From Dicyema japonicum (lineage: Eukaryota > Dicyemida > Rhombozoa > Dicyemidae), in the NCBI GenBank assembly GCA_011109175.1, contig RDEW01000022.1:494315-558314 (forward strand): 64,000 bases of DNA. The letters run 5' to 3'. A program made the position numbers and the translations under genes. This document shows positions 1 to 64,000 of the stretch, in pieces; position 1 is the first letter of the stretch; each line of letters begins with the position of its first letter. The notes beneath the pieces were generated by a model. It was not told the DNA's origin. It did not search any database and was given only the letters and a program-made list of their open reading frames with translations.

Positions 1-116
1 TTGTTAATTATCACTCTCCGAAATTTTTCATTTAATAATTTGCTTAACACGTCCATCACAAAAACAAAGATCTGAGGGGACAGTAAATCGCCCTGTAGGA
101 TCCCCTGAGTCGCCCA

Positions 117-1975
117 TTGTTGGTTGAGTTGGTTGACACCTTTCTCACTGTAATGTCTTTATTGTATTCTCGATCAATCCACTCTACGCTTTTTTCCATT
201 ACATCTTTCAATGTCAGAGGAATTGCCTCAAACAGCAAACGGAACATTCTATGTACGGATCTAGAAAAATACAAAACCGGTGTGGCATGTCTGCAAGAGA
301 CGAAGGTTACAGAACGAGATGTATCTATGACAATAACCGGTTAATCTACTACCATCCGACTCTCGTCATTATGGGATAGGCTTTGCTATACACATTTCAA
401 TTGTGGATCGGTTACTCAAAGTAAGGAGGGTAACAGACCGAATTACTATTATCCAACTTAATATCGGATCACGTAAAAGAGATCGATTATGACTGTCATA
501 AATGTGTAAGCCCCCCCACACACACAGGAAGATTATCAACTTCTATGGATGAGCTTGATGATTTTTATATGAGTTTATCGAAAGTATACTCTCAACTCTG
601 CTCGTCAACGCTAATTTTTATTGCGGGAGACAGGAATTCAAAGGCAGGAATTAAACGCAAAGGTGAACTTTGCATTGGTAATCACGGAAGGGGATATCGA
701 AATTCATGTGGAAATTTTATGATCGACTTTTGTAATACCTACGATTTGTTTATGTGCAACACGGCCTTTCAGCACGCCGCCCGACACAAGACCACCTGGG
801 TAGGTTGTAAAACAACCAAAAATGGAGAGGAACAAAAAATATTTAATCGAATAGATTTTATTTTGTGCAAGCAGTCGCACAAGAGAGTATTAGTGGACTC
901 CCGTTCGAATGGAGGAGCATTGACAAATAGCGATCACAAGATCGTAGTCTTTCGGTTGAATCTTAGCAGGCTTTTTGGAATATTATATGCGAATTATGCA
1001 CATCACAGAAAAACACAGATGATAGCGTAAAAAGAATTAGTAAATAATCCTGCACTTTTCATGAGATACCAGCAGCGAATGGACCAGTATCTATCCAAAA
1101 TTTCTATGGATGGCCTACCCCACATCGTGTGGAAAAGAATCTCTGAAGCCATAATGACGACTGCCGAAGAAACAGCTGGATTTGCGAAAATACTATGAAA
1201 GGAAGATATAAAGGAGCATATAACAGTCAATGAATTGTCAATCCGTCAACGAGATATAGGACATCAATTTGAAGCTTGTGATCCTGAACGAAAATCCGAA
1301 TTAAAAAAATTGCGCAATCCAACACGAAATTAAGAAGAATGTGCTCATGGTCGGACTTTTTGGACCAACAAATATTGTAAGTGGAAAGATTGCATTCATG
1401 TGCAAAAATGTTTATGGCTGTGCGTTTACTCAAGCGCGGGTCAGCTAAATTCAATTTAAAAATTCAAGATAAGTTCGGTCACTTTGTATTGGACGCTAAC
1501 CGTTCTGCTGTATTTATAGCCCATCACTTTAGCAAGCAGTTCAATCGGGAGATCCTTTACCCCTCACACAATTCGAAGGATAGCCTCGTTCACTTAATAA
1601 TGTGTTTACGGATTCCGAGATTCGCGGAGCACTCCTTCATCTGAATGACAACAGAGCAGCTGGCTATGACTATATTTGTGGGGAGTTGTTAAAATACGCA
1701 CCAACCCAGATAGCAGAAAATATAACTTTCATATTTAAAGGAATATTCAGGAATCATTGACATCGCGATGGGAGTTCTACTTTTTTTACAAAAACCTGGC
1801 AAACCTGTCGGTCCAATTAAAAATCTCGGCCGATCGTGCTTTTGACCACATTGTCGATTACAACATTGAATATCAAATTTAGTTGACCAATACTTGTCAC
1901 CATGTCAAAGCGGATTCAAAAAGAAGATCAACCGCTGATGTAGTATAAAGTCATCGGTGGCTTACGGCAATATGT
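117..1975 (+). mobile_element. RTE-type LINE remnant (endonuclease plus start of RT)
   Basis: Broken reading frames together give an apurinic-type endonuclease of an RTE LINE. The first strand reads SFNVRG then LEKYK..CLQETK near 200-310. The middle, 545-1030, holds the NHGRG.RN block, CNTAFQHAARHKTTW, NRIDFILC and the terminal NSDHKIVV motif. From 1620 the start of a reverse transcriptase is visible (LNDNRAAGYDYICGELLKYA). Stops and frameshifts separate the parts, so the copy is dead. It is the same family as the copies at 29821-33190, 41693-43300 and 58100-58920. The clade call rests on the endonuclease order and the short RTE-like layout. Confidence 0.75.
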
Positions 1976-2039
1976 CAGAAGTACAGAAAAACAATGCATA
2001 TTCTGGGAGTCGACTTATTATATCCCAGCGAACACAGAA

Positions 2040-2355
2040 AAGAGGAAAAGGTATCGTCTAATTAAGTGATCCCGGTGTCAGTGCGTCCTTTTGTTTCGAC
2101 TTTGCAATTTTTTATGATCGTCCAAAAGGGGGAAAGTTTGCTCACATACTTCTGGTAGGCAAAAAACTCATCTTCAAGGGGGCTACCAGAAGATCGTACC
2201 ATTTTCAAAAGTTTTTGTTGTTCGTCACCGAGATTTTCCATAATTTTTTAGAGATCTAATGTGTTCCTCATTTCTGACGTAGGCGTCAATTCACATTTAA
2301 GAAAGATCCGGAGGCATTGGTTTTGTATGACCTCTAATTTGTTCTGCGTGGACAA
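2040..2355 (-). mobile_element. LINE C-terminal fragment
   Basis: Reading the minus strand, the peptide KLEVIQNQCLRIF followed by TPTSEMRNTLDL is the thumb/post-RT segment common in Jockey-group elements. The frame is broken on both sides. At about 2355 it abuts a plus-strand RT fragment, so two unrelated insertions meet here. Confidence 0.5.
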
Positions 2356-2580
2356 GGGTGTAGTCGACTTATCCAAAGCATTCGACTGTGTCTGCCAAAA
2401 TAAACTATTGCAAGTTCTCAAGGACATAATTGATGAGGACTGTTTCAGAAACGTATTACCTTTCATGCTGATTCCGGATGAACTCTGTTTCTGTAGAAGT
2501 GGAAACTGGATACACTTAATTAGTTATTTACTTTAATTTCTTTCTCGATGTATCCGGGGTTAATAAATAATAAAGTAGTA
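2355..2580 (+). mobile_element. LINE RT fragment with 3' tail
   Basis: The motif DLSKAFDCVCQNKLLQVL is RT motif A. About 140 bases later comes GGGTTAATAAATAATAAAG, which resembles the ends of the LINEs at 12910-12950 and 52440-52490. The RT is therefore internally deleted and joined to its own 3' end. Confidence 0.55.
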
Positions 2581-3360
2581 CAAATGCCGGTTGCTCCCGT
2601 AAATTGGGCAGTCTTGGAGACGAACATTTTACTAACTCAGGACATTTAAAAAGGTGATTTGCTGTCAGATCGGTCAGGTTACAAAACGAACAGAGGACAT
2701 CTTTAAATCATCAGTTTACGTATGTCGGTAGAGATAAGTGGTGGCAACATCGTAGACGAAGGTTTATCCGGATGTCCATCGGAAAAGAGGATTCTGATTC
2801 GTCGATTAGAGGAGGGGTTGGTATAGTATATTATTATAATCGAGTCTTCAAATGATTCTTGTATAAAAATATGTTTAAAACGGGAAGGATTTTTGATTCC
2901 ATATGAGGATGATCAATGTTTACCAACAATGGCAGAAGTAATGTCCTCACAACTTTCAATGTGTTGATTTTGTGAGAGACACTTGTTCATTCATGTTTAG
3001 AACAAGTCAGTAGTCGAATATGACTCCAAGTATTTTGGGATTTAATGGGATGTGATTGTCCATGAATTGTTAAAATTGGCTGCAAATTTAGTTGGCGAGG
3101 GCTGGATGTGAATAAAGTGACAGTGGATTTCAATGGAAAAGGAAATTGTTGATTTAGACGAGAGTAGTTCGATTGAAATAATTATGATGCGAAAGAAGGT
3201 CACATAACTTTCCATGAAATTGACAAAGCGATCTGGGTAGTGGAAGCTGTTAGTGTCTAGTTGTTTAAGTTGAGAGAAGATCGAAATATTTGGAAGCGAA
3301 AGGTTTACTCCAATAGCCGCCATCATCCGATCCGACTTAATTGTTGAACAGGGGACTAAT
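2581..3360 (-). mobile_element. LINE C-terminal remnant
   Basis: On the minus strand, 2600-2700 encodes CSFCNLTDLTANHLFKC, a C-x2-C..H..C finger typical of the C-terminus of Jockey-group RT proteins. Upstream on the same strand (3042-3326) a frame is open but I do not recognise it. No complete domain survives. Confidence 0.4.
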
Positions 3361-3533
3361 TGTAGTTCTTTTAGCTATCAGATTGAATTAAAATAAAATT
3401 TTCGTCACAAGAAGGTGAACCATATCAAAAATTGGTAAAATATTCATTTAATTAAAATGTTTTATTAAATAATATTTTATTTTTAAAGTGGCTTATCAAA
3501 ATTAAACAATTTATTTAATTGTTCTAGTTTTAA

Positions 3534-3723
3534 ATGATGTTATTATTATTGTTAACATTTTTCCCTTTGTTGGTAGAATCTGGATCTGGTTTTTATTTTT
3601 ATTATTGTAGTTTCTGGAAAAAAAGATCCCGTTAAATCAAAACATCCTGATGAATATAAATGCTATTTTCATGAGGTGAAGAATGAAGACGGAGAAGTCA
3701 GTGTAATTCAAGCTTGTGCCTAA
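3534..3723 (+). CDS. Small putative secreted protein, one 22-nt intron
   Basis: Two ATG codons in a row (3534, 3537) open a hydrophobic leader of about 13 residues (MMLLLLLTFFPLL), followed by VESG. A 22-nt GT..TAG intron at 3589-3610 has the same size and ends as introns proven by homology elsewhere in the window. Exon 2 starts in phase, reads KKDPVKSKHPDEYKCYF and ends in VIQACA before TAA at 3721. The product is 55 residues, with two cysteines and a dibasic KK after the leader. I do not recognise a family; a secreted peptide is an inference from the leader. Nothing shows it is transcribed, and a chance open frame next to AT-rich DNA is possible. Confidence 0.45.
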
Positions 3724-4836
3724 TCTATTTATCTTTACTAACATATTTCTTGTTTGATCTAGTCTTAACTCATTATTATCTCTTCATTACGAGCTGTAAC
3801 TAAAGTCAGAAATTAATATTTATAAATACAATCAATAATTAAAATAACACATCCAACCATCCAAAGTGAACTCTTCCGACATTATCGACGTTGCGTTGCC
3901 TCTCACGATTGCAACATAGATCAACTGGAGAAGCCAACTATAAAATATTACATTTCTCAGTTGAAAATTTTTAAATACTTTTAGATAAAATCAAGTAAAT
4001 GCTAAAGTATAAATGATTACAGCAAAAAGTGTGGTGCACATTGCCAAACAACTTGCTGGCTAAGGAAAGAGGTTTGATATGTTGACTACATTTTCTATAT
4101 ATGAAAACATTAAAAATTAGGTCATAATTTGGAATGTTCAATAGAACCATGAACAAATATAATTAGCTTTAATTATATTGATGAAAGCTCTAGTCTTCTT
4201 GCATACTAATCAACTAGAAACAACTATGTCTAAAATTTAATAAATGCTTACTTATTAAAAAGTTTATCACAAAAACTCAAGTGTCTTTAATTTTGCAACA
4301 AATAACTTTTGTTATTTTAATTTTCTCAAAGCATATCGATTTAAAACTAGTGATTTCAACTTTAATCTCTTGGTACACCTCAAAGTGAGCTTTTTTTAAA
4401 ATTTGGGTTAATAAGACCTGATTCTTTATTTCTAAACTTATTTCCAATTAGTCAATTAATAAGAGGGATAAAGACAATAAGAGTTCAACAATTACCTAAC
4501 ACGAATGTCATCAAAATGATCTCAATTTTCAATAACCACATTCTTGTTTTTGATGGTACTAAAGTGTTTTCGAGAACGTCTCTTCAGGTCTGATCGGGAT
4601 TATCCCTATGAACTTATAGTTTCCAAATTGATTTCGTATATATTTGTAGAAACACAGAAATTATTACCTGTGGACCTTTCTAAAAAGTGACGAGGATCAA
4701 CTTTGAAGAAAGATTTTCTCAATTCTGGAAAGGAACAAAACTTTAGACGAAGGTCTTAACATATGTAATACACTATGAGACAGATCCCAGGTGACTTGAT
4801 GTCACTAATTGTAGAATAAACTTAAAAGTATAACAA
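3724..4836. other. Intergenic, AT-rich, no gene recognised
   Basis: Apart from the dispersed repeat at 3851-3938 I see no convincing gene. A short open stretch near 4555-4690 (RSDRDYPYELIVSKLISYI) cannot be joined to a start or a family. Confidence 0.5.
3851..3938 (+). repeat. Dispersed repeat copy 1 (about 86 bp)
   Basis: The stretch containing CGACATTATCGACGTTGCGT and CTCACGATTGCAACA recurs reverse-complemented at 15724-15809 with few changes. The repeat contains a small stem (GTTGC..GCAAC). It is not tied to any recognised element; it could be the end of an unrecognised SINE or the fossil of a structured RNA. Confidence 0.6.
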
Positions 4837-7800
4837 TTAAGAAAAAACATAACAAAAATAAATTATACATTTATTCCCTTCCATACAGAATAAAACTAAA
4901 AATAAGACAAAAGCGAACTCTAATCCGACAAAGAGACAATTGGAATTAGAAGCAAAAGACTGTATACTACAATCACCAATCTTAAAAGAATCATCACATT
5001 GAAAGGTATCATCATTCCATAAATGGACAACACCGTCTCTACAGCCAATGACAAAGGTGTTATCTATAAAGGGAATATATTTAACTGCTGTCATATTCTT
5101 CCCAGTCAACAAATTCATCTAAAGTAACAAACACATAAACATGTCTAATCCCTCCCTCAACAATATCCCACACAAACACAGAACCATTAGAACCAACATT
5201 AATCAGCATTCCTCCTTGCACTGACATATCATCTATTCTCTCCATTAAAGGGGATTCCAATATAAAGGAAGGGAGAATAGTACCTGAAAAACTCACTTGG
5301 AAGCACTAACATACCACACACATCATACCATTATAGAACACTTTTTCAAAGCAACAAACAGCAATGACCCCTTCGCAGTCTCACTCTCAATTATCCTATC
5401 CACCAAGGATCCACATTCATACTTCACTGGAAGTAGTTCTCTCCTAAAAATACCATTACTCTTAACCTCCCCAAGTCCCATACATTAACCACAGAGTAAT
5501 TGGCATAGTAAAATCTAATCCCATCTTCACTTAAACACACAGGAAGGTGAGTCATAGAATTCCTTGGACAATCAGAATAACTTTTAGCAAAATCAACAGA
5601 TCCATCAGGACTAAATTGACCACAATAAACAACAATAAAACACTCATCTTCTTGGAAAATGACTCCCTTATATCGAAAATCAGTGAGCATCCATCACTAG
5701 TCATAACCAGGCTCTTCAGAGTGGGAGGAGTAGTCCAAACTCCGTGTATAAATCGGGAAGCCATGAAAACGCTGAATCTCTCTACATGTTTCAATATCCA
5801 ACATATAGTTGGTGCAATCTACATAAATCTAATAGATACCTCTAATGGCACTAAAGAGAAAGTCATCCGTGGCTGCGAGAGACACAATACGTCCTCTTTG
5901 TCCTTAATGTCATATATATTATCCATAAACATAGAATTCCCACATTTGTCACCCTTAGGTACAAAGTTGATCCTAAATAATTAACCCCCAATATACGTGA
6001 TAGGCACTTTGTTCCCTCTACGACAGTCGGAGACTTTGAATATTTTTACGATCACCCTCCAATTTGGTCATCCTAGATTTATCGATGAAAGGGCCAGCTC
6101 TACGATTAGTCGAAGGTATACCCAGATGAATAATAACTGCTTTCCGTCTTCACAGAACTTGGCATGTCAAGGTCTTTAAATATCTGTGGAATTGCTGTCA
6201 TTCTGCGTTTCTTCTTAACATTCTAATCTCAAACGTGTTGCAAACCTCATCAGGAATTGCCGAAATATCACACTCAATATCGCCTCCAGTCAATTCAGAC
6301 CTAAAGTTCTCCAGTATTTCAACACCATCGTTGTTAGTTGCACTGCAAAGTAATAATACAAAAAACCATGTCTTTTCTTCTTCAGACTCATCTTCCAAGT
6401 AACTTTCTGACATTAAACAATCAAATACCCTCTGAATTGTCCTCAGAGAAATCTCCCGTCATTAGACTAAGGTCAATATCGAGGACGTCATCCTCTCGAG
6501 ACATCATAGAGACAAGATCTCCAAGTAGTTGTGCTCTGACACTACTCCGAGCGTTCAATTTAGATATCCTAGCCCTTAGAAGAGCCCCTTCATTCTTGCT
6601 GTGTTCCAATTGTACGTTCTACATATTCAACACAAACATACATAATCAACAATCTGGGCCATCAGATTTATCAACAAAGGTTTTATTTGATTATCATCAA
6701 TATAGCCTTCCATCATAGAGGTAACAAACTCCTCCACCGAACTCAAGTCATTCTAATATAAACAAACGTTTTACCTTTTTTGAGAGATAATGATTCAACT
6801 GCAATTTTGTGTCATTTATTCTTTCAACGAAAAATTCCAAACTCGTCGATAACTGCTCAAGTTTATATTTTTTAGAGGTAATCTTTGTCTTAAATATAAA
6901 AATTGATGAAACTGTTTTATGAGAGGGAATTTTATCCAAATTTTCTTTAATCTTTAAAATCCGTCGTTTCACAAAATTTTGTTTCTAAAAGTCCCCATAT
7001 AAGCTACTTTAATCCAACTGAAGATATCCTTCTCAATCTCGTCTATTTTGACTTGTAGTCCAGAAAACTTGCAAATCCATTCATCTGACATTTTTATTCG
7101 TGTATCCACCAATTCTTTATTATCCCGTTTTGGTGCTAATGGTCATAAAATATTATACTTTTAGTATTGTTTAAGGTTCTTTGTTTGTTTATTCTTTTTA
7201 AATACTCAATCTGAGTTTACTATATAAAATACCTCCAGTTGTTTCCGTTTAAGCAAATTATCCTTCTGTTGTACAATCCTCTGGAGATTACGATAGTGAG
7301 TCAGTGTCTGTTGGGACGACCGTTGTAGTTGGGTTATCTCCCTTGTGTGCCCCACCTGTATTATTCTATTCCTTGAGGAATCCTCACGCATTTTCCTCAT
7401 CAAATTCACCTTGAAGTGAGACATGAATATACTTTCACTTTCTTTAGTTCAATTAATTCTGTTTTCATAAGCTGCAAATCTCGTTCCGTAGCTGCGTTTG
7501 CCTTTAATGCCATCGTTTTGTCCCTCAGTAACTTCTTGTATTTCTCCACATTACTCTTCAGGTCTCCAATCTTCCGATCATACTCCTCCTTTAGCTTCTC
7601 ATGTGAACCCTCTTTTTTGCCTGATAGTAATAATCTTTCTATACTCATAGGTTTCTTCATCAGTATATCCCTCTCTTTCTCCAAATTCTTTATAGTTTCC
7701 AACATTGATGTAATTTCCCCTCCATATTTAGACTCAATCTCATTCCGACGTTGTTGTGAAGTTTCTATCTGTTTAATCAACTTCTCCTTCATATCAATCT

Positions 7801-9589
7801 CTTGTGCCAATATAATAACTTGATTTGAATCATCGGAAATATCGCCTTCTGTTATTGTCTCATTAAGTGACTTTTCCACAGCATGTCTAATAAATCAAAC
7901 GTCCTTACAAATCAGAAAATCGCTGAATCTGATAACCTGGAGTTTCCGAGCATCATCTATTAAATGACGGACCTAAATAAATTATAATCAATCAACACCT
8001 CATCGTCCTCAATATTAACACAAGATTCGGAAGAATCACGTATTTTCTCAACTCTGCTACATTAGTTATCCCCTACTTTAGAAAAGCAACTTCCTTTAAT
8101 AATCCACTAATTATTTTCCGAGAATTAGTATCATGCTCTCCCTCACAAGCTACAGCTCAACACATCAACCACCATTCAAATATTCTTGCAATTTTATGTT
8201 CTCCTTTTCATTTTTTATATCCTCAATGTTTTGAACAAGTCTTTCATTCTCCATCTTGACATTCTCTAACTCCTCCTCCAATTCCTTCATACGGATTTCG
8301 TTACCCCCACACTTATTCTGTGGTAAATCAACGTAATACAATATTTAGTTCTCTCTTAAGCTCTAATAACTGATCTCTTAAGGAAGCAATCTCTTGCATC
8401 TTCAAGTCCTGATTCACCACAGCCTTGTTTTCAATATTCTTGGCTCTATTTGCATACTCCAAGGTTCCTGATGTCTCCGCCCAATCTGTCATAGCGGGAG
8501 ACACACAGGCCAACATAAGAGTACGACTATTCCCACCCAAAGAATCCTGCAAAATTCGAGTCAACTTCGAGTCTCTGTAAGGCACATAAATTCCATTCCT
8601 GGATTTTTCAGCCAAAGCAGAGATTACATTGCCCAGAGCGAACTGAATAGTCATGAATGATCTACCAGGCCGTAGTTTATACAAATCCCTCTTTAGCACG
8701 GTTCCCTGTGGCACCGGTCCGCTTCAATCGTTCAGACCCAGCCAAGTCCACAAAGTTAAGTTTAGATGTTAGGACTTGCTTGAAATTGCTGCTTCCGTCT
8801 TGTACGGGCCTCTCCTGCTTTATTATTAGAGAGAATATTGCATGAGATCTGGATGACTTTTCATTCATATTGGTGCTCCCGGTAGTCCTTAGAAGGCAAC
8901 CACCTTTGAGCAGGTCAGTTACCTACTTTTCAAAAATTTATCCGACCTCCTTAATGCTGCCGACGATTTTAGTAGTTGTCCCCATCAAATATATTCCTCC
9001 CTGAATGTCCTCGTGGATCTTTATTTGCTTCTTGTACCCAGAGTCCAATAGATCGTTTATATCCTCATTGTACAGCTGTTATAATAATTGTCACATACCT
9101 CAACAAACTGAATCGATACTTGATATGAGATATCTTGTCCCTTCTCAATTTCTGCGTACAAATGACTTAATGCACGTGGGATTATTCCTACAAGATCTTC
9201 GGAGAGTTCGAGATCGAATGATGATCCCATTGAGTAGGTTTTGCCAGACCCGGTCTAGACGTTAAAAAATCGTCAACTTGACCGTAAGCAATCACAGTAG
9301 CATTGTAACCACCGAAGGAACTATGTAAACTAAAATCAGTACCCTTCTATCAGATTATGGACAACTTGGTCGTAGATTTCTATCTGTTTAGAGTTTGTGT
9401 CAAACACGTGGTCGAATGTGTAAAACTTATTACCTCCTATCATGACCTGTGAGGTTTCCTTTAATACTTCGACATATAACGGACATTGAGATTCCAATTC
9501 AGTTTTGTTTAATGGTCTTACTCTGATATATAGTAAATACATTCTTACCTAACTGCCACTTTAACGTTAGTATTGTCTTTCCTGCTCAT
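4837..9589 (-). CDS. KIF21: KIF21-type kinesin (motor, coiled coil, WD40)
   Basis: Plus-end directed microtubule motor of the kinesin-4 group; KIF21 proteins are known regulators of microtubule growth. Start at 9589 gives [19 protein letters not shown] once a 26-nt intron (9523-9548) is removed. Motor motifs follow in order: [20 protein letters not shown] with KT (P-loop), [26 protein letters not shown] (switch I), [19 protein letters not shown] (switch II), [52 protein letters not shown] long coiled coil includes [20 protein letters not shown], which matches the KIF21 family. The C-terminal third has WD40 blades, ending in [19 protein letters not shown]; the last blade looks short. Clear introns at 9321-9342, 9255-9277, 9076-9098, 8923-8946, 8643-8665, 8318-8339 and others are 22-26 nt. 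One base is missing at 8687-8689 inside the switch II loop (see findings). Some junctions in 5300-5450 and 7880-7980 are unresolved. Confidence 0.93.
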
Positions 9590-10525
9590 CACCAGAAAAT
9601 TACAGTATCAGAGCGCCTATTTATTTTTGATTTTAAATAAAATAAAATTATGTATTATTTTTGATAAATTTGATTATTTTGTATTAATGGTGTCATAGGT
9701 TTTCATTTTCTGTTAAATTTTTTTGAGGGAACCATTCTATTGAATATTATTTCCTTCGTGTCAACTCATCTTTTGGACGAATGTCTTGAAGATCTAGCCT
9801 AGCCGGAGAAGAGCCTCCAAAATCACGGAACGCTGGATTCCTGGAGAACACAAACCACCAATGTTTCTTGAAGCCTTGATTAGAATGAACCACGGAACGC
9901 GCCGTCGTGACTGCGAAGGTCCAGTCACTCGACCAAGATGAGGTCCATGCTAGAGTGTGCTGGGATTTAGTTAGTTTGTATTCATAAATTATGTCATTAA
10001 CATCAATTTCGTGATTATTTAATCAAAAATTTTGTCATTATTATTTTAGAGAATAATCTAATATATAGGATTTCAGTCATCTTTGATTTGTTTTCTTCTA
10101 TTTTCTTCTAACGATTAATATCTCTTGTGGGGATTTACACTATTAAAAACTACGCTCAAGACTGAATTCATTTTACCAAACAATCATTCTTATAATGTAT
10201 GATGAGTGAGAATATTTTGAGTATCTGCGAAAGAAGGGACATCAAAGTAGCTCTTACTAAAAGAATCCCAAATATAGAGTGGTGAACCCTCACTCTAATA
10301 ATTTTAATAAAAAAATATTAATTATAACAAATTGCCAAGTTGTTGTTTTGTTTTGTTCATCTATTTTGTTCCTCTTTGTGTTTTTTAGCTCCAGGGAGAT
10401 TGAATTGTTAGATTACGTCATTTGGTTCACCAAAAAATTTAAAATTAAACTCTATCCTATTTTATTTTTTGTATTTTCTTGTTTAATAAACACAGTTTTT
10501 TGGAATTTCATGCCAGTTTTCATGC
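9590..10525. other. Intergenic upstream of KIF21
   Basis: No coding region recognised. It should hold the promoter of the minus-strand kinesin near 9590-9750, but I see no motif I can name. A hydrophobic open stretch at 10279-10548 has no recognisable domain and is very AT-rich, so I do not call it a gene. Confidence 0.4.
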
Positions 10526-12950
10526 GTGTGGTGGCATCGCTCACTTGAAGTGTTGGAAAAGATATTACAAATCAATGGTATCCGAACAAAAATTGCCGAA
10601 CTACAACGCTTTCTCATACAAACATTCAGTGGATACAGCTCTTTTCCAAGAGACGAAATTAACCCACGGCGACCAACCCCCAACTTTCTGGGATACTCCT
10701 TATTCAGACGAGACAGAGGTCATGGAAAAGTAGGAAGCCTTATTATACTAATCAGGAAGTATATAATGGTCAGAAATATCTCGGATGACATCCTGGACCC
10801 CTCCCCCCAAGACGACACACTGGAACAACTAACTCTGAGAATATGCCTACCCTTTCTTCGGTTGATAGTTGTCAATATGTCCATTCCCCCTCCACCGTCA
10901 TGCCCAAGCGGCTACAGCACCGAACTCAAGCGATTCACAGGTTGGAAAACACGCTAATTGGCGGTGACCTAAATGCGAAGAGTTCTCAATGGTATGCTGA
11001 CCAACAAGTGGATCAACGGGGAACCCTCATATCTGACAGTTTTGACGACTTGGTCATTCTCAATAATCCTAGCAAACACACAAGGACCCCTTCCTGTCGA
11101 GGCGACTCCCTTAATCACCCGACATTTCTTTTGCCACTCTTTCTCTTGCGGCTGTCATTTCATGGTATGTTATATATGACTTACATACTGACCATAAACC
11201 CGATCTTCATGAGGATCCTACAAAAATATAAGTTAATGAACACTCCGAGAACCAATGTGAACTTCTCAAAAGCAATATGACCTTCACATATTTCATCGAA
11301 CTACACCATCAGGCTATCAGGATAAAGAACTTTGGATCTATCGACGCTGCTGTCAAATATTTCAACGAGATTATACTCCGAGCTCGCAAAAAATACATTC
11401 CGATGGGTCGTCCTCTAAGCTGAATAATTTCGAAAGACAATCAGTGGATGTAACTGAAGGGATATAACTGAACAAAGAAATCACGCGGAACATCACAAAA
11501 CACAACAAAGAACGTTGGGAAGCCTTGATCAGAAAAGCTACAAACAATACTTTCCCCATTGTATTATGGAAATCGATAAGGAGACTCAAGATGTGCTCTC
11601 CACTTTTAATTGGACATCGAGAGCCATATCCAAATTCCAATGACATTATGAAGTACAATGTGAATATTAGTCATAAACCATATTCAAAAGACCTGGATGT
11701 TCGTTCTGCCAATAATCGAAGAAATGACTTTCTTCGACCTTTAATGGTGCACTCAGTAATCAGGAAAATGAATAACTCGTCGTCCCGCGGTTCAGATGAC
11801 ATCTCTATTCTCGAACTGGAACACCTGGGTTCTTCCGCGACGGCCGCAATAACACAAATTTTCAACTTCTCAATAAACGAGAACAAGTGGATGTAGAGAA
11901 GGCTTTTGACTCAGTATCCCGGAAGATCCTTACAGAAAAAATTTTTACGACATCGATCCACCCTAAATTCAAATCATAGTTGGTTAACTTCATCAACGGT
12001 CGAATAAGCCAAGTGGTGGCAAAATCAAAACCGCTATACCCTCCGAATGGAGTTCCACAAAAATCCCCGTTGTCACCAATTCTCTTCAACATGTTCATCA
12101 GTGACCTCCAATCCCCAACTACCAAAAACACAATTCTTTTATCGCATGCGGATGATCTCGTGATTGCAGTGGAACATCGAAGAATCGAGGATGCGACACG
12201 GTACGTGCAAGATCTACTAAACCTGATGGGTCTTCAGTTCCTGAAGAACCGTCTAAATATATCACCAGGAAAGTCACATGTAATGAAGTTCACCGCAGCG
12301 TGAAAGAAATACGGGCAACATCACGAATAAAATTGTATGACATCCCGCTTCCTATTAAGAAGACCCTTTCAATCCTTGGAGTCATCCTGGATCCCCTCCT
12401 CACATTTAATCATCAAATGGACCTAATAACCGCGAGGATCCAAAAAATTGGAATTCTCAAGGCTTCCACTAACTCTCCAATATCTTCCCTCCCATTGTTA
12501 GAACTTCTATACAAACAATTCGTTTACAGAGATCGAGTACGCCTGTGCTGCATGGATTGCCCCGTTATCACTATCGGCACAGAGCAAGCTGGAAGTTTTA
12601 CAAAATTGATGTCTTAGAATAATACTGAAAGTGTCTAAAAAGACGTCCACTTCGTTACTACGGAAAACACTAAACGTCCCCCAATCATGGAATATTTTAC
12701 GGAACGTCACCGGGACTTCCTCAAAATGGCAAAGTCCCCTGATCATCCCTTCGGGCCGCACATCGGACTATATATGGACGCCTGCCCGAGATATGAGAAG
12801 AAGCCTTCCCGGCTGTAGAGATTGATCCAGGACTCCAAAACTAACTGCCGGAAAAGGACTGGTATAGACACCAGGATCACATAATTAGAGGATAACTTTT
12901 ATCCTTTTTTTCGTGATTTCTGGGTTAATAAAATAAATAATAACACGTTG
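10526..12950 (+). mobile_element. Jockey/I-like LINE, decayed copy
   Basis: Endonuclease pieces lie in three frames (INGIRTKIAELQRF, LFQETKLTHGD, GDLNAKSSQW), so at least two frameshifts occurred. RT follows: EKAFDSVSRKIL near 11900, NGVPQKSPLSPILFNMF near 12045 and SHADDLVIAVEH (catalytic ADD) near 12145. Downstream ILGVILDPLLTFNHQMD is the usual thumb-region block. The 3' end is GGGTTAATAAAATAAATAA near 12920. Same family as the copies at 17912, 33559-35420 and 52560-55500. Not functional. Confidence 0.8.
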
Positions 12951-13199
12951 TTGTGTGGTACTAATTTAGAATCATTGGAATCACCGTTATTCTGAAGAAA
13001 CCAATCCGATTTGGCAACATAGTAATAGTATAAAGTTTATTGTGACACTTGGCGATTTCAACATCTCTCTTGTGCCAGGATGAGAAAAAAAAGTTGCAAA
13101 ACCAATGAAGAGGTGAATATGTGTTGTTCCCGGCTGGAGTCATCTCCAGGATTTAATATGGCACAATAAAATAATATCAGAATATGACTCCAGAAAAGT

Positions 13200-13818
13200 T
13201 TTCTAATTGCATTTTGAGGAAGATTATGTTTCCCACTGCCTTTCCGGAAAGAATTGCTTGTCGGTTATTGCAAATATTTCGGCCGACTTGTGTCCAATAC
13301 AGTGAGTTTGGCAGTCAGAGGCGGATACGAAGTGGGGTTCGTCAGACTATCATCTGAAGCTGATAGCGTCCTTTTCAAATTGGATCTGCTTAATGCTTTC
13401 AACTTGGTCAGAAGATCATCCTTGACGTTTGCTTGAAAAGATTGCCGAAAATATCTCCTTTGTCTACCATTCATATTCGAATCCAGATTGATTGGAGTTG
13501 TTAAGTGGCAAAAGGACGCTTCTGTGTAAGTTTGCCAACAGATTGATCTTTCTGAACAGTTGACCTTTGATGTTCAAAAACTGTCCCCTGCTGTCCAAAA
13601 TACTTTTCAACTACCGAAGATTTTTGTTATGATGAAGATTTGCTATCTCTCCCTGATGATGAAATTAAGTCGACCCTTGAGGCGAATTTAAATATACATT
13701 TTGATGACTATGGATATTTTCAAGCAACTCTGCCTGTTGGTTTTGGAGGATTGGAATACTTTCGGATGCCATATTTTTCTTCTTACGACTCCTCAAAGAG
13801 TTTGATGGTCCTCTACTC
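13200..13818 (+). mobile_element. LINE RT remnant, part before the hAT insertion
   Basis: RT motif A appears as LFKLDLLNAFNLVRRSSL near 13370-13425. The later segment, 13640-13818, reads LPVGFGGLEYFRMPYFSS, the GFGGL block that follows the RT in several non-LTR groups. The frame ends at the hAT target duplication (13811-13818) and continues in the same frame at 24589. Confidence 0.55.
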
Positions 13819-13970
13819 CAGTGGTTTCCAACCTAAAGGTCTTTGCGGAACTTTTTTATTTTTTGCGATACCCTTCCAATTCTATTATTACAATTTTCAC
13901 TTAAAACATAATCGTAATAACCAAAAACAAATTTAATGTAACTATTATCATAGTTGTGTTACGTTATGAG

Positions 13971-13987
13971 TAGGGCGATTTTTGTCA
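13971..13987 (+). repeat. Target-site duplication of SINE A, left copy
   Basis: TAGGGCGATTTTTGTCA, identical to 14336-14352. It is the first 17 bases of the hAT element, duplicated by the SINE insertion. Confidence 0.9.
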
Positions 13988-14335
13988 TAATAATAATAAC
14001 AGCCTTTTTCACGGAGCCGTGGTATTAGCTCCGCATAGGCAGGACACACACTTTATTTAAGTAAAGAACAGTTAATTTTAACTAATCGTAGAACCAAGGA
14101 ATGATCTTCACTTCTTTTTTTCTTTTTCTTGTGTGAGTGTCCTTTCTAGACAATCCAATTCCGCAGTGAGTATTCACTGATGACGGCGTCACTCGTCAAA
14201 CCCTTTCCGCATCGTAGATGCGTGGAACCTTCCACCAGGTGAACAGCAGCGAGATTCGAACCCGTAGCCTAAGCCACTTAAGCCCGACACCTAACCACTA
14301 AGTCGCTTCTCGGCCTTTTGGCTAAGATCAAAGTG
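13988..14335 (-). mobile_element. SINE A: tRNA-headed SINE with antisense U2 leader
   Basis: Read on the minus strand, the element starts with about 33 bases of antisense U2 snRNA. A tRNA-like head follows, with A-box-like TAGTGGTTAGGTG and B box GGGTTCGAATC. The body carries GACGCCGTCATCAGTG, the tail GCGGAGCTAATACCACGGC, and the 3' end is (TTA)n. An exact 17-bp target duplication flanks the whole unit. The tail can fold as a hairpin (CGGAGC with GCTCCG) and matches the 3' end of the RTE LINE at 29821-33190. Confidence 0.85.
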
Positions 14336-14338
14336 TAG
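14303..14338 (+). pseudogene. U2 snRNA 5'-end fragment joined to the SINE
   Basis: The 36 bases from TCGCTTCTCGGCCTTTTGG to AAGTGTAG equal the first bases of canonical U2 snRNA, except for one extra A before GTGTAG. This 5' region is nearly invariant in eukaryotes. It stops before the branch-point recognition sequence, so it cannot be a working U2 gene. Its last three bases overlap the target duplication. Confidence 0.9.
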
Positions 14339-14589
14339 GGCGATTTTTGTCAATAAAGTCAAAAATTCATATGTTCTTTAAAATTGTTTAAATTTTATAA
14401 AAATGTAGTTTTTAATCAAAAATATTATATTAATCGAAAGTTATAAAATCAAAAAGTCAAAATATTGGGTAATGTCAAAAAATCAAAATTTAATTTTTAA
14501 GGTCAATAAAGTCAAAAATTTTATTGATTTTTATTTTTTAATTTTTCGAGTTTTTAAATAAAATACTAGCGTGGCGATTGTTTAATCCA

Positions 14590-14692
14590 TCTACGATTAG
14601 TTAAAATTAACTCTTTTTTACTAAAAAAAAGTGTGTCCTGCCTATGCAGCTAATACTATGGCTCCGTAAAAATGTCTGTTATTATTATAGTA
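14590..14692 (+). mobile_element. SINE B: 5'-truncated SINE copy
   Basis: Matches the 3' third of SINE A: CTACGATTAGTTAAAATTAA, then GTGTGTCCTGCCTATGC, CTAATACTATGGCTCCGT and TTATTATTAT. It sits inside the hAT element at 13971-15894. Confidence 0.8.
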
Positions 14693-15723
14693 GGGTGGTA
14701 TCAATTATTAGAAATATGTCAACACACTTATTGGTAGAATTTCTGATCCAAAGAAAATATTTTTAATATCTTGTCGTCCATTGTCTTCTGCGGCTAACTC
14801 GTCGACTGTCTGTCAGATAATTGACGATGTGCTAAGGGATTTTGCGATAGATCGAGAGAATTTTGTATTACTGGTATCTGATGCAGCCAGATACATGGTG
14901 GCTGTTGCACAGGTATTGAAGGTTTTATACACGAATTTGGATAATGCAACATGTGTTCTTCATCTTCTTCATAACAGTTGCCGTAAAATAAGAGGATATT
15001 TTAAACTTGTGGATTTTTGAATTTCATCGATAAAGGCTGTCAAAAACAAGACACGAAGAGAAAATTTTGCTGAAATTGGGTATCCACCTCAAGTTATTCT
15101 AACAAGATTGGGAAGTTGGATGGAAGCAGCTTGCTATTATTGCAAAAATTACACAGAAATAAAAAAATAATTGAAAGTTTCGATGGAGAGAGGATTTTAG
15201 TAGAAATATGTTCGCAAGCGGTTTGTCAAAACGAACCACGTACAAATTTATCATTAACATTATGCCAATATGACGATATGTGAAATAATTAAGGCAGAAG
15301 AAACCTATTTCACTATAGAAGACGCAGTTGAAGACATTAAGAAATTCCATTTTGGGGACGATTTATGTGGAATCGGGAAGTATTTAGAATCAAGATTATC
15401 TGTAAATCTAGTGTTTTCTATTTCAAAAATGGAAAAGCAACATATTTCTCCATTTGTATACAACTGTCTTAATAAGTGTCCTTCCACATCTGTTGAGAGA
15501 AGTTTTTCTTTATTGAATAAATTATTTCTAAAGACCAAAATTTTAAACCCGAAAACGTTTCGAACTAAATTATTCTGTTTTTTAATAAAGATTTTAATTA
15601 GCTTTTTTTAATTAAAAAATTTTTTTGTAGATAAATTTATCATAAAGTCAATTTTTCGCTTCGCTTCCTAAAGAAACTTAGACGCTTAGCTACACTAAAA
15701 AGCCACGACGCACGTGAGACCCG

Positions 15724-15809
15724 GTGGCTACTCCAGTTGATCTCTGTTGCAATCGTGAGAGGCAACGCAACGTCGATAATGTCGGCGGGGTCCACTTTGG
15801 ATGGATGGC
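15724..15809 (-). repeat. Dispersed repeat copy 2
   Basis: Reverse complement of 3851-3938 over about 86 bases. It lies within the right part of the hAT element at 13971-15894. Confidence 0.6.
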
Positions 15810-16180
15810 AGTTTTAAATATGATTTACTAGGGATAAATTAACTGATTATTTTTCTAAAATTGATTTATTTATAAAGTCAAAAAAATTGCCCTAGTTATG
15901 AGTTATTGTTGACAAATGTATACTCATCAGCAGAACCATTGAATTTATTTCTATATTTTGTTTGATAGATTTATATATTGAAAACTCAGACTCGCATAAG
16001 TAAGTCGTTGTTAAAAGTAATAGTGTACGTATTGCCTTTCCTGAGATATCAGGACATTTTGAGATATTCTTCCTAAACGGCGAAGCATGTAATGTTATTT
16101 TTATTTATAGATGACCGCGAAAATTCAATTTTCCGTTTTAAGGCCATTACTTTATCGTTCAAAATACAAACAGATTGATA

Positions 16181-17797
16181 CAGTGCGACCCCGAATTGGG
16201 GAATCCCAAGTAGCGGGGAAACTTTTTTTTGGGGGAAATATTTTCGCCATCACTATAAAATACGATGATTTTTAAAAAAATAAACCCCCTACTGGGGAAA
16301 ATTTTATATTATCAAAAACGATTAATATATTTCTATAATTTTAGATTTATTATTTATTCTAACCTGTTTTAAAAGTTATTCTATAAATTTTAGAAAGCGA
16401 ATGCCTAGAAAACTAAATCAAAGTGAAAAATCAGAATTTGCAAGGATATACAGTCAGGTCTAAGGATAAATTGATTTGTGAAATATTTAACATCTCTAAA
16501 GAATGCTATCCCACTAAAAAGAAAGGGAAGGAATCCTAGCTCAAGGCTTCTCAACATCCAAGGGACAATTGGATGCGAATTGAATGCCCAAGTTTACGAG
16601 ATTTTTCGTAATCTCAGGTCGAAAGGTTTCAATCAATCCTTAAAGCTAATTGCACGTAAAATTGCATATGAAATTCAAATCAAGATTTCACTGGCTTTAA
16701 CCGATTTAAGAACAATTCGAAATAAAATTCAGAATATTACATGGCGACAATCAGCTGATAAGGAGGTAAGGAAACTTCCTATCGACTTTCAATGATTTGC
16801 TTGAATGGTGAAGAAAACATTTCAATTGTGATGAAACTGCATTATTTTATAAACCCGTTTCTAAAAAGAGTTGAAAGAAATGAGTCACACAGCGGACATA
16901 AAATAAGAAAAACGCATGACACTTCTTTTGTGTTACAGTTACACAGGAGAAAATATAATTGGACGTGCAAAGTCACCGAGAGTATTAAAAGGTGTGAATC
17001 TGAAAGAAATCGGCATTGAATTATTATGCTTCTTGCAAAACTGGATGACAAAAAATATTTTTGAAATTGGTTATCTCGATTTAACGAGGAAATGAGGAGA
17101 AAAGAAAAAAATAGCATTATTAATTGACAATGCAACATGTCTCTGCCTAATATTCAAACGTCGACGTAATATTTTTTCCAAAAAACACAACTTCCTTAAT
17201 TCAGTTATGTGATCAAAAGATAATACAGACTTGTAAGAATCATTTCAATAATTGGATGATGAAAACGGTTATCTATGATAAAATCCTGTAGCTCAAAAGG
17301 GAATCACAATATTGGATACTATTTCATGTTCGAAATTGGCATGGGGCAAGATTACAGAAACTTCAATATGACATTGCTTTGAAAAGGCTTTGGAATATGA
17401 CTGTTGGGATAAAGAGGACACCGAGAAAGTCTATTGATTTGGATATTGTGGAAAATGCGATTTTGGAGAGCTTCTGGATGATAATAGTAATGATGACTGC
17501 AGCGAACAATTTCTGGAACATTTGAATAATCAACAAGTTATAAACAATGCGGAATGTCCACAAATGCTGCTACATGTTATTAAGCAAGAGACTCTGGAAA
17601 ATGTCCTTGATCTATACAGATTCAAAGCAAATATTATGAGTTCGATTCGAAAAAAACGAAACACTCGATTAAAATTAACAGATTTTTTTATTAAAAAATA
17701 AAAATTGTAATTATCCGTCTTGGTTATATTATTAAAGTAGGATATCGAACAGAGGAGAGCCAAATTTAAGGAAAACCCTTTTTTTGAGGTCGCACTC
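16181..17797 (+). mobile_element. Tigger/pogo element 1
   Basis: Ends CAGTGCGACC (16181) and GGTCGCACTC (17788-17797) are inverted and flanked by TA (16179-16180, 17798-17799), the Tc1/mariner-superfamily target. Decayed DDE_1 transposase shows NCDETALFYK near 16820, GRAKSPRVLKGVN near 16965, IALLIDNATC near 17112 and a weaker third block near 17200. Several frameshifts; inactive. Confidence 0.8.
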
Positions 17798-17911
17798 TAT
17801 TTTCCTTATAGCGATAATGTAAATTTATTCAGTTTATCATAAAAAAATATTATTCAATTTTATAAGAATTTTAATGAGAAACAATAATTGCATAAGAGAT
17901 TTAAAAATATT

Positions 17912-18634
17912 GAATGCATTATGCGGATGATATAATCGTCGCAGTCAAAGACCAGTGCGTTAATACTGCTGTTTACAGGATACAAGCTTCATTGGACGAG
18001 CTGAACTGTTAACTCGTTAATAACATTCTACATACAAGTCCTGAAAAGTCTTATACAACATTTTTCACAACAGAAGATTGACAAACTCCGCTCCATGTGT
18101 AACCATAAATGGAAACTCAATCCCCACGACCACTCTGTCAAGATACTGGGCGTAACTTACGACCCACTCTTGACCTTCAGCAAACACATCGACAACGTCA
18201 TCTCTTTGACACAACGAAAGCTAAATTTTTGTTAAAACACTCCTTGGACAATATAAGGGGTGTTTCAACTCAAATTTGGACTCGCTTTTCGTGCAGTATA
18301 TTCAACCGTCTCTAACTTACGGGTGTGCTGCATGGGAAACCAACCTATCAAACAGGAATATAGAAAAAATCAATACCTTCCAAAAAATGGCCAGTAAGGC
18401 TTTGCAAAGTTTTCTTGGACACCTCTAAACCCTACACCTATTGAGGAATTAGTGAGGAAAACCGGAGCCTTACTACCCTCCAAAACAGTTAGAAACTCCC
18501 GCCCAATCCGAAAATGCGTTGGAACCCAGGAAGAACACCGAGCAAGAATGAGATGGCTACTCGCGGCCGGAATCACCTGAAGGCTATAGTTAATTAATTT
18601 GTCGGTGATTTTTGGTTTTTAATAATAATAATAA
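17912..18634 (+). mobile_element. Jockey/I-like LINE, 5'-truncated
   Basis: Begins inside RT at HYADDIIVAVKD, then KILGVTYDPLLTFSKHID, then the C-terminal block ending LLAAGIT, and ends in a (TAA)n tail at 18620-18634. A 5' truncation ending at a simple-repeat tail is the usual result of incomplete target-primed reverse transcription. Confidence 0.75.
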
Positions 18635-18639
18635 TTCAC

Positions 18640-20035
18640 GCACGGTACTCGCTGTGGTCGTTGTAGTGCTAAGAAGAAAGAAGCGAAAAAGAATGGAAAA
18701 TCAGAAAAGAACATGCAGAAAACTAATCAGGCCAAGTCTGACTCCGTTCACTGCCCATCTATGGATCATGTTCATTCGAAGAAATACTACTTTTACCTGC
18801 GAGATCGAAAGAGCAGTGCGTGTCCTGTGGATATTGCAACGCGAGGAAGTACAGGTTGAATTGCACACCTTGCTGGAGATTTTTCCACCTCGGGTTTGTC
18901 CGAATTGGCTGCGAGATCTTACTACAAATGGGACTGCGCATACTATATGGATGCCGACCCCGCTCGGTACCGTCATCCGGTCGAGTCCAGTCTTTCTCAT
19001 ATTTTGGATGAATCGAACCTTTGTTGTTACGCCTATCGGAGAGTCAGAAAAGTAGACGGATTTTACTGAAGATACCAAAGGCCGCTCGAATTCATGCTGC
19101 TGAATTTCTCACGTCATTAATTTATAAAGCCATCAGTACCAGCAACCAGGCTTCTTGGATACGTCTACTGAGTTTTGCAACTATGACCCTTGGAATTTCT
19201 GCCTCAGAGCAAGCTCGCAACGGATCACTGGCCTCAAAAACCAAGAAGAATAATTTTGCCTTTTTAGCCACTTGTCTTGTGACAAAGCGTTATTGAAGCG
19301 TGAAGTCTTGGAGTAATTGAGAAGAAAACACCCTGCTCCACCACCGAACCAGCGGAACTTGACAATGCCAGAAGACCTCCCGGCATTTACTCCCACGGAA
19401 TTCGAAGTAGTGCGTGAAATAAAGTCCTTTGTTCCCAGTAACTGCGAAGGTCTGGATGGACTACGCCCAAGCCATATAAAGGACTTAACCTCCGAAGCTA
19501 CTGCTGATGCCGGCCGTGCCTTGTTAACGTCTATCACCTTGCTGCTCACTCGAATAGCTAATGGCGATATTCCAAAATTTGCTAGAGATCTTCTTTTTGT
19601 GACATTTATTGGCATTCCGAAAGGAGATGAAGGTGTCCGCCCAATTGCGATCGGTACATACTTTCAAAGGCTAGCTGCTAAAATCGCTGCCCGGAGAGTC
19701 TCCCGCAATGTTGCTGAAGAGCTGTTCCCGACTCAACTTGGGGTGGGAGTGACCGGAGGTTGCGAGGCAGCAGTCCACGCCGTGAGGAGTTACAACAACA
19801 ATAATTCCCAGACCCAAAGGCCTGAAACTTGATATATCAAGTGCCTTCAACTCGCTGAGGAGAGACTGTATTTTGGAAACCTGTTGGAAGAGAGCTCCAG
19901 AGATTGGCCGACTTGTACACTTATCGTATGAAACGGACTCAGCTTTAGTTTACGGAAGCGACATCGTTTATTCACGCAAAGGCGTTCAGCAGGGAGACCC
20001 TCTAAGGCCTTTGCTTTTTGCAATGACGTCCCGTG
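18640..20035 (+). mobile_element. R2-like LINE copy 1, 5' part
   Basis: N-terminal cysteine-rich segment near 18800-18900 (CVSCGYCNARK.. then CTPCWRFFHLG). The linker and RT start follow: LKIPKAARIHAAEFL, GLDGLRPSHIKDL, VRPIAIGTYFQRLAAKIAAR, LGVGVTGGCEAAVHAVRS, then QQGDPLRPLLFAMT. The longest open piece is 19317-19832. Coding stops where the Tc1 element begins; the 3' part of the element resumes at about 23140. Confidence 0.8.
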
Positions 20036-20077
20036 TAAATGTTACCGCCAGGGTCAAGTAATTCATAAGATAAGCAA

Positions 20078-21534
20078 AAAATGTTACTTTTATTTGATAA
20101 CTTTTATTATTTTAAAAAGCTTTCAAATGCTTTTAAATTTTAGCCAAACTAATCAATTTTTTATTTATTTATTTCATCCCTTAAAAATGGGATTTTTCCA
20201 CTTTTTATTTTTTAACGAAAATTAACCCGTGCATATGTTACCGCCACCTAAAGGAATTAGATATATCTGAAGTCAAGTATTGATTATTTTATTTTTAAAT
20301 TTCTTAAATGTACAATAAATTTAAAAAAACGTTAAATTTCACGTGTTTCAGTTGAAAATCGTTATAAAATCATATTTTTTTATTGAAAATGGGACTTCGA
20401 TTTCTAAAGTTGCTAGTACTCTCGGAATAGGCAGAAGTACAGTTCGTGAAATCCATAAGCGCTAAATTTAAGGATATGGCTGCAATGATAGACCTAAATC
20501 TGGCCGGAAAAAAATTTTGTCGGCACGATATGAAAGAATTCTCGTCCGAAATTCTGTGTTAATCCCAATAAAATCTAATCAGATCCGAACAGACTGTGAT
20601 GTTTCTCATCTTGTCAGCAATGATGCTGTAAAAAAATATTACTTCAAAATAATCTTTTCGGACGAGCAGCGGTCAAAACACCGTTGCTTATTGAGCCTCA
20701 AAAAACAAAAAGAAAATTGTGGTGTAAAAGTAAAATACTCTTCGAATGGAAAAATGTAATTTTCAGCGATGAGTGTCGGATTTCATTGAGTCTCGAATCG
20801 AGAGAATATGTTAGAAGACCTCGGGAATCTCGATTTGAAACAAGGTATGCAACTAAGACAATTAAATATTCATCTTCTACAATGGTATGGGGTGCAATTA
20901 GAAATGATGGAAAACGAGTGCTAGTTTTATGCACTGAAAATGTAAATTCTGTTAAATATCAACGAATTCTGTCTGAAGGACTTGTTGAAATTTATCAAAA
21001 AAGATACTTTTTACAACAAGATGGTGCTCCTTCACAAACTTAAGTCTACAAAAAATATCTCCAAAACAAAGAGATCACAGTTTTAAAAAAATTGGCCTCC
21101 ACAATCTCCAGACCTGAATATTATTGAGACTTGTTGGAGTTATCTAAAATCAAAAATAAAAGATAAAAGTCCAAAAACAGTTTCAGAACTGTGGATAACC
21201 GCTCAAAATATTTGGAACACTATGGACAATGAATATATACAATTATTACACAAATCCATGCCTAAAAGAATTGACGAAGTTATTTGCAATAAAGGAGGAA
21301 CTTCTAAATATTGATTTTACAATTTATTTAACAAAATCTCGGTTTATCTTGAATTTTGAGTAAAGTGGCGGTAACATATGCACGGGTTAATTTTCGTTAA
21401 AAAAAATGACAAGTGGAAAAATCCCATTTTTAAGTATGAAATAAAAAATAAAAAATTGATTAGGTTGGCTAAAATTTAAAAAGCATATTTGCTTTTTAAA
21501 ATAATAAAAAATATCAAATAAAAGTGACATTTTT
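20078..21534 (+). mobile_element. Tc1/mariner-like transposon with long inverted repeats
   Basis: Inverted repeats of about 170 bp (20078-20248 and 21363-21534) share CCCGTGCATATGTTACCGCC and the AT-rich outer part. The transposase is in pieces: a helix-turn-helix (KVASTLGIGRSTVREIHKR near 20405), first catalytic block VIFSDECRISL near 20758, FLQQDGAPSQT near 21010, and PPQSPDLNIIETCW near 21090. That gives the DD..E triad of the Tc1 type. Frameshifts break it. It interrupts R2-like copy 1. Confidence 0.85.
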
Positions 21535-21535
21535 G

Positions 21536-23014
21536 ATTTTACCAAGGTCCTCGACATCTTTAGGTAAAAAATCATCTTTTTAAAAATCTTATAAAAATTG
21601 ATTTTAAGGGGTCCTATGGGTAAGTGGGACATTTTACCAAGGTCCCTCAATCCCTTCGAATAAAAATTAATTATATTTATCAAAACTAAATTTAATGAGT
21701 TATTATCTCTTTTAATTACTTTTATTATAATAAAACTTTTGAATAATTTAATTAATCAATTGATTCACTATTGCACCGTTTCTCGTTAATAAAAGGGAAA
21801 TAGAAGCTTAGAACATGATGGAAATCTGTACCATTTAAATTACATATTGGAATTGCTCAGGTCATACCTGTTTTGGATCTGTAAAAACCATTCAATCGTG
21901 TGAAGTTAAAAGTCTGAAGCAACATAATCATCTTCCAAGGAGTGAATTTGTCAAGAGAGTCTTAATACGGGAGGACATAAAGTTTCCTTAGAAGCAGTTA
22001 TTCATAATTTCGGTAATAATTAATTACCATGTAATTCCAATAATGTTCTATCTTTTAACATCAAAAACTGAAAATGAGTATGACACAATGCCTCTAATAA
22101 TTAAACGTCTCACTCCGGATTTAGAACCAAGAGTTATTGTCTCAGATTTTGAAATAGGAACAATAAACTTTTTTCAAAAGTCATTTCCAAACGCATGGAT
22201 AAATTGCTGCATGTTTCATCTAGGACAAAATATTAACAAAAAAATATTGGAATTAGGAGTTTTCAACGACATAAATAATAAAGATATAAATAGGTTAAAT
22301 GTGATTTAAAATTAACAATAGATTTGTAAAACTGTTGAAATGCCTCTCCCTTATTCCTAGACATACTGTAAAGAACACTTTTGATTAGATAGTGTCGAGA
22401 TCAGATTATCCTGCGATTCTAAACTCACTACATCAATATTTTTTAATCAATTATATCGGAAATCAAGAAAATGGATTAAATCCAAAATTTCTAATTAATT
22501 ATTGAAATAATCTGGATAATTTATATGAGGACTTACAACGGACAAATAACTCCTTTGAAGGCTGGCACAACGTTTTTAGAAGTACATTTGGACACTAAAC
22601 AAGACTCCAAGAAATTTTGTAAAGAAATTAAAGAAGAAGGCATAATGATAAAAATCTTAAGATTATAAAATGGAGAAAAAAATTCTTAGAAAAACTAAAT
22701 ATATCGCTGTATCTGAGAATATATTGAGATTTGTTTAAGAACAAATGTTACTTAAAATGGACCCGATAGAATATATATTCAATTTAGTAGAAAATGTTAT
22801 TCTACTAACATTTATAATTATTTTCTTTTTTTTGAAAATAAATCTTTCATTTTAAAGTTAAATAAAAATTTTAAAAAAGATGACATTTTACCTAAAGATG
22901 TCGAAGACCATGGCAAAATGTTCCACTTACCCATAGGACCCGTTAAAATCAATTTTTATAAGATTTAAAAAAGATGACTTTTTTACTTAAAGATGTCGAG
23001 GACCTTAGTAAAAT
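21536..23014 (+). mobile_element. MULE transposon 1 with FLYWCH finger
   Basis: Inverted repeats of about 120 bp carry AGGTCCTCGACATCTTTA at the left (from 21544) and its complement at the right (to 23007). Inside, 21850-21975 reads YWNCSGHTCFGSV..LKQHNHLPRSE, a FLYWCH-type finger. Next is a MULE transposase segment (22043-22309: VIVSDFEIGTINFFQ, CCMFHLGQNI), then TNNSFEGWHNVFRSTFGH near 22540. It abuts the Tc1 element, and I see no clear target duplication. Confidence 0.75.
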
Positions 23015-23139
23015 ATCATGTGATGTTTATTGATGAACTTATCCAAAACCTGAGAGAATTAATTAGAGGCCATTTTGAATGGAGGCTATTTTGAATAAGA
23101 ACCATATCAGGATATTTCTTCAACCATTCCAGCTCTAAA

Positions 23140-24400
23140 CGAATTGGGTTAAGTGTCAATGTTATGAAATCGGAACTATATTTCCTGCTCATCTCCAAGC
23201 TTTTCTACTGCCTGCCAAAAATTTAGATCCCTACTTCCAGGTTTCAGCATATACTCCATGGACAAGGCACACTTCCTCGGCTGCCCTTTCGGAAACGACG
23301 AGCTGGAAAACTGCCTTACCAGTAAGAATAATGAAGTTGATGTCTTTACAAAGAGAGTATCATCTTTGGATCACATGTGTCCTTCTTGCTCAAGAAATGT
23401 ATTTCCATGTCGAAGATGATGTACATTTTGAGATGTTCACCATGTTTTGAACACCAGAGAGCACTATTGTCGGCTGATGGTACTCTGAATCAATACAATA
23501 CTGAATGTCAAATTCGATGATCTGAGCAGGACAATGTGCAAACTTCCTGCGAGTAATGGGTTAAGATGCCTCCTTAAAGCCGCCCTGCCTGCCTACTTTT
23601 CATCCTTTGCGAGCTGCAGTCGCTTAGTCCAAGCAGTCCAACGCAACCAGAAATACCTTGGACTCGGAGCTTGATAGAGTTTGCAAGTTGTGGGGTAAGC
23701 TGGGACTCAATTGCATCTATGAGCACTCTGGAGTCCGCGAAGAAAAGCGCCAACCAACATCGACGCACATCACGGAAATGGAGTCTGGCTCGAGGCCCTA
23801 CCATGCCCACATTTGGGGACCCTCCTTGACGAAAACAGCCTGAGGTTCGGGATGGCACTGCGCCTAGGACTGGACATATGCCAGAGACACAAATGCCGCT
23901 GCGGCGGGGACGTTGATGCGAAAAGCTTTCATCCACTCTCTTGCCGACGAAGTGCTGGTCAAGCCCCGCAGCCTAGATGACATCATTTTCGATCCCTCAA
24001 GGCCGCGGGATTTCCAGCCCAATTGGAACCTTTGGGCATAGACAGAAGCGACGGGAAGAGGCCGGATGGCATGACGTTGATCCCATACTTCCACGGAAAA
24101 TCACTCGTCTTCGACACAACGTGTGTGGACACCTTCTCAGGTGCCAGATCTCTGACGGCGACGCAGCCGACCAGGCAGAGGCCAAGAAGATCCGTAAGTA
24201 CGAATTTCTCGGAGACCATTACCATTTTACCCCCATTGCTGTGGAGACAACTGGAACCGTGGGAGCGAAAACGGACGCCTTTCTCCACAGCATTGGAAGC
24301 AAACTCGCCTAAAAAGGTGCGATCCACGGGAAGGACTCTGGTTGAGGCAGAGACTCGAAATGGCGAGTATCAGAGGTAACGTCTTCGCCATTCTGTCGTC
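23140..24400 (+). mobile_element. R2-like LINE copy 1, 3' part
   Basis: Continues the element from 18640-20035 after the Tc1 and MULE insertions. Visible are GCPFGNDELENCLTS, a C-terminal CCHC finger (CRCGGDVDAKSFHPLSC, near 23895) and the R2-type restriction-like endonuclease. The latter reads [20 protein letters not shown] near 24057, with catalytic-type D in VFDTTC. It ends with VAVETTG-type sequence; frameshifts are frequent. Confidence 0.8.
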
Positions 24401-24588
24401 CTAATTATCTATAATTTAAAAATAAATAAATTATGTGCTAATAAAAAATAGAATAATGATTAACTAACACAAAACAGACAGGGGATATGGATGATTGATA
24501 TATTTTAATAATTAAAAACTATTATTAAATAATTTATAATAAATTTCGGAACCCTGGGGTTCCCCGGAACTCAGGTTGGGAACTACTG

Positions 24589-24750
24589 CTCTACTTTTAT
24601 TCCGAATTGAATGCATCTATGAGATCATCAGGAGCTATGGACGTGTGGAAGACTTATATCTTAATGTTCCGGAGGGAGGCAATAATCAGAAAACGTATTC
24701 GAGACGTATCTTTTATAAGAGGGAAGACCTGAGAGCACTGTGGATGTAAG
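24589..24750 (+). mobile_element. LINE RT remnant, part after the hAT insertion
   Basis: Reads LYFYSELNASMRSSGAMDV and onward to KTYILMF in the phase left open at 13818. This is the evidence that the 10.8 kb between is one nested insertion. Confidence 0.5.
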
Positions 24751-25204
24751 AAGACTTGGATGTCTCAAGACGGCTAGCTGTCATTCATCGGGTAGCTGGT
24801 TGAATGCTAACGATATTATGGAATCATAATCTGCTCAGGATTTTTTAGAGGGAAGTCACGATCAACTTTGTCATCAATAATGAACAAAACATATTAAAAT
24901 GGCATTAGATCGCAATCTCGAGAAGAGCATGGACATAAAAAACTCTTTACTAAAATGGTCAAATCTACATTCTTTATAGACCTTTGTTGGCCTTATTTCT
25001 TGGATATCAAATTTTATTGATTAGTAATTATCCTGTACAAATTTCTCTAGACTCATTAATGGAATTAATGGTTAAACATTTTCAATCCATCAATGAGGAA
25101 TCTAGATTGAACGCCCAATAATGGAACCCACCAGTTCACTAAATAATCCTACGTATTCTAAACTTTAAAGAATAAATGATAAATAGCCAGTTAAGAGAGA
25201 ATAA
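24751..25204. other. No gene recognised
   Basis: AT-rich DNA downstream of pyridoxal kinase. I see no domain, repeat or RNA gene that I can support. Confidence 0.5.
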
Positions 25205-26226
25205 TTACTCCAACAATTCGGACTTGAACCGACAAATGGGATTAATGAATATGTTGACATATTTTTCAATTTGGATAAATGACCCATTTTCTATGATTAG
25301 CCTGTCTTTTTCAGTTTCCATAATAATATCCTGCATTACAGATAACGCATAAAGGACTGTTTCCTATTTTATCTGTAAAATGCTAACTTGAAACATTCCC
25401 ATCGTTTTAATATGGAAACCCACAATCAAACCTGAGAATAGATCACCTGTCCCCACGAATCTGAATTTAGATTTTTTATATTTTATTCTGAACGCACGGA
25501 TTGAACCATCTATAAATAAAACAACACACGTGCCTGATTTTTTCTCAGAAGCAACTGTCAACATGTAAGATTCCAAGGCGATGCTGCTGATAATAACCCT
25601 TTGGGGTCCAAATTGATGTAGTTTGTTTAAAACTCTCAAAATGTCTTGATTATTATCTGACAATTCAAATCCAGATAATTTTCTGAATAATTAGCGCAAT
25701 TACTCTGCCTCAAACTGATTTGGAATGATAACATCTGCTATTGGAAATATATAGGTTTTGTAGAGATTGACTAGTTCTTGGGGAGCATACTAAATTAAAC
25801 TCACATAACCAACAAATCTTCCATTGTCCCCAAAACAGGATCACAAACTAATAAATGAAATTTTTATACAATATATTTTTAGAATTTTTTGATATTTTAG
25901 ATCACCAATGATTTCACTCAATTTTATAAGGACATCTTTTTTATTAACATATCCTGTTAGTAGATATGAATAATTATTCAAATTATTGTGTTTCAGGGCA
26001 TTGTAAATATTATCAAGTTCATTAGTGGATAATTCTACTCCATCGAACATTTTATAGTCTACAACTAACAAACCTATCAACTAGTGGGGTTGCTGAATTG
26101 AACAGTATGAATTTCATCTACACTCATCCCCATCACTCGCAGTGGAAACACAGAAGATTTGTTGCCCACTATCCCGGAGACCACGTGACTATGAATCGAC
26201 AGTATCTTACCATCATATGAGTTCAT
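25205..26226 (-). CDS. PDXK: Pyridoxal kinase
   Basis: Phosphorylates pyridoxal, pyridoxine and pyridoxamine with ATP to make vitamin B6 cofactor; cytosolic, ribokinase fold. Start at 26226 gives [20 protein letters not shown] with [13 protein letters not shown], the N-terminal family block. It continues TVQFSNPT, then [64 protein letters not shown] and the anion-hole block [11 protein letters not shown] with the catalytic Asp. Introns: 26059-26081 (23 nt), 25848-25869 (22), 25790-25813 (24), 25683-25703 (21) and 25364-25387 (24). The exons sum to 908 nt, one short of a multiple of three. The frame breaks at the G run at 25828-25831, just where the family needs GDNG after VL; with one more base the product would be 302 residues, a normal length. 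Confidence 0.93.
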
Positions 26227-26559
26227 TTAACTTTATAACGCTAATATTTTTTATAACAAAATAATTAGGTCAGATTATTATAATTTTAAACCACCATAAA
26301 AATATTGACGATTCGCTGTTCTCACCAAAATAATAAATTATAAATCCACAAAACATTTGAATACCTGTTTTTCACGCAAGTAAGAATTGGAAACTTGGAT
26401 AGAATATAGGACACAAAACTATAACAAGTCAGGGTAAGTTTAGTTATTGAAATTTTGGGATTATTGAGGAAGACAATGTCTTTTTGATGTCACAAAGATA
26501 ACACTTTCACAAATTGTCAATAAAGGTGACTTTGAGGGGGGAATCTAATATAAATAATA

Positions 26560-26758
26560 ATAGAATACAGTAACACCAAATTAACTAGTCACGTGATCCA
26601 GGGACGCTCCAAAAAAGACTTCTTTATCTCAATCTATCTACTTTGAAGTATATTCTTCTATCAGGAACATCGATTGCCATGGTGTACTCGTCTTCGTCGA
26701 CCACTCAAGAAATTTCCCAACCATAATTTCAGGTTTGCGTCAATGTTCGACAAATATA
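26560..26758 (-). mobile_element. LINE RT fragment, continuation of 33559-35420
   Basis: The minus strand reads IDANLKLWLGNFLSGRRRRV then HHGNRCS. This is the RT segment just after motif A in this LINE family (compare TTIQPALKR and GRRGRV-like sequence near 54475-54545). It continues the RT that breaks at 33559, so the 6.8 kb between is an insertion. Confidence 0.7.
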
Positions 26759-27179
26759 CAGTAAAGTCCCTCTAATTGGCCAACTCATAAATTGTGGCTA
26801 AAAGTTCACGTCGGGGTTTCAAAAAGCAAATTTTCCTAAGAAATTGGCCCCGATTGAAAAGCAAGTGGATGCGATGGGTCATATAATTTCTTTTTTAAGA
26901 AATTGAATCCTTTACATGACTTTTCATGTACAGAGATTAACCGAAGTATTAATGGAGAGGACATCCCACTGGACTCTAACGGAGATATTTTGACTGAATC
27001 TGATGTGTAGATGGAAAGTAACAGGGAGTTTATGGCTCACTCTTCTTCTAAGAGAAGATGAGGGATTACAAACAATATGGATCAAATTCACTTTATTAGT
27101 TAATTTATTCGTTATAAACAAATAAAATTATATTCTCAAATTAGCCAACATTATTTAAAAAATTCGAAAGCTTCTCGTT

Positions 27180-28380
27180 GTAATTATACAAGGCTTAATT
27201 GTTTCCAAAATCTCAACCAAATCGTCAATTTGTTCTGGAATCGCACACTCATCACTTCAATTATCTAAGTCATAATGTTAAGTATAACCATTAATTATTG
27301 AATTTATTCCCTTAATTCCTCAATATTTTTCGAAAGGACTTCCGTTAGAAAATGAATGGACCGATATGTTATAACTGTAGACAGCTTATTCTAATTTATC
27401 AAGCCACTTTTTTTTCACTGTTATCCAGCATTTTTGACAACTTCCTCGTGATCGTCTGATTAAATCTTTCGACAATACCTTGTGCTCGTCGATTGTTAGG
27501 CCTTCCGTGAATTTGCTTAATGTTAAAATCTTCGAAAAGTTTTGTTATTTCTTGATTTTTAAATTCATAACCATTGTCCGACTAAAGAAACTTTAGGCGA
27601 AACAAAGATCTTAAGTTTTCACATACTTCTTTATCAGACTTATTATAGAGTTGTCGTACGAAAGCGAATCTATAAATTAAAAAAAACCAGCCTACTATAT
27701 ATGTCAATGACCGCTAAAATCCATTTGAAATTTTCATTTAATGTTGAAAAATTTTTCAGGTCTATTAGATCTACCTGAAAACGTTCATTTGAAGAAGCAC
27801 ACACATATGATTTATATCTCCAATCTACAATTATAAAAAATCACGAACTTTTAAAAAACGCGAAAATTTGCAGACTTCACAATTTTGAATGACTTTTCTG
27901 ATAATCTCATTCTTTACAGTGAAGTATCTTTGTCGACATTCATACTCAATTTTATTGACTCCTCCGTGTGAAAACTCGTGCAACGATTTCGCAACATGCT
28001 CCATTTCGGTTTCATTATCCAGGGATATTACTAACTTGGAGTCAATTGATTTAACATTCATACTCAATTTTATTGACTCCTCCGTGTGAAAACTCGTGCA
28101 ACGATTTCGCAACATGCTCCATTTCGGTTTCATTATCCAGGGATATTACTAACTTGGAGTCAATTGATTTAAGATACAGTCTAAATTATTGCAAATTTAC
28201 AATACCTGTCATTGATAATAGAAAAATTCTCTATCTTCTTTACAAGCCTATATTTTCGGTGCCTCGGAAGATTTTCGGGAAATTTATCATGCAAAGCATT
28301 TTTTAAAGTTTGATATTCAACGCAATCTTTCACAAAACCCTTGTAAGAAGCCATTGCAGCAAAATAATCTTCCATGCTAT
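27180..28380 (-). mobile_element. Integrase-core element remnant
   Basis: The zinc-binding HHCC domain is HEFSHGGVNKIEYECRQRYF..CEVC (27850-28020). The rve catalytic core follows: FQVDLIDLKNFS near 27775, IYSR near 27705, then SDNGYEF near 27580 and GIVERFNQT near 27470. The last two acidic residues are 35 residues apart, the DD35E spacing. Frames are broken and the segment 27936-28171 is duplicated. No LTRs, RT or protease are seen, so I cannot tell an LTR retrotransposon from a cut-and-paste integrase element (Ginger/KRBA2 type). Confidence 0.65.
27936..28171 (+). repeat. 118-bp direct tandem duplication
   Basis: Two adjacent copies (27936-28053, 28054-28171) that look identical by eye, inside the integrase remnant. 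No spacer. Probably an assembly overlap, see findings. Confidence 0.85.
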
Positions 28381-28639
28381 AAATCTAGGTTTAATAATAA
28401 TAAAATCTTTATGATCATAACATTTATGAATAAAAAACCAATTTAGCAGGATTAAATCACGATATAAATCGGATATACAAAATTAAATGTAGGATAATCA
28501 AAAGACCTTTTCAAGGTCGAAAAATGTAACAGGCTGCCCATGCGTTACGCCCATGTGACATAATATACATCGTGCCAAACAATCGCTCACAGATTTTCTG
28601 ATTTATTTAATATTCGAATTTAAAGAAAAACAGTGAATA

Positions 28640-29820
28640 ATATTCTTAAATCCCGAGAGTTCATATTAAAAACATCTAAAAGTTATATTCCTTCAACAAA
28701 GACATGCAAATCATTAAAATTTTCTGAACTTGATACTAAGCTTGTTGGATGGATGGATCTAAAGGTATTTTTAATTTTTTATGTTAAATGATGGAAAAAT
28801 ATTAAATAAAGCACAAAATATTGCTGAAAAGTTATCAATTAATGATTTCAAGAATTCAAAGGATTCAAAAAAGACATGGTTTTCGAATGCATAAATTACA
28901 TGGGTAAATGACAACGTACAAACAACCTGACTTTTTTGTAGATCACTTTGAAGAAATTTCTAAACATTATAAAAAAGACGAAATTTAAAATATAACAGGG
29001 CTCTATTATAAACTGATTCCGTCCAAGAGCATGTGCAAAACACAACTTGGTGGATATAAAAATTTCAAAGATCGGGTTTCAATTATGTACAAATATGAGT
29101 GGAACCCATAAATTAAAGTCAGTTATGATTTAAAAATCTAAAGTACCCAGATGTTTCAAAAATTATAATTATGAATGTTCGATAAACTATTATCACTCTA
29201 ATAGAGCATGGATGACCAGTTTAATTCATTGGTTAATAAAATTGGATAACGAACTGTTCCATCAAAAAATCTTTGGTTATTATTGTCCTCATTGTATAAA
29301 ATCTAAATTGGAACACATTTAGATATTATTTTTTCCTAAAAATAGGCTTAATACAACCTATGGATATTGAAATCATTAAAACATTTTAATAGACATAAGC
29401 TGTTATATCTAATAAGATAACAAAAATATTTCAGTTTATGAGTCTTATAAAAAGTTAAATTTGAAAGACACGGTTTTTTTACGGCATGGGAAGATGTATC
29501 AATTGAAAAATTGTTTCAATAAATTGCATAAACAAGATATCGAGGTCATTCCAAATGATTGAGGCAATAATATTATTGCAATTTTTAGGAAAACTCGCAT
29601 TTTGGACCCTCTGGACGTAGAAATATTCCTTGATATCAATACCATAAAAATGAAGCGATAATTAATGAATATGACGAAATGGTGCTATCGGGGAATTCTG
29701 AAAAAGAAAAATTCATTAATGAAGACGAAATGATGAATTCTGAAAAAGACGAAATAATTGATGGATGTACTAGAACTGAAAACAAAACTGAGATTTCAAA
29801 TGCACTATATCTGATTAAAT
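28640..29820 (+). pseudogene. Pogo/Tigger transposase remnant
   Basis: A CENP-B-type DNA-binding part (KTCKSLKFSELDTKLVGWMD.., KILNKAQNIAEKLSINDFKN) is followed by the DDE part: TGLYYKLIPSKSMCKTQ near 29000, SNRAWMTSLIHWLIKLDNEL near 29200. An acidic C-terminus (YDEMVLSGNSEKEKFINEDE) is open from about 29650 to 29820. The RTE LINE begins at 29821 and cuts off the end. Frameshifts throughout. Confidence 0.7.
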
Positions 29821-31663
29821 TATTATTATTTAAGCACTTCACGAGAGCCATACTAATTATAGCCCCGCATGTGCAGCAAAAGAAACAAGGTTAGATGTCA
29901 TCCTTTTCCATGCTCCCCTGTTCCTAGCCAAGGCTCTCATGCTGTCCAGGTCGTCGGCATTTGTTAGATTTTTTTGATATTGACAAGGTCTTTTTGTAAG
30001 ACTATTAGCAGTGTTGTTCTTGGTCTTCCACGATAGCGGCCTTCTTTACTAACATAGTATGTTTCCGTAGATATGTTCATTGGGGATGTTAATTCCATCC
30101 TCAACACGTGTCCGAAGAGCTTCCATCGGGATTCCAATACATCTAAGCTGATAGGTCTAGTGCAGCATCTCTTATATAAAGCATTTCTCGATATTCTCGT
30201 AGGACAAGTAGTTCCTGTTATTTTTCTCAGCTGACCTCTGTGGAACGAGTCTAGTTTTTTCATATCCGCTGATGAGGTCGCCCAAGTTCCAGCGTTATAT
30301 AAAAGTACGGGTTTTTTGAATGAGTCGTATAATAAGATTCTCATTTTCGTATCGATACATCTTTGATTGAGCCATAAATTCTTCAGTTTATATAACGCAG
30401 CATTGGCTAGAGTTTTCCTACGTAAAATATCTTCGCTATCTCCCATAAGTAAATCGAATTTCTTCACTTGTCGCTACTTCTCTTCTAGGACGTTACTCAT
30501 CTTTCTTATCTCTGTGAGTTCTGTTTTCTCTCTGTTCACAGTAAGAAACCATTTCCCTAGTACATCTGCTGCTTTTTCTAATAAGTTTTCCAGGACCTCT
30601 TTGTCTTCAGAAATTAGGTCTACATCGTCCGCGTAGATCACTTCTTCCGTCTTTCCTTGGTATAACGGTCTAAGTTCCCTCATAGCGGCTTCCAAATAAA
30701 TTGTGAATAGTAAAGGAGACATGGAGTCTCCTTGTGGAGTGCCCGTGTTTGTTTCAAATTTTCTTGAATAGGTCATTCCGACTATCACAAGGAGCTCAGT
30801 ATTGGAAAGTAAAATTCGGGTCATCCTTAAACTCGACCCATCAAGAAATCCGCTCAGTAACCCATTAATTTGTTCCTGTTAACCGCATCAAAAGCTCTTG
30901 ATAGGTCAATTCCCAAATATTGTTGGCGTTACGGTATCTTTGATATGTTGCACACCTCCATCTGTGACTCCAGACCGCATCAGCAGTGGATCTTCCTTCT
31001 CGAAAACCACTTTGACTATCTGGTAGGTATTTGTAAGCAGATCCTTTTATTCGTTCAAGCACAATGTTTGCCAAGACTTTGCGTAATGAATTTAGTAGTA
31101 TTATGGGTCGCAAATTTTCGATCGGTCCTCTGTTTTTGTTAGTTTTTTATATGAGGATTAGTAGTCCCGTACCCAGAGGTAGAGTTGAGTTAGTTGAAAA
31201 CATTTCATTTAGTAGTGTAGCGATTTTTTCAAAAAAAAGGTCAGGGCCGTATTTCAGTAATTCTGGGTTTATCGCATCTGGTCTGGGACTTTTGTTATTC
31301 TTGAGTTTTCGGCAGGCCGTTTTGATTAGTATCTCAAAGGGTCTTGGCCTTCCATCAAATGGGTGGATTTCTATGGTTTTAATGTTGAAAAGCTTCTACA
31401 AAATGAGCCACGATGGCTTCAGTTTGTTCTTTGGTGTACAGTATCAGCTTGCCGTTCTTGTCTTTTATGGTTAGTCTACTTCGGTTTGTTCGCCGCAGCA
31501 AACGGGCAGCGACGTACATTTGTGCGTTGTCTTTCATTATGTTTACCTCTTCTATAAAGGAAGCTATTTCTTCTAGGAAAAGCTTCTTGTTCAGACCCTT
31601 TATTTTTTTCATGACACGTTGCCTTTCACCCTGAAGGGATTTTATCGTATTAGCGTCAGTGAC

Positions 31664-31942
31664 ATTTGATTTTCTCATGTTTATTTCTTTTAAACTTTTC
31701 GCAAGCTCAGGAACATAGTTTGACAAGTGACGCCGTCATCAGTGGATACTCACTGCGAGACTGGATTTTCTAGAAAGGACCCACACATAAGAAAAAGAAA
31801 TANATTTGATTTTCTCATGTTTATTTCTTTTAAACTTTTCGCAAGCTCAGGAACATGGTTTGACAAGTGACGCCGTCATCAGTGGATACTCACTGCGAGA
31901 CTGGATTTTCTAGAAAGGACCCACACATAAGAAAAAGAAATA
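31664..31942 (+). repeat. Direct duplication around a single N (31803)
   Basis: 31664-31802 and 31804-31942 are nearly identical and are joined by one N. The N marks a join, so this is most likely an unmerged overlap between contigs. Confidence 0.85.
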
Positions 31943-32061
31943 AAGAAGTCAAGATCATTCCTTGGTTCTATTAGTTAACTGTTCTTTACTTAAATAAAAT
32001 GTGTGTCCTTCCTATGCGGAGCTATAAATATTATGGCTCTCGTGAAAAGGCTTTTAAAAAA
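31717..32061 (+). mobile_element. SINE C inserted in the RTE LINE
   Basis: Flanked by a 14-bp duplication, AAGCTCAGGAACAT (31703-31716 and 32062-32075). It is 5'-truncated (no tRNA head), starting just before GTGACGCCGTCATCAGTG. It ends with TATGCGGAGCTATAAATATT and GGCTCTCGTGAAAAGGC. This copy's tail is the closest to the RTE tail. The assembly duplication at 31664-31942 lengthens it artificially. Confidence 0.85.
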
Positions 32062-33067
32062 AAGCTCAGGAACATTTGGATGAATAGCCTTCAGGTGCAT
32101 TTTACTATTCTCCCTTTTGCCAAGACATGCTTCAGCAGCTTCGTTGATGGTATCCTTTGTGCGTTTCCAGGTCGCATTCTAACGAGATATCCACCAATAC
32201 GTCCTGCAAATGAGTCTGAATGTATTGTTGATATTTCTCAGTAGTCTCCGGTTGGGAAATCAGCCTTTCAGTCGCCTCTGATTTTCTCAAAATTGTGATT
32301 TTTGGCATTTAATGGCATGTTTTTCAGGGTGAAGGTCGCAATAACCATCTTGTGGTCGCTGACAGTCGTCGAACCTCCATATGAACGTGCGTTTACTAGA
32401 AGGTGTTTGTCTTTAGCCCGGCATATGACATAATCGATTTGGTTGTATATTGAGACCAGCTTTCCTTCTGAGTTCCTTCGCTTCCCCATCCACGTAGTTT
32501 TGTGGCAGGATGCGTAAATGCAGTATTGCATAGGAAAAGGTTGTTTGCCATACAAAAGTGACCAAGTATTGTCCCGGGTAGGTTTCTTATTCCACGTCCA
32601 TGTTCTCCCAAGAAAACATCAAAGAGTTATTCTTCATCCCAATTTTCGCATTCAAATCTTCAGCAATGAATATTAGTGATGACGACTCATATTCGTTGTA
32701 CGTCCGTAACAGTGTTGAATAGAAGTCGTCTAGTTCTGTCGGATCTTTCGCTACACTCCAGTATGGCACAAAAACATTTACAATTGTCAGAAAGCTCTTC
32801 GAAGAAGGTAAGTCGTTTAGACGGATTTGTATAACACAGATCCTGTCATTCACACTCAATAAACAGTGGACTGCACTTGTCAACTTTGAGTGGATGGCAA
32901 ATCCAAGTCCATAATATTTTGAATCGCTCGGTTGACATATAATTCGATATTCACCATAGTTCTCATCAAGGCTACAAGTAACTTTCGTCTCTTGTAGGCA
33001 CCCAATAGATACGTCGAATCTCTCCAGGTCGTCACAGAGAATCTTCCTAGACCAGGTCGTAGATAAG

Positions 33068-33466
33068 CCTCTAGCATTGAACGTATGGACCTTTAGACGA
33101 GATGCATCTCTTTGTATCCCTTACCTTTTAAACATTTTTCTCAATTGCGATCCAATTAAGAAACGAGGCACTTCACCACCTCACCACTATATAATAAATA
33201 ATATCGAAAATGAAAATAATGTATAAATTATTTTTGCTATTAAAAGATACATTTAAAATAATATTTTTAAAAATAAAAGACTTGTACAATTATTTGAAAC
33301 ATGGGGTTTAAAATATTATTTTGNCCTCTAGCATTGAACGTATGGACCTTTAGACGAGATGCATCTCTTTGTATCCCTTACCTTTTAAACATTTTTCTCA
33401 ATTGCGATCCAATTAAGAAACGAGGCACGTCACCACCTCACCACTAAATAATAAATAATATCGAAA
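33068..33466. repeat. Direct repeat around a single N (33324)
   Basis: The block starting CCTCTAGCATTGAACGTATG at 33068 recurs at 33325 for about 140 bases with two or three differences; the second copy follows directly after the N at 33324. This is the 5' end of the RTE LINE plus flank. A contig join is more likely than a real repeat. Confidence 0.8.
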
Positions 33467-33558
33467 ATGAAATGGTTTTTTAAATTTTTTTTTCAAATTC
33501 TCAAATTGGCCAAAAATAGTTCAGGAACAATTTTGGGCCAATTTAAGGGACTTTACTG

Positions 33559-35420
33559 TATTTTGTGTGTGATAATCTTCCTCGAAACCGAGTCAAAATC
33601 CTTCTGGATAGTAATTGAGCATACAATCGTCTTTTTCAGTCCTGGTTTTTTGCTAAGGCCATATGTTATGAACTTCTGTGATGTAATTAGGTGTGTGACA
33701 GTTGATCGTCCCTCTTTAAAACCATGCTGAAAACTGGAATCCGGGAGGGAATGTCGTGTAAGTGTCATAATCATCTTTCCTAGGATTCTTGTCTGGACGC
33801 ACAAGAGCGACAAAGGCCTGTAAGAAGCAGGGTCCTCCCTTGGTTTCCCAGGCTTCAGTATTGGATGAATATTCAAAAGTTTCCATATAGCGGGAATACA
33901 GTTGAAGTTGATAGAGTAGTTGAAGATGCATGTTTGTGCTTATACTCCCACTATGCCAATCTTTTTCAACAGAATAACCGGGATCCCGTCCGGTCCACAG
34001 GAATGTGTGTTATTTGTTCAATAGATCTTCAAAGCGACATCTCCCGGTAGAACATACATTGTTGAGTGTTTCCTTTTCGGTTTTTTGTGGAGGAATGTCT
34101 ATCCTTTTGAATGGTTTGTGACTTATTCCACACAATGTTTGATAAATTTATTCAGATCCACCTCGATATTGTTTTCAGAATTTTTGACATTTCGCAGCAT
34201 CCTCCAGATCGTGATAAGTGAACTATTTTTTTTCATAGCTCTAGAAATTCGGCCAAGTTTTGTTTTTCGGAGAAGTTTTGTCTTTTCGTTGATCTTCATG
34301 TTCAGTGCACGGATTCTGTTAGTTTCATGTTTTGTTATTTTTACGTTTGAGACAATTCCTTTCTTTTATTAGTTGGATTGTGCTTGCATCATATTTCTTC
34401 TTGGTGAGTTTTAAGATTCCTTTTCTGACAGTTTTCTCCCTTCCAGAATCACCTTATTGAAGTGATAGACGGCTCTATCAATTGAGTTGAAATTATTCGG
34501 ATGAAAATTCAACAGGGCAGAGTTCACATATCTTCTGAATCCTGTCCAGTCAGCATTAATGGTGTCATAAAAATAATGTGTTTTTACAGCGTCATTGACG
34601 TACAATTGATCTTGATCAGAATGGGATTATAGTCACTTCCTAAGTCATAGTTTACAGACCAGCATATTAGGGAAGCAAGTCGTGGTGAACATGACGTAAT
34701 ATCTGGTGATGTAACCGAATCCTTGCTATTATACGGAATTCGTGTATTCCTGATTGAGTCGGTCATAATCGACAGATTTTGTAATTTGGAAATAATATGA
34801 AATCCCCTCGTGTCTGGAGGTTATTTCTCATACCAAAAACGTCCTTGGCATTAAAATCTCCGGACACCAACATGTTTTCCATCATATCTAGGGCAGACAA
34901 ATCCATAGAAAATCCTTTTGCACAGGAACGTGGGGGGAACATATAAATTGGCGATAATAATAGCTCCGAGAGAGGTCTGTACCAAAATTCCAATAACTTT
35001 TGTGTTTGTGTCTTCTAGCAGATTCCTGAATATGGAGGAGTGTTTGTCTAACATAATCCCTCTTCTGACGAGAATCAATAGTCTTCCACCTCGGCCCAAT
35101 TGTCGATCGACTTTCAATACATTGAAATCGGTAAATTTATGAGCATTGGAATTCCCAGAAAGCTTGGTCTCTTGTTAAAGGCAAATATCAATTTTATTCC
35201 TCTCCAAGTATAAACTCAGTTCGGATGCCTTGCCTCTAACTCCGTTAATGTTCAAGCTAAGTATCTTTAATGACTTTAATCCTGGATTCATTTCAACATC
35301 TCCAGACATGACAAGTCTCCACCGGAAAAGTGCACGGATGTGTAGGAAGTGTCGTCCAGGGGTGACAAATGGTTCTTATTGGTCACACTTTTGGATTGTA
35401 TCTGACGCCACCTAACAAGC
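33559..35420 (-). mobile_element. Jockey/I-like LINE, split by the pogo element
   Basis: Endonuclease in the 35117-34763 region (GGRLLILVRRGIML, NLYVPPTFLC, LVSGDFNAKDVFGM). RT at 33876-33559 (PILKPGKPREDPASYRPLSL, SSFQHGFKEGRSTVTHLI, KDFDSVSRKIITHKI). The RT stops at the TA target of the pogo element and resumes at 26758. Stops and frameshifts separate the blocks. Same family as 10526-12950 and 52560-55500. Confidence 0.8.
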
Positions 35421-35451
35421 TAACATTCAATAATATTCAATTTATTAAGCA

Positions 35452-35722
35452 CTTATAGTACTCCCTAAACAATTATAGTACCCCCTAAATAATTTTTATT
35501 ATTTTTTCTAAAATTAATAATTTTTTAGCAATAATAGATTTGGTTAAGTGCTAGAAACAACTTTCTCTACTTATCACTCTAAATCAACGTGAGATTGGCG
35601 TTAGGGACAAAAAAGTGCGACCTTGACATCGGTTTGCCTTTTCGGAAAAAATATAAATTTTTAATTTTTTTTCTAAAACGTGATTATTGTTAGTTAAGGA
35701 GGGGGGGTACTATAACTATTTT
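35452..35722. mobile_element. Possible MITE
   Basis: TATAGTACTCCCT and TATAGTACCCCCT at the left (35455-35490) face AGGGGGGGTACTATAAC at the right (35700-35722). The 270 bp between has no coding sequence. Inverted ends plus small size suggest a non-autonomous DNA element. No target duplication is clear. Confidence 0.4.
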
Positions 35723-35769
35723 TTGAATATCTCGTGGTGCTGTGTGGTTTTGTGTGCGTAATTGCATCG

Positions 35770-38468
35770 GTGAATTGATTACCACGGACATTACCCACGG
35801 AACTGAACCCTTAATGATCGCTCATTACTCATTACCACGGAACCTCATCATGGAGCAGCACAAATTATATCCAAGAGACTGGACCTGATTTGCTCTTCGT
35901 GCGGTTGTGCAATTCACGCAAGTAAAGGCTTTTCTGCTCGTCTTGCGGGTACTTTTTCCACCTCGGATGTGTAAAAATGTCTCAGCGGGCTACATGCTCA
36001 TTTTGCATATGGAACTGCAGTGTCTGCATAAGCACTGGTCGGAGGATTGTAAGAAAAAAAGTCAAGTGGAAAATAGGTCAAGCGGGAAAAAAGTCAAGTT
36101 GTCTTTTTTCAGGTAATATCGCATTTTTTGTTATACTACTAGCATCTTTTAATTTTTAATAATTTTTTAATACTTGACTTTTTTTCCATTTTTGAAATTT
36201 TTTCCCTTATAAATTTTCAAAATTTCAAGTCCGTAATTTCTTTAACGGACTTGACTTTTTTCCGTTTATAAATTAAGATTTTTATTCATGATCGATTCAT
36301 TTTAAAGTAAGGAAGTTTCTATCTATAATATTTTCTTTATATTGATTTACTAAAAATTCCAAATTCAAATTATGATTTTGAATAGCCTCAAAAATTCTTA
36401 GTAAATCTTTCGTGATTTAGAAGGTAATATTCCATAAATAACTGTAATTGCACTGGCATTGAACTGAATCCTGATAAAATAGATTTGCTTGAAGATACAC
36501 GGTGCCATGGAAAAATATCCATCCAAATACCATGATTTTGAATTCCCCAATAACGTTAAATTAGTTTTGGTGCTGAATATTAATATTCTATCGGTTCTTC
36601 TATGATTATCATAAATTAAAAAAATTTCTGAATCTAGGCAAAGAGATAAAGTTAAAGAGGATAAAATATCTCCGAGATCGAAAATATTTTTTGGAATAGG
36701 TAGAGACAAGCTTGATTCTTTAGTGTTCGCTTAAAAGAATCTGCAGAAAAAAGAATAATTCTGGTTGCTGTTTCACATTTAACACAACCGTAAAGGAATT
36801 TCTTTACTCGTTTTAGCAATAACTTTTTTTTCGTTGCACGATTTTATCAGTTTTATTTGACTTTCATCAAATTCGTAATTGTGAGAAATTCCTTCTTTGG
36901 GAAATTCAAAATTTATCTCTTCTTAGGCTTCCTCTGCATCCTTGTGAAGATTTTTTTACACATTTAAAATTATATAGTTTTTTGTCACTGAGTGCATTGT
37001 ATACATATAACCCTTAAAATAAATTTACTTTCCGCCTTTGTTAGTTGATATTATCTCCATTTTGTCACTTATTTTTGCGGCAAGCATAATAATTAAAATA
37101 CGCTTAATTATAACCTTGAATTCCGTGATTAAGTCAAAAAGATTAAACCAAAGCGAAAAATGTCAAGTCAATTTTATTATCACCTTGAAATTCTTAAATT
37201 GATTTAGTCAAAGCGATTATTCCAAAACGGAAAAAAGTCAAATCCGTGATTTCGTTAGCGTAAGGGAAAATTTAAGATAATTGGAAAAAAAAGTCAAATG
37301 GAAAAAAATCAAGTGTTGAAAAAAATGTTTAAAATTATAAAATGCTACTAATGCTATAAAAATACGATATAAACTAAAAAAAGACGACTTGAGTTTTTTT
37401 CCGCTTACGGACTTGACATTTTTTTCGCTTGACCTTTTTTCCGCACTCCGGTGGAGGATCCAGACCATCATTTCAAACTAGCCCGTCGAATCAAATGAGC
37501 TGTTGGATCTCAGCGATACGGACTCCCTCTTGCTTTCTTGTCGGAGCAAAGGAAAGCCAAGAAGATTCCACTCAAGATCCTGAAACCCATCCGGATCCCC
37601 GCAGCTACATGCCTAGCTTCCGTAATTGACGACGCATTCACGTCCAACAACCAAGAGGCCTGGCTCAAACTCCTCGGTATCGCCCCGTTCGCACTTGGCA
37701 TACCATTCATCAAGTCAAAGGAACAACACCGGAACACTAGAGAAAATGCAACACGTGGGAATTCCCTTTCCTCGAAAATGATAAAGAACATCCAGATTTT
37801 CCATGTACATTCTCTCACCAAGACGGAAGTCCTGAAACCAAAACACCCGGATGTCAATCCTCTGTCTTTTTAAGTGGCCCGCCACTTTAAAACATCTTCA
37901 CCAGCATTCAGGCCTCGCAAATATGTAACCCTCAGCTAAACCACCGCCCAATCATGACTAACTCAAAAAGAGGGTTAATCGAAAGCTTTTCGAAAGATAT
38001 CCGAGCAGCTTTACGGATAATCGCTTCAAATGATACATTATTTTCCCCGCCCCCGACTGTTCTTGAGACGCTAAAAAGGAAACATCCAAACCCTCCGGAC
38101 GACCTTTACATACCTACTACTATTGAAACCACTTTAAGGATGACTATCAACGTGAGAGATGTGCGACTCGGGATTGCATAGTTTGCTGCTAGTAGCAGCG
38201 GAGGACTGGATGAACTGTGTCCGGGCCGTCTGGTTCTACAACTGAGGCTGGACATAATCTCGTCAAATCGATCACTTATGGGGATATTCCATGCACAGGA
38301 CTTTCTCTTCTCTGCCCACCAACTGGAATTCTCAAAGATTGATGGAGGCGACCGTCCCATTGCAGTTGACAACTATTTCAGATAATTGCTTCCAGGCTTG
38401 TCTCTAAAAAATTATCCCCAATCCAACCGGGTGTAGGCGTACATAACAAATGCGAAGCCTCATTTCAC
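35770..38468 (+). mobile_element. R2-like LINE copy 2, 5' part, split by a MULE
   Basis: 35880-36048 encodes a cysteine-rich N-terminus including FCSSCGYFFHLGCVKMSQ. The frame ELQCLHKHWSED is cut by the MULE at about 36049 and resumes after it as EDPDHHFKLARRIK, then LSEQRKAKKIPLKILKPIRI. 37954-38181 and onward give the RT start (DGGDRPIAVDNYFR, GVGVHNKCEASFH). Coding breaks at 38468, where an inverted segment begins. Confidence 0.75.
36049..37452 (-). mobile_element. MULE transposon 2 inside the R2-like LINE
   Basis: Inverted repeats of about 240 bp, rich in GTCAAG-type motifs (36050-36285 and 37205-37445). Flanks GGAGGATT (36041-36048) and GGAGGATC (37453-37460) look like a target duplication, with the host LINE frame continuing across. 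On the minus strand 36709-36398 reads DRILIFSTKTNLTLLGNSKS, WYLDGYFSMAPCIFKQIYFI and YGILPSKSRKIY, the start of a MULE transposase. The rest of the transposase is missing. Confidence 0.75.
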
Positions 38469-39185
38469 GCTGAGCATCAATTGAACTCACAACCTCATCA
38501 ATGGTCAAGGCAAATAATATAGGTCCGAGCGGATCTCCTTGTTGTACACCCGTTTTTGATTTAATAAATTCATTTTCAAAAACCAAAGACGTATCTTCCC
38601 CATAGGATAGATTGACAAGAGGGAAAAGCTTTAGAGCCCTCTTCCAACACGTTTTCATAATTTCGTCTCTTCTGAGAGAATAAAAGGCATTCGTTATGTC
38701 CAACTTGATTCCAATTCATTCATTTGAAATATTTTTCTGTGTGAAGAAACGCCTTGCTGCATGAACCGCAACCTCACATCCGTTCTGAATACTAACACCC
38801 ATTTGTTTTTGAAAGAACTTTTCTCCGAGTTATCGGCTCACCATAGTCGATGCTACTTTTGCTGCAAGTCTTCTAAAATAGTTCCCGACCGCAATGGGGC
38901 GGATTCCTCCGTTGAATTTTTTGAAAGCAAGTAGCCTTGCGGAGAAAAGCAATTTTCTGGCATATTTTTGGATGTCGCCGTTAACCGTTTTTCTGATTAG
39001 GTCCGTAATTGATTTGACAAGACAGCGTCTAACTTCCGAGGTGTAAGTGGACGTAAGGTCCTTAATATGGCCTGGACGTAACCCTTCCAAGCCTCCACCG
39101 CTGCTAGCCGCGAAGGAGGTTATTCCGTGGCGCACTTCGGATTCAGTAATGATTATCTCCTGGGTTCCTTCAGGATTCAAATTAG
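38469..39185 (-). mobile_element. Inverted R2-like LINE segment
   Basis: Minus strand encodes ESEVRHGITSFAASSGGGLE, LRPGHIKDLTSTY, GGIRPIAVGNYFRRLAAKVA (39180-38830), then MDITNAFYSLRRDE, TGVQQGDPLGPILFALTIDE (38703-38470). It separates the plus-strand 5' part (to 38468) from the plus-strand 3' part (from 39186). It covers RT motifs that the plus-strand copy lacks between these points. Confidence 0.75.
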
Positions 39186-40371
39186 GACAACTCCTCTTTG
39201 CATTAACGATCGATCAAGTCGTTCGTTCCGTCGATGGGGAATTCAACCTCTGGTATCTCGATGACGGAACAATTGGAGGGACACCGAAAAATGTTTATAA
39301 CAATCTATCGAACTGGTACCTGCCTTCCGTCGATGGGGAATTCAACCTCTGGTATCTCGATGACGGAACAATTGGAGGGACACCGAAAAATGTTTATAAC
39401 AATCTATCGAACTGGTACCTGCCTTACATGATCTCTGCCTGGAGGTCAGCACAAAAAAGTCGGAACTCATAAATTTGTCATACCCAGAAAACGATTTCCT
39501 CAACATGACAAGAATATTTTACTGTTTAATACCGATTATATCCGTCGTCCCCCGTGAGAAAGTCTATATATTGGGTGCCCACTCGACAATGCAGAATTAC
39601 AGAAACTTGAGCACAATTTTTGACGAAGCTTGCTTGCAGTGGAGGGTAGCAGGATTTCCAATCCCAGATGATGTGTCGAATCAGAACAAATGGGACACAA
39701 TTTCCTGCAATGCTATCGTTGATAGCCTAAAGCAAGAGTCGAACCAACAACGGCTTGCCTATTTGCTAGCTGCTGCACAACATGGGAGTAGTGCATGGCT
39801 CCACGCATTTCCATGCGCTTCTTTTGGAACTCTTATGGAATACGACTGTGTGAGAATTGAAATAGTACAACGATTGGAACGTCTTCCAGAAGCACAGATG
39901 CCGTTGTGGAGGAACAGTTTACACAAAAAAATTACATCCATTGTCTTGAAAAAAATCCAGGTCGCTCACCTCATCACATCATTGAATAATGTTATTCTTC
40001 GAACCCTCGAGGCAGCAGGCTTCTCAGCTCAACTGGAGGCTGTCGGACTGGATCATGGATATGACAAGAGGCCAGACGGAATGACGCTTTTCCCATATTC
40101 ACACGGAAAATCATTGGTCTGGAATGTAACCTGTGTGTATACCTTCTCCACTTCGCTTCTGAGATCTGCTCATAAACCCAGAAGATTGGCCAAAATCCAG
40201 AAGTACTCGGCCGTTGAAGACCGATACCGATTCGCACCAGTGGCTATAGAAACGTCGGGAGCCGTAGGATCCCTCACTGCGGACATTCTGAAAGAAATAG
40301 GAGGGAAACTAGCGAGCCGAAAAAAGAACCTCTTGAATCGTTCTGTCTTAGACAACGAATCAGGATTGTAG
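39186..40371 (+). mobile_element. R2-like LINE copy 2, 3' part
   Basis: Starts in RT at LGQLLFALTIDQVV, then NLWYLDDGTIGG (catalytic DD), duplicated in frame at 39226-39423. A 298-codon open frame (39475-40371) covers the post-RT region and endonuclease: [46 protein letters not shown]. The acidic residue seen as D in copy 1 (VFDTTC) is N here (VWNVTC), so endonuclease activity is doubtful even though the frame is open. Confidence 0.8.
39226..39423 (+). repeat. 99-bp direct tandem duplication
   Basis: Two adjacent copies (39226-39324, 39325-39423), identical by eye, spanning the RT catalytic LDD block. Because 99 is divisible by three, the frame is kept and the block appears twice. Confidence 0.85.
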
Positions 40372-40517
40372 TGTATTAAGTGGAAACGCATACGCAATCC
40401 TGTCTGCAAAGGATTGGTTATAGAAATCTTTCATTATTGTTAATAAATCGTTCATTCAAAAAAATATATTATAATTTTAAAAAAATTTAAATTAATTTTT
40501 GTTGTTCTTATTCTTGT

Positions 40518-41237
40518 ATGACCATAAACTACTTTTCAGTCTTTAAATGTATTTTAAGGAGGGCTTCCATCCTTCCTTACATAGTTGAGACTGCCGGTAC
40601 AGGAGAGAAAATATATGACATACCAACTCGTTTATTAAAAGACCGAATCGTATGCTTAATGGGTCCTGTTTGCATTTATATTTAAAATTCCCAGGTAAAT
40701 GACAGTCTATCATTCAGCATCGTCTCTCAACTACTCTATCTTCAGTCGGAGAGCCCCTCAAAGCCTATCCATATCTACATTAACAGCCCTGGAGGCTCTA
40801 TTTCCTCCGGGCTTGCTATCTATGACACAATGCAGTTTATCTCTCCCCCTATAGCTACTTGGTGTGTGGGTCAGGCTTGTTCAATGGGGTCTCTGCTTCT
40901 GGCTGCTGGGACACGTGGAATGAGATATGCTTTGCCTTCTTCTAGGATCATGGTCCACCAACCAAGTGGTTCCTTTGAAGTTTGTCAATATAATAAACTT
41001 TTAAGGGACAAGCTACGGACATTCTAATTCAGGCAGATCAGATTCAAAAATCAAAAGAACAGATCAAGGGGATGTATTCCTACCACTGTGACCAGACTCC
41101 TGACCTAGTCGGTTTAGTTTTTTCTTATTGTAGCCAATTGGTTGGAGAGGGATAAATTTATGACTGCTGTGGAGGCAAGAGAATGCAGACTCGTTGATAC
41201 CGTCGTTAATTCTTCTAAGACTAAGAAGTCTGTTTGA
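40518..41237 (+). CDS. CLPP: Mitochondrial ClpP protease subunit
   Basis: Serine protease that forms a double-heptamer barrel and degrades proteins fed by ClpX in the mitochondrial matrix. Reads [89 protein letters not shown] (catalytic Ser), [10 protein letters not shown] (catalytic His), [29 protein letters not shown] (catalytic Asp). Introns: 40668-40694 (27 nt), 40980-41005 (26), 41112-41133 (22). The four exons total 645 nt, 214 residues and a TGA stop. The leader before SILPYI is only about 15 residues, short for a mitochondrial signal. A GT..CAG stretch at 40516-40539 might be a further intron, so the start is uncertain. Confidence 0.93.
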
Positions 41238-41327
41238 TTGTATCCATTTCATTTAATAGGTCTTATTTTTATGTCCTTGTTTTACTTAAGTTAACACGCT
41301 GTTCCTCTATTGACTCCTGTAAAGTCA

Positions 41328-41603
41328 GGTTCACCTTTTTTATTGCTGATGAACTCAGCAAAGGAAAAGACATTACTGGTCATCTTCAATTTAAATAGAT
41401 AAATTTATTTTCACTAGAAAGTGAAACACTGAAATCCTAGGACGGACATCCGTACTCGAACGTAGGGTTCACCTTTTTTATTGCTGATGAACTCAGCAAA
41501 GGAAAAGACATTACTGGTCATCTTCAATTTAAATAGATAAATTTATTTTCACTAGAAAGTGAAACACTGAAATCCTAGGACGGACATCCGTACTCGAACG
41601 TAG
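41328..41603 (+). repeat. 138-bp direct tandem duplication
   Basis: Two adjacent copies (41328-41465, 41466-41603) of the non-coding block beginning GGTTCACCTTTTTTATTGC. No coding content seen. Confidence 0.85.
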
Positions 41604-41692
41604 GTATAAGGAGCTGGTTGTATAGGAAAAGCGAACATCAGCATAGGCTCAAAAATAACGAAATCTTTTATAATTATTATATGAACGATTTT

Positions 41693-43300
41693 TGGTGAGG
41701 TGGTGACGTGCCTCGTTTTTTCTCTGTACAACGGTCAAGAAAATTGTCTGAAAAACACTCATTAAACAATCGAGAACTCAAGCTAATGACGTTTAACGTA
41801 CGTGGAATATCGAAAGATTGGACAAGGAAAGTACTTTGTGACGATCTCGACAAATACAAAATATCTATTGGCTACCTACAAGAGACGAAAATCTAAAATG
41901 GACGTGATGAGACATGGAACAACTACCGACTGATTTTCTTCCCAACTGAATCAAGCACTACGGCATGGGATTTGCTCTACACGTAGAGTATCTCAAAAAA
42001 TTACATCGCTATTGGAGGGTCAACGACCGAATATGTGTCCTACAAGTCAAACTAAATGAACTATGCCTGTCCAAGAGTCTATTAACTGTCATAAATGTCT
42101 ATGCACCACACTGTGGACGAATAATCAAAAACCCTGATGAGCTCGAGGAATTCTACTCAGAACTATCAAGCACATACTCTAATAATGCTTCCTCGTCGCT
42201 TGTCTTTGTTGCGGGAGATATGAATACAAAGGCCAGAATGTGAATGGGGCCCGAAGAATCCTCTATTGGAAGACACGGGCGCGGAAGGAGAAATGCATCT
42301 GGAGCCTCTCTGGTGAACTTCTGTGAGGCAAATAGCCTATTCCTGTGCAACACGGCTTTCATGTATTCTGCTTGCCACAAGACCTCGTGGCATGGACAAA
42401 GAAAAAACTCTGTGGGGAGACTGTGAAAATATATAATCAAATCGACTACATTATATGCCGAAAGTCTAATAAATACCTGCTAAATGATGCACGTTCCTAC
42501 CAGGGGACAACAACTGACAGCGACCACAGGATCGTCATTGCAAAACTATCTGTAAAAAACACTTGACTGGGAAAATATATTGAAAATGCAAAGAAAGCGA
42601 GAAAAAGACCCAATATATACTTTTAGACAGGAAATTGTGGTTTGAGCCCACTTGTAGAGCTAAATATCACGAACAAATCGAGACTCTTATGGATAATACC
42701 GCGCCGGAATCATCAGTACAAACTCTGTGGGATCAAACAAAGCAGGTAATCTCCAAGTCGGCCAACATATGCCTTGGAGTCCGAAATCATTGCGCCATAA
42801 AATTAGATCACCACCCGAACGTGCCAAATATGGCAAAGCATTGCAGAGAGCTACGGCTAAAAGCGGCAAACACGTCAGACGAGAGTAAAGAAAAGCTTAC
42901 TAACAAAAGGAGCTAAAATGGAAAATCAAAAAGATGAACAAAAAACACTCACGGGAAATTATTACATCTTTATTAAAAGATGTGGAATGCCTAAAGGACA
43001 ATTCAAGGATGTATGCGGCTTTGCGACTGCTGCGGACAAAAAAAGGACAAAGCACCTTTCACATCGAAGACAAAAATGGAAAATTCGTGGGTAACCAGGA
43101 AGAAAAAACAGAATTGATTGCACGACACTTCGAAACACTATTGAATAAAGAAAATAAAGACTTTCCCCTTTTTGGGAAGAAGCAAAGGCGATAAAATTCC
43201 CAATCACAGTGGAAGAGGTGGAATTAGCGATAAATAAACTGAAGAACAACAAGAGTGCTGGGCCGGACAACATAAGCCCTGAGCTCCTAAAATATGGATT
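41693..43300 (+). mobile_element. RTE LINE copy 3 (5' half)
   Basis: Starts with the same 5' end as the copy at 29821-33190 (GGTGAGGTGGTGACGTGCC). Endonuclease: LMTFNVRGISKDWTRKVLCD, YLQETKI, TVINVYAPHCG, SSSLVFVAGDMNTKARM, SIGRHGRGRRNASG, YNQIDYIICR, DSDHRIVIAKL. The linker to RT follows (MYAALRLLRTKKGQ, INKLKNNKSAGPDNISPELL to 43290). It stops abruptly where another LINE starts. Stops at 41895 and 42241 break the frame. Confidence 0.8.
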
Positions 43301-44518
43301 TTGTCAGAAAAGGGGAAGGGGTTTTCGTCTGTAGATATAAGATGGAAGGAGCTGCTTGCGACACGGGAAAGCCTCTTTTTTATCGTCGACATTTATACAT
43401 TCGAAGACCCCAAGCTATATGGAACACTGATTGTGAATTTATTTCTGTTGACATTTTCTGTGACGATGTGTGGATTATTATTGGTGGAATGTATTCGAAG
43501 ACTCTTATTAATTGTGTGGACAGTATCGGCCAGTTTTCGATTGACTATCCGAAATCTATTTTGGTTGGAGATTTTAATTCTAAGCTCGTTCTTTTTGGGT
43601 GTGGTACGACAAATCAGGATGGACGAAGATTGAGATATTTATCCTATTGGCTTCGAGGTTTTGACATCCAAGGAACCAATTCATTATTCGTAAATAGGTG
43701 GTGATAAACTTGGTGTTTTTCTGGTGTCTTTATCTCTTATTGCGCAAGTCTTATCGGAGGCTTGTACCTCCTGGATATAAATCAGATGTTATTAATTTGA
43801 AAAGATCCGATGGCAGTGTTGTCACCGAAGCGGATTTCTTAATGCCTTTCGGGAGATGCTCGATAGAATTTAAGGGATTGATTCAAAGGATCTAGTGCCC
43901 GAAGAATTTCTTTCAAGTATGAAAATTCTGGAAAAGCATTTTGGGACATGCCTCATGAAGATAATTACTAAAGAGGTGAAACAAACTATTATGGAGTGCC
44001 GAGATAAATCTCATGGACTGGACAAGATACGCCTTAAATTATTCAAGGATTGCCTTTTTGAGGTCCTCTGTTACCTATTTGGAGCAAGTCTCAATATAGG
44101 ATATATATTTCAAGCTTAGAAGGATTCAATTATTCGGATGATCCTAAAACCAGGAAAATCGAGAACGGATCTTTTGGGCTATAGACCTATTAGTCTAATA
44201 AACTCAATTTCGAAAATCACTGAGAGGCTGATTTATAAATGACTTACGCGCCATATCGAATCACGGAATTTTTTAAGCAAGAAACAATGAGGCTTTCGTC
44301 CATGGAGATCATGTTGATATTGTTTTTCAATCTTGAACTCAGATTGAGAAGGCTAGGAACTTTAAATATCAGCTGAGTGTCGTCTGCTTGGATATATCGA
44401 AAGCCTTGGACCGAGAGAGATTGGACCGCTTGTGTCTAATAAATTGTAAATTTGAGCATTATGTAACGCGTAGCGCCTGTGACAGATTATTTTAGTTTTC
44501 TAGTGATAAGAAACACCA
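43290..44518 (+). mobile_element. LINE (Jockey/I-like), endonuclease and RT start
   Basis: Endonuclease segment around 43430-43640 (IWNTDCEFISVDIFCDD, KSILVGDFNSKLVLFGCG). RT begins in 43895-44230: EVKQTIMECRDKSHGLDKIR, LKPGKSRT, GYRPISLINSISKITERL. Then frames shift repeatedly. An R2-like fragment (44519-44646) interrupts it. Confidence 0.7.
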
Positions 44519-44646
44519 CGTAGCGTGAAATGAGGCTTCGCATCCGTTATGTACGCCTACACCCGGTTGGATTGGGTATAATTTTTTAGAGACAAGCCTG
44601 GAAGCAATTTTCGGAAATAGTTGTCAACTGCAATGGGACGGACGCC
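44519..44646 (-). mobile_element. R2-like LINE fragment
   Basis: Closely matches 38340-38470 in reverse complement (shared GAAATGAGGCTTCGCATCCG and GTACGCCTACACCCGGTTGG). It sits inside another LINE's RT. One edge lies at the same CATTTCACGCT point at which copy 2 is broken (38460-38470). Confidence 0.8.
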
Positions 44647-45180
44647 TCCATCAAGTTTTGTCAGCTAGTCGCAGCTGGAATTCCAAAACTTTTACTTGAT
44701 TGTTTAAGAAATCTTCTGATAGGGAGAAGATCACTTGTGATATGTGGAAGATTTACTTCTGAAGAGATTGTTATGAAAATGGGAGTGCCACAAGGCTCAG
44801 TCTTAAGTCCTCTGCTATTTAATATAATTATGAGAGATTTTCCGGCTTTCATGAATCCTAGAACTAACGTGATTATTTACACAGACGACATACTGATATC
44901 AGATATCTCGAAAAGTCCGGTAGTGTCAGAGAGAATACTACGTGGATTTTTGGAAGCTATTCTATGGTAGTGTAAATCCCGTGGCTTAAGTTTCTCAATG
45001 GAAAAGTCAAAAGCCATGAAAAAGTTTTTTCTACAGGAGTCACTTTGAGTGGTATCGGAAATGTTGATCATTTGCGTTATTTGAGTGTCTGTTTTGGATA
45101 TAGAGGAGATTCTGTTGAAGATGTCAAAATGAAAAGAAAAAGACTCACTAAGCACTTCTCTGTCTACGAAAAATAGGTTT
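44647..45180 (+). mobile_element. LINE (Jockey/I-like), RT continuation
   Basis: Resumes the RT of 43290-44518: AAGIPKLLLDCLRNLLIG, MGVPQGSVLSPLLFNIIMRD, NVIIYTDDILISDIS (catalytic YTDD, near 44875). Ends near 45180 in frames that fall apart. Confidence 0.7.
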
Positions 45181-45513
45181 GAAGAAGGAGACGTTTATCT
45201 TTATTTTTGATAGAAATATTCTGCCCTCTCCATATACGGATGTGAAGGATAGTATTTTTCGCCCATAAGGTAAAGAATAATCAATCTTTTGGACAAGACC
45301 AGGAGGATGGAAATCAAGTTGGCCTTCCAATAAAGGGGTGAAGAATCACTAGATAAGGAGGAAACCCTGACCAAGTCAGTAAAGAGTGTGGTAGTGGAAC
45401 GGATCGAGGGTTTTCCCTTAGAACCAAAGTGGATGAAACTTCATTCAGAAGATACTGCAACTCTGACAAAATGGCCTTTTTTGAAGCCATGAACGGCACT
45501 TGTCCCTTTGGAC

Positions 45514-45713
45514 CGGACACCCACCGGTTCAGAACGATAACCTCAAAACCATCGGAAATCGTAATAAAGAACCTACCCCTCTGGGTTGAGGACAACGACC
45601 TCATGGACTACATCGGACACCCACCGGTTCAGAACGATAACCTCAAAACCATCGGAAATCGTAATAAAGAACCTACCCCTCTGGGTTGAGGACAACGACC
45701 TCATGGACTACCT
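45514..45713 (+). repeat. 100-bp direct tandem duplication
   Basis: Adjacent copies (45514-45613, 45614-45713) starting CGGACACCCACCGGTTC, within a LINE ORF1. 100 is not a multiple of three, so it breaks the frame. Confidence 0.85.
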
Positions 45714-45958
45714 ACAGGCAAAAGAAGGTCACTAGAATGTCTTGAGGAGCACACACGATGCCAATGGCGAAATCGTCAATCAGAGGCCACATAGCTAGTA
45801 TATTGTGGCCTCTCCATTGGAAGGAACGTGATCACTTGAGAGTGGATGAGAAGAGGCCCGCTGATTTGCTTTAGCTGTCAGCAAGTCGGGCACTTTGCAC
45901 ACCAGTGTAAGGAAAGAATGTGCGGGAGAAAATAATATCTTCGATTACAATATGGATC

Positions 45959-46216
45959 CGGGATTAAAAATTAATTGTGTTAACTGTGGATCTTCCAAGC
46001 ACGGGGCCAGATATGGAGGATGCCCCGTGTTATTGGAAGCCAAACATAAACTTGATGTTCGCAACAACAAAAGGGAACCAAGACAGACGGGATTAAAAAT
46101 TAATTGTGTTAACTGTGGATCTTCCAAGCACGGGGCCAGATATGGAGGATGCCCCGTGTTATTGGAAGCCAAACATAAACTTGATGTTCGCAACAACAAA
46201 AGGGAACCAAGACAGA
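45959..46216 (+). repeat. 129-bp direct tandem duplication
   Basis: Adjacent copies (45959-46087, 46088-46216) that duplicate the second zinc knuckle in frame (43 codons). Confidence 0.85.
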
Positions 46217-47186
46217 AAGATAATACCAACACTAAAATCAACAAAGGGACTCCGCCGAGAATAACTACCGAATCATTGAAAGCGATATAAAAAAGAATAA
46301 TCGCCCTCAAATAATAAACAATGAACCGGTTCGACAGGCACGAAAATTGGCTCGGCAAGCACGAAGTGATATGCCTGACAAGATCTCAAAAGAACTGAGA
46401 GATATAATCTAGAGACTAAAAAAATGAGCAAAATTATTGGTGTGGATTTACGAAAAATGGCGATGGAGAGCCCAGGCCACCCAAAAACCAGTTAAAAAGA
46501 TGTCTGAAATAGTGCTGGTGAATGCCCGATCCTTGAGGAAGAGGCATCATGATCTAGTATTACTTTTGACAGCCAAAAGGATTGCCGTCCTGGTGGTCAA
46601 CGGAATTAAGGTGATACAAACCAACACTACTATGCTTGAGGGATTGAACTCTACAGGAATACCATGGGCAGAAGTTGTCTAGGCTGGTACTAGAACCACA
46701 CTGTTCTACAAATACGGAAGCCAAAAATTATCCTGGGAAAATAATGCGAATTTATCAATTCTACCAAAACTCTTATTTTCACAAGAATAATCCTACCGAA
46801 ACTGTTAAATAGATGCTATCCACAAAAATGGATAGAAAATTGTCACTATTAAGAAAATTTAGAAGATCAGCGATAAAGTTATCCCTGGGCAAAAGACTAC
46901 GCGATGTCCTGTGTACTGAAGAGACTCTTGCTCCAGTTAGCAGATTGTTGAAAAAAGATCTTCAAAATTTTACACTAGAAAGCAAATTAATAATTGAGGT
47001 GGAGGACGTCGGAAGTAGGTCTCAAAGGCGGACTAATTAATAACCCCTATATCTAACTCCGAATTCTGTTTTCTAATAAAGCTAAGTTGTCAAATTAGTT
47101 TATTGAGGTATTGCTAATACCAATGCTTTCTCAGCTGAATTGTAGGATTCGTATACGATTATAAATTTTAAAAAATTAAAAACAAT

Positions 47187-48644
47187 CTAATACGAAATTA
47201 GAATGAAATAAGTCCCAATAAAATACAACGCCGAAAATAACACCAAAAACAGACGATCAAGGATCCCTGCTGCTTTGTTCCAGTCATCATCGATCTAACA
47301 ATAAAGGATAATAGTACCTCTTCATCTTCTTTTTTATTTTTGAAAAATTCTGAAATTTGGTATACCGCTTTGAAAAATATATTTAATTTTCCTCCATTTT
47401 TTAGTGATTTTAATGGTTTATTTAATTTATAATTTAAATCGAAATTGATTTCTTGCTCTTGTTGTTCCTCGTTTTCAATTACAATTTTCTTTGGTTTTTT
47501 CTTTTTTCTGCAAAAATTCTTCATAAATAAAAGCTTCGGCAATATTATGAAGAATATCTTTTTGGTCAGAGGTGTGAAGGTATGAGTTCCTGGAGACCTG
47601 ACCTTAACATTGAGGACGATGACTGCACAGATGATGGAGAGTGTCACTAGAATCAATGTGAACAGTAGATATTCCCCCACCAGAGAGATAACGAGGGACG
47701 TCGGAGGGATCAGGTCGACCAAAAAGAGAATATATACCGTCATGATCTGTAGAATGGACACACAAAGCGTCATTTTTTCGCTACTATCTGCCGGAAGGAT
47801 AAACACAAGGACTGTTATGGAGGAAATTATGGCACAGGGGACAATGAAGTTGATCACATAAAACAGTGGTTTCCTTCTCACAGTAAATGAGAAGGTCACA
47901 TCAATGTATGGCTCTATACAGCATTTGTAGTAACGGATATTACGTTTTACGCTGGTATTGACCAACTCCCACTCAATACTTTTCGAATATTCCGTTAAAT
48001 CAACGGTAACGGGTCCAGAGTCTCGTTTATAACTTGTAGATGAAGGAAGGAGGTCGACTATAAATCCTCCGTAGGTCCATGAACTAAACTTCATCTTGCA
48101 GTTTTGCTCGTCGAAGGGGAATCTGTCAACGTTGATGTCACAGAAGCTGTAGTAGATCATGGAAGGTTCCCAAACTACGGTCCCGTCGTGGTTAAGAGTC
48201 AGTTTGGTTGAGTGGTCGAGTTGGAACTGACCTTCAGCGCTAGATTTATTCACATATGGGTACTTGTCGTATAAAACAATGTCTGGGGTCCAAATTGAGT
48301 CTGAGGGAAGTCGAATGTTCTTAATGTTTTCGTATTGTAAAGGGTTCCACGTAAGGGCTGGATCCGTCCACCGCTGGAATGAGGAATTGCGGTTACCTGC
48401 TGCATCCTTACATCGAAGGTGATCACTTGGTTTTTGGTATCCTAAAACTGAGATAATGATGGCAGACCACATTGATGATCTCTCTGAGGACGAGGCCTAT
48501 GAAGACCTTTAGAGGTTGTGAGTCATGTGTCATTGGTCTAGCCATTTTAGCGAATCCTTCAGTTCTCTTCATAACGTCGTTGTATAGGTCCTGTTCAGAG
48601 TTGATAGCCATTAGAGCATGTATTAGAAAATATAGAATGTACAT
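47187..48644 (-). CDS. Nicotinic acetylcholine receptor alpha subunit
   Basis: Cys-loop ligand-gated cation channel subunit of the plasma membrane. Signal peptide MYILYFLIHALMAINS. Introns: 48442-48467 (26 nt), 48374-48396 (23), 47295-47317 (23); exons total 1386 nt, 461 residues. Ligand-binding half: INV-DTKNQVITFDVRMQQRW, WTPDIVLYDKY (loop A), Cys-loop CDINVDRFPFDEQNC with 13 residues between cysteines, SSWTYGG (loop B), YYKCCIEPY (loop C). The adjacent cysteines mark it as an alpha subunit. The loop D position is Arg (VRMQQ), as in muscle alpha, so it probably needs a partner subunit for the complementary face. M1 to M3 are clear. Removing the last intron restores M4 (DDDWNKAAGILDRL.. ending FILISY). 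The M2 9' residue is Gln (SILQIMTVYIL), not Leu; the -1' Glu of cation channels is kept. Confidence 0.95.
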
Positions 48645-48885
48645 TAATTATATCGATGATTGTGTATTTATGATTATATTCGATTACTGGTCACATTTGG
48701 TAATGATTGACAACTTTGTAATATTCTATCTCTGACCTACCTTCTTCAAGGACTATGGAAGAACCCCAAGGCCAATGACCTGTTGATGTGGAGTCCCTTT
48801 ACAAAACGATCTGAGATGACCTAAGAAGGACGAACGGATAGGGTGCACCTATTCAGTTTTTGCGTCTTACACATTGGGACTTAAT
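48645..48885. other. Spacer upstream of the nAChR gene
   Basis: No coding sequence recognised. It lies between the receptor start and an R2-like element and should hold the receptor promoter. Confidence 0.4.
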
Positions 48886-49069
48886 CAAGATGGTCACGGA
48901 AAGGAGTCTCTCGATACCACTATGAGCACCATCATTCGTTCTTTATGGGAGGAACTCGCATCCCCACAGCTTCTAACCAAGATGGTCACGGAAAGGAGTC
49001 TCTCGATACCACTATGAGCACCATCATTCGTTCTTTATGGGAGGAACTCGCATCCCCACAGCTTCTAAC
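48886..49069 (+). repeat. 92-bp direct tandem duplication
   Basis: Adjacent copies (48886-48977, 48978-49069) containing GGTCACGGAAAGGAGTCTCT, at the start of R2-like copy 3. Confidence 0.85.
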
Positions 49070-50545
49070 CGTACACGAGAGACACATGGTCAGAACATGG
49101 AAGTCGAAGTGCTCACTCTCAAAAGAACTGTTTGCTTGAAGTTAATCGAAGGTGGCATCCGGGCAGCCATCAGGGTACTTTCCTCAAGTGGACCGTAAAA
49201 ACCGACTCCCGACGTCTACAATATTTTACAGTACAAGCACCACCTGCCACCCTAAAACCTACGTCCAGTCGCTCCTCATCCGGAGTGAGTCCACTGACTG
49301 CATCAAACGATGAAGTTCTCCCCGCAATACGGAATTTTGCCACTAGTAGCAATGGCGGGCTCGACGGAATGAGACCTGGCTATCTAAAAGATCTAATCTT
49401 TCCGTAGGAGACCAAAGACTTCTCACGAATTCAATTACCTCACTTATGAACCAAATTCTGTATGGAGTGGATCCCGAAATTATCTGTCATGCCCTGGAAG
49501 GCGGCGGAGTACGACCGGTTGTAGTCAGGTTTGTCTTCAGAAGGCTGGCTGCTATCATTTCGCCTGGGATGCGAGACCGCTGTCCATTCAGTGAGGACAT
49601 TCCTAAACAGCAGTATAGAAGATCCCCGGGAGCATTTCCTTGTCAAACTGGAGATCAAGAAAATCGTCAATAGTCTAAGGAGAGACAATATCCTGGAAAC
49701 GTGTATTGAGATATATCATAATATTTTTGAATTTGTGAATCAGTCATACATCCTACTTTCATCTTTCTTTTCGGGGACCACCTAATCCCTTTGTATCCCG
49801 GAGTGCAACTGGGATATTGCCCTGGACCTGCTGTTTTGTCTTGCAATATAGAAAATCATTAAACCTTCGAGTCCGCCTCTCAACCTATGGTATCTGGATG
49901 ATTCGGACCTCGGAGGAGCCCCAGATACTGTTTTCCATGATTGGAGGTGATAATTCCAGCACTGTCAGAAGTTGGACTGGAATTTAATCACACAAAATGT
50001 AAAATCACAATTGTGGACTTTCAGAAGAGAAATATTTAATTTTTTCCGAATTTACTACCTAAAAGAATATCCACACCCGATGAAAACCTTATATTACTCG
50101 GATCCCCATTCACCATACATGCAATGAGGAGAGCTATATGTGAAAAACGACTATTACTCGGAGAGAGATCGGACCGCTTGTGTCTAATTGAGGTGCATAC
50201 GTCATTATTCCTCCTGAAAAGCAGCCTCAATACACAAACCTCTTGTCTGCCAAGTCACCTGCACCGACACGTTTGCCTTTTGCAACCTACTCCAGAGTGC
50301 CTCTGGAGCCTGTTATGCAGCTGAGAAGGCTGAGGTGAAACGAACAAAGTACACGGTCCTACCAAATGATATTTTGTGCGTTCTACTTGCGGTTGAGACG
50401 TCTGGTTCCCTTGCACCGGCGACGATGAAATTCTTGAATCGTCTAGGGAATCAAATTTCTAAGGAGATTCCCGCGAAAGCTGCTGGTTATTTGAGCAAAT
50501 CTTGCTCACCATCCTGTGAGGGAAAAGCTACGCATTAGGACGACC
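49070..50545 (+). mobile_element. R2-like LINE copy 3, decayed
   Basis: Fragments in order: SPLTASNDEVLPAIRNFATS, SSNGGLDGMRPGYLKDLIF, GGGVRPVVVRFVFRRLAAII, LGCETAVHSVRTF, and a WYLDD-like block near 49885 (LWYLDDSDLGGA). The terminal VETSGSLAPATMKFLNRLGN lies near 50390-50450. Large deletions remove most of the thumb and endonuclease. Confidence 0.7.
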
Positions 50546-51244
50546 GCTATGTGAACATTTGCTCACTTTTTTTTCCGTAATAAATTGTAGAATTTTTCTA
50601 ACAAAACTTAGTAATTCAGATAAACGTATACACATGAGTGATAACTCTGAGACGACCAGAATAAATACCTTCTAATTTTTAACACTAACGTCGGAAGTAA
50701 TTTATTCAGGTCGTCTCAGANNNNNNNNNNNNNNNNNNNNNNNNNNNNNNNNNNNNNNTTTTTTTCCGTAATAAATTGTAGAATTTTTCTAACAAAACTT
50801 AGTAATTCAGATAAACGTATACACATGAGTGATAACTCTGAGACGACCAGAATAAATACCTTCTAATTTTTAACACTAACGTCGGAAGTAATTTCCTACA
50901 GCAATTGGACGAATTCCTCCATTTGGTTTGACACATGTCTCTGGGGACATTTAGAATCTTTGACACAAGATAGATACCAGATTTAGTCTGGCCTCAGTCA
51001 TAGCATCCTCTTCCGTTACAGAGAATTCGGTATCCGGATGTAAGACAATAAATCGTAGGTCTTTGGTGGACCCGGGGGAGTAGATAGTTTTTCCAAGCCA
51101 TATCGGTTTTGACCGCCTAAGAAGATATGAGACATAGGAAAATCATAAACATTGTCGATTAAAGGATTGAAAATGGAGACGAGTAAATATAATAATTTCC
51201 TATAGACATAACCATGTAAATAACAGAGAATACAAACAAACTAA
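50546..51244. other. Non-coding stretch with assembly gap
   Basis: A run of 38 N lies at 50721-50758. The sequence beside the gap (from TTTTTTTCCGTAATAAATTG, at about 50565 and again at 50759) is repeated on both sides for about 140 bases, so the two flanks probably represent one locus. At 50895-51060 a minus-strand R2-like fragment is visible (TEFSVTEEDAMTEARLN, PNGGIRPIAVGN). Nothing else is recognised. Confidence 0.7.
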
Positions 51245-51722
51245 TTAATATCTATATTTAGTTGAGTAATCTTTGGGAGAGATGACTTGTCCCTTACCCT
51301 TTCTAGCCCCTCTAAACACTGTCTCTATAATATCTATTAACTCCTGGGCATTATCAAGAGCCCAGTTAATCTTGTTGTTATTCCCAGTCCCCAAATCAAT
51401 CATCATATGTTTATTACGGTAGAAAAACATCAATGTACAGGGATCGTAGAGTTCATACATCTCGTTAAAGTCAGGGACCTACATTTTAACATTTATTTGT
51501 ACCTTTTTTGTGTCAACCAGGTATATTACTGCAAAATTCTTTATTTTCTCAGCTATTTTATACAGTACTTCGTCCATTATCATGCAAGTTGGGTCCCAAT
51601 CGTGACCAAATCTGACTACGACTACTCTCTCTTCTTCTGAAAGAATAGCTTGGTCGACCTATACCTTTAATTTTTTAATGTACCTGCCAACCATTTGTCA
51701 AGTGAGGTAACATGTAGGACAT
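51245..51722 (-). CDS. TXNL4A: Dim1/TXNL4A, U5 snRNP thioredoxin-like protein
   Basis: Core component of the U5 snRNP and tri-snRNP, essential for spliceosome activation; nuclear. Start at 51722 gives MSYMLPHLTNGWQ, then VDQAILSEEERVVVVRFGHD, WDPTCMIMDEVLYKIAEKI, FAVIYLVDTKKVPDFNEMY, ELYDPCTLMFFYRNKHMMID, LGTGNNNKINWALDN and the invariant end SPKDYSTKYRY. Introns: 51659-51683 (25 nt) and 51479-51502 (24 nt). Exons total 429 nt, 142 residues, the usual length of this protein. The thioredoxin fold is inferred from family identity. TE fragments lie close on both sides, yet this copy is intact. It works in the same machine that must recognise the very short introns. Confidence 0.97.
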
Positions 51723-51856
51723 TTTACCACCACGACTCAAAATTTTATTAATTTTTAAACCATTTAAATATACAAAATCTATTTTAATTATAATTAAAAA
51801 AAGTATGAAAATTGCTGGTTAATTGATAGAATAGAGAGATTCAAAAAAATCAAACT

Positions 51857-52500
51857 ATCTATCGAAGCCCAAACCTTCACAGGAATGCGTCCTCGTAGTG
51901 TTCAATCAACTCCTAAAACCGACGATTGAGTACGCTTGTGCCTCATGGGCCTATGGAGCTTCGATATCAAATTCACTCAAGATAAATACCCTAATTGAAA
52001 AACTTATCGAAGTCCAAACCTTCACAGGAATGCGCCCTCGTCGTGTTCAATCAACTCCTAAAACCGCCGATTGAGTACGCTTGTGCCTCATAGGCCTATG
52101 GAGCTTCGATATCAAATTCACTCAAGATAAATACCCTAATTGAAAAACTAGCACGTCAAAACGAATCTACCCCCGATCTTTTCCCTCCAATGCTTGACCA
52201 CGCCGCAATCAAAACTAATGGCTCCGGCTTCATCTGTCTGTGTGGCCAAGAAACAAGTCGTTTCTTCCATTCAAGGCTAAAGGCCTCAAATACACGAAAT
52301 TTGGAGAAACAACCCACCCCTCTTCAAACTCTAATGAAAGATGATCGTCGTCTATTCAGGAAAGCCGTGGGTACTCTGGAGGAACATGGAAAAACCTCTC
52401 GATCCTGTTGAGGCCTACCGGGATCACTTAATTAGTTGGATTACTCCTTCTTTCTTGGTGTTCCCTTTTCCGGGTTATTAAATAAATAAATAATCTAACA
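51857..52500 (+). mobile_element. Jockey/I-like LINE 3' ends, duplicated
   Basis: C-terminal block of the LINE family at 52560-55500 (ECVVLFNQLLKPTIEYACAS-like, ASWAYGASISNSLKIN-like), twice with a 145-base period. Unlike the other duplications the two copies differ at about five sites (for example GCGTCCTCGTAGT versus GCGCCCTCGTCGT). It ends with the family 3' end (CCGGGTTATTAAATAAATAA). Confidence 0.7.
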
Positions 52501-52559
52501 GCTATCTAACAGCTCAGAACGTTAGAAACGTGGCGTCATGTGATTCACCTTTTGTGGTG

Positions 52560-55500
52560 GCGCTCAGTATAGTAATACACCAAAAAGAACCATGTGCTCT
52601 TCCCCATCCAGACTCCTTATGCCTGTATGGTATACCTTAACTGGAAACTCGAGATGTTGTTTGTTCCCCTGGATTCTATTGCTTTCTGGAGATATTGAAC
52701 AAAACCCTTGACCAAAACCCCTTGTTATTATTCAACTCAATGCTAACGGAATAAAAACAAAGATTCTGAAGTTACGATGTTTATTAACAAGATTGACATC
52801 TGCCTTATCCAGGAGTCAAAACTGTCTACAAAGAGTACAACCCCACTTTTTCCTGGATACACCTCTATCAGAAAAAGACCACATTGGACGTGGTGGCGGC
52901 TTGCCTACCATTATTAAAAACGGTTTATCCTTCCACGATGTGAGCTTGCAAGTGGATAATTTAATTATACACGACAAGACCGCGGAAAAAATTTCTATTG
53001 ATCTTATCAATGGGTCAGAACATCTTATTTTAATCAACATTTACATTCCACCGCCTGGATCCTGTCCTAATAACTATGTTACAAAGTCGACAAACTACAA
53101 GAAATTCGAAATGAGTTACTATGTGGTGATTTCAACGTCAAACATCCGCAATGGCTCAGTACCCAGTTGGCAGACAAGAGGGGAGTTTAATTATCGACTC
53201 TCTCGAAAAAATGGTGATTCTGAATCATCTGAACACCTTCATACGGACACCAGTACGATTAAATGACAATCCAACCTCCTCCGACATATCCATTCCTTCC
53301 TCTAGGATTGCCCCGAAGATTTCATGGAAAGTCTCTTACGATTTTCATAGTGATCATAATCCGATTATATTAAAACTGAGCCGATTCAATAACTCACGTA
53401 AAATTAAAGCAACCTTCAAAGTCTATAAGAAAGCTGACTGGTAGAATTTCAAGCTCTTCATTGACCATAACCTTATACATTTTGATCCCATCTCATTTTG
53501 CTCCATCGACAAAGCAGTGGACCATCTAAACCATGTAATCCTTCAAGCTGAAAAGTTGTTTGTACCACGTGCAGTCTACAAACCCTACAAGCCTACTCTG
53601 GACTCGGAGACTCGTCTCCTCGTCAAACAAAGAATTTCCCTGAAGATAAATCATCTGCAAACCCCTTCTGATTTGGAAAATATAAAATGCCTAAATCAGA
53701 GAATTACAAAACTCATTAGAGAAAAGAAAGATAGGGCGTGGAACCGCCTATTATCATCTATTTTACATATGAAATCCACGAGTCTTTTATGGAAAACTAT
53801 TCGTCGAATCAAGTTAAACTTATCAGATGATTCAGAATCTTTTCTGCTCCAAATACTGTGCAAGCTAACAACCTAATGAAATATTACGCATCCATAAGTC
53901 ACAAGGACTTATTGAAATCCCATTTTTGTCACCTTCGGAATTTAATGGCTAAACCAACTTCGTGGATCAATTTATTTACGCATTCTGAGGTCACACAGGC
54001 TATAAGATCGATGAAGAGTTTTTATACGTGTGGTCCTGACAGCATTCCGGGAGTTTTGCTAAAACACCTTGGTAATGTTGCAATCAATTCTATTACGTCA
54101 ATTTTTAATTTGTCTTAAACATGAACGTCATCCCATACAAATGGAAGAACTCACTTATAATACCAATCCTAAAACCAGGGAAACCGAAAACCTTACCTTC
54201 TTCCTACCGTCCAATTTCATTAACATGCGCATTATCGCGACTAACGGAGAAACTCGTACTCTGGAAAATTAAACCCCATTTGTCCGACAGCCACTTTCAA
54301 CATGGTTTCAAATGTGAGCGTTCAACTACGACACATTTGACTTCACTGTCTCAATTTATATCAGAAAGGTTCAACGACTCGAAACGCCATCTACGGACAA
54401 TAGTGGTCTCCCTGGACATCCAGAAGGTGTTCGATTCTGTTCTGAGAACATAACTCACGAAAAAAGTTTTTGACACCACCATTCAGCCGGCTTTAAAAAG
54501 ATGAATAACTAATTTTTTTCCGGAAGAAGAGGACGTGTCTGTATAGGACACGGAAGATCGAGGCCTCGTTTCATACAAAATAGGGTCCCTCAAGGATCGC
54601 CCCTCTCTCCGGCATTATTCAATTTATTCCTAAACGATTTACCCTGCTCTGGAGGACTAGATTCAATGTTTCTCACTTATGCTGACAACCTAATCATCGC
54701 TAGCAGAAACAAATACGTGGGTACAGCAAAATTAGAGCTTCAATCAAATATTGACGACCTGGGAGCCTGGTTGAATTTGAATCGTCTCTCCGTATCCAGG
54801 GATAAATCAACGTATACAATTTTTACGACAGATAGAAAAGAAAGACATACACAGGAATTGAACATTTATGAAGACTCTTTACTATTACAGATTCATCCAA
54901 CTATTCTGGGAGTGACTTTCGACCCTTTGATGACATTTTCTCAACATGTGAAGAACGTTATTACAAAGGGTATCAGGAAACTAAATATGATCAAATCGCT
55001 CTTAAAGTCCAGGCCGTTACAGGAATGCGCTGTCGTCTTGTTCAATCAACTTCTAAAACCGACGGTAGAGTATGCTTGTGCCTCATGGGCCTATGGAGCT
55101 TCAATATCCAATTCATACAAGATCAACTCCCTAACAAGCAAACTTGCACGTCTAACAAATCTACTCCCGATTTTTTCCTCCCAATGCTTGACCACGCCGG
55201 AATCAAAAATAACGGCTCCGGCTTCATCGGTCTGTGTGGTCAAGAAACAAGTAGTTTCTTCCATTAAAAGCTAAAAGCCTCAAATACACGAAATTTGGGG
55301 AAAAAACACATCCCTCTTCAAAATCTAATGAAAGATGATCGTCGTTTATTCAGGAAAGCCGTGGGTACTCTGGAGGAACATGGAAAAACCTCTCGATCCT
55401 GTTGAGGCGTACCGGGATCACTTAATTAGTTGGTTTACTCCTTATTTCTTGATGTTCCCTTTTCGGGGTTATTACATGAATAAAATCCTCCTCGATTGTT
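52560..55500 (+). mobile_element. Jockey/I-like LINE, fullest copy
   Basis: Endonuclease pieces: QLNANGIKTKILKLRCLL, CLIQESKLS, ILINIYIPPPGSCPN, GDFNVKHPQWLS, SYDFHSDHNPIILKL. RT: AIRSMKSFYTCGPDSIPGVL, PILKPGKPKTLPSSYRPISL, DSHFQHGFKCERSTTTHL, VVSLDIQKVFDSV, RVPQGSPLSPALFNLFLND, then FLTYADNLIIASRN near 54670. The catalytic pair is D-N, not D-D. ILGVTFDPLMTFSQHVKN and a tail ending near 55480 complete it. There are at least three frame breaks (53265-53280, 53870, 54450). Confidence 0.85.
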
Positions 55501-55635
55501 TTCTGAACAACTGAAGTTGAAAAGACAGAGAACACGTGAATACAAGAGAATCGACAAAACAAGTGAGTCTTATGTATTAACTTGTATACTATATCAAAGA
55601 GGAATGGTCAATAAAAAAATAAAACAAGATTGTGC

Positions 55636-55910
55636 TCCTCATGATAGCATAGTGGTTAGGTGTTGGTCTAAGTGGCTTAGGTCACGGGTTCAATTCTCGC
55701 TGCTGTTCACCTGGTGGAAGGTTCCACGCATCTACGATGCTAAAAGGCTTGACGAGTGACGCCGTCATCAGTGCTGATTCACTGCGGAACTGGATAGTCT
55801 AAAAGGACATACACTACGATTAGTTATAATAACTGTTCTTTACTTAAATAAAGTGTGTGTTCTGCATGAGCGAAACCCTAGGCATTTTACGTGCTTATGG
55901 AAACGCGGGA
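55636..55910 (+). mobile_element. SINE D, copy with complete tRNA-like head
   Basis: Head: ATAGTGGTTAGGTGTTGG (A box) and GGGTTCAATTCTC (B box), 32 bases apart. Body: CACCTGGTGGAAGGTTCCAC, GTGACGCCGTCATCAGTG, CTTTACTTAAATAAAGTGTG. The tail after GTGTGTTCTGCATG is more diverged than in copies A to C. The U2 leader of SINE A is absent, so that leader is not part of the family. Confidence 0.85.
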
Positions 55911-56520
55911 GTGCTTACTTTTTTTACTCCTCATGAGATTATAAAATTATGAAACAATTTCGGAAAATTAGTGATAACTCATATATTTAAACATTATGAC
56001 CAGATAATTCATAGCCAACATAATGTAAAAACAATTTGTCCTTATAGTAAAATAATTCCTGAATATCTGAAAATTCTTATTAAGAGAGTTGGAAGATCGG
56101 TAGAATCTTGAGAAGGGAGAATATGATTATTATTTATTGAAGATGGTTTAATAAGCACACTTTCGAATAATTAAATTCATATAATTATTTAAGACGTAAA
56201 GCATAACAATTAGTGACATTTTAATTAATTTATTATGTCACAATGTACAAGTAGCATATAATAAACGTGTTGGGTGGTTAGTATAGTAAATAAAAATCTA
56301 GATTGTTCCTGTTCCAAACTTTAAGATTTGTAAAGTTATGGCAGGACATCATAATAGTCTGAAAAATACTTTTTATTAGGTTCTTCTGATTCTTTATTTG
56401 CACTAAAATGACATAGTATCATGTGGTAAATACTAAAAAAGTTTATTGGTCATATAATTTATTAAATTTAATTTTTTGAAAAAAAAACAATTTATTACTT
56501 AACAAGTCAATCAAAATAAT
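55911..56520. other. AT-rich, no gene recognised
   Basis: No domain or repeat I can support in these 600 bases. Confidence 0.5.
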
Positions 56521-56968
56521 CCAAATGATAGGATTTCCCCTGACAACTACCAAAGAAATCTTTGGAACAGCCAGTATGTTTCCCGTCGCTCATTACTCAA
56601 CTTCGATATCATTGACCCAAATTATCTTAGAAAAGAGTCAGTCTTGGACCCAAAGACTCCATTCGTCTCGACAACAACGGCTGTACATGTAATCTGGTGG
56701 AGAGGCTGTCGTATTTTTTATATTGAAATATTTGAAAGTCCGAGCAGCCTCCCCAGCTTTCAACGCGGAACAATCGAGTTCCGACAGGGAAAAAGTGTCA
56801 TGCAGGCCCCATCAAAAATCAAATTTCCTCCAAGAGAAGGGTAAAAAAGTTACCCCGTCCGGGCGCTTTCCATCTCCACGATCGAGAAGGGCGTCCAGTT
56901 CCAGAAGGAAACCAATTGACGATGATGGGAATGTGTTCAACCAAGCATCGACGTGGGGGAAAGGATGA
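56521..56968 (+). CDS. Hypothetical two-exon coding segment
   Basis: An open stretch reading SRRSLLNFDIIDPNYLRKE and DPKTPFVSTTTA runs to 56688. Removing a 22-nt GT..GAG stretch (56689-56710) joins it in frame to AVVFFILKYLKVRAASPAFN, then a basic Ser/Arg-rich tail (GRFPSPRSRRASSSRRKP) and a TGA at 56968. The 22-nt size fits the introns of this genome. I do not recognise the protein, and no start codon is assigned. It could be an internal or 3' part of a longer gene. Confidence 0.35.
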
Positions 56969-57060
56969 CATAATGTTAAATTTAATTATAATAATAAATA
57001 ATAAAATATTTAAATATTTAAATTGGTTATTAATGGGTTATTAAAATTGTAAATTTCAGG

Positions 57061-57809
57061 AGTTAATAAAAACGCCAAAAATGATATGGATAGTATAATA
57101 GCCAATCAGAAATCACAAATATCTGCCTTAGAACATCGTTTAGAGAAAAGTGACGAATTCTCCATCAAGAACTCGCAAAAATAAAACAGGACTTTAACGA
57201 TTAACTATTATCAGTAAAATTGTCATTAATTCATAGTACAAAGACCTCATTGACAAACTCAACGAGGAAAACTCAACTTTGTTCTCTAAAGTCTCTTCCT
57301 ATGAACAGAGACTCGCAGATCTAACTGAAATGAACTCTCAGCAGTGCCAACAACTCAAAAGTGCCATAATAAGCGCCAGTAAACTCACAATCGACTTGGA
57401 AGAGTCTAATTCTCAGAACCAGTCTCTCAGTAACGACTTAGAGGAGCTCAAAATGGCTGTTCAGTCAAAAAGCAAACTATTTTCTCAGACCATTAGCAAA
57501 CTGGATCAGTTAGAGGATGAATTATCCTCTGAGAAAGACCAAAACACAGAATTGAGAAAGAAAAGAGTATGGTGGAGCAGGGATTGACCGAAACCAGAAA
57601 TTTGGTGTCTAAAATGCAGATAGATGCGGAAATACAGGAAGAAATGTGTCAGAAACCTTAAAGACCAGATCAAGGAACTAAATACGAGCATTCTAGTTAT
57701 GAATGAAGATATGGAAGTCAAAAGTAGACTTTGTGAGTATCTTAATTCCCAGATGTCAAGCTCACGAGGGTTAATTTATGACATTATAGAACAAAAACTT
57801 ATCGACTGA
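57061..57809 (+). pseudogene. Coiled-coil protein, frame-disrupted
   Basis: Heptad-rich sequence: SIIANQKSQISALEHRLEKS, then from 57240 DLIDKLNEENSTLFSKVSSY,  EQRLADLTEMNSQQCQQLKS and KLDQLEDELSSEKDQNTELR, then MVEQGLTETRNLVSKMQIDA, LKDQIKELNTSILVMNEDME, LCEYLNSQMSSS, stop at 57809. A 23-nt GT..TAG intron may end at 57239. Frame breaks occur near 57165, 57190-57215, 57565 and 57655, so it is a pseudogene or a poorly sequenced gene. The end loosely resembles the coiled coil of the centriole protein SAS-6, but too weakly for a name. How it relates to 56521-56968 is unknown. Confidence 0.4.
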
Positions 57810-58099
57810 AACTTCTTCGAAAAATATATTGCCGTTCTTGTCAAAAACAAATAAATCACGTTTATTATGTTCCACTATAGTTTATGTTTTGATAAAAATG
57901 TCCACTTTATTTCAACAGATTCATTCATAACCACTGATTGTACAAGTGACTTTAAGTTTTTGTTCTTGATGCCCATTTCGCGGAAAATTGCAAGTCAATA
58001 CACCTTACAGTCTTCTAACATATTCTCCATGAAGCACATTTCATAATTTCGTAGCACAATGATCAACCGTGGTTGAGGTTGTTGACGCATATCAAATTG

Positions 58100-58920
58100 A
58101 ACTAATGTCTTTTTCACTCTCTTCAAACTCTCTGTTCACGATGGCATCCTTCAACGTTCGAGGACTAAACTCGTTCGTCAAAGGATGTCACTCTGGCAGG
58201 ATCTGAAACAATAAAACATTACTATCTGCAAAAGACCAAAGTCAAAGAAGGATTTAAAAACAAAATGCTGACGACCTTATCTCGCTTCCTTCGTACTGTC
58301 ACCACTACGGAATGGGCGTTGCGGTGGATGTCAGACTCCTGGAATATATAAAAAGAATGTGGAAATTGAATGACAGAATTTGCATTTGGAAACTGGATTT
58401 ACTCTACAATTATAAATGTATATGCACCTACATCTCCATAAATCTCTAAAAACCCAACGGAACTGGATGACTTTTACAGTTCACTATCCACAACCCTTAT
58501 GGAAATATCCACGAGCTATCTACTTCACACAAGTGGAGATTGGAACGCGAAGATCGGAAAAGGGGCTCGAGTATTGAGCTTCATGGGTACCCATGGAGAG
58601 GTCGGAGGATCATATCTGTAGCAACTATGGCCAACTTCGCGATTCATTTGCAATACAGCATTCCAGCAAGCTGTAAGCCAGATCACGATTTGGACTGGAG
58701 AACACTGAGACTCAGATAGACATGCAATCAAAATATATAACCAAATTGACTACATTCTGTGTCGACAATCACAGAAAGACCTACTCTCGGATGCCCGAAC
58801 ATGTGGAGAAACACTAACATCGAATGACCATTAACTATTGGTAATCATTTCTCTCATAAAGAGAATATTTTGGAATAACAGTGTCAAAAACAAACACAGA
58901 GAAGTTAGATACGCAGTCGA
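58100..58920 (+). mobile_element. RTE LINE endonuclease remnant, copy 4
   Basis: MASFNVRGLNSF near 58141, MGVAVDVRLLEYIKRMWKLN, WMTFTVHYPQPL, NQIDYILCRQSQKDLLSDAR near 58740 and the SNDH end near 58825. These follow the order of the copies at 117 and 41693. Frames change several times; no RT follows. Confidence 0.7.
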
Positions 58921-58999
58921 AATCTTAAGAGATTATCATTTCAACAGAAATAACTATTCAGTTAAAATATCATAAAGCATAGAACCATTCAATTTCAGT

Positions 59000-59830
59000 A
59001 TACCTGCTGGAAGTTAATTGAGTAAACTCGTAAACAAAATAAAATCAGTGGCTAATTACATGATTGGGACAATTCCCAAAACATTTAAAGGAATACACGA
59101 CCCACATATAGATCACCTATCCCATTTACAAAAGCATCTACGTATCAAATGCATGAACACCCACAACCAAGTGAATGAATATGCATTGTCTCTACTATAT
59201 TGGATTGGTTAATATTAAACCAAATGAGTTTGTAAATATAGCTTATTCGATTGTCCATAAGAATGAGTGTATGCTGTATAGTTTCTGACTGATATGGAAA
59301 GAAAATTGGATATTACGCTAAGAAAGATGGAATCTTGCGAGTCTTGAAAACAAAGATAACTCATATGAAACGCAACAAAATAAACCAGACATTTTCGTGT
59401 ATGACAAAATGAAGAATGAGATTGTGATTATAGAAGTTGGAATCACATCACAAGAAATACTCAAGCATACAGAAATGGAAAAGCTACACAAGTATGACTT
59501 GCTCGATGGAGAAATGAGCATGCTATACGACGTACCTGTGAGAATAATTCCTGTGGTTTTGACATGGGATTATCTTTACGTGCTGCAGAAATCATTTGAA
59601 AGCTCTGTCGATTGATGTACCAATAAGAGTTTATATTTAATCGATGGTGTTAAAGAAGACACTAGAAAGTATTAACGAGCACAAACATGAAGTCAAGACA
59701 CCAATTGACGAAATCCTTTACGCGTCGAGGCGACTGGAAGAGGGGACATAACATTATCAAAGCGGCAGACCCATAGTCCGAGGAGGAAGTGGAAGTCAGG
59801 CTGGTGAAGATTCTCGTAAAAGGAGAAGGA
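59000..59830 (+). mobile_element. LINE C-terminus with PD-(D/E)xK-like domain
   Basis: 59375-59600 reads NKPDIFVYDKMKNEIVIIEV then GITSQE, EKLHKYDLLDGEMSMLYDV and PVRIIPVVLTWDYL. PD..(14)..EVG is the nuclease signature found at the C-terminus of several non-LTR elements in parasites and invertebrates. 59018-59212 is a separate open stretch of the same remnant. No RT is seen before it. Confidence 0.55.
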
Positions 59831-60385
59831 TTTATTAGTTTAGTATAATCATAGTTGTTTCACAATATATAAACTTAATGAGGAACTATTATTTAGAACC
59901 AATATATGTTTAGATAAACCTCCATTATAACTTTAGAACTCTTAGCCACTTCCATTGAATATTTAGTCTGCAAGAATTGAGGGGCGTCCTCGTGCAACTA
60001 TGAGCATCCAATTCTATGCCTTACATGCGGTTGTGTGGTAAGTTGACCACCCACAATAATTTTCTTTGTCATTTAATTAACTCTTCAAACTCATTGATTC
60101 GACTTGCAGGATTTTGGTCTATTTATTTAACGAAAAATGGGAAATGACCAGTGTCCTAGTTGCATCCAAATAGGTCAACTGACCGTACAAATTGTAAATA
60201 GATAGTGGATACAAATTGTTTTTAAAAGTTTTTGTGATAATTTATGTTCTTCATCACTGTTGACACCCTATTTTCCACATATTTGGCGAAAGTTCGTGAT
60301 CAAGTCACAGGATGTTTAGTATATTATAAGCAGTTATCTCCTAATGGTTATAACTAAACATATGTATTAATTAGCCTCTTCCATC
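59831..60385. other. No gene recognised
   Basis: AT-rich DNA without recognisable coding sequence. Confidence 0.45.
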
Positions 60386-60656
60386 CTCCATGGTTACACG
60401 AAATCGATTTCAGCTCGTCCACATCGTCTCTCGTCTTTAGGTACTTCCTCACTCTTTGGAGGTCTTTGTGCGGTTTGATAGGGAGTGTTATCCTATGTCA
60501 GTCACGGAAGCATTTCCCCTCGAACATGAAATGATCCTCTATCGCCACATTCGCAGAGGCAACGAATCCGATGTAGCCAAACAGATTCCACCGGGCGTCA
60601 GTGATGTGTCATGCTTAGAGGCCTACTCATATATTTGTATAAATTCCAGCATTTGA
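60386..60656 (+). CDS. Hypothetical short coding segment with 24-nt intron
   Basis: ATG near 60391 reads MVTRNRFQL. A 24-nt GT..TAG stretch (about 60418-60441) then joins in frame to VLPHSLEVFVRFDRECYPMS, VTEAFPLEHEMILYRHIRRG and PPGVSDVSCLEAYS, ending at 60656. I do not recognise the family. The intron fits this genome, which is the main support. It could be the first exons of a longer gene broken downstream. Confidence 0.35.
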
Positions 60657-61329
60657 GATCCTGACAGGCCAATTCATGCTAAAGATTTGTTTCACATGCG
60701 CATCCGTAGGTTAACATCAAGTCCCTTTAGAATCTTTGTTGTGACTGGAATAATCTTAAGAAGGATTCTGCTGTAGTCAATGTTGTAATCGATTCGAAAA
60801 ATCTAGTTAGTTAAGTAACCCCATTTGGAAAATCTAAAACGGGAGATAATAAACATAATAATTAAACATCAAACACAGTGTCATAATATGAGTCTTCAAT
60901 ACATGATAATTCACGATTATGTTAACTAAGAGCTTTATCTCTTATATTATCCAGACTCGAATAAAACCCTTCAATATTGAATAGATTAGACAGTCCTGAT
61001 TAGACAGGTGCTTCAAGTATTTGCCTGTGTGAGTGGTCCACTGAAGTCAATAGTTTTTCAAAATTTTCTATTTTCCGTGATTGCTCCTTTCTTCTGTTTA
61101 TNTAGCTTATATTTCTAGAATCCCGATAGATCTCTCAACCAGGCAACGGTGTCACAGAATTCTCTGCATAAGATGAGACGGGAACTAAATTAACAGGAGA
61201 TGAGTGGACATGACCTCCAACTAAAACGCTATTAAAACTGCACAGAAGTGAATGAATTCCATAATCGACCGTAATTTGACTCAATAATGCTTAGAAAATG
61301 GGCATCAGTTCATTTCAGGTTCCTCTTTG
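60657..61329. other. Mostly non-coding, one N at 61102
   Basis: Near 60659 the translation DPDRPIHAKDL with RRLTSSP resembles the stretch before the helicase core of DHX8 (NPDRPTH, RLTRIS). If real, the pseudogene that follows begins here. The rest shows nothing I can name. Confidence 0.35.
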
Positions 61330-62506
61330 GGATACATGAAGGAACTGGCGTAATGGAACAAAGTCCCACAAGACTGGATGAAAGTCTCGACCAAGATCCC
61401 TAATTGACCAGAGAAGCACACTTCCAACTACGAAGTTGAAACACGAGCTGATCAAAGCGATCCAAGACAACCAGATTCTGATAGTAATCGGGGACACAGG
61501 CTCAGGAAAGTCGACCCAGATAACACAGTACTGACAAGAGGCCGGTTATACCGTTTATGGGAAAATTGGATGCACATAGCCTCGTAGAGTAGCTGCAATG
61601 TCCATGTCTAACGAGTCTTAGAAGAGTTGGGTCTAGATTGGGCAAGGAACTTATATTTTGGTGATTAATCATTCAGATTGGTTGTACTATTCGATTTGAT
61701 GATTTTACCTCTAAGGACGCCAAGATTAAGTACCTAGCTGACGGAATGTTGCTGAGAGATGCAGGATTTACTTTAAAATGGCGCAGTATTCCGTTATCAT
61801 GCTGGAAAATAACTCACGAGCGAACATTGATGTTGTGTTTGGACTCCCGAAGGTTGCTGGAAGGGTACGAAGTTGATTGTAACCTCTGCAACGTTGGATT
61901 CTGCTAAATTTTCCAAGTATTTCTACCATCCGTGAGCTTTGTGACTTATTTAGCCGATTTACACAATCCCTGGAGGATGGAGTCATTTTCAGCACGAAGG
62001 CTGATTCCGTTTACCTCGATGATTCTTTAATCACCGCAATGGAGATCCTCCTAAAGGAAAAACCTGGTATTTTTTAAACTTTATTGTTCTAGTTGACATT
62101 TTTCTGTTTTTAAAAGAGCATGAAAAAATTGACACTGGATGTTAGATTTATTACTATTGGATGCTGACGTTTAATGCCAATTTCCCGGAAATGATTATGT
62201 TCCGGTCTTTGGGGCCCTCTCTGCGGAATTTCAAGCCAGAATATTCTAATTACTCCCATTGGCTCTAGAAAGGTAGTTTTTGATAGAAACCTGTAGATTG
62301 TAGTAGCAACTAACATTTCGGAGACATCACTGACAATTAACTGATTTTTTACGTCGTTGATCCCTGCTTTGTAAAGCAGTGGATTTAAAATCCAAAAAAA
62401 ACGTCATGGACCAGCTGAAAGTCAATGCAATAGCCAAGTGACAGGCGAAGCAACTGGCGCGGCGATTTGAGAGAACTGGTCCAAGGAAGTGCTTCAGATT
62501 ATAGAC
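61330..62506 (+). pseudogene. DHX8: DHX8/Prp22 spliceosomal helicase pseudogene
   Basis: DHX8/Prp22 is the DEAH-box helicase that releases mRNA from the spliceosome. Fragments follow its helicase core in order. [17 protein letters not shown] and [13 protein letters not shown] cover motif I (61450-61530). Then EAGYTVYGKIGC, PRRVAAMS (motif Ia, 61580), KYLADGMLLRDAG, LIVTSATLDSAKFSKYF (motif III, about 61875), VATNISETSLTI (motif V, 62302-62337) and a degraded QAKQ..GRTGP..K block (motif VI, 62430-62495). In-frame stops lie at 61532, 61577 and 61619. The DEAH box itself is destroyed (about 61800-61815) and segments are deleted. It ends where a hAT element starts at 62507. No introns are needed across the first part, so a retrocopy is possible. 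Confidence 0.88.
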
Positions 62507-64000
62507 CAGAGGTTGTCAAACGGTGTGCCGCCTGCCAAATACAAATTTGAATAAATTTATATACATTTTTTGACCTAATTAATTTAAAAAGATAAATAAA
62601 TTAAAATAATCATTTTTTTTATTATATATTAAATGACATTTACATTGGTTAACCATTATTTAATAATTTTTTAATAACGTGCGCATCAACGTGGTTATGG
62701 GTAAATCAGTTCGTCGTTCTTATAAAGATTCTTATTTGTCATTTGGATTTATATGCATAGATAAAAATAAACTACCTCAATGTCTAATTTGTATGGAAGT
62801 CTTGGCAAATGATGCTATGGTTCCTAGCAAACTAAAGAGACATTTTACTTCCAAGCATCCGGACTATTCCGAAAAATCTGTGGATTATTTTATCCATTTG
62901 AAAAAACAACACAAGTATTATTTAGTTTTTACTATGAATCGTAGATCTAGTCAAATGATGTTCAGTGAAACTTTTGTAAACACAAAGGAATCATTGAAAT
63001 GTTCATACCTGATTTCAGAATTGATAGCAAAACAACTAAAACCTCACACTATTGGCGAAAACTTGATAATCCCTGCTTGTCGTATTATTGCTCGGACAAT
63101 GTTTGGTCATAAATATGAACAAAAAATAATGAAGATACCTTTGTCAAATAACACTGTTTCTCGTCGGATTTGTGCTTTGTCGGATAATATTGCAAGTATG
63201 CAAGGAGGTTCTGAGACTATTTTATCGTCGACGGACAAATTAAATTCTTTGAAAATGAAAATCAGTTTTTGGAGAAAAAGGGTTTTAGATGGCGATTATA
63301 CTATGTTTCCTAATACGAATGGTTTATTTTATATTTTAATTATAATAAGGATATAATGGTGAATCGATACAGGGACTGATTAATGAATATTTAATAATTT
63401 TGGAAAACAAAATGGATGCTTGCTTATTTTCCAGACTTAGAAATTGAAAAATTCGATTGGGTTATTATTTTTTAAATATTTTTTAGATATTTTTTAGATA
63501 CGAAATCCTTTTCTTGTGTCAGAATCAAAACACTTATCTGTTAAAGAAAATGAAGAACTTATTGCACTGTTTAATGATCGATCTTTAAAATTAATGATGA
63601 CGGAGTTAGACATTGGAGAATTCTGGATATATATTCGAAACATATATCCCAGTTTATCAAAACAAGCACTGACCATAATTTTACAGTTCTCAACGACCTA
63701 TTTATGCAAAACAGGTTTTTCTACGCTGCATAATATGAAATATAACAAACGTGAAAGTTTGAGAAACATTGATGCTGAAATGCGGGTGGCTTTGTCAACC
63801 ATTCGACCTGATATTGATGATATATGCAAAAACAATAATAATTAAGATTTCATTTTTATTATTAATAAAAATTTGGGGATTAAATTCTCAATTTTTGTAC
63901 TTAGTTTTACACATCTTAAAAATTTAATTTTTTAATGTGTGCCGTGGATTATTTTTTTTACGATTAGTGTGCCGCGGGAATTATTTTTTGAAAAGCTCTG
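62507..64000 (+). mobile_element. ZBED-type hAT transposon, internally deleted
   Basis: Left end CAGAGGTTGTCAAACG (62507). The window ends exactly at the inverted right end (CAGAGCTTTTCAAAA on the minus strand, up to 64000). The N-terminal frame 62679-63356 has a BED finger (CLICMEVLANDAMVPSKLKR, then HFTSKH) and LISELIAKQLKPHTIGENLI. It then jumps from ALSDNIAS to LNSLKMKISFWRKRVLDGDY, which in ZBED5-like proteins lie several hundred residues apart. The C-terminal frame 63516-63845 has LSKQALTIILQFSTTYLCKT and GFSTL, the hAT dimerisation end. The catalytic middle is missing, so it is non-autonomous. Confidence 0.85.

Follow-up and report, generated by a model that had tools for sequence, protein, structure and literature searches.

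A U2 snRNA 5' end joined head to head to a tRNA-type SINE within one target-site duplication in Dicyema japonicum

How did the 5' end of a spliceosomal RNA come to lie, in opposite orientation, against the 5' end of a SINE in the genome of Dicyema japonicum? The locus sits in a 64-kb stretch of genomic DNA, referred to as the window, and coordinates are window positions unless a locus handle (L) precedes them. A first-pass annotation had described a 17-bp target-site duplication (TSD) enclosing the SINE and the U2 piece, and had named twin priming as one of three routes by which an inverted capture might arise. Here we describe the locus, compare its parts with the rest of the genome, and weigh the ways in which it could have formed.

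Structure of the SINE–U2 locus

Along the plus strand, the locus consists of one TSD copy, a (TAA)4 tail followed by the reverse-complemented SINE, U2 nt 1–37 in sense orientation, and the other TSD copy. The SINE reads leftward and U2 rightward, so that their 5' ends meet head to head. The features are as follows.

13970–13987, unstranded: left TSD copy, GTAGGGCGATTTTTGTCA; 13973–13987 correspond to bases 1–15 of an R repeat
13988–13999, minus strand: (TAA)4 tail, the SINE 3' end
13988–14302, minus strand: tRNA-type SINE without the outermost 9 bases at its 5' end; G14302 is shared with U2
14302–14338, plus strand: U2 snRNA nt 1–37, identical to the U2 genes of the same genome and head to head with the SINE
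14335–14338, unstranded: GTAG common to U2 nt 34–37 and the TSD; microhomology and proposed priming site
14335–14352, unstranded: right TSD copy
14338–14590, plus strand: repeat R, the target element, with its right limit set at the start of the next SINE fragment; its first 15 bases are duplicated left of the SINE

The direct repeat GTAGGGCGATTTTTGTCA is exact at 18/18 positions and encloses both the SINE and U2. The single duplication around both elements is therefore confirmed, at a length of 18 rather than 17 bp. With both parts inside one 18-bp TSD, the earlier view that U2 arrived with the SINE insertion, inverted and head to head, also holds. The inner joint between SINE and U2 shares at most one base (G14302). 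At the outer joint, the overlap between U2 and the target had been noticed as three bases (TAG); it comprises four (GTAG). A further piece of SINE, truncated at its 5' end and lying on the plus strand, occupies 14590–14688; its identity is 87%, and it ends in TTATTATTATA.

The U2 piece, the SINE and the target repeat

The U2 piece at 14302–14338 matches U2 nt 1–37 at 37/37 positions; in the 64-kb window its E value is 7e-16, against 0.14 for the second-best U2-like match. It starts exactly at U2 nt 1, with an intact 5' end and a truncated 3' end. Rfam at gathering thresholds gave no match in the window; in a whole-genome search with RF00004 (25 matches; 46 candidates scored), the piece reached 38.5 bits (E = 8e-5; cut-off 46). 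Near full-length genomic U2 copies read GTCGCTTC... and ATCAAAGTGTAG with some variants, and their common form, GTCGCTTCTCGGCCTTTTGGCTAAGATCAAAGTGTAGTATC, again with some variants, is identical to the inserted U2. Because these copies carry the same sequence, the extra A that the first-pass annotation had pointed out is native to U2 of this genome, and the 5' sequences agree throughout.

Genome-wide, 20 places resemble U2 nt 2–30 with at most 3 mismatches, and the window locus alone adjoins the SINE. This result comes from aligning the SINE to 45 mutually overlapping U2 loci that include all 20 places; among them it gives no second SINE copy with U2 at the 5' end, which the first-pass annotation had suggested looking for. 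SINEU is the name for a SINE family with a sense snRNA head common to many copies. We rejected a family with an snRNA-derived head as the source of the present locus, given that U2 is inverted and that just one of the 20 U2-like places adjoins the SINE. At the other U2 loci, no SINE piece lies closer than ~200 bp. Locus L041, the same place as L013, holds at 1346–1530 and 1747–1941 a U2 gene and an older, internally deleted SINE. This SINE lies head to head ~217 bp upstream of the gene, the shortest such distance on the 5' side among these other loci, and has an identity of 92–93% across its two pieces, with ~121 internal bases missing. A U2-like stretch in L131 that lacks the 5' end of U2 was discounted as old or fortuitous.

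The window SINE belongs to a short dispersed element with a microsatellite tail and TSDs, the features by which a tRNA-derived SINE is recognized. Its box A and box B candidates, GGGTTCGAATC and TTAGTGGTTAGG on the minus strand, were identified by eye only; ARAGORN found no gene in L001. The element is 100% identical to another copy in the 64.7-Mb genome over 316 bases, which indicates that it is young. A 21-base segment of the SINE 5' end occurs at 440 genomic sites with at most 1 mismatch. Many other copies continue at the 5' end to CCACCCGGC(T), given on the plus strand; the window copy stops 9 bases short, and similar losses are seen in other copies.

TSDs were surveyed in a non-random sample of 85 SINE loci, made up of the 8 best matches plus 77 taken from the first 100 sites (of 440). 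From 83 anchored sites, 26 were dropped beforehand, leaving 57 with sufficient flank and, at the expected distance, a tail of (TAA)2 or more. In 33/57 copies a TSD of 8 nt or longer stands directly at the SINE 5' end, and 18/57 have none. The remaining matches of at least 8 nt lie farther from the 5' end (6/57: 18 nt in the window, 13 in L008, 12 in L059 and 8 in each of L067, L082 and L088). Among 11195 mis-paired flanks used as a control, 553 reach 8 nt, 195 reach 9, 4 reach 17 and 0 reach 18. Distant 8-nt matches are thus meaningless by themselves. The 18-bp repeat of the window, displaced by exactly the U2 piece, stands out because TSDs sit directly at the SINE 5' end in 33 of the 57 copies.

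In L008, ~123 bp that look LINE-like by eye (~1829–1951) separate the SINE 5' end from the 13–14 bp TSD. In L059 (~1531–1568), the insertion target is itself a SINE, older and inverted, and ~37 bp of additional local target precede the second copy of the TSD. Self-inversion of the SINE was considered for L059 and dropped: what looks like an insert is a duplication of local target and makes no clear case. A head-to-head SINE pair (L117) was not used, no tail having been found there.

The target belongs to a repeat family, R. The 17-mer TAGGGCGATTTTTGTCA, being the left end of R, is not unique and has 122 genomic matches at ≤1 mismatch. When the R end of L107, together with the flank to its left, served as query (scored for 40 of 289 candidates), 34 of the 41 other matches listed start within 4 bases of TA, 7 start further in, and none of those listed extends further out. 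L107 and four fetched R copies (L133–L136) read TA, then GGGCGATTTTTG(T/C)CA straight into ATAAAGTC. The TSD sequence thus joins ATAAAGTC directly in 5/5 fetched copies, with at most 2 mismatches at the left end (one in L107). These copies represent paralogous empty sites, and their continuity shows the target to be intact once the insert is discounted: the insertion lies inside an R copy, in its first 15 bases, and the repeat continues beyond the right TSD copy. Since the TSD is the left end of R, the edges of TSD and repeat coincide. This coincidence at the left edge, which the insertion model does not require, is the main weakness of our reading. The five R copies differ from the window R at 3–9 of 79 bases and the SINE and U2 show no difference from genomic copies, so R seems to be the older component. 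TA precedes 5/5 fetched R copies as well as the window's left copy. The window R copy contains two stretches ~150 bp apart that are 75% alike; no terminal inverted repeat was recognized.

Proposed insertion mechanism and alternatives

We read the locus as the footprint of an insertion accident, and this accident was probably a single retroposition event with two primers, combining target-primed reverse transcription (TPRT) of the SINE RNA with twin priming on U2 RNA in trans. Of the three routes that the first-pass annotation had offered, twin priming fits best. From the observed structure we infer four mechanistic steps. The mobilizing LINE enzyme would nick the plus strand after ...TTTTTGTCA, and the plus-strand end would prime reverse transcription of the SINE RNA, starting at the UUA-repeat tail and stopping 9 bases short of the 5' end; this TPRT step is proposed on account of the tail, the TSD and the family. 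The minus strand would be nicked ~18 bp away, giving ...ATCGCCCTAC-3'. This end (...CCCTAC-3') could anneal through CTAC to GUAG of U2 RNA (nt 34–37) and be extended to U2 nt 1, the end of the template. Joining of the two cDNA ends through at most one shared base (G) would then place SINE and U2 head to head in one TSD. The start at U2 nt 1 is as the end of an RNA template would give, and the head-to-head polarity and the 3' truncation of U2 agree with the predictions of twin priming. The annealing step is suggestive only, because a four-base microhomology would occur at a random joint with p roughly 0.016 (hand calculation, equal base frequencies). It also counts against this reading that the window is a single case for this SINE and that two further 3'-cut U2 pieces have other endpoints, their alignments running to nt 85 and 93.

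Four other origins can be weighed against retroposition with two primers. Because TA precedes R in 5/5 fetched copies and in the window's left copy, and U2 nt 35–36 are TA, the locus might have been built by stepwise DNA events, in which a TA-inserting R landed in that TA of U2 and the left match is a second R copy rather than a TSD; the truncated U2 piece of L053 likewise stops at TA. Such a history is improbable. It predicts U2 at the left and the remainder of U2 beyond R, whereas the left flank is not U2 and no U2 beyond nt 37 is present in the window. R also resumes at base 16, exactly as a TSD demands, and seems older, with its 3–9 differences in 79 bases, than the unchanged SINE and U2, and the exact junction of the SINE with U2 nt 1 is left unexplained. 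Filler DNA copied off a U2 gene during second-strand break repair, which has a possible parallel in the local duplication at the SINE insertion of L059, is very improbable: the piece starts exactly at U2 nt 1, the end of the RNA, and a DNA patch would have no reason to end at the transcription start.

We regard 5' transduction, in which a source SINE was transcribed from upstream through an antisense U2 copy, as extremely unlikely. The U2 gene of L041 with its head-to-head SINE ~217 bp away illustrates the kind of arrangement needed, but its SINE pieces are 92–93% identical and lack ~121 internal bases, the 20 U2-like places include no source locus in which SINE and U2 abut, and the GTAG overlap with the target would be accidental. 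An assembly error that fused the SINE with a U2 read deserves equally little credence; although the assembly does have gaps, one of them adjoining a U2 copy (L015), the joint is internal to the contig, 13700–14700 contains no Ns, and an exact TSD copy stands on either side.

Retroposition with two primers raises the question of where on U2 a primer would land. In normal function, GUAGUA of U2 pairs with the branch site. A fold of the U2 5' end as isolated RNA leaves nt 35–49 unpaired and nt 31–34 paired, a mixed picture as to accessibility. Two separate 3'-truncated U2 pieces stop at nt 37 (with the SINE) and nt 36 (at a LINE 3' end). We put forward, tentatively and as a rather doubtful generalization, that during retroposition DNA primers land preferentially on those loops of spliceosomal RNAs that pair with their substrates, in U2 on GUAGUA. 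Not all U2 pieces fit; alignments of the pieces without a 3' part end at nt 37 (window), 36 (L053), 85 (L027, from nt 4) and 93 (beside L016). If U2 endpoints at GUAGUA recur, such chimeras would constitute a genomic record of the snRNA loops accessible to DNA ends. Matches to the other snRNAs numbered 15 for U5, 10 for U6 and 11 for U1. A U6 match at G000:C159:1438198-1438246 covers model positions 1–54 only, lies below the cut-off and is perhaps a 3'-truncated U6 copy.

The piece that stops at nt 36 is found at L053 1495–1530 and in a duplicate, L132 (the two loci being at G000:C157:33393 and C169:50469), where U2 nt 1–36 come immediately after the 3' tail of a LINE and share its orientation. 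With several substitutions, the L053 piece is old; L053 and L132 are identical at 389/404 positions. Among the best 40 of 139 candidates for the LINE end, only L053 and L132 span the U2 piece (query positions 151–186), and the other 38 scored copies end at positions 144–173. The 5' end of this LINE, and hence a TSD, was not found within 1.5 kb.

Relation to known chimeras and other captures

The first-pass annotation held that known snRNA chimeras all share the orientation of their element. This is incorrect: inverted, 3'-truncated chimeras of U1, U2, U5 and U6 with human L1 or SVA have been published, with a drawing of twin priming for U5 and the same mechanism deduced for U1, U2 and U6 (PMC4476161). 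As described there, these chimeras, U2/L1 included, resemble the present locus in opposite orientation, 3' truncation, a single TSD and joint bases shared with the target. What sets our locus apart is its partner, a tRNA-type SINE that ends in (TAA)n, and its host, an animal that is not a mammal. The same paper reports priming at the exon-pairing loop in U5 chimeras, and its same-orientation U6/L1 template-switch chimeras likewise carry a second small RNA at the 5' end of the element, although U2 is opposite here (PMC4476161). Antisense chimeras of 5S, tRNA halves and U5 with L1 have also been described, and twin priming was proposed for the antisense kinds (PMC13174262). The antisense 5S chimeras share with our locus an RNA start at the junction with the element; those reported with 5S, tRNA halves and U5 involve human L1 instead of a SINE (PMC13174262). 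In the main text of that paper the terms "U2 snRNA" and "RNU2" are absent, and U1/2 snRNA is named among SINE heads (PMC13174262).

A related comparison is offered by 5'-inverted elements, for which PMC2912911 gives 2–5 bp of microhomology at ~70% of the outer joints of L1, one inverted Alu, and 4/477 for SVA. As presented in that study, the inverted 5' segment and the outer-joint microhomology are alike, but in those insertions the element itself supplies the inverted segment (PMC2912911). The GTAG outer joint and the inner joint of ≤1 nt match the published pattern of 5'-inverted L1 (PMC2912911).

In the open-licence literature, judged by titles and abstract openings, we found no inverted snRNA/SINE chimera outside mammals. 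The kind of chimera is already known; new are the host animal, the SINE partner and the endpoint in the branch-site-pairing GUAGUA of U2. Trans twin priming on spliceosomal RNA, described before for human L1 and SVA, is thereby extended to a SINE of a different animal lineage, which suggests that such accidents are a property of LINE-type reverse transcription generally and not of L1.

One other SINE may carry a captured RNA sequence at its 5' end. In L088 (481–558), the first SINE base is immediately preceded by a full-length tRNA-like sequence that includes CCA and has the same orientation, with a 9-nt TSD match TATAGCTCT beyond it. In the corresponding search, the 13 other matches ended at query positions 77–80 (12) or 81 (1); the discriminator is base 79 and CCA occupies 80–82, so none of them runs through CCA. 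A template jump, from end to end, to a mature tRNA would leave this pattern, and L088 may be such a same-orientation case; its TSD match is short enough for chance, and the exact tRNA borders carry the case.

Elsewhere in the window, an acetylcholine-receptor-like gene lies on the minus strand at 47198–48496. The protein that it most resembles, at 67% identity, is one filed under Octopus sinensis, and the other 119 proteins listed match at 41–52%. D. japonicum was isolated from octopus, and its genome was reported at 67.5 Mb, as stated in PMC6736024. The Octopus sinensis record may be parasite contamination.
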